Origin: Bradyrhizobiaceae bacterium
GTDB lineage: Bacteria > Bacteroidota > Ignavibacteria > Kapaibacteriales > Kapaibacteriaceae
Assembly: GCA_024103135.1 (NCBI GenBank)
Contig: JAGFIZ010000137.1
Location: 1-64,000 of the forward strand
Length of the DNA: 64,000 nt
Direction: 5' to 3'
Position 1 is the stretch's first letter; every line of letters begins with the position of its first letter. The position numbers were made by a program, and so were the translations under genes. Positions 1 through 64,000 of the stretch are shown here, piece after piece. The notes below the pieces were generated by a model. The model was not told where the DNA came from. It searched no databases and saw nothing but the letters and a program-made list of their open reading frames with translations.

Positions 1-626
1 CGTACACCGATGTAGACAAGCGGTGTTTCAATGACAGACATGGAGCACTTTAGTAGCCAGTAAGGAATGATCAGACCTAGAAGGAAGGTAATGTTCTCTT
101 CGAATGACTGGTTGAAGGAATAAAAGGCTACGGTCATGAACACGACGGTGTCGACGAGTTGTGCAATGAAATTCGAGAGATTGTTGCGCACCCAGAGGGC
201 GCTATTTCCCATGGCTTTCTTGATGCGCACAAAAACTGCTACGTCAAGGAAATCGGCTGCTGCAAAGGCAATGATCGAAGCCACGGATATTCGTGCTGAT
301 TGCGAGAAAATGATATCGTAAGCCCATTCGTTCGGAGCAAACTTGGCCGACGGCGGAATGTTGATGGCCAGCATTGTAAAACCGATCAACAAGACTACCG
401 TAAACAGGCTGGATCTGATGATGGACCGTGCCCGATCAGGTCCGTACACTTCAATCACCATGTCGTTGATGCTAAACAACACCGGAATCAAGAAAATGCC
501 GACCGAAGCATTAAGCTGAAAGCCGCAGACATCAATCACATGAAAGGTTTTTCCTCCCATCAACTCTGCAACAAGGATGCAGAAGATGTAGACTGCAACA
601 AGGAGATCCATCTTCTCGATCTTCAT
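1..626 (-). CDS. Queuosine precursor transporter, VUT/YhhQ family (C-terminus cut by window edge)
   Basis: Reading the minus strand from an ATG at 626 gives an open frame to the window edge, 208 residues and still open. It is a polytopic membrane protein that begins MKIEKMDLLVAVYIFC and contains MGGKTF, a PVLFSINDMVIEVYG segment and an AAADFLDVAVFVRIKK segment. These match the Vut_1 (PF02592) family, inner-membrane importers of the queuosine precursors preQ0/preQ1. An in-frame TGA lies 30 nt upstream of the ATG, so the start is well bounded; GAGG about 8 nt before it may be a weak ribosome site. A 6-pyruvoyl-tetrahydropterin-synthase/QueD-like gene lies 50 kb away, but no other queuosine gene is visible. 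Substrate assignment rests on the family only. Confidence 0.8.
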   Translation of the reverse strand, partial: MKIEKMDLLVAVYIFCILVAELMGGKTFHVIDVCGFQLNASVGIFLIPVLFSINDMVIEVYGPDRARSIIRSSLFTVVLLIGFTMLAINIPPSAKFAPNEWAYDIIFSQSARISVASIIAFAAADFLDVAVFVRIKKAMGNSALWVRNNLSNFIAQLVDTVVFMTVAFYSFNQSFEENITFLLGLIIPYWLLKCSMSVIETPLVYIGV

Positions 627-893
627 GGGGCCTCGATCATAGGTGTAGTGTATTCACCGTTGGCATACAGGGCGACGTATGACGTGGTAGGGGGCTATGG
701 TACTGTACGCCGTGAAGTAGGTGATGTAGTGGAAAGAATGACTACGATAGAATTGCTGTGAGTTGAATGTCAGAGATTCAAAGCAGAGGATTCACCGACT
801 GCGATCAGCACCGTGTGTACATCGCCTATTCGACCAACTAGCAAGGTAAAGAGTCGCGCACTTGCCGGTGATGCCTGGATTGAAAAAGCACTG

Positions 894-966
<73 letters not shown>

Positions 967-973
967 ATGCGGA

Positions 974-1003
974 CAAAACTACACGCAACTATCTTTGAGT
1001 CAA
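974..1003 (-). promoter_or_regulatory. Promoter of tRNA-Gly
   Basis: On the minus strand TTGACT (1003-998) is followed after 16 nt by TAGTTTTG (981-974), which ends 7 nt before the mature tRNA 5' end. The downstream element fits both a sigma-70 -10 box and the FCB -7 consensus TAnnTTTG. The position relative to a gene with a known 5' end calibrates where transcription starts after this element. Confidence 0.65.
990..997 (+). promoter_or_regulatory. Candidate -7 element (TATCTTTG) of the GH57 gene
   Basis: TATCTTTG matches TAnnTTTG exactly and lies back to back with the tRNA promoter on the other strand. It overlaps the upstream-most TTG of the GH57 frame (995), so a transcript starting just downstream could not use that TTG. 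This favours the internal TTG at 1040 as the start codon. Confidence 0.5.
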
Positions 1004-1039
1004 TTCAATACTTCTCTGGATTATTCGCACCTCAACCCC

Positions 1040-2989
1040 TTGAAACTCTGCTTTGTTTGGCATCAGCATCAACCGGATTATCGTGAAGAGGGACGTTTCT
1101 TCTTGCCGTGGACGAGACTGCATGGCACGAAGGACTATGCCGACCTCGCACTCCTGATTGGTGAGTACCCCCTGAAACACACGATCAACGTCGTCCCGGG
1201 GATGCTCAGCCAGGTGGACGACTACGTGCGCGGCATGACCGATCCCATTCAGGAACTGTCGGTCATCCCACATCGGCAACGCACCAGAGACCACCAACAG
1301 GAACTTGCACGGTGGATCTGCACCCTGCAATTCGACACGATGGTGGCGCCACTAGATCGACTCAAGGCGCTATGGCCAACACTCAAGACTATTGCCGTAA
1401 ATCCCGACGATGGTTGCCTTGGCGAGCAGGAGTGGCTGGACGCAGAGGTACTGTTTCTACTTGCCTGGACGGGGCAGTGTTCACGAAAGCGTCCGGTTGC
1501 TTCACGTCTACTGGAGCAAGGACGCAACTACACTAGACAAGATCTAGCTGACCTCGCACTGGAGCATCAGGATGTTCTGGCTTCGATACCCGCCATCCTC
1601 CGGCGTCTGGAGAACGCTGGCACCATCGAAGTCTCCGTCACACCATACTACCATCCCATCCTGCCACTATTGTGCGACTCGGACGATGCTCGGGAGTGCA
1701 TGCCTCATGCAACACTGCCGAGTCCAGCCTTCACGCAAATGGATGATGCAGCCTGGCACGTATTTGCAGGGATTGCCGACTGGCATCAACGTTCTGGTCG
1801 ACGTCCCCACGGAATGTGGCCTGCCGAAGGCAGCGTGAGCATGAAGGCGCTAACGGTGATGGCAGCAGCTGGGGTTAAGTGGACGGCTACTGATGAAGCA
1901 ATACTGCGTAACTCGTTAGGCGTACGTTGGAGTCCAGAGCGAGCCATGCTTCCATATCGCGTCAATACATCGCAAGGACCGATCACGATGGTATTTCGCG
2001 ATCACGCCTTGAGCGATGCCATTGGCTTTACCTATGCGACGTGGGATGCAAAGGATGCGGTTGATGACTTCTTGCGAAGAATTCATTCCAAGCGACTCCA
2101 GGCATTGAAGGTATTGCCAGAACATCTCCATTCACAGATTGTGCTCCCGATCATCCTGGATGGAGAGAATTGTTGGGAGTTTTATCACCGTAACGGTGAG
2201 GATTTTCTGCGATTATTGTTTGACCACGTTGCGAACGATCCAGATCTTACAACGGCAACGGTTTCGGAAGCAACAGCCAATGCAACGGAGGTCCTTGATC
2301 ACGTTGTTCCAGGATCGTGGATCAATGCCGATTTTGGTATTTGGATTGGCGAACCAGCAAAGAACCTGGCTTGGAAGACACTACGGGAAGCGCGTAAGGC
2401 AGTGGCTGATCACGGGAATGCTCCAGCGGTTCTCTCCATGGTCAAAAGACTGGAAGCAAGCGATTATTTCTGGTGGTATGATAAACGTCATGTAGCCGAA
2501 CATTCGAAACAGTTTGATCGATCATTCAGGGCAGGCCTGGAGGCAGTGTTTGTTGCTACAGGTACAGAGCCCCCTACCAACCTTTCGCAATCTTTTCATG
2601 AGGCACAGGCCATGGATACAGCATTTAAGGTCTTCCCGGTTTCGTTTGCAGAGCAAAGCACCATGCACCGGGCCGATGTGTTGACGAAGGAGATCTGTGT
2701 GGAAACGGACGATGCCTGGCAGCGGTTTACGGTTGATCTACAACAGGTGCCAAGCTTTGCGGAGGACGTGATGCTTCACCTTGCAGATCAAGAGGGTGTT
2801 GAGCGTATTTGCAGAATCATGAATCAAGGCACGATGCTTAGCTCGCCGTACCACGACGAGGGCGTTGAACGGAAGTCGCCAACCAGAGTGTGCATTTACT
2901 TGAAGACCAATGCCGTGTGGGTTGCCTCAGTCGAAGAACAACGGGCTGATGGTACGCTTGCTCGAACGGCACTGACAATCACACCGTGA
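1040..2989 (+). CDS. Glycoside hydrolase family 57 protein (alpha-amylase/glucanotransferase type)
   Basis: A 649-residue protein of the GH57 family (PF03065, COG1449), retaining alpha-glucan hydrolases, branching enzymes or transferases. With the TTG at 1040 it begins MKLCFVWHQHQPDYR, the usual N-terminus in which the family motif HQHQP lies within the first 15 residues. The WPAEGSVS segment near residue 265 fits the nucleophile region (Glu) and ILDGENCWEFY near 375 fits the acid region (Asp). The frame is open back to a TTG at 995, but that codon lies inside a predicted promoter element, and no ATG exists near the 5' end. No signal peptide is seen, so it is probably cytoplasmic and acts on storage glucan. 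It converges on the recX fusion with an 11-nt gap. Confidence 0.85.
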   Translation: MKLCFVWHQHQPDYREEGRFFLPWTRLHGTKDYADLALLIGEYPLKHTINVVPGMLSQVDDYVRGMTDPIQELSVIPHRQRTRDHQQELARWICTLQFDTMVAPLDRLKALWPTLKTIAVNPDDGCLGEQEWLDAEVLFLLAWTGQCSRKRPVASRLLEQGRNYTRQDLADLALEHQDVLASIPAILRRLENAGTIEVSVTPYYHPILPLLCDSDDARECMPHATLPSPAFTQMDDAAWHVFAGIADWHQRSGRRPHGMWPAEGSVSMKALTVMAAAGVKWTATDEAILRNSLGVRWSPERAMLPYRVNTSQGPITMVFRDHALSDAIGFTYATWDAKDAVDDFLRRIHSKRLQALKVLPEHLHSQIVLPIILDGENCWEFYHRNGEDFLRLLFDHVANDPDLTTATVSEATANATEVLDHVVPGSWINADFGIWIGEPAKNLAWKTLREARKAVADHGNAPAVLSMVKRLEASDYFWWYDKRHVAEHSKQFDRSFRAGLEAVFVATGTEPPTNLSQSFHEAQAMDTAFKVFPVSFAEQSTMHRADVLTKEICVETDDAWQRFTVDLQQVPSFAEDVMLHLADQEGVERICRIMNQGTMLSSPYHDEGVERKSPTRVCIYLKTNAVWVASVEEQRADGTLARTALTITP

Positions 2990-3000
2990 CAGTCAACACG

Positions 3001-4305
3001 TTATGAAGCTGATGGTTCAATCACGACCATCTGACTCTTGGGGTGTTCCGACATGGTCGAAAGTAGCGGTAGCAAAGGTGGAAGTTCGTCGTAAACAATC
3101 GCAATACGAGTTGGGCTGACTCCTTGCGAGATGAGCATGTCGCGAATCTTCTGGGTACGTAACACAGGCAGACTCTGCTTGTCCATGCCATGAACATCCC
3201 GGAACCCTCGCAGGGTGATATTGAACGACTGAGTGGACAGTTCACGTCCGATACGTTCTACCATGGTCATCCATCCGGTATTCAGTGAGTCGGTTGATCG
3301 AATGAACAAAACCCGTGCGATCGCAGTATTCCGTGGGTAGAGCCGAACCGTGAGCGTTACGTGTACATTGCTATCAAGATTCCGGATGGAGAGTGTCTGA
3401 TTGTGGGTGAAGTACTCATGTGCAGTGGTTTCGAAGCGTAGACGATGGTTCTCGTGTAGCGTTGTTTGGAATACGCCATTACGAGCAGGACTAATGTTAC
3501 GTCCACCGATTGCCGACGTCAACGAATCCAACGTAATCAGTTCAACCATGGCTGTTGTGACCGGACGCTCCGTGATGGCGTCGATGATCGACAGTGTTAC
3601 GTCTACCGTACGTACCTGTTTGTCTGCCTGTGCTGTTGCTGGACGTGTAAACCCAATACAAAGCAGACAGAGGAGGACGACCAGACCAAGCTGACCCAGG
3701 ACATTTTTGATCACGGGCCATGAATACCCACGCATGTGAAGAAAGCGTTGGAGCTTCTCGCGTCGTTCTTGCTGACTGAATCTGCCAAGCGATGAAAGCT
3801 TCTTCTGCGCCACGGCTACCGCACCAATCAACTGTTCATCATCAGTAACGTAGCGTGCAATTGCAGCATCGACGACGGTGGTAGAGATGCCTTTTTGCGT
3901 AAGCTTCTGTCGGATTAGTCGTGCCGACATCGGCTTCTGCAGCTTGCTTGCCTCGATGAACCGTTCGGCGTATGCATGGTCGTCTAGCTGACCAAATTGC
4001 TTCAACCACTCGATGATCTCATCGGATTCTTCAGTTGTACAGTCGAGCGTCTGTAGCTTGGTCTGCACTTGATGAACGGTTCTAGGCTTGTAGGTAGCAT
4101 ACCGCCAGGCCTTTTGTTTGAGGACCATGCGCCGATCATGCATACGGAGATCGGCTTCCAATGCTTGCGTCATCTCGAGCCCCTTACGGAGCCCGAGTAA
4201 GCCAACAACATCAATCGGACAGGCAGCGAAGAACGCGCCATCCACGAACACCGAGCACCGACTGGTGTTCTTTACGTTTCGAGTAATGGCGGTAATCACC
4301 GGCAT
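3001..4305 (-). CDS. recX: RecX regulator fused in frame to an exported OmpA-like domain
   Basis: One uninterrupted frame of 434 residues joins two unlike parts. Residues about 60-203 are a RecX repeat protein (for example GQLDDHAYAERFIEAS and ARLIRQKLTQKGI), the modulator of RecA filaments, and recA lies 33 nt upstream. At residues 191-228, where RecX should end, the chain runs into a hydrophobic segment GLVVLLCLLCIGF and a cleavage-like site ATAQA. The C-terminal half has a beta-rich region and, from about residue 320, a degenerate OmpA-like domain (GFRDVHGMDKQ, ISQGVSPTRIAIVYDE). An internal GTG at 3714 (MIKNVLGQLG...) or ATG at 3735 could start the exported protein separately. Alternatives are a true fusion, two nested products, or a lost recX stop through an assembly indel. 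The domain calls are firmer than the product boundary. Confidence 0.75.
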   Translation of the reverse strand: MPVITAITRNVKNTSRCSVFVDGAFFAACPIDVVGLLGLRKGLEMTQALEADLRMHDRRMVLKQKAWRYATYKPRTVHQVQTKLQTLDCTTEESDEIIEWLKQFGQLDDHAYAERFIEASKLQKPMSARLIRQKLTQKGISTTVVDAAIARYVTDDEQLIGAVAVAQKKLSSLGRFSQQERREKLQRFLHMRGYSWPVIKNVLGQLGLVVLLCLLCIGFTRPATAQADKQVRTVDVTLSIIDAITERPVTTAMVELITLDSLTSAIGGRNISPARNGVFQTTLHENHRLRFETTAHEYFTHNQTLSIRNLDSNVHVTLTVRLYPRNTAIARVLFIRSTDSLNTGWMTMVERIGRELSTQSFNITLRGFRDVHGMDKQSLPVLRTQKIRDMLISQGVSPTRIAIVYDELPPLLPLLSTMSEHPKSQMVVIEPSAS

Positions 4306-4338
4306 GGCAGACTGCCTCCAGCGGTTAGACTAGACCCA

Positions 4339-5406
4339 CTACTTCCCGTTAACAGAAGCCGTTCCCGCTGCAGGGATGTGAAGAATGGTTCGAACCTGAG
4401 CATCAAGAGAAGCGTAGAGCGCAGCATCTTCGGTAAGGAGCTTGCGCAGACCGTCTCGTCCTTGAACCCGCTCCTCCTGGAAGGTGAACCAGGATCCCGA
4501 CTTGCTCACAACACCATGTTCGACGGCAATATCGATCATATCACCGATGCGTGATATTCCCTCGTTGTACATGATGTCGAACTCTGCCTCCTTGAACGGC
4601 GGTGCGACCTTATTCTTTACAACCTTTGCGCGAACGCGGTTGCCGATGATGTCTTGTCCATCCTTGATAACATCCTTGCGGCGGACATCAATGCGTACGG
4701 AGGCATAGTACTTCAACGCATTGCCACCAGTGGTGGTCTCTGGATTACCGTATACCACGCCAATCTTCGATCGCAGTTGATTGGTGAAGATCACGGTGGT
4801 ATTTGACCTGCCGATTGCTGCATTGAGCTTGCGCATGGCTTGGCTCATCAAGCGTGCTTGCGAGCCCATCTGGGCATCGCCCATGTCGCCCTCGATCTCT
4901 ACGCGTGGAGTAAGTGCTGCAACAGAGTCAACGATGATCACATCAATGGCGCCAGAGCGCACGAGTGTTTCGACGATTTCCAATGCCTGCTCGCCAAACT
5001 CCGGCTGAGAGAGGAGAAGGTTGTTCAAGTCAACACCCAGGCGTTGGGCATACTGGACGTCAAGGGCATGCTCAGTATCCACAAATGCTGCCAAGCCCCC
5101 TGCCTTTTGGGCTTCGGCGATGACTTGCAGGCAGACGGTGGTTTTACCGCTGGATTCGGGTCCGTATATCTCCACAATACGTCCGCGTGGCACACCGCCA
5201 ATCCCGATGGCAGCATCAAGCGACAAGCAACCCGTGCTGATGGCATCGATTTGTACGGGATGCTCATCACTTAGGCGCATGATTGAGCCCTTGCCAAACT
5301 GCTTTTCGATCTGCTCCATTGCCAGTTGAGCAGCCTTCATTTTCGAATCTTGAACCTTTGATTCAGTACCGACCTTCTTGGATTCGGCCTTTGCTTCGGA
5401 AGCCAT
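4339..5406 (-). CDS. recA: Recombinase RecA
   Basis: A 355-residue RecA, the ATP-dependent strand-exchange protein of homologous recombination and the SOS coprotease. Visible are FGKGSIMRL, Walker [10 protein letters not shown] at residues 82-90, the MAW-like EQALEI segment, [19 protein letters not shown] (loop L1) and [18 protein letters not shown] (loop L2). The frame extends to a TTG two codons further up, but the ATG at 5406 is preferred because GGAG lies 7 nt before it. The usual SQPDTGEQ is SQPEFGEQ here, a mild deviation. It is the first gene of a recA-recX unit, and a LexA-like dyad sits 23 nt upstream of the start. Confidence 0.98.
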
Positions 5407-5429
5407 TGTCAATCTCCATGATGATGAAT

Positions 5430-5441
5430 GTACGCTTGTAC
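5430..5441. promoter_or_regulatory. Candidate LexA/SOS operator upstream of recA
   Basis: GTAC-GCTT-GTAC is an inverted repeat 23 nt from the recA start codon. In plus orientation TGTACGCTTGTACC agrees with the cyanobacterial LexA consensus RGTACNNNDGTWCB at all but the first position. The placement fits a repressor site. No lexA gene is visible in the window, so the assignment is by position and similarity only. Confidence 0.35.
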
Positions 5442-5576
5442 CAGAATGACGGAAAAGCGTGACAGGACTACCAAGTTACCCCTTAGCAAAGTCATCTTTC
5501 ACGTCAGCGGGGGATTAAGTTTTCAACAGTCACGGTTTCAGTGTCACGGAGCTTTACGACGTAGCTACGATGGTGT

Positions 5577-7217
5577 GTGAAGTACCGACCCTTCCTTGCC
5601 TTGGCGACGCTTGGAACTGCATGTGGTGCAGTGGGGGAGATGCTATGTCCGCCTGCCTTCGTTGAACCTCTTTTCGTACTTGCTTGTGCACTGTGTCTGT
5701 TCTGTGCGATTGCGCTGAGACCCTTCCTGCGGTTGGCATGCTCGATGGCTTTCGGTTTGTGGCTTTGCCTTGAGAGTGGTGGTCTGTCCGGCCGAGAAGC
5801 GTCGATACAACAACGGGCCAGGGTGGAGGGACGTGTGCTGCACGTCGGCACTCGGCTAACATCGGTCTTGGTAGGGGGCGAGGTAGATGGTACAATGGTT
5901 CCCGCCACTTCATGTAGAGTGTTGTTGCATGTTCCTCGAGCGAGCCGACATCGTATCAAGCAGGGACAGTACATCGTTGCCACTTCTCAGGTATGGTTAC
6001 CTACGGAACCCGCATTCGAGGGTGACTTCTCGGAGGCAGCGTGGGCGAGGAACTATCAGGCGACAATGGTTGGGCGGATTCTGTCTCTGTACATTGTTCA
6101 GGATGAGCCGTGGTACCAAACGCTACTAGACTCATCGGCGGAATGGTGCAGGAACATGTTGCGAGCACACACCGATACGGCTACGTCAGGCATCTTATGT
6201 GCCTTGGTTCTAGGTGACGAACAGTTCATCAGCAAGGAGCAGCGGTCATGGTATGTACTGTCTGGTACGGCTCATGTTCTAGCGGTTAGCGGAGCCCACG
6301 TGATGTTGTTGGTGACCGTGCTCATCACGCTTGTTGGCGGTAGTGTTCGGTCGTGGTTGAGTGTAGCGGTGATCCTGTGCATTGCCACATTCTTTGTCGG
6401 CATTACCGGGGCAAGTATCCCGGCAGTACGAGCATTGATTATGTGTGCTCTGGTCCTTGTAGGTAGACTCATGCAGCGAAGTGTTGACAATGCTAACGTC
6501 ATTGGCGCTGTTATCATCATCCACCTCCTGTATGATCCAGCAGCCTTCAACAATGTCGGCTTTGTGCTTAGCAACGCTGCCATGCTGGGTATTGTACTGG
6601 TAACGCCAAAACTCATTCAAGCCTGGTATCGCATTGCCGACGTGCGCACTCGTTTGTACACACGGGCAGGCGAGTTTCTTTCGTTAAATCTTGCCGCTTC
6701 CGCTGCAGTTGGGGTGCCGAGCGCACTGTTCTTTGGCGGCTTTGCTCTATGGTCACCAATCGTCAACATCCTTGTCGTACCCCTAATGAGTATTGCAATG
6801 ATTGCAGGCATGCTTATGCTAAGTGTGGGGAACCTTGGCATCGCCGTCGCCGATGGATGTGGGTTTGCTGCACATGGGTGTATACAACTCAGTGAAGTCA
6901 TCGTCCGTGCTGCATCGGAGAGTACCCCATTGTTCGATCAGCGCCTGGCAGTGGTCGTCGCAGCCGGCTTCCTGTGTACCGTGCTGTGGTTGTGCCTGGC
7001 ACGTACCATTCGTGGATATGCAGTTCGCTGTCTTGGAGGCATACTCCTGACGATGGCATGTGCTATCCAGCTACCATCTCCGCCACAGGGGGTGTTTGTA
7101 AAAACGTCTGTAGGCGGACTTGAGGTTCTCGTTGATGACGGTGTGCGGAGTCGACGTGCTAGCATAGGGACACGATTCGGAATTCCATTCGTACGTTCGC
7201 TTGATGAACGTCACTAA
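5577..7217 (+). CDS. comEC: ComEC/Rec2-type DNA uptake channel, short form without nuclease domain
   Basis: A 546-residue polytopic inner-membrane protein. The N-terminal helices and an OB-like region (DUF4131, residues about 30-160) are followed by the Competence domain, with ALVLGDEQFISKEQR near 205 and the characteristic LAVSGAHV near 235, then about eight membrane helices to residue 500. The family forms the channel that brings single-stranded DNA into the cytoplasm during transformation. The usual C-terminal metallo-beta-lactamase-like domain is missing: the protein ends about 40 residues after the last helix, and the next gene starts within its last codons. The start is a GTG; the ATG 7 nt upstream is out of frame. 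Divergent from recA and translationally coupled to pgeF. Confidence 0.85.
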   Translation: MKYRPFLALATLGTACGAVGEMLCPPAFVEPLFVLACALCLFCAIALRPFLRLACSMAFGLWLCLESGGLSGREASIQQRARVEGRVLHVGTRLTSVLVGGEVDGTMVPATSCRVLLHVPRASRHRIKQGQYIVATSQVWLPTEPAFEGDFSEAAWARNYQATMVGRILSLYIVQDEPWYQTLLDSSAEWCRNMLRAHTDTATSGILCALVLGDEQFISKEQRSWYVLSGTAHVLAVSGAHVMLLVTVLITLVGGSVRSWLSVAVILCIATFFVGITGASIPAVRALIMCALVLVGRLMQRSVDNANVIGAVIIIHLLYDPAAFNNVGFVLSNAAMLGIVLVTPKLIQAWYRIADVRTRLYTRAGEFLSLNLAASAAVGVPSALFFGGFALWSPIVNILVVPLMSIAMIAGMLMLSVGNLGIAVADGCGFAAHGCIQLSEVIVRAASESTPLFDQRLAVVVAAGFLCTVLWLCLARTIRGYAVRCLGGILLTMACAIQLPSPPQGVFVKTSVGGLEVLVDDGVRSRRASIGTRFGIPFVRSLDERH

Positions 7218-7905
7218 CGGTAACGCTGGATATGGTGTCGTCTGCGGACTTACGCATCGAGACGGTACATGTAGTGATCTCGGTGCGTACCTCGATGTAG
7301 CACCGGACCATTTCCATTCGATAAAGCAGGTCCATGGAACGGCCGTTGCCTTGGTTGACCAGGCTGCCGTTGGCAACGGATGTCATGCTGACAATCCGGA
7401 TGCTGTGCAAGCAGATGCCCTGATCACGAACATTCCAAGTGCAGTACTAATCATTCGCGTTGCCGATTGTTGTGGCATTGTCCTGCATGACCCCAATCAG
7501 CGCACACTGGCAGCGGTGCATAGCGGGTGGCGGGGGACTGCTAAGGGCGTCACAAGCGCAGCCATTGCTAGCATGCAGACGCATTTCGATTCCGATCCCA
7601 GTCACCTCCATGCATGGCTTTCACCCTGTGCCAGCGTAGAACGTTATCAGGTCGGCGCCGACGTCCACGCCGTTCTCGGAAAGTATTGTCGTAAGGATCC
7701 ACTCCAATCCAACCGGTGGTACTTCGACAACAAACGCGCCATCCATGAAGAGCTGCTTGCCAATGGACTGCATGCCGAGAACATCACCGTCGATCCATCC
7801 TGCACGATTGGTGACCTACGGTTTCACTCCTACCGGCGCGACAAGGAGTCTGCTGGTAGGGGGCTTGTATTTGCGCGGCTGATAGACAGTACAAACACAC
7901 AGTAA
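7204..7905 (+). CDS. pgeF: PgeF/YfiH-family (laccase-domain) polyphenol oxidase/purine nucleoside phosphorylase-like protein
   Basis: A 233-residue protein of the YfiH/LACC1 family. The metal ligands are visible in VHGTAVALVD (residues about 40-50), VADCCGIVLHD (about 80-90), AAVHSGWRGTAKGV (about 98-112) and the C-terminal FHSYRRD. Members act on purine nucleosides (phosphorolysis and deamination in the animal and bacterial enzymes) and, in E. coli, prevent L-Ser misincorporation into peptidoglycan. A TTG one codon upstream (7201) is an alternative start. The ATG lies inside the end of comEC (14-nt overlap), so the two are probably co-translated. Family assignment is firm; which substrate is used here is unknown. 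Confidence 0.88.
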   Translation: MNVTNGNAGYGVVCGLTHRDGTCSDLGAYLDVAPDHFHSIKQVHGTAVALVDQAAVGNGCHADNPDAVQADALITNIPSAVLIIRVADCCGIVLHDPNQRTLAAVHSGWRGTAKGVTSAAIASMQTHFDSDPSHLHAWLSPCASVERYQVGADVHAVLGKYCRKDPLQSNRWYFDNKRAIHEELLANGLHAENITVDPSCTIGDLRFHSYRRDKESAGRGLVFARLIDSTNTQ

Positions 7906-8040
7906 TGCGACCGTCGTACCATTCACTCCACGGTGTCCAGTACGAACAACACCACCTGCACCAACGTTGATTCTAATCCGTTGTAGCCTTGACAAACAGG
8001 CAAAAGCAACTCGAAAGAGGTTTCGGTCTTTCCTCCCGAC

Positions 8041-8069
8041 AATTAGGTCAACAAAAAGGCCTAATTTTG
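8041..8069 (+). promoter_or_regulatory. kgd promoter with a dyad overlapping the -7 element
   Basis: AATTAGGTC (8041-8049) and GGCCTAATT (8058-8066) form an inverted repeat, 8 of 9 pairs matching, around an A-rich 8-nt centre. Its right arm overlaps TAATTTTG (8062-8069), an exact TAnnTTTG element 29 nt before the kgd ATG. The 193-nt gap between pgeF and kgd holds no other gene. A protein bound to the dyad would cover the core promoter, so repression of kgd is the simplest reading. Confidence 0.5.
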
Positions 8070-8098
8070 ATATTCGTACCACTTGGAATCTTCCGGCT

Positions 8099-11000
8099 AT
8101 GATGTCGATGAATAGCGCATACGTCGATGAAATGTATTTCGATTACTTGCGTGACCCTGACTCCGTTTCACCGGAGTGGCGTTTGTATTTCCAACAGTAC
8201 ACACCAGAAACCACGCAGCAGGGTACATCGCTGCTGCAAGGTTCGACGGTAGGTGGTACCCCACCAGGTTCAACGTCAGCACCATACAGTACGTCAGCAA
8301 GTGTAGGTACCGTTGCATCAACAGGTAATGGTGTAACAAAGCCAGCACCAGCATCTTCGACACCAGCGACAAGCACCATGCCGGCTGCTTCGACTGCATC
8401 GATGCCTCCAGTCTATGAAGGCGATCAACTATTGCCACTAAGCTCAATTGGCGGCAAGATTGCCGAGAACATGGAGCGATCGCTACACGTTCCAACAGCC
8501 ACTAGCGTACGTAGTGTACCAGTTAAGGCACTTGAAGAAAATCGCATTGTCATCAACGAATTCCGAGTCAAGAAACGCCAGCCCAAGCTTTCGTTTACGC
8601 ATATCCTGGCCTGGGCAATTGTCCGCGCCCTTGAGTATGCCCCTAACCTGAACAACACCTATGGTGTGTCGGACGGTGTACCAGTCAAGGTACAGCGGAA
8701 GTCAGTCAACCTAGGTCTTGCCGTTGACGTCACACGCAAAGACGGATCGAGGGTTCTGCTTGTACCGAGTGTGAAGAATGCACAGGACATGAACTTCCGT
8801 GAGTTTGTCGCTGCCTATGATGCAATCATTGCCAAGGCGCGGACAAATAAACTCACGCCGGACGATCTCTCGGGTGCCACGGTCACACTCACCAACCCGG
8901 GAATGATTGGTACCGTAATGAGCATGCCACGACTCATGGAAGGTCAGGGCACGATCATTGCAGCCGGGAACATCGAATACCCAACGGGCTTCCAGGCCAT
9001 GCTGCCGGATGTGCTCCATACATTGGCGGTAAGTAAGGTTGTTACCCTCACTTCGACGTACGACCACCGGATCATCCAGGGAGCCGAAAGTGGGGAGTTC
9101 CTCCAGGCCATGCACCGACTACTCATAGGCGAGGAACGCTTCTACGATCAGATCTATGCAGCATTCGAGATACCCTTCGAGCCGCTGCGATGGTCGGTAG
9201 AGAAGGGGCGTAGTCCGCTACTCCCACAGGACCAGCCAGACATACTGGAAAAAGAAAGTCGAATTGTCCAGCTCATCCATAGTTATAGGGTTCGCGGGCA
9301 CGTACTGGCCGACGTTAACCCATTGGGACTTGAGGCCTACTACTATCCCGAGCTAGATCCAGCTCACTATGGCTTTACCATTTGGGATCTGGACAGAGAA
9401 TTTGATACCGGTGGACTCGGGTCCGTACAGCGTGCCACGTTGCGCGACATCCTGTCCATGCTCAGGGAGACCTATTGCGACAAGATCGGCATTGAATGGA
9501 TGCATATCCAGGAACACGACAAACGCGACTGGATCATGCAGCATGTAGAGAAGAGTCGACTACGGATGCCACTGACGGCAGAACAGAAGGTAGGAACGTT
9601 CCGAACGCTTGTACGTGCAGAAACCCTGGAGTCGTTCCTGCACACGAAGTTCCTTGGCGCCAAGCGATTCTCACTTGAGGGTGGTGAGAGTACCATGGTC
9701 ATTGTCGACGAGGTGCTCAGCAATGCAGCGTCAGCCAACCTCCGTGGGGCCGTCCTCGGTATGGCACACCGCGGTAGGCTCAACGTCCTCGTTAACATGA
9801 TGGGCAAGCCCCCTGAAATGTTATTCAACGAGTTCGAAGGGGCTATCGACCCTGAGTCGTATCAAGGGTCAGGTGACGTGAAGTACCACCTTGGGGCTAA
9901 GGGTTCGTATCACTCGAAGAGCGGACACAGTCTGCCAATGTTCCTGGCACCGAATCCTAGTCACCTTGAAGCCGTGAACCCCGTCGTTGAAGGGATTGCA
10001 CGCGCATTGAATGACGAAGAGGCCGACATTACATATTCCAGCGTGTTGCCAGTTCTCATCCACGGTGATGCTGCCTTCCAAGGTCAGGGTGTAGTGGCAG
10101 AGACACTTAACATGGCTCGCCTTCCAGGCTACCATACTGGTGGCACGGTGCACATCATCATCAACAATCAGATCGGTTTTACCGCATCTCCAGAAGACTC
10201 ACGTTCTACGCCGTATGCATCAGGTGTTGCCAAGATGTTGCAGGTACCAATCCTCCACGTCAATGGTGACGATCCGGAAGCTTGCCGGGCTGCAGCACAG
10301 TTTGCCTTTGCGTATCGACAGCAGTTTACGGATGACGTAGTGATCGACATGTACTGCTATCGCAAGTACGGTCATAACGAGCAAGACGATCCAACGGCGA
10401 CACAACCACTGCTCTACAAGAAGATCAAGCAGATGATTCCTGTGCATACGTTGTACAAGGAGCAGTTGTTGGGCGAGGGGACGCTTTCGAAGGAACAGGC
10501 CGACGCCATCATTGCAGAAGAACACGATGTATTGCAGAAAGCCTTCGATTCCCGTACGAAGGCCAGCGGTACATCGATTTCACCAGCACGATTGTCGTAC
10601 AATCTCTTTGCAGCCGTAAACACTACGGTGTCTGCAGACCTGTTGCAGGAACTTGCAACCGAAATCTGCGAGATCCCTGCTGACTTTAACATTCACGCAA
10701 AGGTTAAGGCAGAGGTCGAAAAGCGTGCTTCGCAGTTTGCTCAAGGAACCATTCAATGGGGAATGGCCGAGGCACTGGCCTTTGCATCATTGCTTAAGGA
10801 AGGGCGCGCTGTTAGAATTACTGGTCAAGACAGTGGACGTGGTACCTTCAACCACCGACAAGCAGTGCAGAGCGATATCGTTAATGAACGTCGGTTGATA
10901 CCAATCAATCGCATGGCAAATGGGAACAAGCGACTGCACATCTACGATAGCTGTCTGAGCGAGTATGCTGTTCTTGGTTTTGAGTATGGTTACAGCACCA

Positions 11001-11779
11001 TTGCAAAGACGGATCTGACAATCTGGGAAGCACAGTTTGGTGACTTCGCCAATGGTGCCCAGATCATGATTGACCAATTCATCTCCAGTGCTGAAGAGAA
11101 ATGGGGCCAGCGTTCAAACCTGACCTTGCTCCTACCGCATGGTTACGACGGACAAGGACCAGAGCACAGCAGTGCTCGTCTTGAGCGCTTTTTACAGCTT
11201 TGTGCTCAAGACAACATGATGGTCTGCAACTTCACGTCGCCCGCCAATTACTTCCACGCGCTACGTCGTCAGGTTTTGGCTGAATGGAGAAAGCCCCTCG
11301 TCGTCATGTCGCCCAAGGGTTACTTGCGAATCTTTACCTCAACGGTTAACGAACTTTCTGCTGGCGGCTACACCGAGATCTTTGATGATGCAACCATCCA
11401 GGATGCCTCTTCGGTAAAGCGGGTAGTCATTACTACCGGCAAGGTTCACTACGAGCTGGCCAAGAAGCGCGAGCAACTAAATCAACAAAACCATGTAGCA
11501 TTGGTACGGTTAGAGCAGATCTATCCTTTTAACGAAGGTCTGATGGCTTCGGTTCTCGGTACGTACGGCAATGCAACTGATGTAGTATGGTGTCAGGAAG
11601 AACCACAGAACATGGGTGCCTGGTTCTTTGTAAACCCACTGATGAGCAAGCTACTCAGGATGGGTCAGCGGCTCCACTACGTTGGAAGGTCTGCTGCTGC
11701 AAGTCCGGCTACGGGCTCAGCTAAGATTCACGAGCGTGAACAAGATGCATTACTAACAAACGCCTTCGCTAACTTTTAG
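8099..11779 (+). CDS. kgd: Fused 2-oxoglutarate dehydrogenase E1/E2 (KGD-type, 2-oxoglutarate decarboxylase/succinyltransferase)
   Basis: A 1226-residue multifunctional enzyme of the TCA cycle. From the N-terminus: an E1 leader helix (YVDEMYFDYLRDPDSVSPEW, residues about 7-26); a Ser/Thr/Pro/Ala-rich linker (40-105); an acyltransferase (E2) catalytic domain (117-370) with the active-site motif DHRIIQG near 321; then full E1o with HRGRLNVLVN near 560, the thiamine-diphosphate motif beginning GDAAFQGQG near 656 and ending NNQIGFT, and a transketolase-like C-terminal half. There is no lipoyl domain, the same layout as mycobacterial KGD/SucA, so a lipoyl carrier from another complex must supply E2 function. 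The frame is open 44 codons upstream, but the ATG at 8099 fits the family N-terminus and lies downstream of the promoter. sucC is 14 kb away on the other strand. Confidence 0.95.
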   Translation: MMSMNSAYVDEMYFDYLRDPDSVSPEWRLYFQQYTPETTQQGTSLLQGSTVGGTPPGSTSAPYSTSASVGTVASTGNGVTKPAPASSTPATSTMPAASTASMPPVYEGDQLLPLSSIGGKIAENMERSLHVPTATSVRSVPVKALEENRIVINEFRVKKRQPKLSFTHILAWAIVRALEYAPNLNNTYGVSDGVPVKVQRKSVNLGLAVDVTRKDGSRVLLVPSVKNAQDMNFREFVAAYDAIIAKARTNKLTPDDLSGATVTLTNPGMIGTVMSMPRLMEGQGTIIAAGNIEYPTGFQAMLPDVLHTLAVSKVVTLTSTYDHRIIQGAESGEFLQAMHRLLIGEERFYDQIYAAFEIPFEPLRWSVEKGRSPLLPQDQPDILEKESRIVQLIHSYRVRGHVLADVNPLGLEAYYYPELDPAHYGFTIWDLDREFDTGGLGSVQRATLRDILSMLRETYCDKIGIEWMHIQEHDKRDWIMQHVEKSRLRMPLTAEQKVGTFRTLVRAETLESFLHTKFLGAKRFSLEGGESTMVIVDEVLSNAASANLRGAVLGMAHRGRLNVLVNMMGKPPEMLFNEFEGAIDPESYQGSGDVKYHLGAKGSYHSKSGHSLPMFLAPNPSHLEAVNPVVEGIARALNDEEADITYSSVLPVLIHGDAAFQGQGVVAETLNMARLPGYHTGGTVHIIINNQIGFTASPEDSRSTPYASGVAKMLQVPILHVNGDDPEACRAAAQFAFAYRQQFTDDVVIDMYCYRKYGHNEQDDPTATQPLLYKKIKQMIPVHTLYKEQLLGEGTLSKEQADAIIAEEHDVLQKAFDSRTKASGTSISPARLSYNLFAAVNTTVSADLLQELATEICEIPADFNIHAKVKAEVEKRASQFAQGTIQWGMAEALAFASLLKEGRAVRITGQDSGRGTFNHRQAVQSDIVNERRLIPINRMANGNKRLHIYDSCLSEYAVLGFEYGYSTIAKTDLTIWEAQFGDFANGAQIMIDQFISSAEEKWGQRSNLTLLLPHGYDGQGPEHSSARLERFLQLCAQDNMMVCNFTSPANYFHALRRQVLAEWRKPLVVMSPKGYLRIFTSTVNELSAGGYTEIFDDATIQDASSVKRVVITTGKVHYELAKKREQLNQQNHVALVRLEQIYPFNEGLMASVLGTYGNATDVVWCQEEPQNMGAWFFVNPLMSKLLRMGQRLHYVGRSAAASPATGSAKIHEREQDALLTNAFANF

Positions 11780-11789
11780 CGAAGGCGTT
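11759..11789 (+). terminator. Stem-loop overlapping the kgd stop codon
   Basis: A 14-bp perfect stem with a 3-nt loop is formed by AACGCCTTCGCTAA and TTAGCGAAGGCGTT. The kgd stop codon TAG (11777-11779) lies inside the right arm, so the last five residues of the protein are encoded by the left arm. There is no T-run after it, so it may be a factor-assisted terminator or an mRNA 3'-end stabiliser. Confidence 0.6.
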
Positions 11790-11840
11790 GACTAGTTCAA
11801 AGCAAGGAATTCGCTACAAATGCGTAGCTGGGGGTTACTG

Positions 11841-12776
11841 CTAGTACTTAGCAGTTTTGATTGCCTCTGTGTGAATGAGCTCGGCCTTGGCAAAGTAGGC
11901 TAGGGTTTCTTTATCGCCCTTTGTGCGATAGCATTTCTCTTTGACGCTCTTGATTAACCCTGTAGTCATATCGCGTTCGATATGCGTTGTAGAGACAAAG
12001 TGGCTACCGAGTGCATTGTAACGGACGTTCTTAAACGTCATAAAGCCAATGGTCTGGTTACCCTTCTGAACTACTGAGTCCAAGACAGTAATTCTGTAAA
12101 GTGTATCCTTGAGCATCAGACGAACATCGGGTACTACACCATCAATCGTTCGTGCTTCGATGGCTTGGCTCCCATAGGTCGATGGCATGTGAACTGCTCG
12201 GGAGTCAAACACCACAGTATCGGTGTATTCCTTGTGGAGGTCTAGCGACAACGTACGAGGTGTGGCAGGTAGTACCAGGTTGAGCATGTATGATCCGCCT
12301 TCACCCATGATATCTGGGTCGTTAATGCTAGCATCAACAACACGCTGGAACTGAGTGACAACCTCAGGCATCTTGTTCAGGTCTTCTTCCGTAGGTGTAT
12401 TGTCTACAAGCTTCCCATACGGGTCAAGGAGCAACTCAACGTGACCTGCCTCAGCGTAGAGCTTATGCCCAGCGAAGTTCAGACTTCCGATCGGTCGGTA
12501 GATAAACTCGTCGTCATCTTCTCGGTGTGCAGTGTCGCTACGAAGACGGAAGCGACAAATAGAGTTTCCATTCTCGTCGTGTCCTATGACTTCCATCATG
12601 ACTGAGGTGTGAAGCCGCACGCCAGTATTGCGAATCACAAACTGGTCGGTCGTAACCTGATAGGTGTAAGCAGTCCCCACAGGTAAGTTGTACCGGAGCG
12701 TGTACGTCGAATCCTGGTGGATCTCGTTTGTGGAGGTCGACACGATGAGTGCCAACATCAAACCAACTATTGTCAC
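11841..12776 (-). CDS. Conserved-looking secreted protein of unknown function
   Basis: A protein of up to 311 residues with an N-terminal hydrophobic stretch (IVGLMLALIVSTS) that looks like a signal peptide, followed by a beta-strand-rich body without cysteines at conserved spacing and without a domain I recognise. The first start is a GTG (12776); the ATG at 12758 is six codons inside and would leave a short signal sequence. An acidic patch HREDDDEF lies near residue 84. A 9-bp inverted repeat sits 7 nt upstream. It is on the same strand as ppx and mutB but 116 nt away, so possibly a separate transcript. Export is inferred from the N-terminus only. Confidence 0.6.
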   Translation of the reverse strand: MTIVGLMLALIVSTSTNEIHQDSTYTLRYNLPVGTAYTYQVTTDQFVIRNTGVRLHTSVMMEVIGHDENGNSICRFRLRSDTAHREDDDEFIYRPIGSLNFAGHKLYAEAGHVELLLDPYGKLVDNTPTEEDLNKMPEVVTQFQRVVDASINDPDIMGEGGSYMLNLVLPATPRTLSLDLHKEYTDTVVFDSRAVHMPSTYGSQAIEARTIDGVVPDVRLMLKDTLYRITVLDSVVQKGNQTIGFMTFKNVRYNALGSHFVSTTHIERDMTTGLIKSVKEKCYRTKGDKETLAYFAKAELIHTEAIKTAKY

Positions 12777-12782
12777 GATTGA

Positions 12783-12830
12783 TACCTGATTGTAAGGGAA
12801 ACCATTTTACAGCGATGCAAAAATCAGGTA
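12783..12830. repeat. Inverted repeat in the 5' region of the secreted-protein gene
   Basis: TACCTGATT (12783-12791) and AATCAGGTA (12822-12830) are perfect 9-bp arms separated by 30 nt, just upstream of the GTG at 12776 on the minus strand. It could be a two-half-site operator or form a leader hairpin. The remaining 60 nt to ppx show no gene. Confidence 0.35.
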
Positions 12831-12892
12831 AGTTCAATCGCGGCGCAATAGGTAATTGTGCGCTAAGTTATTGTTGTATATGTGGTTACGTA

Positions 12893-13807
12893 TTATCCCT
12901 TACCTAGGCCGTTCAAGAGAGCGCCATATCTAAGCCCCCTGACCGAAATCGCCACATTAGAGAAATCTAGTAACTCCATGATTCTATGGAGAATAGTGAC
13001 GCCAACAGGAAGAATGTCAGCGCGTCGCGGATCAATCCCTTGAAGTGCACGTAGCTGGGCAGTGTCCATCCCGAGCAATTCGTTCTTCCAGTAGGCAACC
13101 TGGTCAATAGGTAGCACTTGACCATCGACTTGCTTTGCATCAAAGACAGGTAGGTGAGCATTCAAGACTGCCAGCGACGTAGCCGTACCTGCTACAGCCA
13201 ACAATGTACCAGATGAACGAACGCTTTGCGGAACAGCGCAAGCCAGCACTGCTGCATCAATACTCTCGATGATGCGACCATGTGACTCGAATGAAACTGG
13301 CCGTTCCTGAACAAACTGATCGGTAAGTAAAATGCTCCCAAGGGGCAGACTGTTGGCCCATACCGGCCTACCATCGGAACCATGGACAAGCTCTGTGCTG
13401 CCTCCACCGATATCGATAACGGTGGTCGGCCCAAACACTCCTGCCGTAGTACCTGTGAAGGTAAGCATGGCTTCTTGCTGACCCGAGAGGACGTGAATGG
13501 GAGCTGACAGTTGATGTTCAAGTTGCTTGCGAACCTTGTCGGCATTCGAGGCACGACGAATGGCTTCGGTAGCTACGGCTGTGATGGGTGGGTTACCGTA
13601 TCTGTGGAGTACATGACGGAATGACGTGAGAACGGTACTAGCTCGTTCTACTGCTTCACGGGTAATGCCACCAAGTTCGTGCAGTCCTTCGCCAAGGCGG
13701 GGAATCTCGTGTAAGTCTTCGAGGACGGTGATACGTCCCCATTGGTCGATTTCCGCAATCACCATCAAGATGGTGTTGGTTCCAATATCAATGCCTGCTG
13801 CTACCAT
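12893..13807 (-). CDS. ppx: Ppx/GppA family exopolyphosphatase/guanosine pentaphosphatase, short form
   Basis: A 304-residue member of the ASKHA phosphatase superfamily, predicted to hydrolyse polyphosphate or pppGpp. Visible are the phosphate-1 loop [16 protein letters not shown] at residues 4-19, [10 protein letters not shown] near 88 and the phosphate-2 loop [14 protein letters not shown] near 133-146. It has only the catalytic two-domain core and lacks the C-terminal extension of E. coli Ppx, as is common in many phyla. Its ATG overlaps the last 7 nt of mutB, so the two are co-transcribed and probably translationally coupled. Confidence 0.88.
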
Positions 13808-15918
13808 ATGAGCGACAATACGTCGGAGGCTGCATGGAGAATGTTCGTACCAGGACCAAAGACTAGGCCTACGCCCATGGCTTGAAGGGCTGGAACGTCC
13901 TTGGGTGGGATTACTCCGCCGACTACAACACGAATATCGGAAGCATCCAACTTGGCTAGCTCCTCAAGCAATTGGGGAATGAGGGTAAGGTGGCCTGCTG
14001 CTTGACTTGAAATCCCAAGCACATGCACGTCACTGTCGACTGCAAGACGTGCCGCTTCACGTGGCGTGGAGAACAACGGCCCTACATCAACGTCGAAGCC
14101 AATGTCGGCAAATGCCGTTGCAATCACCTTTGCACCACGATCATGGCCGTCCTGTCCAAGCTTTGCCACGAGAATGCGTGGACGTCGACCGTGATTCCGT
14201 TCAAACTCCAGAACACGATTATGAACAGCATCAAACTCGGAATTGTTGGCGTATGCAGCGCCGTAAACACCTTCGATCGTCATAGTCGATGCCTCAAATC
14301 GTGTAAAAACCTTCGACATGGCATCCGTGATTTCTCCAACGGTTGCACGTGCTCTCGCAGCAACCACACATGCCTCCAGGAGATTCTCGTCCGCACGAGC
14401 AGCACGCTCGATGTTGGCAAGTGCGTCGGCTACAGCTTCTGCGTTGCGATTTGATTTAACACTTTCAAGCCGGCGAACCTGAATTGCCCGTACAGCTTCA
14501 TTGTCAATCGAAAGCACATCGACGTCCGGCTCATTCTCAAGCTGATACTTGTTCACCCCGACAATCACTTCCTTGCCTTGGTCGATGTTTGCCTGCCGAG
14601 CCGTTGCACTTTCTTCAATGCGTGATTTGGGGATGCCTGCCTGTATCGCCTTCGTCATCCCACCATACGACACCACTTCAGCAATCAGTTCGTTTGCCTT
14701 GGTGACGAGTTGATCCGTTAGCCATTCCACGTAGTATGATCCACCCAGAGGATCGGCGACGTGTGTTATCCCCGTCTCTTCTGCGATGACGAGTTGAGTA
14801 TTCCGGGCAATCCGTGCCGACGCTTCAGTTGGAAGTCCCAAGGCCTCGTCAAATGAATTCGTGTGTAATGACTGCGTCCCACCCAACACCGCAGCCATGG
14901 CTTCGATTGTTGTGCGGATAATGTTGTTTTGCGTGTCTTGAGCTGTAAGCGACCAGCCGGACGTCTGACAGTGCGTGCGAAGCATACTGCTCTGTGGCTT
15001 GGTTGGGTTAAACGCCGCCATGTGTTCTGCCCAGAGACGTCGTGCAGCACGCAGCTTGGCAACTTCCATGAAGAAGTTCATACCTATGCCAAAGAAGAAC
15101 GAAAGGCGTGGGGCAAAGTCATCGACCGACATACCCTTGTCGACTGCTGCACGGACGTACTCCAACCCATCGGCGATCGTATAGGCAAGCTCCTGCACCG
15201 CCGTAGCACCAGCTTCGTGCATGTGGTAGCCAGAGATCGAGATACTGTTGAATCGAGGCATGTGCTTGCTTGCATAGGCAATGATGTCGCCCACGATTCT
15301 CATTGACGGCTCTGGCGGAAAGATGTAGGTGTTGCGTACCATGAACTCTTTAAGGATGTCGTTCTGGATGGTACCACTGAGTTTATTCGCCGGAACACCT
15401 TGTTCTTCTGCTGCAACGATGAACATGGCCAGAATCGGAAGAACGGCTCCATTCATCGTCATGCTCACACTCATCGTGTCCAACGGAATACCGTCGAACA
15501 GGATCTTCATGTCTTCGACACTGTCGATTGCCACACCGGCCTTTCCCACATCACCAACAACACGGGGATGATCGCTATCATACCCCCGGTGGGTTGCTAG
15601 ATCAAAGGCAACGGAGAGTCCTTTCTGTCCAGCAGCCAGCGCCTTTCTGTAAAACGCATTGCTTTCTTCGGCTGTAGAAAACCCGGCATACTGCCGAATT
15701 GTCCACGGACGGTTAGCATACATCGTCGCGTATGGTCCACGTGCGTAAGGCCATGAGCCTGGCAAGCCGTGGTTATGCTCCAACCCCTGCACATCTGCAC
15801 TGGTGAAGAGTGGAGGTATGGCAATCTGCTCCGTCGTGTGCCACGTCAGGCTGTCAACGGAAGCACCACGCAATTCACTCTGGGCAAGCGCTTTCCATTC
15901 TTCGAACGCCGATTTCAT
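13801..15918 (-). CDS. mutB: Methylmalonyl-CoA mutase, catalytic (large) subunit
   Basis: A 705-residue adenosylcobalamin enzyme that interconverts succinyl-CoA and (R)-methylmalonyl-CoA. The N-terminal TIM-barrel part has [17 protein letters not shown] (substrate Tyr region, near residue 75), the [16 protein letters not shown] segment and [15 protein letters not shown] (near 230). The C-terminal B12-binding domain has [13 protein letters not shown] (DxHxxG, lower axial His near 593) and GGVIPPKD. The non-catalytic small subunit MutA usually encoded next to it is absent here. The G-protein chaperone MeaB is encoded 40 kb away. The start ATG is 5 nt after an exact TAnnTTTG element, suggesting a leaderless mRNA. 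No cobalamin riboswitch was seen upstream. Confidence 0.96.
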
Positions 15919-15923
15919 GACTG

Positions 15924-15931
15924 CAAAGATA
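15924..15931 (-). promoter_or_regulatory. -7 element (TATCTTTG) 5 nt before mutB
   Basis: On the minus strand TATCTTTG is followed by CAGTC and the mutB ATG. It matches TAnnTTTG exactly. Transcription would start at or beside the A of the ATG, giving a leaderless mRNA. No clear -33 TTTG is seen in the G/C-rich DNA upstream. Confidence 0.5.
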
Positions 15932-15974
15932 GGGGAAGGGGGCTAGGGCTGACGTGGTGGTGTGCGGACCCTAC

Positions 15975-17144
15975 CTACCGACTGTAGGGTTGCTGAGTGT
16001 AGAGTTCGGCTTGTTGTTGGGTCCCGTCATAATCCTTCCAGCCCAGAACCTTTTGATACTGACTGAGTGCAAGCTTACGTTTTCCTTGTAGGTCGTAGAT
16101 CTGACCAATCTTCAGGTTAAGCTTTACCATAAAGCCGGATGGGCCATCGTCGAGGGCTCGACATGCCTCGTCGCATTTGTAGTAGTATTTCAGAGCAAGC
16201 TCTAGATCGCCCCTTATCATCGCTGCCGTGCCGATGTAGTACAGTGCTTCTCTTGCTGCAAACTCGTCAAAACCTGCACGTTTGTCCATGTAGCCAAGAA
16301 GGACCTTTCGCCAGGTTTGCTCCATGGTATCAAGCGGACCCAGACTTACGTAACAACGGCCCAGATAGCGAGCAAAGAGGGGATTGTTTGGATAGCGTTC
16401 ATGCAGCTGCTTAGCGTAGGGCATTGCTGCTGATGCATTCTTTTCGTAGGTGTAATACACCGATACGAGTTGAACCATGGACTCTACTGAAGCATAGCGT
16501 GCGCGATCGGCTGCTGCCCGTAGCTGGAGTATGCCAAGCTCCTTATCACCACGAGGAAGAAAGAGCATGACGGGCTTGAGTAGTGGATAACGTTCCGGTA
16601 GAGCAGCAGCATAGTAGTTGTATACGCCAGTACCAAACATGATATCGCGATTGGTTGGTGCCAGCTTCTGCAGTGCAACCAGGATGTCCATCCCGCTTTT
16701 CCCTGCATTTGCTGCATTGATGTAGTCGCCTCGTAATGCATAGTACCGACCCTCGAACCCCAGTGCAGCCCCCTTGAAGAATAGGGCGGTGAGGTTATGC
16801 TCGTCCTTGGCTAGTAGATCTTCGCACAACTGTTGAACCTTTGAGAGTTTGGAGCGAAGGCGTTCGTCGACATCGTGTCTGCGCTGAAAAAGGTTCACCT
16901 TCCACCAGTCAATCATGGCATCCATGAAATAGCCAGCGGGGTGATCTGGATACAGTTGAATAACCTTTGCAAAGAGTTGTTCTGCCTCGGTAAACTCGAC
17001 ATTGTAAATCTTGTCGATACCTTGACGCAATAGGGTATCTCCATCCGACTTCATGAACATCCATTCTGCTGAAGCGTTGGAGGGGCTAAGGCCTAGGCAT
17101 AGCAGTGTCCAGACTGCCAGGCGAAGTATAAACGTGTTACGCAT
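15975..17144 (-). CDS. Secreted tetratricopeptide-repeat protein
   Basis: A 389-residue protein with a signal peptide (MRNTFILRLAVWTLLCLGLS, cleavage near NASA-EW) followed by about seven helical TPR-like repeats, for example QLFAKVIQLYPDHPAGYFMDA and YAKQLHERYPNNPLFARYLG. No catalytic motif is seen. The frame is open 42 codons further up, but only the ATG at 17144 gives a proper signal peptide, and that ATG overlaps the stop of the CPBP gene by 8 nt, implying coupled translation. A role as a periplasmic or outer-membrane scaffold is likely; the partner is unknown. Confidence 0.75.
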   Translation of the reverse strand: MRNTFILRLAVWTLLCLGLSPSNASAEWMFMKSDGDTLLRQGIDKIYNVEFTEAEQLFAKVIQLYPDHPAGYFMDAMIDWWKVNLFQRRHDVDERLRSKLSKVQQLCEDLLAKDEHNLTALFFKGAALGFEGRYYALRGDYINAANAGKSGMDILVALQKLAPTNRDIMFGTGVYNYYAAALPERYPLLKPVMLFLPRGDKELGILQLRAAADRARYASVESMVQLVSVYYTYEKNASAAMPYAKQLHERYPNNPLFARYLGRCYVSLGPLDTMEQTWRKVLLGYMDKRAGFDEFAAREALYYIGTAAMIRGDLELALKYYYKCDEACRALDDGPSGFMVKLNLKIGQIYDLQGKRKLALSQYQKVLGWKDYDGTQQQAELYTQQPYSR

Positions 17145-17973
17145 GGTGATGTTGATGATCTCTGCGGAATCTTGCTGCACGTACTGTACCATCTGGTCGT
17201 GCATAGACAACAACGGCAACGATGGCAGCACAGAGTACAATGGTCGTACAAATGCCTTGTTCGATGCCAAACGGACCCGTTACAAGCCAGACATTACTTG
17301 GTGCAACATTGCTCACGTCCATTGTCGTTACCCAACCACTACTGCCGGTACCGCTTACGGTTCCAAAGAATGATTGTACCGATACGTTCCAACCGACGTG
17401 GAAGAGAATCGAAGGCCATAATGAACCAGTAGTTGCCACAAGGGCTCCCAGCAGTATGCCGGCAAGCACAACGTTCACCACAGCCAGCAGCGAAATCCCG
17501 GGGTTCATTGCATGGGCCAAGCCAAAAAGTACAGACGTAATCCCTACAGCAACGTACTGACCGTATCGCTCACGCAACGCCTCGAACATGGTTCCACGAA
17601 AGAGGAACTCTTCGCCTGCACTTGAAAACGCAAGGCCAATGATCGTAGCCGCCTGGACCTGTGCATCGCTTGTGCCAAACGTTGCACCGAGGGCAAAAGC
17701 AGCTGCAAGGATGATGGTCAATGCCGTCAATGCCAACCCGACACCCGTCAAAAACAAACGGGGGAACGACGGAGTAATGGTGATTCCAGAAGAAACGTAG
17801 CTTCCACCCGGACGGAATCGTTCAACAAGGACCAGCTGGATGAGTATGGCTGCATACATCACGTACGAGGTCGTTGGACCGTCGAGCATCATGTACACGC
17901 TGACGCTCAGCACGAGGGCAATGCAGGCGAAAGGGCTTAGTAGTCGAAAGCCCCAGTGTTGTAAGACCGACAT
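17137..17973 (-). CDS. CPBP family intramembrane glutamic protease
   Basis: A 278-residue membrane protein with about eight hydrophobic segments. The CPBP/Abi (Rce1-like, PF02517) signature is complete: AGEEFLFRG near residue 117 (EExxxR), FGLAHAMNPG near 148, and HVGWN near 191, carrying the catalytic Glu and His residues. Bacterial members process or protect against small peptides or act in prenyl-protein-like cleavage; the substrate here is unknown. Its end overlaps the start of the TPR protein, so the two form a coupled pair. The 26-nt gap to the upstream small gene suggests one transcript. Confidence 0.88.
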   Translation of the reverse strand: MSVLQHWGFRLLSPFACIALVLSVSVYMMLDGPTTSYVMYAAILIQLVLVERFRPGGSYVSSGITITPSFPRLFLTGVGLALTALTIILAAAFALGATFGTSDAQVQAATIIGLAFSSAGEEFLFRGTMFEALRERYGQYVAVGITSVLFGLAHAMNPGISLLAVVNVVLAGILLGALVATTGSLWPSILFHVGWNVSVQSFFGTVSGTGSSGWVTTMDVSNVAPSNVWLVTGPFGIEQGICTTIVLCAAIVAVVVYARPDGTVRAARFRRDHQHHHA

Positions 17974-17999
17974 GGATGAGCGTGAATAAAGTCGATGAA

Positions 18000-18203
18000 C
18001 TACTCTTCGTGGCTTTGTGATGCCACGTTTAACTGTGCAATGTACGCCAAGATGTACTCTTTCATGGCCTCTTCCACCTCTTCATGCTCACGACCTTTGA
18101 TCATGTGTGTAAGCTGTGGACAGTATGATGCGTAGTCATTCTGGTCTCTCCGGCGAATGAGGATCTCGTAGTCTTCAGGATTCGTACTCTGAATTTTCTG
18201 CAT
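18000..18203 (-). CDS. Small HicB-like protein
   Basis: A 67-residue protein. YEILIRRRDQNDYASYCPQL followed by a helix EEVEEAMKEYILAYIAQL resembles the beta-beta-alpha core of HicB-type domains, which in antitoxins hold a degraded RNase H fold. There is no HicA toxin next to it and no DNA-binding helix-turn-helix, so a toxin-antitoxin role is not supported. It lies 11 nt after the large TPR gene and 26 nt before the CPBP gene on the same strand, probably in one operon. The fold is inferred from the pattern of hydrophobic and charged residues. Confidence 0.55.
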   Translation of the reverse strand: MQKIQSTNPEDYEILIRRRDQNDYASYCPQLTHMIKGREHEEVEEAMKEYILAYIAQLNVASQSHEE

Positions 18204-18214
18204 GGACAGTGTAG

Positions 18215-19834
18215 CTACTTGTGTTGATTGATTTTCTGTTGAAGGTGTAAGCGTTCAGGGTCTAGCTCAAGTGAACGTTGCCAGGCACTCACAGCATCGG
18301 GATACTCGCCAAGGCGTTCCAGGATATCACCAAGGTGTTCGTAGTGCGTTGCATTGCCTTCAAGCTGAATAGCTTGTTGTACATAGGTTCGAGCTTTCTC
18401 GTATTCTCCGCGTCTGAACAGGACCCAAGCATAGGTATCCAGGTAGGCAGCATTGGTTGGTTGCTGCTGAAGTGCACGCCAAGCCAATGTTTTTGCGGTG
18501 TCGAGCGACGCGTCCTTAACCGCCAGGGCATAGGCAAGGTTGTTGCAGGCCATGGGATTTCGTGGGTCGATCCTTAGTGCTTCGTAGTAAGCATTGGTAC
18601 TCACGCTGTCCATGCCTGCATTATCGGCTTGCATACCTAACTGCAGCCATACTTCGATCTGCATCGGATCGAGTGCTACAGATCCTTGGTAGTAGGTGAC
18701 GGCCTGCGAGTATTGCTTCAGTGCACCATAGGCATCACCGATTGCCGTAAGGAATCTTGGTTCCTTGGGGTACTTTGGGTGATACTTCAGGGTGAAGGCC
18801 AGCGACTTGTCAGCATGATTGTTCATGAGATAGATGTAGCTGATACGAAGCAATCCATCTACTGGCGAAGGTAACGGCAGGTTCTCTGTTGCTATGTCAA
18901 ATACCGATTCCGCGGTTGAAACATCAGAAATGCGAAGTGCTATGTCACCAGCTGCAACAAGAGGGAAGTATGAATGTGGGAACCTGGAAATCGTCTCCGT
19001 GATTACTGTGCGTACGTCCGTCTCGTACTCTACGAGTAGGACGCTATCTGCTGCCACTTCGGAGAGCATATGCAGCCACAGGTCTTCGCTGTCTGCAGCT
19101 GTTCTGCGGCTTACAGGATCTGATCCGGCTACGGCAATAGCATCAGGAATCCGGTCTAGCTTGACGTACGTCTCAATCAACTCGGCACGGATGCGACGAT
19201 TCGTTGGAGCCAGTTCGAGTGCGTGCTCTAGTGAAACAACCTGCTTGGCATCCTCGCGTAGGCGCTTGTAAAGGTTGGCAAGGCGAATGTACGTTTCTGT
19301 ATCTGGAGTCTTCTCTACATAGCGTTCGTAGAGCTCGGCGGCACGCTTGGCATTCCGTGGCTCGTACAGCCGAGCGAGGGTGTATACCTGTCTCTGTGTA
19401 GGATTCAACTCAAGGACGTGTTCAAAGGCATTGACTCCTTCGTCATACTTTCCTGACGAAATCAACACTTCGCTGAGTAGTTCCCATCCGTCACGGTAGC
19501 TGCCGTCGATGTCGATGGCCTTCCTGACGGTTTCCTCGGCTCGATCGAGTTTGCCAAGCTCCATGTATGAGCGAGCCATAGCCGTAAGCGTAACTGGCGA
19601 GACAACGTATCGTAGTGACTCCTGGAATTCAAGAATCGCTTCGGCATGCCGACCCCCTTGTAGCTGCAAGGCCGTCCCCTCCATGAAGGCCTCCTTAGCC
19701 TTGCGCTTAGCAGCGGCATCCGACGATGGTTGTTGAGCCTGCATTGCTCCACAACCAATCAACACGAGAGTTAGACCACACGCTAGTCGAAATGCATTCA
19801 TCAGGAGTGCAGACGAACGACCTGGGTTATTCAT
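18215..19834 (-). CDS. Exported tetratricopeptide-repeat protein (possible lipoprotein)
   Basis: A 539-residue protein composed mostly of TPR units, for example ARSYMELGKLDRAEETVRKA, LARLYEPRNAKRAAELYERY, LAYALAVKDASLDTAKTLAW and LGDILERLGEYPDAVSAW. An internal ATG at 19801 would give MNAFRLACGLTLVLIGCGAM, where LIGC resembles a lipobox; the annotated ATG adds 11 residues in front. TPR lipoproteins often act as scaffolds for envelope assembly complexes, but no partner is shown by the neighbours. The rpmB terminator ends 13 nt before its start, so it has its own promoter. Confidence 0.72.
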   Translation of the reverse strand: MNNPGRSSALLMNAFRLACGLTLVLIGCGAMQAQQPSSDAAAKRKAKEAFMEGTALQLQGGRHAEAILEFQESLRYVVSPVTLTAMARSYMELGKLDRAEETVRKAIDIDGSYRDGWELLSEVLISSGKYDEGVNAFEHVLELNPTQRQVYTLARLYEPRNAKRAAELYERYVEKTPDTETYIRLANLYKRLREDAKQVVSLEHALELAPTNRRIRAELIETYVKLDRIPDAIAVAGSDPVSRRTAADSEDLWLHMLSEVAADSVLLVEYETDVRTVITETISRFPHSYFPLVAAGDIALRISDVSTAESVFDIATENLPLPSPVDGLLRISYIYLMNNHADKSLAFTLKYHPKYPKEPRFLTAIGDAYGALKQYSQAVTYYQGSVALDPMQIEVWLQLGMQADNAGMDSVSTNAYYEALRIDPRNPMACNNLAYALAVKDASLDTAKTLAWRALQQQPTNAAYLDTYAWVLFRRGEYEKARTYVQQAIQLEGNATHYEHLGDILERLGEYPDAVSAWQRSLELDPERLHLQQKINQHK

Positions 19835-19847
19835 GAGTGAGCAACAT

Positions 19848-19873
19848 AAAAAAAGGCCGCCATTGGCGGCCTT
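19848..19873 (-). terminator. Rho-independent terminator after rpmB
   Basis: On the minus strand AAGGCCGCC-AAT-GGCGGCCTT forms a 9-bp G/C-rich stem with a 3-nt loop followed by a run of seven T. It begins 18 nt after the rpmB stop and is the clearest intrinsic terminator in the window. Confidence 0.92.
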
Positions 19874-19891
19874 AATGCGATGTTGACAGCG

Positions 19892-20113
19892 TTACTTCTG
19901 AAGGCGCTTCTTCATGGCTGTATAGCCAACCTTGTCAAGCGTCTTGAGTGCGCTGGCGGTGGCCGTAACGGTCACCCAACGTCCTTCTTCTGGCACCCAG
20001 ATACGCTTCTTTTGAAGGTTGGGCAGAAACCGACGACGCGTCCTGTTATTGGCATGCGAAACATTGTTGCCAGTAAGGACACCAACGCCAGTTAGTTCAC
20101 AACGACGGGCCAT
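19892..20113 (-). CDS. rpmB: 50S ribosomal protein L28
   Basis: A 73-residue basic protein matching bL28: it starts MARRCELTG and contains VSHANNRTRRRFLPNLQ and the RVWV-like RIWVPEEG strand, ending with a lysine/arginine-rich helix. It is transcribed alone between a divergent uvrA and a strong terminator; rpmG is not adjacent. GGAG and TACAAT lie within 20 nt of the start. Confidence 0.96.
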   Translation of the reverse strand: MARRCELTGVGVLTGNNVSHANNRTRRRFLPNLQKKRIWVPEEGRWVTVTATASALKTLDKVGYTAMKKRLQK

Positions 20114-20213
20114 GTGATTGTACCACTCCAGGGTTTGATTGAAACAGAAACTACAAACTTACGGTTCGAGGCCACGTCAAGCAAGCCCCGTGCCAGAAAA
20201 ACACCCAGAAATC

Positions 20214-20248
20214 ATCACCATTACGTGTAACGGTGATTGGTAATTTTA
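20214..20248. promoter_or_regulatory. 24-bp near-perfect palindrome and -7-like element between rpmB and uvrA
   Basis: ATCACCATTAC (20214-20224) and GTAACGGTGAT (20227-20237) are 11-bp arms with one mismatch around a 2-nt centre, typical of a dimeric regulator site. TAATTTTA (20241-20248), one base off TAnnTTTG, follows 3 nt later in the uvrA direction. The remaining part of the 175-nt gap shows no gene. The regulator is unknown; it does not match the GTAC box at recA. Confidence 0.5.
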
Positions 20249-20288
20249 TGGTTCTGTCCGTTCTCAACTCTTCTTTGTACTGCCTTGT

Positions 20289-23123
20289 ATGCCGATGAAT
20301 TCTAGTGGGCCAAAACAGCGTTCGACGCAGATCGAAGTTCGTGGTGCCCGCGTCCACAACCTGAAGAACGTTTCTGTCGACATCCCTCACAGAAAGCTGA
20401 CGGTGATTACGGGGCTAAGTGGCTCTGGGAAATCATCGCTGGCCTTTAGCACGTTGTATGCCGAGGGACAACGCAGATTCGTGGAGAGCCTCAGTGCATA
20501 CGCTCGTCAGTTTCTTGACCGCATGGGTAAGCCCGATGTTGATGCTATCCATGGACTACCACCAGCGGTGGCAATCGAACAACAGGGGTATGCCCGGAAT
20601 CCGCGGTCTACCGTTGGGACAACTACCGAGATCTATGACTACCTGCGCCTGCTGTATGGTCGCATAGGGGTGGTGATCGACAAGGACAGTGGAGAAATTG
20701 TCCGCAAGGACACGCCAGAAAGCGTCACCGAAGCAATCATCCAGGAACCTGAAGGGTCGCGCCTGTACATCCTGGCTCAGCTTCCGCCAAATCATGCAAG
20801 CATCGAAGAACTGCGTGATGGGTTGTTGGCAGGGGGCTATACCAGGCTAGTATTTGCCGACGGCGTGAAGATTGTTGACGTGGCCGATCTGACGGAACTT
20901 CCGGATGCCGATGTGCAGGTGTACGTGGTTGTCGATCGCTTGGTCATCGAACACTCGGCAGAGCTGCGAACCAGGTTAATGGATTCACTGGAAACGGCGT
21001 TTGAGCTCGGTGAGGGACGTGTGTTGATTCGGTATGTGATGACCGATGGATCGACGTTGGACAAGGCGTACTCCTCAAGATTTGAAAGCAATACAACGCA
21101 GACGCAATACATCGAACCAGAGCCGCGGTTGTTTTCATTCAACAATCCGTTCGGGGCATGTCCGGTGTGCCAGGGCTTTGGTCGGAGTGTTGGTATCGAC
21201 GAGAACCTAGTGTTCCCCGATACGTCGTTGAGCATCAAGCGCGGAGCTATTCATCCGTTCAGAGGTGATTCGTTTGGCTCGCACCTGCGAGCACTATTGC
21301 GTGAAGCACCGGCGGCGAAGATTCCGGTCGACAAGCCACTGTACACGCTAAGTCCGCAAGAACTGCACCTGGTGATGGAAGGTGTAGGCCAGTACATCGG
21401 TGTGAATGGTTTCTTCAAGATGCTTGAGGAGAAGTCGTACAAGACACACTACCGCGTGATGCTGAGTCGGTATCGCGGCTACACACGATGTAAGGCCTGT
21501 GGCGGTTCAAGGCTGCGGACGGCGGCCAGACAGGTGTTTGTTGGCGGTATGAACATCCCGGATGTAGTTCAACTTTCGTTGAGTGACGCAAGGGATCATT
21601 TTCAGAATCTCAAGCTGTCTGACCATGCGTTGCAGATCGTCGGACCAGTCCTTGACGAGCTACGGCGAAGATTGGGATTGCTCTGTGACATTGGTCTAGA
21701 GTACCTGACGCTGGACAGACTCACGCATACGCTCAGCGGTGGCGAGAGTCAGCGTATCAACCTTGCAACGAGCTTGGGTTCTGCCCTTGTGGGTACGCTA
21801 TACGTCCTCGACGAGCCCAGCATCGGTCTGCACCCACGCGATACGGGTCGGCTGTTATCAATCCTGTCCCGTCTGCGTAATCTTGGTAACACCGTGGTTG
21901 TGGTTGAGCATGATCCAGAGGTAGTTCAAGCTGCGGACAATGTCATCGACATTGGACCAGGAGCGGGTGAGCACGGTGGACAAGTGGTGTTCCAAGGTAC
22001 AGTTCAGGAGATGCTAGCTGACCCCACAACCCTCACGGCACAGTACCTCGCCGGGGTACGTACGGTGCGTGCAGACAAACCCGTGAGGAAGGGCAATGGC
22101 AAGATGATCACAGTGCGCAAGCCCTTGCACCACAACCTTAAGGGCGGTGACATCTCGATTCCCGTGGGCAAGCTTACCGTTGTAACGGGTGTAAGTGGCT
22201 CCGGCAAGAGTTCGTTTGTGCATGACGTGTTATTTGGTGGACTTCGACGCGTGTTTGGTGGAGCTGTAGGGGAAGCAGGACACTGTGAGAGCATCGAGGG
22301 TCTGGCAGCAATCAGTGGCGTCGAGATGATCGACCAAAGTCCTATCGGCAGAAGTTCAAGGAGCACTCCAGTTACCTATACCAAGGCATTCGATGCTATC
22401 CGCGACGTGTTTGCCTCTACACAGGCAGCAAAACAAATGGGGTGGAAGGCAGGTCACTTCTCCTTTAACGTTTCTGGTGGACGCTGTGATGTATGCGAAG
22501 GAGAGGGAAGTGTTACGGTAGAAATGCAATTTTTGCCCGACATTACGCTGCCGTGTGAGGCATGTAACGGCACACGTTACAAGCGTGAGGTGTCAAGAGT
22601 GCTCTACAACAACAAGTCCATCATCGATGTGTTGGAGATGACGGTGACTGAAGCGCTCGAGCATTTTGCCGACGTGCCCAAGGTGTTCAACAAACTGAGC
22701 ATACTGAAGAATGTCGGACTTGGCTACATTCGTCTTGGTCAGCCCTCATCGCAACTCAGTGGCGGTGAAGCTCAGAGAGTAAAACTTGCTACCTATCTCG
22801 ATACTCAATCAGACGGAAACACCCTCTTCATTTTCGACGAGCCAACAACTGGATTGCATGTTCATGATGTGTCAGTCTTGTTGCAAGCGCTGGACAGTCT
22901 TGTTGATGCAGGTAACACCGTGGTGATCGTAGAACACAACCTACACGTCATTGCTGCTGCCGACTATGTCGTAGACCTAGGTCCTGAAGGCGGAAAGGGT
23001 GGAGGCCACCTGGTTGTAAGCGGCACGCCGAAGCAAGTAGCAAAATGTGCCACTTCGTATACAGGGAAGGCACTCAAGGCATTCTATGCGGGATCTCTCA
23101 CGCACTCGTCCGTGAGTGTATGA
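20289..23123 (+). CDS. uvrA: Excinuclease ABC subunit A
   Basis: A 944-residue DNA damage sensor of nucleotide excision repair. It has two ABC ATPase halves: Walker A GLSGSGKSS near residue 43 and GVSGSGKSS near 636, ABC signatures LSGGESQR near 483 and LSGGEAQR near 824, and Walker B DEPSIGLHP and DEPTTGLH. The C-terminal zinc module is complete (CDVCEGEG ... CEACNGTRY); CPVCQGFG and CKACGG mark the first zinc region. A second in-frame ATG lies two codons in. The stop overlaps the next start as ATGA. The neighbouring palindrome may regulate it. Confidence 0.97.
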   Translation: MPMNSSGPKQRSTQIEVRGARVHNLKNVSVDIPHRKLTVITGLSGSGKSSLAFSTLYAEGQRRFVESLSAYARQFLDRMGKPDVDAIHGLPPAVAIEQQGYARNPRSTVGTTTEIYDYLRLLYGRIGVVIDKDSGEIVRKDTPESVTEAIIQEPEGSRLYILAQLPPNHASIEELRDGLLAGGYTRLVFADGVKIVDVADLTELPDADVQVYVVVDRLVIEHSAELRTRLMDSLETAFELGEGRVLIRYVMTDGSTLDKAYSSRFESNTTQTQYIEPEPRLFSFNNPFGACPVCQGFGRSVGIDENLVFPDTSLSIKRGAIHPFRGDSFGSHLRALLREAPAAKIPVDKPLYTLSPQELHLVMEGVGQYIGVNGFFKMLEEKSYKTHYRVMLSRYRGYTRCKACGGSRLRTAARQVFVGGMNIPDVVQLSLSDARDHFQNLKLSDHALQIVGPVLDELRRRLGLLCDIGLEYLTLDRLTHTLSGGESQRINLATSLGSALVGTLYVLDEPSIGLHPRDTGRLLSILSRLRNLGNTVVVVEHDPEVVQAADNVIDIGPGAGEHGGQVVFQGTVQEMLADPTTLTAQYLAGVRTVRADKPVRKGNGKMITVRKPLHHNLKGGDISIPVGKLTVVTGVSGSGKSSFVHDVLFGGLRRVFGGAVGEAGHCESIEGLAAISGVEMIDQSPIGRSSRSTPVTYTKAFDAIRDVFASTQAAKQMGWKAGHFSFNVSGGRCDVCEGEGSVTVEMQFLPDITLPCEACNGTRYKREVSRVLYNNKSIIDVLEMTVTEALEHFADVPKVFNKLSILKNVGLGYIRLGQPSSQLSGGEAQRVKLATYLDTQSDGNTLFIFDEPTTGLHVHDVSVLLQALDSLVDAGNTVVIVEHNLHVIAAADYVVDLGPEGGKGGGHLVVSGTPKQVAKCATSYTGKALKAFYAGSLTHSSVSV

Positions 23124-24112
23124 AGCGGACGCTCAGGATCGTTCTGGTAACGTTACTGGCACTTGGTGCAACATGGTACGTTCTACGCAACGTTGATGGT
23201 CGGCAATTGCTGACCGTACTTGAGTCAAGCAATGTCTGGCTGCTAGTCTTGGCAATTCCCGTAACCATTGCTTCACACGTTGTTCGTGCCGATAGGTGGC
23301 GAAGGCTGCTCTCACACATTCCCACACATATCCGGCTTGTTGATGCCTTCAATGCCGTAATGGTTGGCTATGCTGCAAGTATTGTGATACCACGGAGCGG
23401 CGAGTTGCTTAGACCAGCGATGCTCACTGCGCGGACATCTATTCCGATTGGCACCAGTATGAGCAGCATCGTCATCGAACGCATGCTGGATGTGCTGGCA
23501 CTCGTTGTAGGTATCGTCTTCGTCGTCCTATTAAGCGGACAACGAATCGCAAGCCAATTCCCTGAAATATCCTCGGCCGGCATCATCACCAGCATCGTTG
23601 TACCTGTTGTCCTGATTGTTGGTGTGACCCTCGTCCTAGCTCTATCACAAAGAGCGCAGAGACTGATAACACGAACAGTAGGAAGATGTTCACCAACAAT
23701 CGCCGTGAAGCTGCGTAGGATCATGCGTACCATGAGCGATGGAGTCGGCATTCTACAAAAGGCCCACGCTTGGCCAATGGTATTGGCGGAGACGGCAGTG
23801 ATGTGGTTGTTGTACACGGTACCACTATGGCTGGTCGTAGAAGCATTGCCACTTCAACTACCTTCGTTTACAGCGCTCGATGCCTTTACGCTGTTAATGG
23901 TCATCACCGTCGGAATCGCCGTAGCACCAACGCCGGGTGCGTTGGGTGTGTATCATGGCTTTGCTCAGACGGCACTCGTTAAGCTTCATGGCACAACAGC
24001 GGATGAAGGCCTGGGTTTTGCCCTCCTTGCATGGGTGATAAACTATGGTGTGCAACTCTTGTTAGGGGGCGGGTTGTTGGTTGCTTATCGACGCAAACAA
24101 ACGCCGACGTAA
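23120..24112 (+). CDS. Flippase-like membrane protein (LPG synthase TM region / UPF0104 family)
   Basis: A 330-residue protein with about eight membrane helices of the PF03706 type, seen in the segment FNAVMVGYAASIVIPRSGELLRPAML (residues about 74-99), where the R-x-GE motif is characteristic, and APTPGALGVYHGF near 277. The family includes the flippase part of MprF and uncharacterised glycolipid or polyprenyl-related transporters. The frame is open 25 codons upstream inside uvrA; the ATG at 23120 is chosen because it overlaps the uvrA stop by 4 nt. The true substrate is unknown. Confidence 0.8.
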   Translation: MKRTLRIVLVTLLALGATWYVLRNVDGRQLLTVLESSNVWLLVLAIPVTIASHVVRADRWRRLLSHIPTHIRLVDAFNAVMVGYAASIVIPRSGELLRPAMLTARTSIPIGTSMSSIVIERMLDVLALVVGIVFVVLLSGQRIASQFPEISSAGIITSIVVPVVLIVGVTLVLALSQRAQRLITRTVGRCSPTIAVKLRRIMRTMSDGVGILQKAHAWPMVLAETAVMWLLYTVPLWLVVEALPLQLPSFTALDAFTLLMVITVGIAVAPTPGALGVYHGFAQTALVKLHGTTADEGLGFALLAWVINYGVQLLLGGGLLVAYRRKQTPT

Positions 24113-24117
24113 TTTTG
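24110..24117 (+). promoter_or_regulatory. -7 element (TAATTTTG) 6 nt before the ferredoxin reductase gene
   Basis: TAATTTTG overlaps the stop codon of the upstream flippase gene (TAA, 24110-24112) and ends 6 nt before the ATG at 24124. It matches TAnnTTTG exactly and would yield an mRNA that starts at or next to the ATG. There is no Shine-Dalgarno sequence. Confidence 0.5.
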
Positions 24118-24123
24118 TTGTCT

Positions 24124-25134
24124 ATGTCAATCGCAACCGACGTTATCATCATTGGTGCTGGTCCTTGTGGACTCTTCTCAGTTTTCGAAGCTGGCTTGCT
24201 AAAATGGCATTGCCACCTCATTGATTATTTGCCTGTTCCAGGCGGTCAATGCGCAGAAATCTATCCCAAGAAGCCGATCTACGATATTCCTGGCTTCCCC
24301 TCGGTGTTGGCAGGGGAGTTAGTCGACAGACTTACAGCTCAGGGAGCCCCCTTCCATCCAACCTTTTCGTTGGGAGAGCGCGCCGAGACGTTGGAGAAGC
24401 TCCCGGATGGCACGTTCAAGGTTACAACCTCGCGTCAGACAGAAGTAACCGGACATACCGTGTTATTGGCAGGGGGCTTGGGTTGCTTTGAACCACGAAA
24501 ACCAACCATTGCCAACCTTGCTGATTATGAGGATCGGGGTGTCGAGTACATCATCCGTGATCCCGAGATCTATCGTAACAAACACGTTATCGTGGGTGGA
24601 GGCGGCGACTCTGCGTTGGATTGGACAATTGTTCTTGCTGACATCGCAGCATCGGTATGTCTAGTTCACCGTAGTGCACAGTTCAGGGCCGCACCAGATT
24701 CCGTGCGGAAGGCCGAGCAGCTTGCCGAAGCAGGTAAGATTACCATGCTGACGGATGCTAACGTAACGGGTTTGAATGGAAATGGTCGACTGGAGTCAGT
24801 CGAGATTACCAGAAACGATGGTAGCAAGACGACACGCTCTACCGATCACTATATCCCGCTCTTTGGGTTAAGTCCGAAACTAGGACCAATTGCATCGTGG
24901 GGACTAGGGATCGAAAAGAATGCTGTTCTTGTGGATCCAACGACCTACGAAACGGCGGTTGAAGGGGTCTATGCCGTTGGAGATATTGCAGAATACCCGA
25001 ATAAGTTAAAGCTTATTCTAAGCGGCTTCCACGAAGCAGCCATTGCCCTGAACGTACAATATCAGCGTTTACATCCGGAGAAGAAGCACGTGATAAAGTA
25101 CACCACGGTCACGGGGATTGCTGAGCTGCCTTGA
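24124..25134 (+). CDS. Ferredoxin--NADP(+) reductase, type 2 (thioredoxin-reductase-like)
   Basis: A 336-residue flavoprotein that passes electrons between NADPH and ferredoxin. The FAD Rossmann motif VIIIGAGPCGLFSVFEAGL is at residues 8-26, PVPGGQCAEIYP near 40, the NADP Rossmann motif HVIVGGGGDSALDW near 155-168, and the FAD-closing motif GVYAVGDIAEYP near 280. The redox-active CxxC of thioredoxin reductase is absent, as in Chlorobium tepidum and Bacillus YumC FNRs. The frame reaches back into the flippase gene, but the ATG at 24124 begins the FAD domain and sits 6 nt after a -7 element. Confidence 0.92.
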   Translation: MSIATDVIIIGAGPCGLFSVFEAGLLKWHCHLIDYLPVPGGQCAEIYPKKPIYDIPGFPSVLAGELVDRLTAQGAPFHPTFSLGERAETLEKLPDGTFKVTTSRQTEVTGHTVLLAGGLGCFEPRKPTIANLADYEDRGVEYIIRDPEIYRNKHVIVGGGGDSALDWTIVLADIAASVCLVHRSAQFRAAPDSVRKAEQLAEAGKITMLTDANVTGLNGNGRLESVEITRNDGSKTTRSTDHYIPLFGLSPKLGPIASWGLGIEKNAVLVDPTTYETAVEGVYAVGDIAEYPNKLKLILSGFHEAAIALNVQYQRLHPEKKHVIKYTTVTGIAELP

Positions 25135-25136
25135 GG

Positions 25137-25694
25137 TTAGGCTGGAACGTGCTGACGGCGCTTATCCAGCAAGGCAAGCACCATGAGCATGCCTGCTGAG
25201 AAGACCCACGTTGACACTACACCGTTGAGAAGGTAGTTGCCCGAATCGCGGTAGAAGGCCAAGCCTGCAATGTATGCCTGTGCAAGTCCTTCTGCAGTAT
25301 GAGGATACATGGTTCCGCTAAACCAAACGCCTGCGTTGGTTACCAGGAAGAACAGTATGCCAGCAATGGTACCACCAAACATTACGGTCTGCCATGGTTT
25401 GCTCGTGGCGAACAGACGCCCAATGGCAGTAATGGCAATCATGGAGCCATAAACCCATGGCGCCGTGCTATGGAACGTGTAGCTCCAGTCAAACACAACA
25501 CCAAGCAAGAGGTCGCTTACGAGCATAGCCGCCAGAGGGATTACATAGCCAATTTTCTTGGACCCAGCGTACACACCACCAACGAGAGCCATTGCGAGAA
25601 TCGGTGTGAAATTCGGCCAATGGGGCAGCAAACGCGTGAGTGCTGCAGCAAGGATAACTAAGCTGACTGCTAAGACTGAAGTTGAGCTACGCAT
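25137..25694 (-). CDS. Membrane protein, DUF6580-like
   Basis: A 185-residue protein with five or six hydrophobic segments. The segment LPHWPNFTPILAMALVGGVY near residue 25 and a following small-residue-rich helix resemble DUF6580, a family related in layout to ECF-transporter substrate-binding (S) components. The ATG at 25694 is preferred over the frame's first start eight codons upstream because AAAGGA lies 5 nt before it. It converges with the ferredoxin reductase with a 2-nt gap. No ATPase or EcfT gene is nearby, so a transport role is only suggested. Confidence 0.6.
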   Translation of the reverse strand: MRSSTSVLAVSLVILAAALTRLLPHWPNFTPILAMALVGGVYAGSKKIGYVIPLAAMLVSDLLLGVVFDWSYTFHSTAPWVYGSMIAITAIGRLFATSKPWQTVMFGGTIAGILFFLVTNAGVWFSGTMYPHTAEGLAQAYIAGLAFYRDSGNYLLNGVVSTWVFSAGMLMVLALLDKRRQHVPA

Positions 25695-25753
25695 GATAGT
25701 CCTTTCAATTGCCAACATTTACTGGTCAAGGTTCGAGTCATGGTCACGTTTTG

Positions 25754-25783
25754 AAAAGCCGTTAGAAACGCATGCTAACGGCT
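25754..25783 (-). terminator. Terminator after sucC
   Basis: On the minus strand AGCCGTTAG and CTAACGGCT form a 9-bp perfect stem around a 9-nt loop, followed by TTTTC. It lies 72 nt beyond the sucC stop. The T-run is short, so strength is uncertain. Confidence 0.6.
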
Positions 25784-25854
25784 AATTCAGAGTGACTGAA
25801 AGCAATGTAAAGAAGAGGGCAGATACGACAACCATCTACTTTACATAATGCTGA

Positions 25855-27105
25855 TTATGCTACAACCGGAACTGCTAGTGCTTCGGTAACCTTCTGTGCG
25901 GCATCCTGTAATGTGGCTGCTACCAAAAAGTTAAGTCCGCTATTAACAAGGATTTGTCTGGCTTCGTCTGCATTCGTACCATCAAGTCTGACGATAACTG
26001 GAACAGTTACATTCACTTGCTGTAGTGCTTGTAGAATGCCGTTTGCAACCCGATCGCAGCGAACAATACCGCCAAAGATGTTAATCAACACAGCTTCGAC
26101 ATTCTTGTCGCTCATCATAATGCGGAATGCATTGGCAATACGCTCTACGTTAGCTCCGCCGCCAACATCCAGGAAGTTTGCTGGCTTACCGCCGGCTAGC
26201 TGAATGATATCCATCGTGGCCATGGCAAGTCCGGCACCGTTAACCATACAGCCAACGTTACCATCCAGCTTGATGTAGTTCAGATTATACTTGCCAGCTT
26301 CGACCTCTAGTGGATCTTCTTCATCGACATCACGCAATGCAGCGATTTCTGGGTGACGGTACAGGGCATTGTCGTCGAAGTTAATCTTTGCATCCAGTGC
26401 AATGAAGTCGCCGTCAACCGTTGAAACTAAAGGATTTATCTCAAGCAAGCTACAGTCCATTTGCTCATAGGCATGGTAGAGCTTGGTAAGGAAACTGCTG
26501 AAACTCTTCATGGCATGACCGCTCAGGCCTAGACCAAATGCGAGACGTCTGACCTGGAATGCCTGTAGTCCGACAAGTGGATCTACCAGTTCTTTCAAGA
26601 TCTTATCTGGCGTTTCTTCAGCTACCTTTTCGATTTCAACGCCGCCTTCTGTCGAAAGCATGATCACGTTCTTGCCTGTCTGCCGATCCAGGAGGATTGA
26701 GCAGTAGTATTCGTGTCCGATGGCACAACCTTCTTCGATCAGAACGTGGTGAACGATCTTGCCTTCGGGACCAGTCTGGATGGTCACCAGCTTGTTACCG
26801 AGCAGACCATTGGCAACTTGGTAGACGCGATCGGCAAGATTGCCTTCGGTAATCACCGTTACGCCACGGAGTTGTTTGTCCTGGATCAGAATCGGTTCGT
26901 TTGTTTCGGGATTATGAACAGTACCCTTGCCACGGCCGCCAGCATGGATCTGAGCCTTGACTACGAGTACCTGTGTACCATTCATGACGAAGTCTGAAAA
27001 TGCAACGGCACCAGCGTCGGCGGCCGACGTAACGGCACGTCCGCGCAGCACTGGAACGCCATATTTGTTCAGAAGTTGTTTGCCTTGGTACTCGTGAATG
27101 TTCAT
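25855..27105 (-). CDS. sucC: Succinate--CoA ligase (ADP-forming), beta subunit
   Basis: A 416-residue ATP-grasp enzyme subunit of the TCA cycle, paired with SucD to make succinate and ATP from succinyl-CoA. The start MNIHEYQGKQLL, KAQIHAGGRGKG near residue 51, LLEINPLV near 221, NGAGLAMATMD near 290 and the CoA-ligase segment FLDVGGGAN near 311 are all canonical. It is about 28 residues longer than the E. coli protein. sucD is not adjacent. AGAGG lies 6 nt before the start and a TATTTTTG element 43 nt before it. The product feeds from kgd and exchanges with the methylmalonyl-CoA pathway (mutB) in this window. Confidence 0.96.
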   Translation of the reverse strand: MNIHEYQGKQLLNKYGVPVLRGRAVTSAADAGAVAFSDFVMNGTQVLVVKAQIHAGGRGKGTVHNPETNEPILIQDKQLRGVTVITEGNLADRVYQVANGLLGNKLVTIQTGPEGKIVHHVLIEEGCAIGHEYYCSILLDRQTGKNVIMLSTEGGVEIEKVAEETPDKILKELVDPLVGLQAFQVRRLAFGLGLSGHAMKSFSSFLTKLYHAYEQMDCSLLEINPLVSTVDGDFIALDAKINFDDNALYRHPEIAALRDVDEEDPLEVEAGKYNLNYIKLDGNVGCMVNGAGLAMATMDIIQLAGGKPANFLDVGGGANVERIANAFRIMMSDKNVEAVLINIFGGIVRCDRVANGILQALQQVNVTVPVIVRLDGTNADEARQILVNSGLNFLVAATLQDAAQKVTEALAVPVVA

Positions 27106-27147
27106 TGATGCCTCTAACGTGGGAATGACTTACTGTAAATTGAATCA

Positions 27148-27155
27148 CAAAAATA
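27148..27155 (-). promoter_or_regulatory. -7 element (TATTTTTG) of sucC, with TTTG upstream
   Basis: On the minus strand TATTTTTG matches TAnnTTTG and is preceded after 17 nt by TTTG, close to the FCB -33/-7 arrangement. The predicted leader of about 36 nt contains AGAGG before the sucC ATG, so this gene is not leaderless. Confidence 0.5.
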
Positions 27156-27214
27156 CGAATATGTAGGTTGGCCAAAGCCCCCTACCCTCTCTTCACCCCT
27201 TCTCAGTTGTCCCC

Positions 27215-28150
27215 ATGAACACAGCTCGATGGTACATCCTTGTCCTAGTTGGCATCATAACCTGGTTATCGATACGACCATTGTGGGGTGATCAAAGCAT
27301 AGGATCGGCCGATAATCCTATCAAGCTTATGCTTACACCTTCGACTGATGCGCAGGCCATTACGAAGAATGGTGAGGAGTTGGCGGCCTTTCTGACCGAA
27401 AAGACTGGCTTGCATGTGGTCGTGTCGGTTCCGAACTATTACATCACGGTAGTCGAAGCCTTTGGAACGCAACGTGCCGACATGGCGATCATGAATACAT
27501 TTTCCTACTTGTTGGCCAACGCGAAGTATGGATCAGAAGCCGTGCTCAAGGTAGTGCGTAGGTATGGCGAGCTCTCATACAAGGGGGAATTGCTAGTGCG
27601 TGCTGATGCAGGGATTACTTCGGTCAAGCAGCTTGAAGGGAAGACAATTGCCTACGTGGATCCATCGAGTACGAGCGGCTACATTTATCCAAAGGAGCTA
27701 CTGCGCAGAAACGGCGTAACACCACGCCAAGAAGTGTTTGCCAACGGCCATACACAGTCTGTCCTTAAAGTCTATCAAGGTGACGTTGATGCAGCCGCAG
27801 GTTTCTTCTCGCCGCAAGACACGGTAACGGGCGAGTACCTGGATGCCCGAGCCAAGATTGCACCGCAACATCCCGATGTGTATCAGGTGCTAAAGATTCT
27901 TGCACTGTCAGACCCGATACCTAATGATCCAGTCGTCGTGCGAAAAGGACTACCGCTTGATATTCAGAAGCGCCTTATAGATGCCTTGATGGAGTTTCAA
28001 AGTACCAAGCAAGGCAAGGAAGCGTTGATGACGATTGCGAGTATTGAAGGATTCGTCCCTGCTACCGACGCAGATTATGCTGGTGTTCGCAAGCTCGTTG
28101 GAGAGTATGGGATCGATGTAGAAAGTCAGCTCAAAAAGAGCAAGCATTAA
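27215..28150 (+). CDS. PhnD-type phosphate/phosphite/phosphonate binding protein, no transporter genes adjacent
   Basis: A 311-residue periplasmic binding protein of the PhnD/PF12974 type with an N-terminal signal or anchor helix (WYILVLVGIITWLSI, residues 6-20). The family pattern is clear: MLTPSTDAQAITKNGEELAAFL near residue 38, ADMAIMNTFSYL near 88 and the IAYVDPSSTSGYIYPKELL ligand loop near 146 (SSTSGY). Such proteins normally deliver ligand to PhnCE transporters, but neither ATPase nor permease is beside it; it is flanked by divergent sucC and convergent DUF948. It may serve a distant transporter or act as a sensor. The ligand cannot be told from sequence. Confidence 0.85.
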   Translation: MNTARWYILVLVGIITWLSIRPLWGDQSIGSADNPIKLMLTPSTDAQAITKNGEELAAFLTEKTGLHVVVSVPNYYITVVEAFGTQRADMAIMNTFSYLLANAKYGSEAVLKVVRRYGELSYKGELLVRADAGITSVKQLEGKTIAYVDPSSTSGYIYPKELLRRNGVTPRQEVFANGHTQSVLKVYQGDVDAAAGFFSPQDTVTGEYLDARAKIAPQHPDVYQVLKILALSDPIPNDPVVVRKGLPLDIQKRLIDALMEFQSTKQGKEALMTIASIEGFVPATDADYAGVRKLVGEYGIDVESQLKKSKH

Positions 28151-28560
28151 AATTTGATAAAGGTCTTAGCTAAACTTAGAAGCTTACCAAAGACGGACGA
28201 AGCGAAGCCGACAGCGTCGGTAATTGGAATGCGAGCTCGCTGAATGATGTCATGTCCGAGGTCCTTCACGTCGCCAGCGATTTGTGCAAACGCCTCTGTC
28301 CCCTTCCCTACTCGTTGCAGGTTCTCGTCAACACGCTCCAGTGCCTGTGTTGTCTTTCGAAGTACGAGCGTTGCATCGTGGAGAACTGGAACGAGTTGCG
28401 ATTTGAGTTCATGAACATCTGTGCCGACCTGAGCAACCGTAGTCGAGACCTTGCGAATCTCCTGCAGGGCACGCCAAGCAACAATGGCAAGCACAATGCA
28501 CAGCGCGGTGGCAGATGCCAATGCCGCACAGGCAAAGATGATGAGTGTACTATCCATCAT
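28147..28560 (-). CDS. DUF948-like membrane-anchored protein
   Basis: A 137-residue protein with one N-terminal membrane helix (LIIFACAALASATALCIVLAIVAW) and a long amphipathic helix from about residue 30 to 100, the layout of DUF948 proteins that associate with general-stress or cell-envelope genes. Its ATG overlaps the end of the YtxH gene by 11 nt, so the two are co-translated. The function is unknown. It converges with the PhnD-type gene with a 4-nt overlap. Confidence 0.7.
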   Translation of the reverse strand: MMDSTLIIFACAALASATALCIVLAIVAWRALQEIRKVSTTVAQVGTDVHELKSQLVPVLHDATLVLRKTTQALERVDENLQRVGKGTEAFAQIAGDVKDLGHDIIQRARIPITDAVGFASSVFGKLLSLAKTFIKF

Positions 28561-28942
28561 GTTCTGTCCTAAACGTTTCTACCCTATCCTTCACGGCTTG
28601 AGCGCGTTGTCGTGCTTCATTGAGGACGTGTTCGGCATTGGAGAGGATCGACTCGGCTTGCTGACGTGCACTATGGACAATGCGTTGAGCGCGAATACGA
28701 CCTTCGTTAACCGTGTCATCAGCCTTGTCAGCCGTTCGTCCAATGAATTCATTGGCCTTGTCTGTGCCTTTACCGATAAGATCGCCTGCCTTATCTATCA
28801 GGTCTTCACCGGTTTCTGCGATGTCGCGTCGGAGTTCTTTTCCACTTTTTGGAGCAAGCAGGAGTGCAACCAGCGCACCGACGGCACCACCGACCAATAC
28901 GCCCATTAAGAAACTTCCTGTTGTCGATCCTCTGTTGTCCAT
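28550..28942 (-). CDS. YtxH domain-containing protein
   Basis: A 130-residue protein. A glycine/alanine-rich membrane helix (FLMGVLVGGAVGALVALLLAP, residues 12-32) is followed by KSGKELRRDI, the classic YtxH (PF12732) pattern, and then a long charged helix or coiled coil. GAGGTG 4 nt before the ATG is a good ribosome site. YtxH and DUF948 genes are often paired in Gram-positive stress operons; the same pairing here suggests a membrane-associated stress role, but this is inference. Confidence 0.82.
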   Translation of the reverse strand: MDNRGSTTGSFLMGVLVGGAVGALVALLLAPKSGKELRRDIAETGEDLIDKAGDLIGKGTDKANEFIGRTADKADDTVNEGRIRAQRIVHSARQQAESILSNAEHVLNEARQRAQAVKDRVETFRTEHDG

Positions 28943-28978
28943 GCTACACCTCAGTTACATGTCACATCTGTAAATGTC

Positions 28979-29494
28979 TTACCATCGCTCTGGAAGGTCA
29001 ACGGGCTTGCCGTGCGCCGTTAACACTAGCTCTGCCAATTCTCTCATTGCACCATTACCACCAGAAGCATTGCACACATAGTGGGCAACCGCTTTGATTG
29101 TTGCTACCGCGTCGGATGGACATGCTGCAAGCCCTACCAACTTCATCACCGGAGCATCATTCACATCGTCACCAATATACGCAACCGCTTCCATGGCAAT
29201 GCCAAGCTTCTCGATCAGATTTGAAAGGTCCCTTGTCTTGTCATGCGAGTGCAGAATAACGTGCTCGATCTTTAGTTTCTCTGCCCGCCTCCGTGCAATC
29301 TCGCTGTTTTCGCTGGTGATGATTACACAGGGTATCCCAGCTCGGTGTAGTAACGTAACACCCATCCCATCTCGTGTAGAAAAACGTTTCATGGCCTCGC
29401 CTTGTGGCGAGAAGTACATGGCACTATCGGTAAGTGTGCCGTCGACGTCCATGGCTACTAACCGGACTCGTGATGCTCGTTCCTCTACGGTCAT
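28979..29494 (-). CDS. kdsC: 3-deoxy-D-manno-octulosonate 8-phosphate phosphatase (KdsC-type HAD)
   Basis: A 171-residue HAD phosphatase without a cap domain, the type that forms KdsC tetramers and releases phosphate from Kdo-8-P in lipopolysaccharide core synthesis. Motif I is MDVDGTLTD (residues 15-23), then FSTRDGMGV, motif II IITSENSEI near 58 and motif IV YIGDDVNDAPVM near 106. The same family includes neuraminate-9-phosphate phosphatases, which cannot be excluded. AAGGA lies 8 nt before the start. Presence of lptD elsewhere in the window agrees with an LPS-bearing outer membrane. Confidence 0.85.
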   Translation of the reverse strand: MTVEERASRVRLVAMDVDGTLTDSAMYFSPQGEAMKRFSTRDGMGVTLLHRAGIPCVIITSENSEIARRRAEKLKIEHVILHSHDKTRDLSNLIEKLGIAMEAVAYIGDDVNDAPVMKLVGLAACPSDAVATIKAVAHYVCNASGGNGAMRELAELVLTAHGKPVDLPERW

Positions 29495-29548
29495 GGTCTG
29501 GGTTCCTTGCAGTACTTTTGGGATAACTCCCCACTAAACTACTTTACG

Positions 29549-30394
29549 ATGCCCACACGTTACGTCCTCCTTTCGCTACGTATTCCCGAAGAACACACCG
29601 ATGCTGCCGTTGCCATGCTGAGCCAGTACCCTATTCAAGGGATTGAGATGGGGCTTGATAGTATGGTAGTTTGCTTTGAGCAGAATGACTGGATAGATGA
29701 GTATGCTGAGGGAATCGCAACCGACCTCAGCGCTGCACAGATTCCGTTTTCCGTCGAAGAGATTGGAACGGAAGAGGATCAGAACTGGAATGCGGAATGG
29801 GAGGCAAGCGTCGACCCGGTCATCGTCAACGACAGAATTGCCATCGTCCCCGAGTGGCGGGTCGACGAGGTTAGTGCGCCGCTGAAGCTCGTAATTACGC
29901 CCAAGATGTCGTTCGGTACCGGACATCATGCAACGACGCGCATGATGTGTCGGCTAGTCGAAACCTACACCACCACCGGCTCTCACTGGATCGATGTAGG
30001 AACGGGAACAGGCGTCCTCGCCATCCTTGCCGTCAAGTTGGGAGCATCCAAGGTTCTTGCCTTCGACAACAATGAATGGTCGATCGTCAACGCCCAAGAA
30101 AACATCACTCGGAATGGATGTGAGGGGGCTATCGAACTGCATCAACAGGATCTCGAAGGGATGCAGTTGCCGGTAAGTGATGGTCTGGCTGCCAATCTTT
30201 ACCGTCATCTCGTTGTACCGTTTGCACGTAAATTGGTCGCCGCAGTCAAACCCAACGGGATAATCCTGATAAGTGGGATCCTCAAGTACGATAAAGCCGA
30301 CGTAGTACAGCCCTTCCTCGATCTCCAGTGTACGGTCGAAGAATACCTCGAAGAAGGTGAGTGGTGTGCCGTTGCATTTAGGAGAACTTCATGA
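29549..30394 (+). CDS. prmA: Ribosomal protein L11 methyltransferase
   Basis: A 281-residue SAM-dependent methyltransferase that trimethylates ribosomal protein L11. The N-terminal substrate domain includes EDQNWNAEWEASVDPV (residues about 72-87), followed by PKMSFGTGHHATTRMM near 113 and the SAM-binding WIDVGTGTGVLAILAVKLGA near 140; LAANLYRHL corresponds to the NILA-type catalytic motif. The frame begins 14 codons earlier, but the ATG at 29549 fits the family. It overlaps the desaturase start by 4 nt (ATGA). Confidence 0.93.
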   Translation: MPTRYVLLSLRIPEEHTDAAVAMLSQYPIQGIEMGLDSMVVCFEQNDWIDEYAEGIATDLSAAQIPFSVEEIGTEEDQNWNAEWEASVDPVIVNDRIAIVPEWRVDEVSAPLKLVITPKMSFGTGHHATTRMMCRLVETYTTTGSHWIDVGTGTGVLAILAVKLGASKVLAFDNNEWSIVNAQENITRNGCEGAIELHQQDLEGMQLPVSDGLAANLYRHLVVPFARKLVAAVKPNGIILISGILKYDKADVVQPFLDLQCTVEEYLEEGEWCAVAFRRTS

Positions 30395-31422
30395 CGGAAG
30401 TGGTTTTGCATGATCCTACTACTCCACCCGAGCCGCGGGCTGGTATCGAGTCGGCACTCGTATCGCTGCTTAACGACAAGCGCGACTTGCCGGTACTCAA
30501 AATGCAGCTCTTCACCTTTATCGTGATGATGTGCTCCGTGGTGATGGTTTTTGTACACTTTACATGGTGGACGGCTCTCATCCACATCGTGCTGTTCATC
30601 GCCCTGATGGGTCCGCATACCATCACTCTCCACCTCATGTCCCACCGCCGATACTTCAAACAGAAGTACGCTTGGCTTGAGTATCCCCTTCTCCATGCTC
30701 TGGGCATTGCCTTTGGTCACACACCGCGTTCCTACTTTTCCCATCACATTGGCATGCACCACGTAGAAGGTGGATTGGAACCCGATGCAAGTTGTACGCA
30801 CCGGTTCCAGCGCGATAGTGTCGTTGACTTCTCGAAGTACCTTGGGCGATTCCTGGTGTTTGGGATTTTGGATTTGCGTAGATATCTCAAGTCGAAGAAA
30901 ATGGACAAGCTGCAGCGACAGCTCGTTACCGGTGATCGCATCTGGTTGCTAGTTGTAGCGGTGTTGGCCATTGTCAATTGGAAAGCCACGCTTGTTGTGT
31001 GCGTCTTTACCATGCTGTACACGAGAAGCATCATGATGGCAGGTAACTGGGGACAGCATTCCATGGTCGATGCCGAAGCTCCTGATAACGTCTACCGCAA
31101 TACCATCACCTGTGTTAACGCTTTTTACAACAGCTATTGCTATAACGACGGCTATCATATCAGCCATCACATGCAGCCAACCATGCACTGGACCGAGCAT
31201 CCAAAATCGTTCTTGAAAAATCAAGCTACCTATGCTCGTGAAGGAGCCATTGTGCTATCGGGTATCGATTTCTTTGGCGTGTGGTTCTTCTTGATGTGTA
31301 AGCGCTATAAGAAGCTTGCTTCACATTACGTGTCATTGGACGGCGTAGAACGAACCGAGGGTCAGATCATCGAGTTGCTTAAACAACGAACCAGGCCCAT
31401 CCCCTTGGCTAAAGCAAGCTAG
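30391..31422 (+). CDS. Membrane fatty acid desaturase
   Basis: A 343-residue integral membrane di-iron enzyme. The three histidine boxes are seen: HTITLHLMSHRRYF near residue 72-85, HHIGMHHVEG near 114-123 and GYHISHHMQP near 255-264. Four hydrophobic stretches (residues 38-75 and 190-225) separate them. The family introduces double bonds or hydroxylates acyl chains. The electron donor may be ferredoxin, for which a reductase is encoded 6 kb away, but this link is inference. It is translationally coupled to prmA. Confidence 0.88.
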   Translation: MTEVVLHDPTTPPEPRAGIESALVSLLNDKRDLPVLKMQLFTFIVMMCSVVMVFVHFTWWTALIHIVLFIALMGPHTITLHLMSHRRYFKQKYAWLEYPLLHALGIAFGHTPRSYFSHHIGMHHVEGGLEPDASCTHRFQRDSVVDFSKYLGRFLVFGILDLRRYLKSKKMDKLQRQLVTGDRIWLLVVAVLAIVNWKATLVVCVFTMLYTRSIMMAGNWGQHSMVDAEAPDNVYRNTITCVNAFYNSYCYNDGYHISHHMQPTMHWTEHPKSFLKNQATYAREGAIVLSGIDFFGVWFFLMCKRYKKLASHYVSLDGVERTEGQIIELLKQRTRPIPLAKAS

Positions 31423-31428
31423 CCAACA

Positions 31429-31677
31429 CTACTGCGGTTTCGAAGGGTACAGGGACGTGTCTTGCATGTTCCGAAGCAAACGCTTGCGTTGTTCCCTTGA
31501 TCTCATGCTGTCCAGGTAGTGACGCATGTGTTCCATCCGCGACATTTTCTGTTCGTAGCGTTCGCACTGGCCACCAGAGAATATCAGCACAAAGAACAAC
31601 ACGATAAACACCGTTGCTGCTGTTGGGATCGCCCAGCGAGGCAATGGTTTTTTTTGTGGGGTAAGGGGCTCAGGCAC
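31429..31677 (-). CDS. Small single-span membrane protein, unknown
   Basis: An 82-residue protein with a proline-rich cytoplasmic start, one membrane helix (WAIPTAATVFIVLFFVLIFSG, residues 15-35) and a strongly basic, methionine-rich helix afterwards. I recognise no family. It follows the 136-residue membrane protein with a 1-nt gap on the same strand, and ends 6 nt from the convergent desaturase. Confidence 0.6.
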   Translation of the reverse strand: MPEPLTPQKKPLPRWAIPTAATVFIVLFFVLIFSGGQCERYEQKMSRMEHMRHYLDSMRSREQRKRLLRNMQDTSLYPSKPQ

Positions 31678-31678
31678 C

Positions 31679-32089
31679 TTAGTTATTCCAGAACTGCTGT
31701 CCGAAGAAGAACACGTCAGACCCAGTATTGCTCTGGATCATAATGGCCACATCCTTAGAGATACGTTTCTCAAGGTACTCTCGAGCATCATCTTCGGTAA
31801 TCTCTGCCATGCGTGCAACTTGGGAAGCATGAACTCTCCCGTTGTTAACGCGAATGATATGGCGAACGATTGATTCTAGCTTGCGGTGTTCAAGCTTGTA
31901 TTGACGCATGCTGGAAAGCAGCAACCATGTACCAGCTGCAAGGTGTGCAGAGGCCAAGGCAAAACATGTTACAAGGTCTCCCCCACTCACGGTACCATCA
32001 AGCCAGCCAACGGTGCCGAGTAACAGGTAGATGATGCTGAAGAGTGCAACCAGCGTACCTAGGAGATATTTGATTCGATAGAGCATCAT
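31679..32089 (-). CDS. Membrane protein with a C-terminal winged-helix-like segment, unknown
   Basis: A 136-residue protein with two N-terminal membrane helices (residues 9-28 and 40-60) and a soluble part in which IVRHIIRVNNGRVHASQVARM and EDDAREYLEKRI look like a PCI/winged-helix-style helix-turn-helix. No named family is recognised. It is the first gene of a two-gene unit, with its own TAATTTTG promoter back to back with that of mfd. Confidence 0.6.
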   Translation of the reverse strand: MMLYRIKYLLGTLVALFSIIYLLLGTVGWLDGTVSGGDLVTCFALASAHLAAGTWLLLSSMRQYKLEHRKLESIVRHIIRVNNGRVHASQVARMAEITEDDAREYLEKRISKDVAIMIQSNTGSDVFFFGQQFWNN

Positions 32090-32105
32090 GGTTTCCGAAG
32101 GACAA

Positions 32106-32126
32106 CAAAATTACGATGTAGTTTTG
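32106..32126. promoter_or_regulatory. Back-to-back -7 elements between the membrane-protein gene and mfd
   Basis: TAATTTTG on the minus strand (32113-32106) and TAGTTTTG on the plus strand (32119-32126) are separated by 5 bp. Both match TAnnTTTG exactly and face opposite ways in a 40-nt intergenic region. The minus one leaves a leader of roughly 10 nt; the plus one ends 3 nt before the mfd GTG. Confidence 0.55.
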
Positions 32127-32129
32127 TGA

Positions 32130-35100
32130 GTGCGAGGTATCACAGAACATTTCGATCGACTACGGTATGCTATAGAACGCTCAGAACCGGTTTTGGCTAC
32201 AGTGGCCAACTTGGAAAGAGCGAAGCATAGCAGCATAAAGCAACTCCTTGGTTCATCCCGCTCTGCCTTTCTCAGTGGTGTGTGGACGCTCCTCAAGGCT
32301 CCCTTGGTAGTGGTAAGTGTGGATGACCGTGAGATATTGGACATGGCTCACGATTTATCCGTGCTGGTGGGTGCCGAGAACGTGCGGACGGTTGTTGGCA
32401 GTCAGCCCAGAAACACGGTATCGGGCTCTGGTACGCTCCGAGCCGAGGAGGTTGATGCCTTGCTGTGCCTGGCTGACAGTCAGCCACACATTGTGCTGAT
32501 CTCTGCTGCTGCTCTATCCAGACAGATGCCCGACCTTAATGAGGTCCATGCAGCCCGTACGGTGTTCAAGCGTGGCTCGACTGTTCAGTTTGACGAGCTT
32601 GTGACACAGCTCTCGATCAATGGCTTTCAACGGGTAGATTTTGTTGGTAAGCAAGGTGAGATTGCCGTTCGTGGAGGGATCATCGACATCTATCCTGGGG
32701 GATGGAACAACCCATTGCGCATGGAGTTCTGGGGCGATTCGATTGATAGTATCCGTGAGTTTGAACCACTGAGTCAGCGATCAATTCGTGAACATGAGAG
32801 CGTTGAGTTCATCAACAAGATGTATCATGAGGACGACCCTTCGCTGCAGAAGTCGCTCCTCCAACAAATTCCTACTCAGGCAGTTGTAGCACTGGACAGC
32901 CCAGACGCAATTGCTAGTGAGCTGTACCGGCTGGAATCGTCAATTGGTCTGGATGACTTTAGTCAATGGCCAACCATGTACCTAAACCCTCTTGGCGATG
33001 CAGACGTCAAGACCACCTCACATCAGCAACCGTCGATTGGTGGTTCGATCGAGCAGCTTCTTGTACAGTCAAGTTCCCTACTGCGAAAGTCTGTTGATGT
33101 AATCGTCGGGGCGGAGGGGGTGCAAAACATCAAGCGCCTTCGCGACCTTTGCGAGAATGTGGCAGATCAGCTTGAAGAAGATGGCAACGAAAAGGCCATC
33201 GACTATCACAATGCCATTGCCAATGCATCATGGCATAGTGTAGCACTCAGCTCCGGTTTTATCTGGGACCAAGTTGGTGCGGCTGTCTTCAGTGAGCATC
33301 AGGTGTTTGGTAGGCAACGAATTCAACGTCGGTCACGCAAGTCAGAAAGTGGCATAACACTACGTGAGTTGCAGCAGTTACAACGTGGCGACTACATTGC
33401 TCATGCGGACAAAGGTATTGGGCAGTTCCAAGGTATCAAGACCATCGAGATCAGTGGATCCAAGGTTGATTGTGTAAAGCTCCTCTTCGCTGGTGGTGAT
33501 GTACTCTACGTTCACCTGAACTATGTGCATAAGCTTACAAAGTTCGCTGCCGAAGAAGGTGCACTTCCCAAGCTGAGCAAGCTAGGCTCGGCAGAATGGG
33601 AGCGGAAGAAGGAGCGAGCAAAACGCAGGATCAAGGACATTGCTCGTGACCTGATCAAACTCTATGCACAACGGAAGTCGCAACCTGGATATGCCTTCCC
33701 CCCTGATACCGTTTGGCAGAAGGAATTCGAAGCGTCTTTTCAGTATGAAGACACACCGGATCAAGCCAGAACGACGCTTGATGTGAAGACGGACATGGAG
33801 CAACCGTCACCGATGGACAGGCTTGTGTGTGGCGACGTCGGCTTTGGCAAGACGGAGATTGCCGTTCGGGCAGCGTTTAAAGCGGCCCAAGCAGGAAAGC
33901 AAGTGGCCGTGCTCGTGCCAACAACCATTCTGGCCCAGCAACACTACGTAACGTTCGTCGATAGACTCCATCGCTATCCTGTGAAGATCGAAGTCCTCTC
34001 ACGATTTCGATCCAAGGCACAACAGAAGGCCATACTCGAGGCAGTCAAAGCCGGCGGTGTGGACATCGTTATTGGAACACATCGATTGCTTTCCAAGGAC
34101 GTTCAGTTCCGTCAACTAGGCATGCTCATCATCGACGAAGAACACCGGTTTGGCGTTGCAGCCAAGGAGAAGCTCCGTCAGCTACGATCAAGCGTTGACA
34201 CACTAACGCTAACGGCCACGCCGATTCCTCGGACGTTGAACTTTTCCCTCATGGGTGCCCGTGACCTGAGTGTGATCGAAACTCCCCCACGAAACCGTCT
34301 GCCAATCAAGACGGAGATCTGTGAGTGGGACGACGAAGTTTTGCGTGAAGCACTCATGCTAGAACTCGAGCGCGGCGGCCAAGTATTTGTGGTTACCGAT
34401 CGTATCTCCGACATCGAACCACTCACCCGTCGAATTCAGATGCTAGCGCCAACGCTGCGGGTAAGCACTGCACACGGCCAGATGCCAACCGAGCAGCTCG
34501 AAGATGCAATGGAAGCTTTCCTGGAGCGGAAGGCCGACGTCCTCATTGCCACCAAGATCATCGAATCTGGCCTGGATATTCCGAATGCCAACACGATGAT
34601 TATTAACAATGCCGACAACTTTGGACTGGCAGAACTATACCAGTTACGGGGTCGGGTTGGCAGGTCCAACACTCAAGCCTACTGCTATTTGTTGATCCCA
34701 CCCGTTCACACGCTTTCGAGAGTGTCATTACAGCGATTGCAAGCACTGGAAGAGTTCACAGACCTAGGTAGTGGCTTTCAATTGGCCATGCGAGACCTTG
34801 AGATTCGTGGTGCTGGCAACCTGCTTGGTGGTGAGCAAAGCGGTTTTATCATGGACATGGGATTTGAATTGTACCAGAAGATTCTTGACGAAGCGGTTAC
34901 GGAACTTCGTGATGAGGAGTTTGCCGATCTGTTTGGCAGCCACGCCAAGACTGTAGCATTCGACAATGAAGACGTTGCCATTGAACTCGATCAGGATGCA
35001 TTGTTGCCAGGAAGCTGGATTGGATCGGATACGGACAGATTTGATGCCTATCGTAGACTCTACAATGCATCCACGGAGCAGGAGGTTGATACTGTGTTTG

Positions 35101-35489
35101 CTGACCTCCGTGATCGCTTCGGAGCGATTCCACCAGAGGCACAAAACCTATTGTTCGCAGTACTCTTGCGGATAAGTGCCATCCCAACTGGCTTTATTCG
35201 CGTGAACCTTAAGGACACGACGCTTACCGTTGAGTTCCCGAATGAGTCAAACAGTAAGTATTTCGAAACGGCCTTCCCCACCGTAATCCAAACGCTCTCC
35301 TCAATGGCCAATGCACGTATCCAACAACAAGGGAAACGGCTGTTTGGTGTGATTCAACTGTCGCGAAGAGAGCATGCGAGGAATGTGCTTGAGCAGCTTA
35401 CCTATGTGCAGCCGATCGAGTCAGGCACGGAGTTGAGCATGAACAATGAAGGAGTTGGTCGGTCTTTTGATGAGAGTGATTCACAATGA
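32130..35489 (+). CDS. mfd: Transcription-repair coupling factor
   Basis: A 1119-residue SF2 translocase that removes stalled RNA polymerase and recruits UvrA. N-terminal UvrB-like domains (ALSRQMPDL, EIAVRGGIIDIYPGG near residue 190), a CarD-type RNA polymerase interaction domain (GDYIAHADKGIGQFQGI near 425), helicase motifs GDVGFGKTEIAVRAAF (near 570) and DEEHRFGV (DEEH box near 670), RGRVGRS motif VI near 848, and a C-terminal TRCF domain follow in order. The start is a GTG at 32130, only 3 nt after a -7 element, so either the mRNA is leaderless or the true start is downstream. It overlaps tsaB by 4 nt. Confidence 0.96.
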   Translation: MRGITEHFDRLRYAIERSEPVLATVANLERAKHSSIKQLLGSSRSAFLSGVWTLLKAPLVVVSVDDREILDMAHDLSVLVGAENVRTVVGSQPRNTVSGSGTLRAEEVDALLCLADSQPHIVLISAAALSRQMPDLNEVHAARTVFKRGSTVQFDELVTQLSINGFQRVDFVGKQGEIAVRGGIIDIYPGGWNNPLRMEFWGDSIDSIREFEPLSQRSIREHESVEFINKMYHEDDPSLQKSLLQQIPTQAVVALDSPDAIASELYRLESSIGLDDFSQWPTMYLNPLGDADVKTTSHQQPSIGGSIEQLLVQSSSLLRKSVDVIVGAEGVQNIKRLRDLCENVADQLEEDGNEKAIDYHNAIANASWHSVALSSGFIWDQVGAAVFSEHQVFGRQRIQRRSRKSESGITLRELQQLQRGDYIAHADKGIGQFQGIKTIEISGSKVDCVKLLFAGGDVLYVHLNYVHKLTKFAAEEGALPKLSKLGSAEWERKKERAKRRIKDIARDLIKLYAQRKSQPGYAFPPDTVWQKEFEASFQYEDTPDQARTTLDVKTDMEQPSPMDRLVCGDVGFGKTEIAVRAAFKAAQAGKQVAVLVPTTILAQQHYVTFVDRLHRYPVKIEVLSRFRSKAQQKAILEAVKAGGVDIVIGTHRLLSKDVQFRQLGMLIIDEEHRFGVAAKEKLRQLRSSVDTLTLTATPIPRTLNFSLMGARDLSVIETPPRNRLPIKTEICEWDDEVLREALMLELERGGQVFVVTDRISDIEPLTRRIQMLAPTLRVSTAHGQMPTEQLEDAMEAFLERKADVLIATKIIESGLDIPNANTMIINNADNFGLAELYQLRGRVGRSNTQAYCYLLIPPVHTLSRVSLQRLQALEEFTDLGSGFQLAMRDLEIRGAGNLLGGEQSGFIMDMGFELYQKILDEAVTELRDEEFADLFGSHAKTVAFDNEDVAIELDQDALLPGSWIGSDTDRFDAYRRLYNASTEQEVDTVFADLRDRFGAIPPEAQNLLFAVLLRISAIPTGFIRVNLKDTTLTVEFPNESNSKYFETAFPTVIQTLSSMANARIQQQGKRLFGVIQLSRREHARNVLEQLTYVQPIESGTELSMNNEGVGRSFDESDSQ

Positions 35490-36196
35490 CCATCCTTGCC
35501 ATCGAAACTTCTTCCGTTGAGTGTAGTGTTGCCATCTCGAAGAATGGGACACTTGCGGCAATCGCCGAAACACATGTCCCAAATGCACACGATGCCCAGC
35601 TTGTTGCGCTTACAAACCAATGTCTACAACAGGTGGACCTCAGGGTTAGCGACCTGGACGCCGTAGCTGTGAGCGCGGGACCCGGTTCGTTTACTGGACT
35701 TCGCATCGGTGTGAGTTTTGCAAAGGGGCTTTGTTTTCGGCTCCCTATTGCTCTCTATGCCGTGCCAACGATGTGGGCGATTGCAGCCGCCTCCCAGGAA
35801 GTAGCCGTTGTTGCCAACAAGACGAGCGTGATTTCTGTGATTCCTAGCCACCGCGGACTGTGTTACGTACAAGAGTTCAGTGTCAATGAAACACGCATTG
35901 CCGAACTATCACCTGTCCGCCTACTTGACATTGAGCACGTAAGGACAATGATCAACGCCGACGTTCTTATTGCTGGTCCTGGAGCACGTGGTATAGAGCC
36001 CCTTTCCATTAGTGGACTATCCAGACTATCAGCGCGGTTTGTTTTGCGAGCCATTGCCACGCAAAAAGAAAGCGGACCGGCATGGTTAGCCGATCCGCTT
36101 GTACTAGAGCCGTTGTATCAACAAGAGTTTACGGGGAATCAATCCTCGTCGCCTTCCTCATCGTCCTCGTCGTCATCATCTACGTCTTCATCGTAG
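35486..36196 (+). CDS. tsaB: tRNA threonylcarbamoyladenosine biosynthesis protein TsaB, with poly-serine tail
   Basis: A 236-residue ASKHA-fold protein required with TsaD/TsaE for the t6A37 modification of tRNA. The start MTILAIETSSVECSVAI and the family motif SAGPGSFTGLRIG (residues 63-75) are typical. The last 17 residues are almost all serine; they lie antisense to the acidic tail of the convergent VOC gene, so the tail may be a by-product of overlapping reading. The ATG overlaps the mfd stop (ATGA). tsaD and tsaE are not nearby. Confidence 0.92.
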   Translation: MTILAIETSSVECSVAISKNGTLAAIAETHVPNAHDAQLVALTNQCLQQVDLRVSDLDAVAVSAGPGSFTGLRIGVSFAKGLCFRLPIALYAVPTMWAIAAASQEVAVVANKTSVISVIPSHRGLCYVQEFSVNETRIAELSPVRLLDIEHVRTMINADVLIAGPGARGIEPLSISGLSRLSARFVLRAIATQKESGPAWLADPLVLEPLYQQEFTGNQSSSPSSSSSSSSSTSSS

Positions 36197-36591
36197 TTGA
36201 ACATCCAGGCAATACCGTACTTGTCCGTAAGCATACCAAACTTGGCACCCCAGAACGTATCCTGGAGTTCCATCGTTATGGTGCCGCCTTCGGCCAAGGC
36301 ATTGAACGCAGCCTGTTGTTCTTCGGCTGATTCAAAGTCCAAGCTCATACTGATGTTTGAGCCAGATGTTACGGACATTCCTGGCATGGTATCCGAAGCC
36401 ATGATGATCACGTCGTCGGCAACCAGAATGCAATGCAACACTCTATCGGCTGCATCGGCTGGAAAGTTCTGGTCAGGAGCATCTCCAAAATGCTGCACGG
36501 AAATGATCTCTCCATTCAAGGCATCGGCATAGAAGTCCATGGCTTCTTCACACGTGCCAGGGAATGTGAGATAAGGGGTTACTGATGGCAT
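36139..36591 (-). CDS. VOC (PhnB/glyoxalase-like) protein with acidic tail
   Basis: A 150-residue protein of the PhnB-type VOC superfamily: [21 protein letters not shown] at residues 5-25, then [11 protein letters not shown] and the second beta-alpha-beta unit ending [20 protein letters not shown]. The metal-binding pattern is that of PhnB-like proteins of unknown substrate. The last 18 residues are Asp/Glu, antisense to the serine tail of tsaB (58-nt overlap). It has the strongest Shine-Dalgarno seen here (AAGGAG, 5 nt spacing) and a TAGTTTCG element 28 nt upstream. Confidence 0.85.
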   Translation of the reverse strand: [150 protein letters not shown]

Positions 36592-36596
36592 GAGAG

Positions 36597-36627
36597 CTCC
36601 TTAAGGAAAATGTGGAATGCGAAACTA
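36597..36627 (-). promoter_or_regulatory. Promoter-like element and strong ribosome site of the VOC gene
   Basis: On the minus strand TAGTTTCG (36627-36620), one base off TAnnTTTG, is followed by AAGGAG (36602-36597) 5 nt before the ATG. The contrast with the leaderless-type genes in this window is clear. Confidence 0.45.
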
Positions 36628-36671
36628 GTGTACCGACTCGTACAACAATCATTTTTTTGATGACGGTTGCT

Positions 36672-38987
36672 TTACCAAGTGCCGCGGACCGACACCACGA
36701 GGTTACGGCCGGGTCCACTTACTCCTGATGCGTATGGCCTATACTGCACATCCAGAACGTTCTCCAGTATTGCCCTGACCTCCAGGTTGGTGGTTGCCTT
36801 CCAGCCAGCAGCAAGGTCGACCCTATTCCAAGGAAGTGCACCATCAGGTGTGGTATTCACACCCATGTTCGCTTCTCCGTCAACAGGAATTTCGCTGATG
36901 GGCTTGGCAGCATTCCACCAGAAGCTCGCACCCGCATCAAAAGCACCCTCACGCCACGTGGCACGAACCATGCCATAGGCAGGGGGCATGTGACTGAGTG
37001 GAATGGTGGTGTCGACGGCTGTGCCGTTCTGGTAAACTCCAGTAGCCAGAATACTCAGGTGGCTGAATTCCATCGATAGTTGCGTGCTAACACCATGGAT
37101 GTTGCTACGACCGATGTTCTGATTGGCATAGACTGCATAGCCAACACCATCGAGTGTAATGCTGTCTGATCCGTTGATGGTGAATGGACGCGTCTGAATT
37201 GCATCGATACTCCAGCTTCCGAATCCATTGACTTCGGCAGAAAGCCAGTCGAGTGGCTGCCAGCGTAGGCCTGCTTCGGCAGTGTACACATACTCTGGTC
37301 CGAGATTAGGATTTGGTGTTACGAGGTAACCAGGACCCGACTCAAAGACCTTTGCTACGTCGTCGAGGTTTGGTGCTCGAAAACCGGATGAGGCGTTACC
37401 ATGGATGATGAAGCTTGGTGTTACCTTCCATGTGGCACCAATCGATCCAGTTAATGCACTTGTACTCAAGCTCAAGTCAGTGAATGGATATGGGAACTGC
37501 GTGGTATCGGCAATGTTGCTCTTGAGGTCGTACATGGTGTATCGAACGCCACCGGCGATGATTACATCTTCGGACGTTGCCCATCGTGCTTGAGCATACG
37601 CAGCACCGCTGAGGATGGTGTTCTTGCCATCCGGATATCGTGAAGCTGTATTCGTAACCGCTCCGGTGACAATGTCGGTGCGAGTAGCTACGGATGTTAC
37701 GCCGTTGAAGAAGGCTTCAATGCCGTAGTACAGATCACGTTCCAATGTCGATGTTCCGTCAAGGTCGGTCTTCACGTCAGCATTGAGCGAACCAATGAGA
37801 ACGGTCTCGTCTTGCTTGCGTTTACTTGTAGAGTTGAATCGCCTGTCGTTCCGACTCTCATTGTAGTACTGAAACGATGCACTGATTTTGGCTTGATCAC
37901 CCAGTGCACCAGCATCATTAAGCTTGGTGGTAATGGTGTGCATTGTCCAAAGCTGCGGACCATAGTACCATTCGGCACTCTTTGGTAGCGTATCCTTCAA
38001 CTCTTGCAGACGGTCGTATCGTGGAACGTTTGAACTCGTCGAAAAAATCCCGCCATAGTTCAGTGTCACGTTGTCGTTGAGTTTCCAGGCAAGGTTCTCG
38101 GTGACATTAAGCTGAGAGTACCCTGTAAACCTTTGGACAAGTGGATCGGAGTTGTTGACCATAACGTCCTTGTCGCCTTGACGTTCCGCGTACCAGCTAC
38201 GTCGGCCGTAATCGGGGTATCGAGAGTCGAACACCGAGCCCCCGCGAAGGTCGTCGAAATCTGTTGCAGTAATCACGGTGGAAGATGCAAGCTCGGTACC
38301 TCCCCAATCCAAGGCCACGGTACCGGTTTTTTCCTGCATCGCCGTTCCATAACGTAGCATGGCTGTACCATGTAAGGAAGATCCTTCCGTAGCGAAGACG
38401 GCTTGTCTGGTACGGAAGACCATGACGCCACCAAGAGCATCGCTGCCATACTGAACGGAACCAGGACCATACAGTACTTCAGCCCCCTCCAATGCATTGG
38501 CATCAATGGTAATGGAGTTCTGAAGGTTTCCGCCACGGTAAATGGCATTGTTCATTCGTACGCCGTCCATGACCAGCAATACGCTGTTCGCGCCATAGCC
38601 ACGAAGCATTGGGCTGCCGCCGCCAAGTTGACTCTTCTGAACAAAAACACGTCCAGTTTGTCCAAGCATGTCGGCCGTTGTTGATGGATTGCGCAGTTGT
38701 ACTTCACGTGGTGTGACCGTCGTGATCTCACGCGAAACGGTAGAGAGGTTCTCGTCCCACCGCGACGCACTGATGACCACACTGTGCGCCTGCTTAACGG
38801 GCAAGGAGTCTGCCTGTGCGGATGAAGTGCTAGTATCAACACTGTCGGCATCATCACCTCGCTGCATGACTGCGGCAAGGTCCGTCGGCGTTGACGTCGG
38901 TTGTGTTTGTAGTTGTGCCGTGGCTTGAGGTGTTATGATTCCAATAGACCACACCACTCCCACGAGCATTCGCAAAAAACGATGCAT
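36672..38987 (-). CDS. TonB-dependent outer-membrane receptor
   Basis: A 771-residue receptor: signal peptide (residues 1-25, ending ATAQ), an N-terminal low-complexity region, a plug domain with VVISASRWDENLSTVSREI (TonB-box-like start near 70), RGYGANSVLLVMDGVRMNN near 127 and EVLYGPGSVQYGSDALGG near 170, then a beta-barrel that includes GFRAPNLDDVAKVFES near 520 and the C-terminal terminal strand ending VSVRGTW. The FRAPNLDD motif is frequent in haem, colicin-I and siderophore-type receptors. The ligand cannot be told. No iron-uptake gene is adjacent and no Fur box was recognised. Confidence 0.93.
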   Translation of the reverse strand: MHRFLRMLVGVVWSIGIITPQATAQLQTQPTSTPTDLAAVMQRGDDADSVDTSTSSAQADSLPVKQAHSVVISASRWDENLSTVSREITTVTPREVQLRNPSTTADMLGQTGRVFVQKSQLGGGSPMLRGYGANSVLLVMDGVRMNNAIYRGGNLQNSITIDANALEGAEVLYGPGSVQYGSDALGGVMVFRTRQAVFATEGSSLHGTAMLRYGTAMQEKTGTVALDWGGTELASSTVITATDFDDLRGGSVFDSRYPDYGRRSWYAERQGDKDVMVNNSDPLVQRFTGYSQLNVTENLAWKLNDNVTLNYGGIFSTSSNVPRYDRLQELKDTLPKSAEWYYGPQLWTMHTITTKLNDAGALGDQAKISASFQYYNESRNDRRFNSTSKRKQDETVLIGSLNADVKTDLDGTSTLERDLYYGIEAFFNGVTSVATRTDIVTGAVTNTASRYPDGKNTILSGAAYAQARWATSEDVIIAGGVRYTMYDLKSNIADTTQFPYPFTDLSLSTSALTGSIGATWKVTPSFIIHGNASSGFRAPNLDDVAKVFESGPGYLVTPNPNLGPEYVYTAEAGLRWQPLDWLSAEVNGFGSWSIDAIQTRPFTINGSDSITLDGVGYAVYANQNIGRSNIHGVSTQLSMEFSHLSILATGVYQNGTAVDTTIPLSHMPPAYGMVRATWREGAFDAGASFWWNAAKPISEIPVDGEANMGVNTTPDGALPWNRVDLAAGWKATTNLEVRAILENVLDVQYRPYASGVSGPGRNLVVSVRGTW

Positions 38988-39028
38988 GTAGTTCTTTCTC
39001 GTTAGTTAAAGTTCAATGAAGTTGCTGC

Positions 39029-39571
39029 CTACACCATCGGTTGAATAGAGGCAGCAAGGCGAATCGCAGCATTGAACTTCGGTGGTGGGTCCTCGCCATC
39101 CAGGTGTGGTGAACAGTGCTTGCGCTGGTTCACACACCATCGTTGTACAGATTGTGACTTGAGTGGAGGTTCACTTCCCGAAGGGGTCAGCGTTGTGAGT
39201 AGCTGCATCATGCGTTCCACTTGCTGACCAAACGTGTCGCGATTGAGGTCGTCGGCAAGTGATCGAGCAGCCATGACGATTTCTGTTTCTCGTTTGTCTC
39301 GGTAAGCATAAATAACGGTTACACCTGAACTGTCGTACCGTTGGACAACATCATACATCCAATGCTGGTAACAGAACTCCTTGGAGTGCTCCCACTCGAT
39401 TCGGGGATCATTATCGGGGTCGGCAAACTCGAATCGCTCGACGATGATTCGATCGGCTCGTTCCGACTCATAACGGGCAATACTGCGCAGGGCTACAACC
39501 ATGCCGCACCATCCTCCGACGGTGTAAATCAGGCATCCGATGGTTATTGCAGCGATCCCTGTGCGAATCAT
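39029..39571 (-). CDS. Membrane-anchored protein of unknown function
   Basis: A 180-residue protein with an N-terminal hydrophobic stretch ([24 protein letters not shown], residues 5-28) that acts as an anchor or uncleaved signal. The rest is soluble with no recognised domain; Cys residues appear at about 67, 145 and 153. It is divergent from purB, and ends 41 nt before the TonB receptor start on the same strand, so both could share a transcript. Confidence 0.55.
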
Positions 39572-39597
39572 TTCGGAAACTACTACTGCCGAGTGAA

Positions 39598-39605
39598 TAA
39601 GTTTG
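39598..39605 (+). promoter_or_regulatory. -7 element (TAAGTTTG) 5 nt before purB
   Basis: TAAGTTTG matches TAnnTTTG exactly and ends 5 nt before the purB ATG at 39611. The ATG is the established N-terminus of PurB ([14 protein letters not shown]), so the gap is trustworthy and the mRNA is predicted leaderless. Confidence 0.55.
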
Positions 39606-39610
39606 CATCC

Positions 39611-40915
39611 ATGATTGAACGTTACACCCGTCCAGAAATGGGAGCCATCTGGTCAGACCAGTCACGCTTTTCCATTTGGCTTGAAATCGAAATACTCGCT
39701 TGCGAAGCACAAGCACAACTAGGCATCATCCCTCAAGAAGCTGTTGATGAGATTCGTGCAAAGGCACAGTTCAATGTGCAACGTATCCTCGAGATCGAGG
39801 AGGTTACCAGGCACGATGTGATTGCCTTTACCACCAACGTTGCAGAGTATGTAGGTCCTGCTTCGAGGTTCATACATCTCGGAATGACGTCGAGCGATGT
39901 GCTTGATACGTGCCTTGGTGTCCAGTTGAAAAAGGCCGGGGAAATCTTGATCAAGGGACTTGAGGCATTGCGCGATGTTCTGGCTCAACGCGCCGTAGAG
40001 TTCAAACACACCGTGTGTATTGGTCGTACGCATGGTATTCATGCTGAGCCGACGACGTTTGGTTTGAAACTTCTTCTTTGGCATCAGGAGACGCTCAGAA
40101 ACCTGGAGCGACTCAAAGCAGCGGTCGATACCGTCAGCACGGGAATGATTTCTGGTGCCGTTGGCACGTTCGAACATCTGTCGCCAGAGGTCGAGGCCTA
40201 CGTATGCAAGAATCTTGGGTTGAAGCCGGCACCAGTGTCCACACAAGTCATCCAGCGTGACCGGCATGCCGAGTTCCTGTCTGTCCTTGCCATAGTTGGT
40301 TCGCTATTGGAAAAGATTGGCACCGAGATCAGACACCTACAGCGAACCGAGGTCAGAGAAGCAGAAGAGAGTTTTGGCAAGGGGCAGAAGGGTTCAAGTG
40401 CAATGCCGCATAAGAAGAACCCGATTGTGAGTGAACGTCTGTGCGGTCTTGCCCGTTTGCTCCGAGGCAACGCCATGGCTGCCATGGAGAACAATGCATT
40501 GTGGCATGAGCGTGATATCTCACACAGTAGTGTAGAGCGTGTAATCTGTCCGGACTCTACCATTGCCTTAGACTACATGCTGTCGCTTGCAACGTCGATG
40601 ATTGCCAACCTGGTCGTCTATCCTGAGAACATGAAACGCAATCTCGAGCTCACCAATGGACTCCCACAATCTCAATCCGTTTTGCTTGCCTTGGTTCGCT
40701 CTGGGATCACCAGAGAGGATGCCTATCGCTTGGTGCAACGGAATGCGATGAAGACGTGGGATACCGGACAGCCACTACTGACGATGTTGTTGGCCGACGA
40801 TGAGGTTACGGCTGCTCTGGGATCGGAGGAGTTGCATGCCATCTTCGACGATGCCAGGATGTTGAAGAATGTGGATCTGATATTTGAAAGGTGCGGCCTA
40901 GAAGGTCGACCATGA
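39611..40915 (+). CDS. purB: Adenylosuccinate lyase
   Basis: A 434-residue enzyme of purine synthesis, cleaving SAICAR and adenylosuccinate to release fumarate. It starts [16 protein letters not shown]; further motifs are [13 protein letters not shown] near residue 84, [14 protein letters not shown] near 138 and the fumarase/aspartase superfamily signature [15 protein letters not shown] near 264. The longer open frame back to 39341 is ignored because the family N-terminus and the promoter both point to 39611. Its last 110 nt overlap, on the opposite strand, the 3' end of the glycine-rich protein gene. Confidence 0.97.
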
Positions 40916-42665
40916 CGTCGGCTGGATGGATTGACTGATTCACTGCACGATTTGCAAATGGATCAAACAGTCGCTCGCGATTCGATGCATTGCAAATCCC
41001 AACAACGGTAAACGTCGCGTTCTTTCGAACTTCTGCTCGTAGCCACGGTGGGTCGACCGTGATGGAATCAATGCACACGCTAACCCGTGAGCTATCCCCC
41101 AACAGACACAGGTACTGGAGGTAGAGTTCATCACTGGTTTGGTCAAGTGCATCCAACGTGGCGGTGACGTATCGCGTAGTATAGCGCCTACCGGACCACC
41201 AGAATGCGCCTTCAGGCCATAGCACGCTGGCACGAGCTCGAACACGCATGCGCAACCTGACTGTCTGCGTCAAGGGAGCCTCGCTGACAACCGAGATTCT
41301 AACGACACCTGATTCACCGATGTGTCCACTACTATCATGGGCGATTACGGTGATCGTCGATGTCCCGCATGGCGCGAATCCTGTATGAGGTGGAAGAACG
41401 GTGTGCTGGTAGAAACCCTCGGTGCCATTGCGAGCACCATACAAGGAGTCTTGTGAACACGGTGTACTGGTTCCGGATGGACGTCCTGCCTTCCCAGCAC
41501 TAACGTCTGTAGGTATGACTGCCTGCATTGGTGAGACAATTGCAATACGTCCGCCCCCTCCCCCGCCACCGGGTCCGTAACACCGTACCGAGGAATAGCT
41601 CCATCCACCATTTCCGCCTCGGGCATGAAGGATTGTTGTAGGGGGCTGACCACGAGTGATCAAGGTGTCGAACTTGAGGACAATGGTTCCACCCGCACCG
41701 CCACCACCAGCCCCATCACCCACGGCTGCTTGGGCATGCTCTCCGTCGCACAGGATTCGAGCCGTTGAGTCCAATATCAACACCTTGCACAGAATGACAA
41801 CGATGCCGCCACCACTGCCTCCATCACTTCCTAGGAAATCATTTTGATGTCCACCGCCCCCTCCCCCTCCAAGCAGTATGATGCTTGCATCCATTGGAGT
41901 GAAGGACTTACCACCGATGCCACCAATGTTGTTTGATCCGTATTCACTGGTTTGAAAACCTCCGCTTCCACCATCTCCGACATGGCCACCGCCTGCACCA
42001 CCAGCATTGCGTGCATTGCCGCCACCACCACCAAGCAATGCAGCGGCCCGTCCTGCATTAGCCGTATCGAACTGTGACGTTGGTCCATGCCCCTTCCCGC
42101 CGCCAAACCCGTGGTGCCAGGCTGCCGAAGCAATCGAGATCGAGGTGTCCATCGTATTGAGACTTGCCAAGCCGCCCGAATACCCTGCACCAACGGCATC
42201 AACAGTAGCGGAGATCACAACCGTGTCAGCCTTGATGGCGTAAACACCACCTACCCCGTCGTGATATGATCGAACGATAACATCGGCGTCGACTCGTACG
42301 GTCGTACCCGTAATAACTGGCACGGCTTGCGTGCAGGCTTGAACATCGAACAAGATCGGAAGGTCATCCAGATACAGACGATAACCGTTCCTGCCGACGA
42401 TGCGTTGAATGCACCACCGACCAGCGGTGTTGCCCGAGAGTAGTGAGTCAGCAATCGTTGTGCATGACTGGTAGAGAAGCACTAGTCCAGTGTCGACCAA
42501 CAGTGGCTCACTGCAGACAATACTACTCGTGCAGGTGTCGATCTCCACAACGCGAACGGCCTTAGGTGACCATGTGTGCGCATCAACGTGTATGCCTGTA
42601 CACAAGCAGGCAGCTAATGCAAAGCGGACAAGGCTCGTTACCGTGATGTAGAAAGCACGCGCCAT
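40806..42665 (-). CDS. Secreted glycine-rich protein (fibre/beta-helix type), last gene of the fibre cluster
   Basis: A 619-residue protein with a signal peptide ([19 protein letters not shown], residues 11-29), a beta-rich N-terminal domain with several cysteines, a glycine-rich middle (residues about 165-420, with runs such as [18 protein letters not shown]) that alternates hydrophobic strands with G-rich loops, and a C-terminal beta domain. This layout resembles extracellular glycine-rich structural proteins. The end lies antisense to the last 110 nt of purB; the final 36 residues are Arg/His/Pro-rich and unlike the body. It overlaps the preceding 499-residue gene by 28 nt. The function is unknown; surface adhesion or appendage structure is a guess. 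Confidence 0.65.
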
Positions 42666-44137
42666 CGCTGGTCGGCTCCGTCATACCAAAGTGTAACAGC
42701 ACCATTAGCGGGTACCTGGAGGACAACCCCTCCGGGTGTAAGGATGCGATTGTTGGCAGCACTATCGTATCCTTCGTTGTGTATTCCCATGCGCTCGCCG
42801 AGGTTGAAGATCGTGACTACGCGTCCTGTACGTCCACCATCCAGCCCCGTGACGTCGGCACCGGACACCCCGGTGATCACACGAACAATCGGCACCTCAT
42901 TAATGTGCAGGTCGGCAGCAACTGTTCCTGTTGGAATGGTAACCGTCATGGGATTGACCAGGGCCGGTATCCCACTGTGTTGTGAGCTAAACAGGTGAAC
43001 AAGCGATCGACTATTCTGACTGAATACAGACAGTGGAACTTGTGGTGGACGGTAGAGATCATCACTTCCAAGGAATACGTCGGCACCCAGGGCAGCAAGA
43101 GCAAGCCCTTGGGCATGTCCAGCAAACAATCCTCCTATTGGAAAGCCCTGGCCGATCGGAGCAGACTCACTAGTCCCCATCACACCAATTGAATATCCTG
43201 AGTGTGCCGAAGCCAGGCTCTGTGCCATACCATGAACTCCAATCGCAATTGTCCGTGTGCCTCCTGTTCCGCCGCGCAGAGAGATGCCGCGGACTCCGCA
43301 GGTTGTGTCGGACGATGCATTGCTATTGGAGGCACTTCGTCCCAGTACACCTACGCCCGGCGCACTTGGAACCGTTGTATACGAACTGCTCTGGGATAGT
43401 CCTATCACTCCCGTTCCAATCGTGTTGCCTCTACCAAGAACACCGATATGATCGGGACCCGCTGCCGTGGCGTCTACACCACGCCATGGTGGGGTGGTAC
43501 CGCCAACGTCCACGCCTGTGCCATCCATGGCATTCAGCGCATTGTAGCGTATACCAGTCCCACCAGTTATGTCGACTCCCGTACCGAGCGTCGGACGGCT
43601 CGAACCTGTTGGTCCGCCAATTCGAATACCAGTTCCGTTTCCATTCGCACTGCTGGTAATGAGCATTGCTGCATCGTTGCCACCAGTGAGTCCGGTGTTT
43701 GTGATATGAATCCCCGTTGTGCTGGTGGTTCCCGACATATCGACCACCACGCCCTTGCCACCTGTTGGCTGCAGTGTTCCCACACGAACCATTTCTCCCG
43801 GGGCAGCTCCAGTGAGTTCACCAACGCTAAGCGACCCACGTATCCACGTCGATCCGTCGCCACCTATCTCGACTGCTCTGACGGAAGCGTTGGCACCGAC
43901 AAGAAATCGGATTGGTTGTGGGATGGTGGACGATGTAGCTAGGACAAACGGGATGACTTCGTCAGTGTAGATCAGCGTGCCCGTCGAACCGTCCCACGCC
44001 GAACCACTAAGGTGTAGTCGTGTTGCAGTTAGTTCCTGTGTGTAACACAGAGGTGTGTTGAGCAGCACAACCACCGAGCTGTACAGAACGTGAGCTACGA
44101 TCAACGAAACTCGTTTGATGACAGACAAACACCGCAT
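42638..44137 (-). CDS. Secreted tail-fibre-like protein
   Basis: A 499-residue protein with a signal peptide (VLYSSVVVLLNTPLCYTQ) and a repetitive Gly/Thr/Ser-rich body with units such as GVGVLGRSAS, IGVLGRGNTIGTGVIGL and GVRGISLRGGTGGT, giving a fibre-like beta structure. The C-terminus (VRVITGVSGADVTGLDGG, then a W-x-VLS end) resembles receptor-binding ends of phage tail fibres, yet the signal peptide and the absence of any phage gene argue for a cell-surface fibre. It lies between two other secreted genes; the spacing (20 nt before it, 28-nt overlap after it) implies one operon. Confidence 0.65.
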   Translation of the reverse strand: MRCLSVIKRVSLIVAHVLYSSVVVLLNTPLCYTQELTATRLHLSGSAWDGSTGTLIYTDEVIPFVLATSSTIPQPIRFLVGANASVRAVEIGGDGSTWIRGSLSVGELTGAAPGEMVRVGTLQPTGGKGVVVDMSGTTSTTGIHITNTGLTGGNDAAMLITSSANGNGTGIRIGGPTGSSRPTLGTGVDITGGTGIRYNALNAMDGTGVDVGGTTPPWRGVDATAAGPDHIGVLGRGNTIGTGVIGLSQSSSYTTVPSAPGVGVLGRSASNSNASSDTTCGVRGISLRGGTGGTRTIAIGVHGMAQSLASAHSGYSIGVMGTSESAPIGQGFPIGGLFAGHAQGLALAALGADVFLGSDDLYRPPQVPLSVFSQNSRSLVHLFSSQHSGIPALVNPMTVTIPTGTVAADLHINEVPIVRVITGVSGADVTGLDGGRTGRVVTIFNLGERMGIHNEGYDSAANNRILTPGGVVLQVPANGAVTLWYDGADQRWRVLSTSR

Positions 44138-44157
44138 GACGCAATGGCAATCAGATG

Positions 44158-45054
44158 TTATGGATTCAAGACAGCCCAGGCAATTCGATCCGTTGCTTCT
44201 AGTCCGACGGATGTTTCAACCGTAATCGTCCCCCCAGCAACATCCCTGCCCGTCACACTTACACCAATAGTCGTCCCCGCGCCGTTGATAACCGTCACGA
44301 TAGGAACGCTATTCGCCGTTAGTGAAGCTCCGACGGTAATCGTGTGGTTGTAGGCTCCTGCAGTAGGAGTGTAGAGACCGTTTGGTATGGCAAACAGAGG
44401 ACTTTGCCAGGACATTGCACCGCTAACGTCAGACGTGAGTACCATCCCACTTGCCGCGGGTGCCGATGGAGGAAGTGTGTACGTAACAGAGCCGGTTTGC
44501 GCCCCTGCACGCAGAGCAGTGTAGTCGGTACCACCTGCACTTGGCTCAAAGAACCGCAGTTCTGAGGCCGCACCGCTATTGGTTAAGGAGGCGTTGCCAT
44601 GGACATCAACAAGACTCTGTGGAGTCTGTGTTCCAAAACCAACGTAACCAGCAGACGGACCAGCTACGCCAATCAGTCGAACTATCTCAGTGCCGTTTGT
44701 GGCAAGTACGAGGTCCTGTGCATTGTTGGTTCCCAGGTATTGCTGTCCAGCTTGCGTTCCTCCAGTGGTAATGGCTGTGCCTTCAAGTTGCCAGAACGAT
44801 GCATCGGCCCAGTCCAATTGTACTGTTGTACCGTTGACATTGGAAGCAGTGAGAGTTTGGCCTGCTGCACCAAGTACTGGTGGTAACAGGACCGTATACC
44901 CGGTAACGCCGGTGGTCGGGATGGAGAGTGAGATGGTTTCTGGTTGTGTATTCCTGAGTTTAAGCGTACCGGTTGTCTGACTCTGCGCCAAGAGTGGTAA
45001 GCCCCCTACCACAATCATGCAGATGAGTGTAACTATTCGCATTGCTGTGAGCAT
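44158..45054 (-). CDS. Secreted tail-fibre-like protein
   Basis: A 298-residue protein. The ATG at 45054 yields a good signal peptide (TLICMIVVGGLPLLAQS); the frame's first ATG is 17 codons further up and does not. The body contains QYLGTNNAQDLVLATNGTEI and VGFGTQTPQSLVDVHGN, the pattern found in tail-fibre-like proteins of FCB bacteria (GIGTxxPxxxLDVxG). The C-terminal 60 residues resemble those of the 241-residue protein upstream. Function unknown; presumably part of the same surface structure. Confidence 0.65.
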   Translation of the reverse strand: MLTAMRIVTLICMIVVGGLPLLAQSQTTGTLKLRNTQPETISLSIPTTGVTGYTVLLPPVLGAAGQTLTASNVNGTTVQLDWADASFWQLEGTAITTGGTQAGQQYLGTNNAQDLVLATNGTEIVRLIGVAGPSAGYVGFGTQTPQSLVDVHGNASLTNSGAASELRFFEPSAGGTDYTALRAGAQTGSVTYTLPPSAPAASGMVLTSDVSGAMSWQSPLFAIPNGLYTPTAGAYNHTITVGASLTANSVPIVTVINGAGTTIGVSVTGRDVAGGTITVETSVGLEATDRIAWAVLNP

Positions 45055-45198
45055 AGATCCTCCGATGGTTGAATTGTGAAAAAGTGATGGTGTGATGAAG
45101 TACAACTGGTTTGTTGGAATGGCTTCGTATTGATGGTGGTGACGGCCTTATGGAAAGGGGCGATGGAGACGACATCGGCATCGCCGCTGTAGCGCTGA

Positions 45199-45924
45199 TC
45201 ATTGCACGTACCAGAGTATGTATTCACCCTCGATCAAGGGGGCCGAGGCTATCAGAGTGAACTCTCCCAGTGCATTGTCAATGTCAAGCACCGTCACCCC
45301 CACAACGGTTTTGCTTACAACGTGGGCATAGATCGTGGTGTTAGGCGGAAAGGGATTGTTCAGTCGAATGGTGAACTGGTACTCACCAGGTAATGCATCA
45401 ATGCGTCCGCGTTGCAAGGCATTGGTCGCTGACACCGTTAGGGTCTTCCCCTGTCTGTTGACATGGATACCGTCCTTCCCAACAATCTCCACAGCACCTG
45501 CCACTTCGTTGACGGAGGTGACCACACCGGTAACTTCAGGGGCAAGAGCTTCGGCAACCAAGGCCTTATCGGCCAGCAACGCATAGGGAACACTGGTGAG
45601 TACGGTACGTGGCACGAGCTCACTTCCCCCATCGATGCTGAAGCCTATCCAGAGTGTGCCCGAACGGAGTAGACCAGGCGGCAATGGTATTGCCGATCCC
45701 GCTACGACGGTAGCGAGTCCGTCTACTACATCCGTTACCAGCGACTCGACGTGGAGTGGCGTCCCCCCCGTTGGAGTAGAGTACCATCGGGTAACGAGTT
45801 CATGTTTCCCATTGAACTGTATACCACCCTGTTCCAGGTACACCTGAAAGGTGATGGTTTGTGGGATTTGTGCAGAGCAGACTACGGCTCCGCAAACGAT
45901 GAAGATCAGTACAAGTCTTTGCAT
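45199..45924 (-). CDS. Secreted tail-fibre-like protein, first gene of the cluster
   Basis: A 241-residue protein: signal peptide (MQRLVLIFIVCGAVVCSAQ), then IPQTITFQVYLEQGG and the SVPYALLADKALVAEAL motif, both typical of proteins in FCB bacteria that precede tail-fibre or T9SS-linked modules. TGVVTSVNEVAGAVEIVG is a beta-repeat also found in fibre proteins. The C-terminal beta module (FTIRLNNPF ... GEYILWYVQ) has the same pattern as in the 298-residue neighbour. It starts the four-gene cluster, 44 nt after the 174-residue membrane protein gene. Confidence 0.65.
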   Translation of the reverse strand: MQRLVLIFIVCGAVVCSAQIPQTITFQVYLEQGGIQFNGKHELVTRWYSTPTGGTPLHVESLVTDVVDGLATVVAGSAIPLPPGLLRSGTLWIGFSIDGGSELVPRTVLTSVPYALLADKALVAEALAPEVTGVVTSVNEVAGAVEIVGKDGIHVNRQGKTLTVSATNALQRGRIDALPGEYQFTIRLNNPFPPNTTIYAHVVSKTVVGVTVLDIDNALGEFTLIASAPLIEGEYILWYVQ

Positions 45925-45968
45925 ACAATGACGCTGTTGCGCATCGTATGCAGAGTGTGACGCCTTGG

Positions 45969-46493
45969 CTACTTCTTCGCGAGCGGATTGATGATGAGTG
46001 TGTCCAGGTGGTTGCGGTACACCGTGCGGAGCGTAGCGATTCGTGGTTCCATGATCTCGACAAGGCGTGCATTGACCGAATCCGTATGCGTGCTCGGTCC
46101 CATGATTGCACGCTGGAGTTGCCCACGCGCCCAGATGTAACTATGCCTACTCGTGGCATGCGTGTTGAGCAACGTAGCGAAGGCCGATATTCTGTGGTGT
46201 TGTTTAGCCTTGGCTGTTTCTAAACTGTCAGCCAGCTCTGCAACACGAATGCAGAGGTGAACATCGTACGGACGTAGCAATCCATCGCGGGGAATGTCGG
46301 TAGTATCCGTGACAGCCAGGAGATTGTCGATTCCCGGAACGTTGGCACGGGTGAGTCCGAGTGACGTACGTGCATCAACGACGATAGACCAACAGAGGAC
46401 AGTGAGGTAAGTCGCCGATGCGAGGACAAGGACAAGGAACAACACCTTGATTGGGCGCTTGAGGCGGCGCCATCTATGATGTTGTATGGTCAT
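45969..46493 (-). CDS. Single-span membrane protein of unknown function
   Basis: A 174-residue protein with a basic N-terminus (HHRWRRLKRPIK), one membrane helix (VLFLVLVLASATYLTVLCWSIV, residues 17-38) and a mostly helical extracytoplasmic part. I recognise no domain. Its start overlaps the ftsY stop by 1 nt, so it belongs to the housekeeping run that ends here. Confidence 0.55.
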   Translation of the reverse strand: MTIQHHRWRRLKRPIKVLFLVLVLASATYLTVLCWSIVVDARTSLGLTRANVPGIDNLLAVTDTTDIPRDGLLRPYDVHLCIRVAELADSLETAKAKQHHRISAFATLLNTHATSRHSYIWARGQLQRAIMGPSTHTDSVNARLVEIMEPRIATLRTVYRNHLDTLIINPLAKK

Positions 46494-47473
46494 TACTCTT
46501 GGAACATCGCTTCGACAAAGGCAACGGAATCAAAGACCTGCAAATCATCGATCTTCTCTCCTACTCCTACGTAGCGCACAGGAACCTGCATGGAATCAAC
46601 GATAGCGACGACTGCTCCCCCTTTTGCCGTTCCATCAAGTTTTGTTAGCACAATGCCAGTGATCGGTGAAACCTTGGCGAACTCACGTGCCTGGACCAGC
46701 GCATTCTGTCCAGTGGTAGCATCCAGGACCAGGAATACATCGTTGGGTGCATCCGGCTTGACCTTCTGCACCACGCGATTGATCTTCTCCAACTCCTGCA
46801 TTAGGCCACCCTTGTTGTGCAGGCGTCCAGCCGTGTCGATGATCACTACATCGGTATTGCGTGCTTTGGCCGCCTTCACGGTATCGAATGCCACTGCAGC
46901 GGGATCTGCACCTTGTTGCTGTTGGACGATGTCTACGCCAGCTCTCTGTGCCCATACTTCCAATTGCTCATTGGCAGCAGCACGAAACGTGTCGGCAGCA
47001 CCAATCAACACGGACTTACCAGCAGTCCTGTAATTATGGGCCAGCTTGCCTATGGTGGTAGTCTTCCCTACGCCGTTTACACCGACCACCATGATCACGT
47101 GTGGACGGTTTGCTTCGTCGATGGCAAACACGCGGTCTCGCTCTACCGATGGGCTTGCAGCCATGATCTCGGCAATCTCTTCCTTGAGTACATCCGTAAT
47201 AAGACCAGCGTCCTCAAGTCGATCGCGGCGTACGCGTTCTCGAAGCCGAGCAATAATCTTCTGTGTTGTAGTAACACCCACGTCGCTGGTGATGAGAATC
47301 TCTTCGATCTCGTCGATGAGTGACTGATCGATTTTCCTCCCTGCAAAAAGGGCCGTCCGAAGGCGGCCTACCAGATTGTCTCGTGTTTTAGCGAGTCCTT
47401 GAGTGAGCTTGTCAAACGCAAGCTTCTCTCCAACATCGCTAAGTGTTTTCTTGAGTTTGTCGAATAATCCCAT
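46493..47473 (-). CDS. ftsY: Signal recognition particle receptor FtsY
   Basis: A 326-residue GTPase that docks SRP-ribosome complexes at the membrane. It has the N-terminal helical domain (residues 1-110) without the long acidic A domain of E. coli, then GTPase motifs GVNGVGKTTTIGKLA near 130, DTFRAA near 162, DTAGR near 213 and TKLDGTAKGG near 272. The start overlaps the 3' end of pgsA, so the gene is part of the overlapping run. Confidence 0.96.
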   Translation of the reverse strand: MGLFDKLKKTLSDVGEKLAFDKLTQGLAKTRDNLVGRLRTALFAGRKIDQSLIDEIEEILITSDVGVTTTQKIIARLRERVRRDRLEDAGLITDVLKEEIAEIMAASPSVERDRVFAIDEANRPHVIMVVGVNGVGKTTTIGKLAHNYRTAGKSVLIGAADTFRAAANEQLEVWAQRAGVDIVQQQQGADPAAVAFDTVKAAKARNTDVVIIDTAGRLHNKGGLMQELEKINRVVQKVKPDAPNDVFLVLDATTGQNALVQAREFAKVSPITGIVLTKLDGTAKGGAVVAIVDSMQVPVRYVGVGEKIDDLQVFDSVAFVEAMFQE

Positions 47474-47984
47474 GTAACCTTTTGGCGTATTCCCACAAAG
47501 ATATGGTCATCAAGATCATGGCTAGGATCATACTCCACAGCATCACCGTCGTGTTCTGCAGCAAGGCACTATACCCGGCGAGTGAAATCGCTGCAACGGC
47601 AAGCTTCCCACTCCAGAGCGATGGTGGAACTTCGACTGACTTGGTTGCCACGTAGAGTCCGCCTAACAAAATCACGACGTCTCTGGTCAGCACGGACAAC
47701 ACAAACCACAATGGCAAGAGTTCCAGGTAGACCATGATCACCACCACGACGCCTACCAGGACCTTGTCGGCCAATGGGTCCAGAATCTTCCCCCATTCGC
47801 TCTCTGTGTGCGTAAGACGCGCTACCCAACCATCCAACCAATCTGTTGCAGCGGCGAGTAGACAGAGCCAGCTTGCCGTCTCGTACTGGTGGTCAAGCAA
47901 GAGCATGGCAATGGGGATAGTAAGGACTAGGCGGACAATGCTTATGGCATTGCTAATCGTTAGTATGGACGAGTTGAGCTTCAC
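47439..47984 (-). CDS. pgsA: CDP-alcohol phosphatidyltransferase (PgsA-type)
   Basis: A 181-residue membrane enzyme with five to six hydrophobic helices. The CDP-alcohol phosphatidyltransferase signature is complete: DGWVARL, G and DPLADK in the segment from DWLDGW (near residue 50) to ADKVLV (near 75). Members make phosphatidylglycerophosphate; related enzymes make cardiolipin or other lipids. The start is uncertain: TTG 47996, GTG 47993 and GTG 47984 are in frame, and the last gives MKLNSSILTISN. It overlaps the symporter and ftsY genes at both ends. Confidence 0.88.
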   Translation of the reverse strand: MKLNSSILTISNAISIVRLVLTIPIAMLLLDHQYETASWLCLLAAATDWLDGWVARLTHTESEWGKILDPLADKVLVGVVVVIMVYLELLPLWFVLSVLTRDVVILLGGLYVATKSVEVPPSLWSGKLAVAAISLAGYSALLQNTTVMLWSMILAMILMTISLWEYAKRLHGIIRQTQENT

Positions 47985-49365
47985 GTTGTGCACCAACCAA
48001 AGGCATGAGTATAGCAGATGTGGCTAGACCGATAAACATAGGTGGAAAATCGGTCTGCATGAGTTTGTTGTACAGGGTACAGCCCGCCGCTACTGTACTT
48101 GGGAGTGCAATCCATAACCACGGTGGAATACCTTGTGAGGTGCGAAGTATGCGTTGTAGTGGGTGGACCACGGACACGATGAGTGGCAGGAGTAGGCCAG
48201 GTACAGCAATCGACGCAGCCATCATGATTAGATCCACGATGCTCGGTACAACCAACGCAGCCGTAGTACCAATAACACCGGTAATCAACAGCCCTACAAC
48301 AAGGTGACGTTTTCGAATTGCCTTTACGCCAAATGCACCCATGATGTCGTGTCCTATCGTCGCGGCACACGCTAACGAGTATCCATCCAGGGCTGACATG
48401 ATGGATGCCAGCAATCCGGCGACGAACACACCCTTCATGGCGTCAGGTAGTACGGCTTGTGCAACATTCAAGAAATGCCACTTGGCATCTACACTGGGTA
48501 GGAAGGCGAGTCCATAGAGGCCAATGGTTAGTTGCATGATGTCAAAGATTACCCACCCCGTGACACTAAGTATCAAACCACGGCTTGCCGTTGCAGGCGT
48601 CCGTGCCGCCGCAGTACGCATGTGAAATGCGGGATCAACAAAGGTCTGTAACGCAATGATCAGCCACACACCAACGCCCGTCCAGCCAATGTTCCCCGGG
48701 ATGTCCCACGTCTGCTCAGGTAGCATGGCAATCATGGTCTCTACGCTACCAAACACCATGATGCAACCAATCGTCAACGCACCAAAGCCGGTAAAGAGAA
48801 GAATCACCTGAACAATGTTGGCAGCAACATCACTGCGGAGTCCACCCTTTGCAACGATGATTAGCGAGACAACTGCTCCGCCGGCTATACTCAGCCACAG
48901 TGGTGCACCAGATAGCGAAGAAACGAGAACGCCAAGCGAAAGCATGAAGGGGGCTGGGATCGCAATAACCATAACAGCCAGTGAGGCCACGAATGCCGCG
49001 CGTTTTCCAAACACACGCTTGATGTTCTCCGGTAGGGTCAAAGCTTCGGACTTCCTGATTCGTCGGGCGACGATCACGGCGTAGAACAATGCTGCAAGGT
49101 AATACGGCATGCCAAAGCAGAACATGAACATGATGCCGTTGCGAACGATGAACTCACCACTTGCCAATACACTTCCGTACCACGTTGCAACCAGCGTAGC
49201 AGCAAACAGTGGAGCAGTAAGCATTCGTCCGGATAACACGTAATCAAGAGTGCTTGACCGATCTGCATTTTGCGTGGAGCGAAGTCCACGAATACCTGCA
49301 ATGATGCTTGCTGCGATGGCAACGCAGACAATCGTCCATCCCCAAACGCCCAAAGACAGGGTCAT
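47953..49365 (-). CDS. Sodium:solute symporter family protein
   Basis: A 470-residue transporter with about 12-13 membrane helices of the SSF type (proline, pantothenate, choline and related substrates, PF00474): LSGRMLTAPLFAATLVATW near residue 45, GGLRSDVAANIVQVILLF near 175, and the FVDPAFHMRTAAARTP segment near 245, where PutP-type proteins carry the QP-H-RxxAA pattern. Substrate unknown. It overlaps rnhB by 4 nt and pgsA by about 32 nt. Confidence 0.88.
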   Translation of the reverse strand: MTLSLGVWGWTIVCVAIAASIIAGIRGLRSTQNADRSSTLDYVLSGRMLTAPLFAATLVATWYGSVLASGEFIVRNGIMFMFCFGMPYYLAALFYAVIVARRIRKSEALTLPENIKRVFGKRAAFVASLAVMVIAIPAPFMLSLGVLVSSLSGAPLWLSIAGGAVVSLIIVAKGGLRSDVAANIVQVILLFTGFGALTIGCIMVFGSVETMIAMLPEQTWDIPGNIGWTGVGVWLIIALQTFVDPAFHMRTAAARTPATASRGLILSVTGWVIFDIMQLTIGLYGLAFLPSVDAKWHFLNVAQAVLPDAMKGVFVAGLLASIMSALDGYSLACAATIGHDIMGAFGVKAIRKRHLVVGLLITGVIGTTAALVVPSIVDLIMMAASIAVPGLLLPLIVSVVHPLQRILRTSQGIPPWLWIALPSTVAAGCTLYNKLMQTDFPPMFIGLATSAILMPLVGAQREAQLVHTND

Positions 49366-49994
49366 GGAAGCAACTTTCGTAAAAAGGTCAGGCGGTGCAC
49401 CGAACAGGCACCAAACATGCCAAGAGCATCACGATGCTGCTTTGTGCCGTACCCCACATGATTGTCGAAACCATACATGGGGTATCGCTGGTGCACATCG
49501 TCGGTCATGATGGCGTCGCGCGTCGTCTTCGCAATAATCGAAGCAGCTGCGATGCTGGCACACTGCGCATCACCACCAACTAGGCACGTAGCGGGACGTA
49601 CCCACTCGAGAAACCTGTTTCCGTCCACAAAGACATGACTTACCTGAAGCTGACCAGGTTCACCCAAGGCATTTAAGGAGAAAAGCGACTCATGCATGGC
49701 TCGAAACGTGGCCTGCAGGATGTTGATCTCGTCAATGACGGTATTGTCAACAATGCTGACGCCAATAGCGAGTGCCTTCTCAAGGACCGCTGCACGCATT
49801 TGCATGCGGAGCTTTGCCGACAGTTTCTTGCTGTCTGCAAGTCCACGAGGAACGTTTGATGGATCTAGAATGACTGCTGCAGCAACAACAGGGCCAGCGA
49901 GAGCACCTCGGCCGGCTTCGTCGACTCCAGCAACCAACAGTCCCCTGTCCCACCACGGCTGCTCATGTGTGGTCGTCGCATACTCGATAGGCAT
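49362..49994 (-). CDS. rnhB: Ribonuclease HII
   Basis: A 210-residue endonuclease that removes ribonucleotides from DNA and RNA primers. The catalytic segment GVDEAGRGALAGPVVAAAV is at residues 23-41, ADSKKLS near 53, VFVDGN near 121 and QCASIAAASIIAKTTRD near 143, which carry the Asp/Glu/Asp/Asp metal ligands. Its end overlaps the symporter start by 4 nt, and it starts 8 nt after folE. Confidence 0.96.
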   Translation of the reverse strand: MPIEYATTTHEQPWWDRGLLVAGVDEAGRGALAGPVVAAAVILDPSNVPRGLADSKKLSAKLRMQMRAAVLEKALAIGVSIVDNTVIDEINILQATFRAMHESLFSLNALGEPGQLQVSHVFVDGNRFLEWVRPATCLVGGDAQCASIAAASIIAKTTRDAIMTDDVHQRYPMYGFDNHVGYGTKQHRDALGMFGACSVHRLTFLRKLLP

Positions 49995-50002
49995 GTCAAG
50001 GC

Positions 50003-50725
50003 CTAATCGATAAGGGAAAGGAATTCCGTACGCAAGGATCCGTTTGAGACAAGCTCGCCGCGCATCACACTCGTTACCATCTCGCTGCTGTGGTGTGCCT
50101 CGACGCCCCTGGCAATCATGCAGTAGTGTTTAGCCTTGATCACCACACCTAGAGCGATTGGGTCGAGCATCTCCACCAGGAAGTCTGCCACTTGCTCACC
50201 AAGCTCTTCCTGTATCTGTCCCCTGCGGGCAAACCACTCTACAATCCGTGTGAACTTCGAGAGGCCGATAACCTTGTCACGTGGAACGTATCCTATCGAG
50301 CAGGTGCCGGTAATCGGCTGCCAATGGTGACTGCAGACACTCATGATCTTGATCCCTTTCGAGATCACCAACTCGTCGACATTCTTTCGGTTTGGGAAGA
50401 CGGTGATGGCTGGCGCTGGTGCGTAACGTCCGGCCAACAACTCTCGCACCCACATGCGAGCCAGTCGGTAAGGGGTATCGGCACTGTTTGGATCATTCCT
50501 GTCGATTCGTAAGATCTCCAGGATCTCCGAAAACTTGCTCTCCAACTCCCCTTCCATCTGTTGTAACTCGGATTCGCTCAACACTTGCTGGCCGTTGGCA
50601 TCGTACAACTCGGAGCCGTTCACACCAATGGTTGGGTAGCGTAGACTGGGATTCTTCAGAAAACGACGTAACTCTTCGTCGTCCAGATCATGTAAGGCAT
50701 TCTTCAAACGATCATGCTCCATCAT
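50003..50725 (-). CDS. folE: GTP cyclohydrolase I (FolE type)
   Basis: A 240-residue enzyme turning GTP into 7,8-dihydroneopterin triphosphate. The zinc and substrate residues are visible in IMSVCSHHWQPITGTCSIGY near residue 128 (Cys, His-His), VIGLSKFTRIVEWFARR near 152, and the second Cys in HYCMIARGVEAHHSSE near 202. The N-terminal 65 residues are an extra charged region longer than in E. coli. Its ATG overlaps the end of the pterin synthase gene by 4 nt, so the two act in one pterin path. Confidence 0.95.
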   Translation of the reverse strand: MMEHDRLKNALHDLDDEELRRFLKNPSLRYPTIGVNGSELYDANGQQVLSESELQQMEGELESKFSEILEILRIDRNDPNSADTPYRLARMWVRELLAGRYAPAPAITVFPNRKNVDELVISKGIKIMSVCSHHWQPITGTCSIGYVPRDKVIGLSKFTRIVEWFARRGQIQEELGEQVADFLVEMLDPIALGVVIKAKHYCMIARGVEAHHSSEMVTSVMRGELVSNGSLRTEFLSLID

Positions 50726-51204
50726 ACGCGTGCTCCTGTGTGGCCAACCTCAACGGTGCGGACGAGTCCCGTACGATCCCAATAGTGAAGCGTCACCGGT
50801 TCCCCGGTATATAGCGCCGTGTTTGCATCCGACTCCCAGACCTTGATGCTGTGAAGCTCGCCACTCGGCAAATGATCGGCCAGTTGCTGCCAGAAGGCAA
50901 TACAGAGATTTTCGACCGTAGGGTTTAGCCCATCCAGGAAATCCACGTCGTGATTCAGATGCTTGTGGTCAACCAGGTCGATCACACGCTCATCAAGGAT
51001 AGTTTTGAGTTGCTTTAGATCGATCACATAACCCGTGGCAGGGTCGGGCTGACCTTTTACGGTAACCTCGACAACGTAGTTGTGTCCGTGTCCAAATGGA
51101 TTGTTGCACTTATCGAACGTTTGTTCATTCTGGTCGTTGCTAAACGACGGGTTGAACAATCGATGTGCAGCAGAAAACGTCGCCGTCCGCGTAACATAAA
51201 CCAT
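50722..51204 (-). CDS. 6-pyruvoyl-tetrahydropterin synthase / QueD family, eukaryote-like motif
   Basis: A 160-residue T-fold enzyme acting on dihydroneopterin triphosphate. FSAAHRL (residues 10-16) and CNNPFGHGHNY (residues 33-43) carry the catalytic Cys and zinc histidines, then DPATGYVIDL near 55, DHKHLNHDV near 79 and the substrate Glu in VWESDANTALYTGE near 123. The C-N-N-P-x-G-H-G-H form and the overall spacing match animal PTPS better than E. coli QueD (C-x3-H-G-H). Coupling to folE suits either tetrahydrobiopterin-type or queuosine synthesis. No queE, queC or sepiapterin reductase is in view. Confidence 0.88.
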   Translation of the reverse strand: MVYVTRTATFSAAHRLFNPSFSNDQNEQTFDKCNNPFGHGHNYVVEVTVKGQPDPATGYVIDLKQLKTILDERVIDLVDHKHLNHDVDFLDGLNPTVENLCIAFWQQLADHLPSGELHSIKVWESDANTALYTGEPVTLHYWDRTGLVRTVEVGHTGARV

Positions 51205-51251
51205 ACAAAGCTTTCGTGAAGTGGGATATTTGTAGGCAGAGGTAAACTACG

Positions 51252-51980
51252 ATGAACTTCTTTTTTCTTTCGCTTTTCCTTGCCGCAACTCAAACAGCCG
51301 CGTTGACGGATGATACCGACACGTTATTGATGCAACCAGGGAAGAATATTCAAACCATGGTCATCAATGGCAAACTATCAGCCAGCGGTTCACAAAGCCT
51401 GCAAGGCATGCCGTTTCATGTAGAGATGGACTCCATGGGTTCGTACTTGCTTACCATGGGCGGTCCGTTTGGCATCACCGCTGCCAAGATGTATGCAACG
51501 GCCGATACGTTTGTCATGGTGAACTATCTCATGCAGGAAGTGTGGCATGGTAATCCGGATTCTCCATCACTCCGCTCCGCAACACACCTACCTTTGCCTG
51601 CATCGCAACTGATGATGCTGCTCCGTGGACGTGTACCTGGTAGCATTGCTCGCTTTTCTCGAACAAGGAAGGACGGTCAGGGGGCTTTGTATTCCGCAAG
51701 TGATTCGGCAGGTGTGGAGTATGTGCTGATTGATACAGTGCAACAAATTCTGCAACAGTATCAACGCAAGGACTCGTCGGGTGCACTCGTACTTGATGTT
51801 GCCTTTCAGGATGTTCAAGCCATCGATGGACTCCCACTTCCCCATCGCTTGCTTATTCGGAGCGGCACGTCCGGACAAGAAGCAACAGTATCGATCACCG
51901 ATGCAGTTGTAAACCACGCGTTGCCTAAGCCCCTTACCCTTAGCGTTCCTGAAACATTCGAACGACGGTACTTCCACTGA
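51252..51980 (+). CDS. Exported LolA-like protein next to lptD
   Basis: A 242-residue protein with a signal peptide (MNFFFLSLFLAATQTAA). The body is beta-strand-rich (INGKLSASGSQSLQGMPFHVE near residue 40, EMDSMGSYLLTMGGPFGI near 60, and later VSITDAVVNHALPKPL), the pattern of half-barrel LolA/LolB-like proteins that carry lipoproteins or lipids. I see no conserved cysteine of a lipoprotein. It is divergent from the pterin gene and overlaps lptD by 1 nt (TGATG), so a role in outer-membrane assembly is likely but inferred. Confidence 0.5.
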   Translation: MNFFFLSLFLAATQTAALTDDTDTLLMQPGKNIQTMVINGKLSASGSQSLQGMPFHVEMDSMGSYLLTMGGPFGITAAKMYATADTFVMVNYLMQEVWHGNPDSPSLRSATHLPLPASQLMMLLRGRVPGSIARFSRTRKDGQGALYSASDSAGVEYVLIDTVQQILQQYQRKDSSGALVLDVAFQDVQAIDGLPLPHRLLIRSGTSGQEATVSITDAVVNHALPKPLTLSVPETFERRYFH

Positions 51981-54544
51981 TGCGCACCCTCATTGCGGTG
52001 ATGGCTGTTGTTGCGCTGTCGATGACCTGCACGGCGAAGGCGGATTCGTTGTTAGTAGATGCTCAGCAGACGTCGACTAGCCCTAGCCAGGTTGATACCG
52101 TTCGTAGGTCGGATATCGACACCACCGTGGTGTTTTCAGCTCGCGATACTGCACACTTTGCAGTCAGGAAGAAGATTCTACATCTATGTGGCTCTGCATC
52201 GGTACGTTTTAAGAAGCAGGCGCTGGAGGCAGAAGTCATTGATATCGATTTCGATCGCAGTACCATGCAAGCTCGCGGCGCCAGGGATAGCACTGGAAAT
52301 GTAGTCGGCTTTCCCGTGTTTACCGACGATGGTGAAGAGTTTGCTGGTGAGACCATGTCGTACAGTTTCGCAACCAAGCGCGGACGTGTGAGTGTTGGCG
52401 AAACAACTGTCGACGGTGGCTTTTACTACGGTCGGCACATCAAACGTGTTGGCGAGAAAACCGTGTATGTCGAGGACGGATGTTTTACCACCTGCAATGC
52501 CCCATCCCCCCACTTCTACTTCAACTCGCCAAAGATGAAGGCCGTGATGGACGACAAGATCTACCTTGACCCTGTAATCTGGTATGTAGAGGACATTCCC
52601 GTATTCGCACTACCCTTTGGGTTGTTCTTTAGTCTGGAACGAGGCAGGCGATCTGGCCTGGTCATGCCATCACCGTTGATGACCAGTGATCGTGGAGTAG
52701 TACTGCAGAATCTAGGCTACTACTTTGCCGTTAGCGACTATTTCGATACCGAGTTGGCAGCAGATCTGACGTCGAAGGGAGGCTTTACGCTGTACAACAG
52801 AACACGATGGGCCTTGATGGATCGGTTCTCAGGCAATGCAGAAGTACGCTTTGGCTACACCAGGTTCTATGTGGATGCTCCCTATGCCATGAACATCGGC
52901 GTCACGCTCAATCACCAGCAACAACTACGTCCGCAAGAATCAATTACCGCCAATCTGGCCTTTGCTTCGACAAAGCTCTATCAGAATACATCGCTGAATC
53001 CAATGGACAGGGTGCTGCAGAATGCACGATCGACGGCATCCTATCAGCGAACGTTTTTCGACGGAACGACCTTGAACTTGAACTACGTGCGTGATCAGAA
53101 CATGATCACTGGTTCCGTGACCGAAACACCAACAGCATCGTTTGGAATACCTCAGTTCTTCCCCTTGCGTAAGGTCATTTCTGGCGACCATTGGATGCGC
53201 GACCTCACGATGCAATACCGAGCCAACCTCCGATACTACAACAGTCAGCTACGCTCAGCCGATACACTCCCCTTCACCAATACGGAGTACACGGTACTCG
53301 AACATCGTCCACAGATAACCGTTACTCCCAAGCTGGGCAACGTCACCCTGCAACCCACCGTGTCATACAGTGAGAATTGGTACACTCAACGATTCGTGCA
53401 AGAAGTAAATCCTGCGGATAGTTCCCTCATCACCCACCGTGAAACAGGTATGTACCGCGAGTACACCTATAGTGCCGGAGTATCTGCAAGCACGTTCCTA
53501 TATGGCATGGCCTATCCTCATATCCTTGGCATTGCTGCCATTCGGCATACACTGCAACCGGTCATCGGTATCTCCTACGTCCCCGATCAATCCGACACGA
53601 ACCTAGGCTTCTTTGGTGAGTACATCAGCCCCATCACTGGTCAGACCGTGAAATACCGAAAGTATGCACCCGCAGGAAGTCTGGCTTCAGACAGGCAGCA
53701 AAGCAATGTGTCGTTAAGCTTGCTCAACAAGATCAGCGTCAAGCCAGAGCAAGCCGACTCCGATACGGTGGCTGTAAAACCCGTGGATGTCTTGACGATG
53801 AACATCAGTACGGCCTATAATCTTGCAGCTGACTCGCTGAATCTTGCTCCAATCACGTTTACCGTCCGTGCGCCAATGCTTCAAGGTATTGAGTTTGCAT
53901 GCGGCGGCACCTTTAGTGCTTATGAGCAAGCCCTGCTTACCGATCCAGCAACGGGCAGACAAATGTGGCACGATGTTGCCCAGACCGTACTATCGGCCGG
54001 TAATGGACTTGCCCGTCTAACAGCATTCAATCTCCAGCTTGGAACCCGATTCTCCTCCGAGGGCGTGAGCTTTGCTGCTCGTACCATGGCCGAAGATTCC
54101 ATGGCTGCTGACTCAACGAAGTCTGACATTCGCTCACGATTTGGTCAGCGTTTGAACCATCGAGATTCCGAGGTCGACATGTTTGCCGATCACACGAAGG
54201 GATGGAGTCCAATCGTCATACCCTGGGATGCGAACCTTAACGTGTCGTATAACTACACGCAGCAGAGTCCAGATGTGAGGACGGAGACGCTTCTCCTGTC
54301 ATTCCGCGGGAATCTGAATCTTACACAGACACTCAAGGTCTCTGCATACGGGAGCATTGATCTCCTAACTGGTAGACTCAACACTCCTGTTGTGGACATT
54401 TCCAAGCAAGTACACTGTTGGAATCTATCGCTGAACTGGATTCCGACGGGCTTTAACCAGGGATTCTACCTCCGTTTCTCTGCTTCTGCCCCACAGTTAC
54501 AAGGCTTGGTCATCCCGAAACAAAGCACACCTCTTTACCGATAG
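51980..54544 (+). CDS. lptD: LPS-assembly outer-membrane protein LptD (OstA-like)
   Basis: An 854-residue outer-membrane protein that inserts lipopolysaccharide. A signal peptide (residues 1-21) is followed by an OstA N-terminal jelly-roll (LHLCGSASVRFKKQALEAEV near 69; DIDFDRSTMQARG near 89) and a large beta-barrel with YLDPVIWYVEDIPVFALPFG near 195, the family's plug/barrel border. EDGCFTTCNAPSPHFYF near 167 is the Cys-containing turn typical of FCB LptD. The C-terminal half alternates aromatic-ending strands. kdsC elsewhere in the window supports an LPS outer membrane. Confidence 0.88.
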   Translation: MRTLIAVMAVVALSMTCTAKADSLLVDAQQTSTSPSQVDTVRRSDIDTTVVFSARDTAHFAVRKKILHLCGSASVRFKKQALEAEVIDIDFDRSTMQARGARDSTGNVVGFPVFTDDGEEFAGETMSYSFATKRGRVSVGETTVDGGFYYGRHIKRVGEKTVYVEDGCFTTCNAPSPHFYFNSPKMKAVMDDKIYLDPVIWYVEDIPVFALPFGLFFSLERGRRSGLVMPSPLMTSDRGVVLQNLGYYFAVSDYFDTELAADLTSKGGFTLYNRTRWALMDRFSGNAEVRFGYTRFYVDAPYAMNIGVTLNHQQQLRPQESITANLAFASTKLYQNTSLNPMDRVLQNARSTASYQRTFFDGTTLNLNYVRDQNMITGSVTETPTASFGIPQFFPLRKVISGDHWMRDLTMQYRANLRYYNSQLRSADTLPFTNTEYTVLEHRPQITVTPKLGNVTLQPTVSYSENWYTQRFVQEVNPADSSLITHRETGMYREYTYSAGVSASTFLYGMAYPHILGIAAIRHTLQPVIGISYVPDQSDTNLGFFGEYISPITGQTVKYRKYAPAGSLASDRQQSNVSLSLLNKISVKPEQADSDTVAVKPVDVLTMNISTAYNLAADSLNLAPITFTVRAPMLQGIEFACGGTFSAYEQALLTDPATGRQMWHDVAQTVLSAGNGLARLTAFNLQLGTRFSSEGVSFAARTMAEDSMAADSTKSDIRSRFGQRLNHRDSEVDMFADHTKGWSPIVIPWDANLNVSYNYTQQSPDVRTETLLLSFRGNLNLTQTLKVSAYGSIDLLTGRLNTPVVDISKQVHCWNLSLNWIPTGFNQGFYLRFSASAPQLQGLVIPKQSTPLYR

Positions 54545-54547
54545 TGA

Positions 54548-54555
54548 TAAATTCG
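54548..54555 (+). promoter_or_regulatory. Candidate -7 element (TAAATTCG) 5 nt before glmS
   Basis: TAAATTCG differs from TAnnTTTG by one base (C for T) and ends 5 nt before the glmS ATG, in the 16-nt gap after lptD. The same T-to-C variant occurs at 36620-36627 (TAGTTTCG) and 62159-62166 (TACTTTCG), so TAnnTTCG may be a real variant. Confidence 0.35.
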
Positions 54556-54560
54556 AACCT

Positions 54561-56393
54561 ATGTGTGGAATCGTTGGCTACATCGGCCCGCAAGAAGCCG
54601 TCCCAATCTTGCTAACTGGTTTGCATCGTATGGAGTACCGCGGATATGATTCTGCGGGACTTTGTTCTGTTTCGAACGGTCAACTCATCATCTCCAAACG
54701 TGCAGGACGCGTTGCCGACCTCGAGAAGGTTCTCGAACCCAACGAGCATTCCGTCAAGCTGGGCATTGGTCATACCCGTTGGGCCACCCACGGCCTGCCC
54801 AACGACGTGAATGCACACCCGCATACCGACGCGAGTGGCCGGATTGCCTTGGTGCACAATGGCATCATCGAGAACTATCTAGCGATTCGGAAGCAACTAG
54901 AGAACGCTGGCCTTCAATGCAAGTCAGATACCGATTCCGAAGTGTTGGCAGTGTTTATCGGGATGCTGTATGACAAGCTAGGCGACCTTGAGCTTGCCGT
55001 GCAGACGGCACTTCAAGAAGTCGATGGTACGTTCGGCTTGGTCGTTGTTAGCACCGTCGACCCTGACCTGCTTATCGCAGCCCGCCGGGGAAGTCCGCTT
55101 ATCCTTGGCATTGGCAAGGACGAGTACATTGTCGCCTCTGACGCATCGGCTATCATTTCTCATACACGACAAGTAATCTACCTTGCCGAGAACGAGATGG
55201 CAGTGGTGCGGCGCAGTGGCTATACGACGAAGACCATTGCCAATGTTGCCACGCATAGTGAAATCGAAGAGATTGCTTTCGAGCTCTCACAAATCGAGCG
55301 TGGTGGCTTTGCCCATTTCATGCTCAAGGAAATTCATGAGCAGCCAAGCACCTTCCACGACGGTTACCGCGGACGGTTAAACATTGAGGACGGTAAGGTC
55401 CGCCTTGGCGGTCTGTCCAAAATGCAAGACAGAATTCGCGAAGCCAAACGAATCATTATCACGGCCTGTGGCACGAGCTGGCATGCAGCTCTCGTTGGTG
55501 AGTATCTCATTGAGCAACTAGCTCGAATACCCGTCGAAGTAGAGTATGCCAGTGAGTTTCGGTATCGTGATCCCATTGTCAATCCCGACGACGTGGTCAT
55601 TGCCATTTCTCAAAGTGGAGAGACGGCAGACACGCTCGCTGCCGTGAGAGAAGCCCGGCGGAAGGGGGCTACGGTTCTCGGTATGGTGAACGTGGTTGGA
55701 TCGACGATTGCTCGTGAAACTGACGCTGGTGTCTACCTCCATGCAGGCCCGGAGATCGGCGTGGCCAGCACCAAGGCCTTCACGTCGCAATTGTGCGTGC
55801 TGACGCAGTTTGCCATGTACGTGGGACAGATGCATGGCATGAGCCCAGAGCTCTCGCGGACAATTGCCCAGCATATCGATGCCCTGCCTGGACAGATTCA
55901 GGAAATTCTGGATCGTGCCGACGAGATGCGAACCATTGCCAAACAATATGCACGGTCCACCAATGCCCTGTACCTCGGTCGCGGTGTACATTTCCCCGTA
56001 GCACTTGAGGGAGCGCTCAAACTCAAAGAAATCTCCTACGTGCATGCCGAAGGCTATCCAGCTGCCGAGATGAAGCACGGACCTATTGCATTGATCGACG
56101 AGAACATGCCGGTGGTATTCATTGCCACAAAGGAAGAACTGTACGACAAGGTACTTAGCGGTATCGAAGAAGTGAGAGCACGTAGAGGCAAGGTCATTGC
56201 CATTGCCACAGAGGGTGATGAACACATCAAGACCGTTGCCGATCACGTGTTCACCATCCCTTCGACACTGTCCATCCTTAGTCCAGTACTTGCATCGATT
56301 CCCCTTCAATTGCTCGCCTACTATGTTGCTGTTGAACGAGGCTGCAACGTCGACATGCCTCGGAACCTCGCAAAGAGTGTGACGGTGGAGTAA
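54561..56393 (+). CDS. glmS: Glutamine--fructose-6-phosphate aminotransferase (isomerizing)
   Basis: A 610-residue enzyme making glucosamine-6-phosphate, the first step toward peptidoglycan and LPS amino sugars. The N-terminal glutaminase nucleophile is Cys2 in MCGIVGYIG, with RMEYRGYDSAG near residue 23 and GHTRWATHG near 72. The two SIS domains carry ACGTSWHA near 299, SQSGETADTLAAVREA near 348 and the C-terminal DMPRNLAKSVTVE end. No glmS ribozyme is seen: the upstream gap is only 16 nt. Confidence 0.97.
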   Translation: MCGIVGYIGPQEAVPILLTGLHRMEYRGYDSAGLCSVSNGQLIISKRAGRVADLEKVLEPNEHSVKLGIGHTRWATHGLPNDVNAHPHTDASGRIALVHNGIIENYLAIRKQLENAGLQCKSDTDSEVLAVFIGMLYDKLGDLELAVQTALQEVDGTFGLVVVSTVDPDLLIAARRGSPLILGIGKDEYIVASDASAIISHTRQVIYLAENEMAVVRRSGYTTKTIANVATHSEIEEIAFELSQIERGGFAHFMLKEIHEQPSTFHDGYRGRLNIEDGKVRLGGLSKMQDRIREAKRIIITACGTSWHAALVGEYLIEQLARIPVEVEYASEFRYRDPIVNPDDVVIAISQSGETADTLAAVREARRKGATVLGMVNVVGSTIARETDAGVYLHAGPEIGVASTKAFTSQLCVLTQFAMYVGQMHGMSPELSRTIAQHIDALPGQIQEILDRADEMRTIAKQYARSTNALYLGRGVHFPVALEGALKLKEISYVHAEGYPAAEMKHGPIALIDENMPVVFIATKEELYDKVLSGIEEVRARRGKVIAIATEGDEHIKTVADHVFTIPSTLSILSPVLASIPLQLLAYYVAVERGCNVDMPRNLAKSVTVE

Positions 56394-56395
56394 TC

Positions 56396-57406
56396 GTGGA
56401 CACTCCAGTAAGCATTACCGAACTCGCTGAACGCATCAAGAGCGGTCATCGCAGAAGTTTAGCGGCCGCATTTTCACTCCTTGAAAGCACCAGCAAGTCC
56501 GATTCCGCACGAGCTAGTGAACTGCTCCAGATGATTTATCAACAGGCACCGGTGAAGTCCACACGACGTATTGCCGTGAGTGGCGCACCAGGTGCAGGTA
56601 AGAGTACGCTACTCGAGGCCTATGGACTTGCCCTAGCCAATCAGGGCATGAGGGTAGCGGTGTTAGCCATTGATCCGTCGAGTGCCAGGACGGGTGGAAG
56701 CATCCTTGCCGATAAGGTGCGGATGAACCAGCTTGCTGACCATGATGCCGTGTTCATTCGCCCCTCCCCTTCACGGAATGCACTTGGAGGCGTGAACGAT
56801 GCTACGCGCAATGCCATTTTGTTGAGCGAGTTTGCAGGTTACGACGTCGTGATTGTGGAAACAGTCGGTGTTGGTCAGAGTGAGATTGCTGCCTCGTCGA
56901 TGGTTGACCTCTTCGTGCTGCTCGTGTTACCTACGGCTGGTGACGAGTTGCAAGGGGTGAAGCGTGGGATTATGGAAGTAACCGACGTCATCCTTGTTAC
57001 CAAGAGCGATATCGATCTCGAAGCGGCGCGGCGAGCCGCAGCACGATATACCGGTTCTAGCAAGCTCCTGACGCCTCTTCGAACTGATTGGACATGTAAG
57101 ACCGTTACTGGCAGCTCGCTCGAACCTAACGGACTTGATGCCTTTATTGCAGTCGTTGATCAGTTCTTTGATCCAGTGCGAAGTGAAAGCATTGCTCTCA
57201 ACAGACACCGACAGCGTGCGCTATGGTTTGACGAGTCATTGACGTTGGAGTTCAACCAACTCATCAAGTCGCTGCAACAATCCAATGCGACAATTGGCAA
57301 GGCAAGACACGCAGTCCTCCAGGGAGCAAAGCATCCAGCTGTTGCGGCTGCAGAAGTTGTTGAAAGGATTTCTATTTCGATTCACGATGATGGGAGTAGA
57401 CCATAA
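56396..57406 (+). CDS. meaB: Methylmalonyl-CoA mutase-associated GTPase MeaB (ArgK family)
   Basis: A 336-residue G3E-type GTPase that protects and reloads methylmalonyl-CoA mutase. Motifs are SGAPGAGKSTLLEAYG near residue 62 (Walker A), AIDPSSARTGGSILADKVRM near 92, FIRPSPSRNALGGV near 118, ETVGVGQSE near 153 and VTKSDID near 200 (base recognition). The start is a GTG 2 nt after the glmS stop. mutB lies 40 kb away on the other strand, so the pair is split. It overlaps the M24 peptidase start by 1 nt (TAATG). Confidence 0.94.
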   Translation: MDTPVSITELAERIKSGHRRSLAAAFSLLESTSKSDSARASELLQMIYQQAPVKSTRRIAVSGAPGAGKSTLLEAYGLALANQGMRVAVLAIDPSSARTGGSILADKVRMNQLADHDAVFIRPSPSRNALGGVNDATRNAILLSEFAGYDVVIVETVGVGQSEIAASSMVDLFVLLVLPTAGDELQGVKRGIMEVTDVILVTKSDIDLEAARRAAARYTGSSKLLTPLRTDWTCKTVTGSSLEPNGLDAFIAVVDQFFDPVRSESIALNRHRQRALWFDESLTLEFNQLIKSLQQSNATIGKARHAVLQGAKHPAVAAAEVVERISISIHDDGSRP

Positions 57407-58608
57407 TGCTTCGCTTTGTAGATATTCAAAAAGCAATTCGTACTACACCAGCTGATGCATGGGCGATGTACGACTTTCGAGGTAGCAACTCGATTGCTAC
57501 CACAATCCTGGATATTGCTCCCGACGCCCATTGTACGCGACGGTGGATGGTTGTGTGCCCGGCACAAGGCAAACCAGTCAAGATTGTGCATCAGATGGAG
57601 CAGTCTCCTCTTGATCATCTCAAAACAGACGTACGAACCTACTCAACCCATCAAGAGTGGGAGCAAGCTGTTCGCGAAACCCTAGCCCCCTACAAAACCA
57701 TTGCCATGGAGTATTCGCCAAACAACGGACTTCCAGTTGTCAGCAAGGTCGATGCAGGCACTGTCGACATGGTTCGCAGCTTGGGACACACGGTGATTAG
57801 TTCAGGTAACCTCGCTCAGATGTTCACCAGCGTGTTGTCGGAATCACAGATCGCTGGTGCTGAGATTGCCGCCGGCAAGCTCCGTGACGTCATCTTCGAA
57901 GGATTCCGCTTTATTCGTAACCGACTACTTGCCAACGAACCACCAACCGAGTTCGAGGTCCAGCAACTCTTGCTGCGCACGCTGGCTGAGAATGGAATGG
58001 AGACGGACTCTCCACCAATCGTTGCCATTGGGCCCAATGCTTCCATGCCACACTACGCACCATCGGCCACAGGGAGTGCAATCATTCTGCGTGATATGGT
58101 CGTGCTCATCGACTGTTGGGCAAAGCATGCATCACCAGGTTCGGTGTTTGCTGACCTGACGTGGGTTGGTTATACCAGCGACAGTGTGCCTGCCGATGTA
58201 GAAGCAACCTTTCGCGTGATAACACGTGCGCGTGACAAAGCCGTAGAGCTAGTCAAACAACGCTTTGCCGACAATGCACAAGTGTGCGGGTACGAAGTCG
58301 ACGATGCATGCCGTGGAGTGATACGCGAAGCTGGTCTCGCTTCGGCATTCATTCACCGGACAGGGCATAACATCACCACCGAGATTCACGGTCCAGGTGT
58401 GAACATGGACAATTTCGAGACCTTTGATGATCGGCCGATTTTGCCAGGCATGTCGTTCTCAATCGAGCCAGGAGTGTACTTCGCCGGCTCACTCGGACTT
58501 CGAACGGAGATTGATGTCATCATCGCTGCCGATGGTGAAGTGCGTATTCCTAGCGAACCCATGCAGTCAAGCATTCTTCCACTGTTGGCAGACTCGTGGG
58601 AACAATAA
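57406..58608 (+). CDS. M24 family metallopeptidase (Xaa-Pro aminopeptidase/dipeptidase type)
   Basis: A 400-residue pita-bread-fold peptidase with an N-terminal creatinase-like domain (residues 1-150) and a C-terminal catalytic domain (165-400). The metal ligands can be followed in LIDCWAKHASPGSVFADLTW (two Asp, near residues 229-248), HRTGHNITTEIHGPG (His, near 308), SIEPGVYFAG (Glu, near 350) and LRTEIDVII (Glu, near 364). It probably trims proline-containing peptides in the cytoplasm, with the M3 peptidase two genes on. The TPR gene starts inside its last codons. Confidence 0.9.
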   Translation: MLRFVDIQKAIRTTPADAWAMYDFRGSNSIATTILDIAPDAHCTRRWMVVCPAQGKPVKIVHQMEQSPLDHLKTDVRTYSTHQEWEQAVRETLAPYKTIAMEYSPNNGLPVVSKVDAGTVDMVRSLGHTVISSGNLAQMFTSVLSESQIAGAEIAAGKLRDVIFEGFRFIRNRLLANEPPTEFEVQQLLLRTLAENGMETDSPPIVAIGPNASMPHYAPSATGSAIILRDMVVLIDCWAKHASPGSVFADLTWVGYTSDSVPADVEATFRVITRARDKAVELVKQRFADNAQVCGYEVDDACRGVIREAGLASAFIHRTGHNITTEIHGPGVNMDNFETFDDRPILPGMSFSIEPGVYFAGSLGLRTEIDVIIAADGEVRIPSEPMQSSILPLLADSWEQ

Positions 58609-60377
58609 ACCTTCATCGGCATATCGGCCTTTGTGCAGTCATCATAGCATTGTTGAGTGCATCGGTGAGCATCAACGCGCAGCAGCGCGATCAGGAGCGT
58701 ATGGCCGTTACCTACGAACAAGGTGGCGATGCACGCAGTGCAGCGAGGATCTATCTCGAGTTGTTGCAAGGACAGCCCGACAACCGTCGGTACTTCGAAG
58801 GCGTTGTTCGCACACTGAACGCGTTGACGCAGTATGAAAGTTTGTTGCCAATAATTGATGACTATGCCAATCGACACCCATCACTAGAAGTCTTTCTGCT
58901 CGGAGGCGTCACCGCATCCAAGGCCGGCAAACCGAGTGATCCCTATTGGGAGTCAGCAGAAAAACTTGCACACGGTTCGGCCGAATCATACGCCGCCATT
59001 GCCAGGGCACAGGCCTCCGTGTTACAGTCAGCGAAGGCCGTGGTATTGTTCGAAAGGGCCAGGCAACTAAGCGGTCAGCAGAGCATGTTTGCCTCCGATC
59101 TTGGCAGACTGTATTCATCACTCGGCAACTACGACCGGGCAGTACAGGAGATTTTCAAGCAATACACCATGGATGGCAATGAGCAAGGTGCCAAGGGCTT
59201 GCTTGCGGCATTGATGGCAACACCAGAAGGCACAAAGTCTGTTGAGAGGGGGCTAGATTCTCTTGCTGATGATACGGACATCCTCCGGCTGCGATGGTGG
59301 TTTCTCACTCAGGTACATCGCTGGCCAGAAGCCTACACAGTAGTTCAGCAGTTAGATAACATCGAGAATCAGCGAGGTCGGTTAATCTTGAACTTCGCAG
59401 AGACCGCTCGTATGGAGCAGGAATACGCTGTTGCACTCAAGGCCTTCGAATCACTGCTCAACAGCACCGGAAGTACTTCTGTTGCTGCGTCGTATGGCTA
59501 TACGGCTACGCTTGAAGAACAGATGGCGGCAACCGGACACCTGTCAGTAGATGATGCTCGAACGATCTACACTCGTTATCGTGACATCGCGCGAACCCAT
59601 GCACAGAATCCACTTGCAGCCGATGCCATGTTACGAATGGCTACGTTGCAGGTGGAATACCTTGCCGACACATCCGAAGCAGTCGGCATTCTTACTGCCC
59701 TCATCAGTAAGTGGGGTGGAACGCGAAGTGCGATCGAAGGTAGCTTGTTGCTTGCCGATCTCTACTATGCCAGAGGTATGGAAAAGCAAGCTCAGGAGTC
59801 GCTCGCATCTGTTGTCAAAACGTCCACTCCCCTCTCGGCCATCGCAGAACTCAAGCTAACCGATTACAAACTGTACAACCAGCAGCTAGCAGAAGCCAAG
59901 TCGGAGTACTTGAGAATCAGTGCTGACCCTGCCTCGCCCGCTGCCAATGATGCGTTGGATCGTCTAGGATTGTTAATGTTGCTTTCCGAAGACAGTAGTG
60001 GGGTGGCTGATTTTGTTCGATGTATGAAACTTCAGGCGCAAGGTAACCGTCTGGGGGCGGCTCGAGCATATCAACATACGGCCGAGATTGCAACGGATCC
60101 CGACTTGCAAGACAGAGCACATCTGGAATCGGCGTTGATGTACTTCGAACTCCGCAATGCAGGAGAGGCCCTTGCCCAGCTTTCACCCGTGTTGCAGAAG
60201 ATACCCGACAGTCCCATCGGTGACAGAGCATTGCTTCTTGTTGCCAACATGAAGGAATATGAAGGTGATAAGCAAGGCGCTATCACAGCACTATCAACAC
60301 TTTTAGCACAATATCCACGAAGCATACTGACCCCTTCCTGTAGAGAACGAATTCGACGGTTAAGGGGCGACGTATAA
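58596..60377 (+). CDS. Secreted tetratricopeptide-repeat protein
   Basis: A 593-residue protein with a signal peptide (IGLCAVIIALLSASVSINAQ, residues 10-29) and helical repeats throughout, for example YEQGGDARSAARIYLELLQ and LLADLYYARGMEKQAQESLASV. The first in-frame start is a GTG at 58596 that overlaps the M24 gene by 13 nt; no ATG lies before the signal peptide. A scaffold or assembly role in the envelope is likely; the partners are not known. Confidence 0.72.
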   Translation: MGTINLHRHIGLCAVIIALLSASVSINAQQRDQERMAVTYEQGGDARSAARIYLELLQGQPDNRRYFEGVVRTLNALTQYESLLPIIDDYANRHPSLEVFLLGGVTASKAGKPSDPYWESAEKLAHGSAESYAAIARAQASVLQSAKAVVLFERARQLSGQQSMFASDLGRLYSSLGNYDRAVQEIFKQYTMDGNEQGAKGLLAALMATPEGTKSVERGLDSLADDTDILRLRWWFLTQVHRWPEAYTVVQQLDNIENQRGRLILNFAETARMEQEYAVALKAFESLLNSTGSTSVAASYGYTATLEEQMAATGHLSVDDARTIYTRYRDIARTHAQNPLAADAMLRMATLQVEYLADTSEAVGILTALISKWGGTRSAIEGSLLLADLYYARGMEKQAQESLASVVKTSTPLSAIAELKLTDYKLYNQQLAEAKSEYLRISADPASPAANDALDRLGLLMLLSEDSSGVADFVRCMKLQAQGNRLGAARAYQHTAEIATDPDLQDRAHLESALMYFELRNAGEALAQLSPVLQKIPDSPIGDRALLLVANMKEYEGDKQGAITALSTLLAQYPRSILTPSCRERIRRLRGDV

Positions 60378-60398
60378 CGTATTGACATTAGGAGTTAC

Positions 60399-62102
60399 AT
60401 GGCAGAGACCGTATTTGCAGAGTTAGCGTACCAACGACCTGACGTTGCACAAACACAACAGAGACTTACTCACATTACAGATAGTATCAAGTCCAGTTCC
60501 AGTGCACAGAACACGATTGACGTGATCAATGCCTGGAACGACTTGCGATCCCACCTTGGAACCATGCAGGGATTGGCAGAGGTACGGTTTACGCAGGACG
60601 TTTCCAATCCTGCATACAAGGAAGAGAAGGAGTTCTTCGACCAAACCGGACCGACTGTCGGCGAGTACATGATGACGGTCAGCAAGGCCATCGTCGAAAG
60701 CCCCTTCAGAGCAGAGCTGGAAAAGCACTTCGGCTCGCTGTTCTTTACCCGACTAGAGGCAGGATTGAAGACGTTTACGCCAGAGATCAAGGAACTTCTC
60801 GTCCAAGAGGCCGCATTGCAAAATGAGTACAATGAACTCACTGCCAAGGCCAGAATTGAACATGACGGCATGGTTTACAACCTAAGCACGATTGCCAAGG
60901 TTGCCGAGAGTTTGGATAGAGACGTCCGTAAAGAAGTAGCCAAGAAAATGTATCGTTTCTTAGGCGATAACGCCGAGGCATTTGACCGTATTTACGACAG
61001 TCTCGTGCAGATCAGGCATCAGAAGGCTCTGGCCCTTGGTTTCGCCAGCTTCACGGAAATGCGATATGTGGAGATGGGGCGTGTTGACTATAACGCCGCT
61101 GACGTGAGTGCATTCCGTCAGCAAGTCATCGACACGGTCGTCCCCCTCGTCAGCCAGCTCAGAGCAGCTCAAGCCAAGCGCATTGGCGTAGACCAGTTGT
61201 ACGTCTGGGACGAAAAACTCCATTTCCCGGATGGGAATCCTGTTGCCCAAGGCGAGCATGACTACATCGTTGAAGCCGCCTCAAAGATGTATGCCGAGCT
61301 CTCACCTGAAACCCACGAGTTCTTCAACGTCATGCTTGACCGTCAGTTGATGGACCTTAAGTCGAGGGATAACAAGGTCACTGGCGGCTATTGTACCAGC
61401 TTCCCAGAGTACCAGGTACCCTTCATCTTTGCAAACTTCAACCAAACCTCACATGATGTTGAAGTTCTTACACACGAGGCAGGACATGCCTTCCAGTCAT
61501 GGCGCTCACGCACCTACACCGTGCCAGAGTATCAATGGCCTACAACCGAGGCTTGTGAGATACACAGCATGTCCATGGAATACCTGACCTGGCCATGGAT
61601 GCATCTCTTCTTTGGCGACCAAACTGAGAAGTTCAAGTTTTTCCACCTCCAGAGTGCCATCATTTTCTTGCCCTATGGGTGTTTAGTTGACGAGTTCCAG
61701 CATTGGGTGTACGCGAATCCCACGGCGACCCCGACGGAGCGGCATGCCACCTGGCGTCGATTGGAATCCGTGTACATGCCCTGGCGCTTACATGGTGAAA
61801 TCCCAGAGTTTGACGAAGGCAGGCATTGGCAATTCCAGCGACACATTTACGAAAGCCCCTTCTACTATATCGATTACACCCTAGCCAGTGCCTGTGCCAT
61901 GCAATTCTGGGCCTGGTCGCAATCAGATCCCCAAAAGGCCTTTTCACAATACCTCAAAGTCTGTGACATTGGCGGAAGTATGCCATTTCTCGGCATAGTT
62001 CTTGCTGGTGGGTTACGGTCTCCGTTTGCCTCTGGAGTGATATCTGAGGTTGTTGGGGATTGTTTTTCTTGGTTAAAAAGGGAGTATCCGTCATATTTTT
62101 GA
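60399..62102 (+). CDS. M3 family oligoendopeptidase (PepF-like)
   Basis: A 567-residue zinc metallopeptidase that cleaves oligopeptides in the cytoplasm. The zinc motif VLTHEAGHAFQSW (HExxH) is near residue 360, with the third-ligand region EACEIHSMSMEYLTWPWM near 385. The N-terminal 190 residues are the helical M3B oligoendopeptidase F domain. AGGAG lies 4 nt before the ATG, a clear ribosome site. It is shorter than thimet-type M3 enzymes. It ends the intracellular part of the run, before the giant secreted protein. Confidence 0.92.
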   Translation: MAETVFAELAYQRPDVAQTQQRLTHITDSIKSSSSAQNTIDVINAWNDLRSHLGTMQGLAEVRFTQDVSNPAYKEEKEFFDQTGPTVGEYMMTVSKAIVESPFRAELEKHFGSLFFTRLEAGLKTFTPEIKELLVQEAALQNEYNELTAKARIEHDGMVYNLSTIAKVAESLDRDVRKEVAKKMYRFLGDNAEAFDRIYDSLVQIRHQKALALGFASFTEMRYVEMGRVDYNAADVSAFRQQVIDTVVPLVSQLRAAQAKRIGVDQLYVWDEKLHFPDGNPVAQGEHDYIVEAASKMYAELSPETHEFFNVMLDRQLMDLKSRDNKVTGGYCTSFPEYQVPFIFANFNQTSHDVEVLTHEAGHAFQSWRSRTYTVPEYQWPTTEACEIHSMSMEYLTWPWMHLFFGDQTEKFKFFHLQSAIIFLPYGCLVDEFQHWVYANPTATPTERHATWRRLESVYMPWRLHGEIPEFDEGRHWQFQRHIYESPFYYIDYTLASACAMQFWAWSQSDPQKAFSQYLKVCDIGGSMPFLGIVLAGGLRSPFASGVISEVVGDCFSWLKREYPSYF

Positions 62103-62114
62103 CGGTTCCTCTGA

Positions 62115-62133
62115 TTCCCCGTTCTGCGGGGAA
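62115..62133. terminator. Hairpin after the M3 peptidase gene
   Basis: TTCCCCG and CGGGGAA form a 7-bp stem around a 5-nt loop, 12 nt after the stop. There is no T-run on the plus strand, so it is a weak or factor-assisted terminator at best. Confidence 0.4.
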
Positions 62134-62158
62134 CAAAGAATAAGTGCGATAAGTTCAT

Positions 62159-62166
62159 TACTTTCG
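62159..62166 (+). promoter_or_regulatory. Candidate -7 element (TACTTTCG) of the giant secreted protein gene
   Basis: TACTTTCG, one base off TAnnTTTG, lies 46 nt before the predicted ATG at 62213. The remainder of the 110-nt gap between the M3 peptidase and this gene holds the hairpin at 62115 and nothing else recognised. Confidence 0.35.
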
Positions 62167-62212
62167 CATGGTTAAAAACGTAAAGTAACAGTTGTTGAAC
62201 CGCGTGTCAGAA

Positions 62213-64000
62213 ATGCACATGACCCGATTCATCCTTCGTAGCGCTCTATTGAGCGCCTTGTTTGTTGCAGGACTATGCTCCGCAACAGCGCAAACAAACC
62301 CAACGCCATATAGCTTGGCGGGTGGGAACTATTCATTCACTTCGTGGGATGCCAATTCAGCGCCAGGCACCTACCCTACTTCCATGGTATTCCATGTGTT
62401 TACCCAGCGAATCGAACCATTTGCTGGTACGCTCACGGACGCACCGAAGGGAGACTGGGGACTTGCCTATAACCTGACTGGTGACGCCCGCCTTAACGGA
62501 GAAGGAAATAATGGTGTTTCCTTCTTTCAGACAGGTACTGCTCAAAGCGGAAACTGCGGTTTCCAAGGTGAAGCAGTTCTTGCTCTGAGCACTCTTGGTC
62601 GTGTAAACATCAATGTTTCCTGGGTTGGCCAGGTAACATCGTCAGGCACACGCCCATACAATCTGCGCTTGCAGTACCGTACCAATACATCATCGCCATG
62701 GGTGAATGCCATTGGAGCAGACGGCAACTATGTGCAGCTTTCGAGTGCCACTGACGGCATGAGTGCCAAGACGCTCAACTGGATGATGCCACTGGCGTTG
62801 GAGAACCAACAACTGGTTCAACTGCGCTGGATTTACTTCCAGGAAGCAGCTGGCAGCGGTGGACGCCCACGCATTCGCCTAGATGACATTTCGGTTACAT
62901 CTGACAACCCAGTTGGTACGCCAACAGGATTGAAGGTGTTCTATATGTCTCCACAGAACCCATCGGTGAACACCAACTTTACCATGATTGTTCGCCCGGT
63001 TGACGGTTCTGGTGCAGTTAAGAATGTTTCTACAACCACAACCATCAATGTTGCACGTACTGCTGGTACGGGTACCTTAGGTGGTGTGGTCAATGTTGCG
63101 ATTCCAGCTGGATCAAGTGCAGCTACCTTCTCTGCTGTCAACTACAATGTAGTTGAGAATGGCGTGACGATTACAGCATCACGCACTGCAGGTGATGTAC
63201 TTACATCATTCACGACAGCTCCGTTCAATGTTGGTCCAAAGGCAGCTTACGCCGTTCTCTCAGGTGCTTGGCACCAAGAGTGGACTGGTCAGACCATCAA
63301 CCCAATCACGGTCACCGTATATCGCACTGACAACACGGTCGACGTGAACTATACCGGCACCATTACGGCTTCTGGTATTGGGTTGTCTGGAACAACGGCT
63401 GTAACAGCAATGCGTGGTGTTGCTGTTTTTGATAAGCTTACACTTAACTTCTCCGGTGGTCAGAATCTGACGTTCGCTGTTCCAGGTCTGCCTAGCCAGT
63501 CTACCCCAACAATCACCGTAGTTGCAAGCCCAGGCCTTACAACGAACATCGTACCACAGTATGTGAACGGTGCTTCGGTTAATGGTTGCAGTTTGAGCGC
63601 AAACGTTGTTCCTGCCTATGCTCGAGTGACCTTCACCGGTCTTCAGCCAAACACTACCTATCGCTACGTAGTCGGTGGCAACAACGTTGCTGGTGTTCCT
63701 ACCTCAACAGGTGGTGGCTATAACTTGAATTTCGATGCTGCTACGAACTCGTACGATTATTCTGGTTCGAAGGGACTTGAAACATCGTACAGCACGTTCA
63801 ATTCTGGTAGCTCTACGTCCAAGTCACTGTGGATCAACCTCCTTGTTACCAATGCAGCAAACTTTGCAACTGGTCAGCCACTGTACTGGCAGGTAGCCCT
63901 AGGCGACTATGCAGGTAACTTGATTGGTTACTACCAGTTGTCCCAGACATCGACATTGGTCGATTACGGATCGGCAGCAACACAGCTAACCCTTATCGGT
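62213..64000 (+). CDS. Large secreted protein, likely T9SS-type cargo (C-terminus beyond window)
   Basis: The frame is open for 596 codons to the window edge without a stop. ATG 62213 (or 62219, two codons in) gives a signal peptide, MTRFILRSALLSALFVAGL, cleaved after SATAQ. Residues about 28-230 look like the beta-sandwich module found at the N-terminus of many FCB cargo proteins (YSLAGGNYSFTSWDANSAPG, AVLALSTLGRVNINVSW, NLRLQYRTN, IRLDDISV). Further Ig-like, Thr/Ser/Gly-rich repeats follow (residues about 240-460). A C-terminal sorting domain would lie outside the window and could not be checked. Function unknown; secreted adhesin or enzyme carrier are options. Confidence 0.75.
   Translation, partial: MHMTRFILRSALLSALFVAGLCSATAQTNPTPYSLAGGNYSFTSWDANSAPGTYPTSMVFHVFTQRIEPFAGTLTDAPKGDWGLAYNLTGDARLNGEGNNGVSFFQTGTAQSGNCGFQGEAVLALSTLGRVNINVSWVGQVTSSGTRPYNLRLQYRTNTSSPWVNAIGADGNYVQLSSATDGMSAKTLNWMMPLALENQQLVQLRWIYFQEAAGSGGRPRIRLDDISVTSDNPVGTPTGLKVFYMSPQNPSVNTNFTMIVRPVDGSGAVKNVSTTTTINVARTAGTGTLGGVVNVAIPAGSSAATFSAVNYNVVENGVTITASRTAGDVLTSFTTAPFNVGPKAAYAVLSGAWHQEWTGQTINPITVTVYRTDNTVDVNYTGTITASGIGLSGTTAVTAMRGVAVFDKLTLNFSGGQNLTFAVPGLPSQSTPTITVVASPGLTTNIVPQYVNGASVNGCSLSANVVPAYARVTFTGLQPNTTYRYVVGGNNVAGVPTSTGGGYNLNFDAATNSYDYSGSKGLETSYSTFNSGSSTSKSLWINLLVTNAANFATGQPLYWQVALGDYAGNLIGYYQLSQTSTLVDYGSAATQLTLIG

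Follow-up and report, generated by a model that had tools for sequence, protein, structure and literature searches.

Organization of the locus

The analysis of the window, by which we mean the whole 64,000-nucleotide stretch of DNA, reveals a single minus-strand frame of 434 codons plus stop at 3001..4305, with its ATG at 4305, its stop at 3001-3003 and zero internal stops. Read in this direction, the frame passes from a complete RecX through a signal-peptide-like segment into an OmpA-like domain, so that the stop-free join proposed in a preliminary description of this DNA is real and lies on the minus strand. A GGAGG ribosome-binding site is recognizable in the sequence at 4315..4319 on the same strand. 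As also described earlier, recA lies directly upstream (5412-4339, minus strand; Pfam RecA 2.5e-135), 33 bases away and probably co-transcribed with the fused gene. A gene for a comEC-like competence channel (5577..7217, plus strand; Pfam Competence 3.3e-45) diverges from recA, and a glycoside hydrolase 57 gene (995..2989, plus strand) converges on the fused gene; both are conserved neighbours. The adjacency of recA and recX is kept through the family loci, and the comEC-like gene is divergent from recA in nearly all loci that are long enough, with no match in G009. The comEC-like gene is followed by a yfiH-like (Cu-oxidase_4) gene, and most of the family has the genes in this order. A search of Rfam found zero RNA elements at the locus, and a brief look at the other frames around the window junction found no obvious programmed-frameshift alternative.

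Domain composition of the predicted protein

The RecX part occupies residues 1-203 (3697..4305, minus strand) and is the only RecX of its genome, in keeping with the one RecX found per genome. Three Pfam domains, each above its Pfam cut-off, cover residues 63-203, namely RecX_HTH1 (PF21982, 4003-4119), RecX_HTH2 (PF02631, 3862-3984) and RecX_HTH3 (PF21981, 3697-3822), all on the minus strand, which confirms the earlier claim of RecX repeats up to about residue 203. An AlphaFold model (pLDDT 86), for which the window protein was combined with relatives, matches RecX structure 3d5l in Foldseek (TMt 0.85, E 3.9e-13) and, in a separate match, a domain of Pal/OmpA/PorE type; with a pTM of 0.45, the relative placement of these parts in the model carries no meaning. 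With known RecX proteins (PDB 3d5l, 3e3v and 3c1d) the window protein shares three HTH repeats, the fold (TMt 0.79-0.88) and the place beside recA, whereas those proteins are soluble and here the last helix continues into a segment like a signal peptide, behind which an exported domain lies. By its domains, modelled fold and recA linkage, this part is a member of the RecX family and is predicted to inhibit or cap RecA filaments. RecX is described in two published accounts as disassembling RecA filaments (PMC9252578, PMC4231760). With one RecX per genome, any RecX function has to come from the fused protein.

It may be asked whether the RecX part acts on RecA at all, or whether the merger was neutral and the N-terminal part now only helps the wall protein to be expressed or targeted. 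Many bacteria can do without RecX, and the linker that follows the RecX part here tolerates change, both of which would fit such a loss. However, the RecX part retains 66-90% identity in the closest pairs, its YKPR motif is nearly invariant, the adjacency to recA is kept, and no other RecX exists in the genome. We therefore regard this explanation as quite improbable.

The exported part begins with a predicted periplasmic beta domain (residues 233-307; 3385..3609, minus strand), delimited by the model and by alignment with the interval between propeller and OmpA domain in relatives; its counterpart is CarboxypepD_reg-like in one relative, and the propeller of the relatives is absent from the window protein. 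It ends with an OmpA-like domain (residues 314-434; 3004..3366, minus strand), which the preliminary description had called degenerate. The sequence match alone is indeed weak, with PF00691 reaching E 0.02 over residues 334-404 and 15.5 bits, below the cut-off of 27.2. The assignment holds by fold and by alignment, as the model resembles the structures of Pal, OprF, MotB and PorE (E about 1e-5 to 1e-4) and this part aligns with relatives whose OmpA domains score 40-47 bits (E 1e-10 to 1e-12).

In Acinetobacter baumannii OmpA, diaminopimelate is bound by Asp271 and Arg286 (PMC5974059). The window protein has likely counterparts in D370 (3196-3198, minus strand; aligned with D652 of the relative L082) and R383 (3157-3159, minus strand; aligned with R667), and is predicted to bind peptidoglycan through them, with a spacing of 13 residues in the window versus 15 in L082 and OmpA. 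In the fused protein L035 of genome G005, a short form without propeller, the Asp of this pair is lost, and the C-terminal domain there may be decaying. The OmpA-like domain of PorE has been solved with a peptidoglycan fragment (PMC7192894), and PorE 6top is among the fold matches. The PD40 beta-propeller, regulatory-like beta domain and OmpA-like domain at the C-terminus of the relatives are shared with the PorE/CHU_0125-type OmpA proteins of Bacteroidota; the proteins described here differ in the N-terminal RecX and in having no TPR domain and no clear lipobox, and the window protein differs further in having no propeller. The T9SS PorE model NF052230 of NCBIfam gave 95 bits for the C-terminal part of a relative and 13.5 for that of the window, against a cut-off of 600.

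Conservation across the family

The preliminary description had suggested searching related genomes for the same junction. Of the 23 family genomes, three were set aside since recX was missing or a contig ended there; in 17 of the remaining 20, the window included, one frame holds both RecX and an exported part of OmpA type, and these 17 span four genera. The junction is thus in frame in 16 genomes besides the window, at 32-37% protein identity to it, which excludes chance or a base error as its source. The idea that a stop was lost or the frame shifted by an error in sequencing or assembly has in its favour only that the window comes from a fragmented assembly (137 contigs); given the same join in 16 independently assembled relatives, its probability is practically nil. 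In 15 of the 17, the fused protein is 695-735 codons long and contains a PD40 propeller region, whereas the window, which has lost it, and G005 carry short forms without it. Of the other assessable genomes, two belonging to genus g4 have a recX with its own stop and a PD40-OmpA gene directly downstream, and G010 has recX alone.

In a phylum sample of 148 genomes, 122 of them with RecX matches, an extended C-terminus among the long frames occurs only in this family. Three other long frames (G185, G248 and G125) owe their length to long stop-free stretches ahead of RecX; there RecX ends the frame, and they were rejected as fusions. A plasmid search gave ordinary RecX matches only, and a literature search for RecX fusions or membrane-anchored RecX returned nothing relevant and no description of such a fusion.

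Origin of the fusion

The six genomes of f5, a second family of the same taxonomic order, carry the same two genes adjacent and in the same sequence: directly behind recX comes a coding stretch for PD40 or PD40-OmpA that is read in a different frame. They differ in that the two genes are unfused, have separate frames and their own starts, and lie downstream of a glutamine synthetase-like gene. In these loci (L103-L108), recX abuts or overlaps the start of the PD40-OmpA gene, and the gene upstream of recX is, by our own reading of the sequence, this glutamine synthetase-like gene and not recA. In L103, the second gene has its ATG in the +1 frame, 8 bases ahead of the recX stop, and encodes a protein with PD40 and OmpA domains above Pfam cut-offs. 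In families f3 and f6, an adjacency of recX and PD40-OmpA was not found among the matches listed. Because in f5 the end of recX overlaps with the beginning of a gene read in a different frame, the fusion probably arose by frame merging; the simplest course is probably that of overlapping neighbours, recX and PD40-OmpA, whose frames then merged in family f1.

A recX stop followed by a separate gene in related genomes was what the preliminary description had thought would speak against a fusion. Such an arrangement does exist, in g4 and in f5, but as a variant or ancestral state beside the conserved fusion, and it therefore does not refute it. In a tree of the PD40-OmpA part, the fused genomes fall on one side of a weakly supported branch (82/41) with the separate genes of g4 as sister; the RecX tree needs three changes, and a single fused clade is not rejected (AU p 0.127). 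The history may thus have been one fusion with later fission or loss, a fusion after g4 split off, or several fusions.

Signal-peptide-like evolution of the junction

The last RecX helix of the model (residues 196-218) continues into a hydrophobic core at residues 206-220 (3646..3690, minus strand), which by sequence and model is a putative internal signal peptide. It is followed at residues 223-227 (3625..3639, minus strand) by a signal peptidase I-like site, ATA/QA or AQA/D (the slash marks the candidate cut; ATA/QA/D when both are written together), and the hydrophobic segment with a signal-like cleavage site noted earlier is thereby located. A small residue followed by Gln occurs at this place in 14 of the 17 fused proteins, so that an internal hydrophobic segment with a conserved signal peptidase I-type site, as a processed polyprotein would have, characterizes these 14; for a stricter motif, 13 were observed versus 3.05 expected by shuffling. 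The motif is absent from G001, G003 and G014. Every fused member has a hydrophobic stretch without charges, about 13-23 residues long.

The linker is the fastest-evolving part of the protein, with 23-72% identity versus 66-90% for RecX in the same close pairs, in which it is far less conserved than both flanks. Its length takes seven values between 30 and 39 residues, all in frame, which by our own count implies at least six length changes, each a multiple of three. Seven in-frame lengths would be unlikely if the frame were not constrained, at roughly (1/3)^6 by simple arithmetic that assumes six independent changes. Taken together, the free sequence, the kept hydrophobic core and the small residue before Gln fit a junction that evolves like a cleavable signal peptide. 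With net charges of +0.5 and +0.7, the two flanks of the core hardly differ, and orientation and cleavage therefore cannot be read from charge.

From the single frame, its conservation, the domain identities, the neighbourhood and the unfused relatives, we infer a course of export, cleavage, membrane retention and action on RecA as follows. One mRNA frame would yield one precursor, whose RecX part would fold in the cytoplasm; the hydrophobic segment would act as a Sec signal peptide in the interior of the chain and carry what follows it into the periplasm. A cut by signal peptidase I at the conserved site between the small residue and Gln would come next, and the periplasmic product, consisting of propeller and OmpA-like domain in most relatives and of the OmpA-like domain alone in the window, would dock on peptidoglycan. 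Unless trimmed, a hydrophobic tail of about 20 residues would stay on RecX, on the cytoplasmic side of the inner membrane; retention of RecX there is expected because of this tail. We consider a polyprotein cut by signal peptidase I, with RecX left at the inner membrane by its hydrophobic tail and the wall-binding part released, moderately probable. Cleavage would restore the unfused state, since the separate genes of g4 and the overlapping genes of f5 show that both proteins work apart. One known precedent is fbcH of Bradyrhizobium, a cytochrome b/c1 polyprotein with an internal signal peptide that is reported to be cut by signal peptidase. There, too, the frame runs on from a membrane-side protein through an internal signal peptide into an exported one, but the N-terminal part is a membrane protein, whereas here it is a cytoplasmic DNA-repair regulator. 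A folded domain of about 200 residues ahead of a signal peptide is unusual and counts against a cut polyprotein, as do the three fused proteins without the motif, the uninformative charge and a phylogeny compatible with one fusion and later loss as well as with several fusions.

The preliminary description had inferred that a true fusion would tether a RecA regulator to the envelope. The fusion is true and conserved; the permanent tether is harder to maintain, as the conserved signal-peptidase-like motif argues for normal cutting. If the segment were instead kept as an uncleaved signal anchor, a covalent link across the inner membrane would connect RecX in the cytoplasm with a domain that binds peptidoglycan, and the regulation of RecA would be fixed to the envelope. 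The uninterrupted frame across the family, uncharged runs of which some could span a membrane, the retention of D370 and R383 in the window, and recA and comEC as constant neighbours count in favour of this. The motif in 14 of 17 proteins, the signal-peptide-like evolution of the linker and the existence of g4 and f5, which manage with no covalent link, speak against it; because relatives have separate genes, such a link is not needed for function. A standing tether from RecX to the wall is thus possible, if doubtful, and we favour the polyprotein cut by signal peptidase.

Internal starts and products

An internal GTG (Val198; 3712..3714, minus strand) had been proposed to provide a second product from the same frame. 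The codon exists and is a possible start, but its conservation as a second start did not hold. Its anti-SD energy is -3.9 versus -9.3 at the recX ATG. In the stretch that separates the third RecX domain from the hydrophobic core, three of the 17 fused genomes (G003, G015 and G019) have no ATG, GTG or TTG, four have only TTG, and in ten a GTG or ATG precedes the core. GTG codons there (14/34 vs 89/278) are about as frequent as Val usage elsewhere in recX predicts, and they are equally common in this stretch of unfused recX (4/7). The start-less genomes and this background frequency rule out a conserved internal start. Because internal starts are not conserved, the full-length precursor is, as the sequences read, the product common to the fused genomes.

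Two products from one frame, the full-length protein and an exported protein begun at an internal GTG, ATG or TTG with a signal peptide of its own, would be helped by the window's additional ATG at 3735 beside its GTG, by the ten genomes with comparable codons and by the strong SD-like sequence that precedes the internal GTG of G004. Against this, the weak SD at 3714 joins the codon counts above, and as a general account we find it unlikely; in single species, the window included, a second product is possible.

Neighbourhood and RecA control

The DNA-binding domain of LexA (PF01726) was not found in any of the 23 family genomes (G000-G022), while controls were positive. RecA in this family may thus be controlled otherwise than by the classic SOS repressor, which makes the location of RecX more relevant. 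RecX of Bacillus subtilis participates in natural transformation (PMC6050356). Since a comEC-like gene diverges from recA in almost every locus long enough to show it, a role of RecX at DNA entry is a reasonable guess and no more. Tentatively, the inner membrane may retain RecX, through an anchor left uncut or through the remaining signal-peptide tail, so that RecA filaments would be controlled at places of contact between DNA and envelope, such as the ComEC channel. RecX has so far been treated as a small soluble protein; if this suggestion is true, a family-wide, frame-constrained fusion would place RecA regulation at the membrane, and at the least the locus would represent a rare bacterial polyprotein linking DNA repair to the envelope.

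Elsewhere in the window, 7967-11779 (plus strand) encodes a 2-oxoglutarate dehydrogenase in which E1 is preceded by a fused E2 acyltransferase domain (2-oxoacid_dh, E1_dh, Transket_pyr and OxoGdeHyase_C), and relatives match across much of its length. This arrangement of E2 ahead of E1 is known from actinobacterial Kgd/OdhA.
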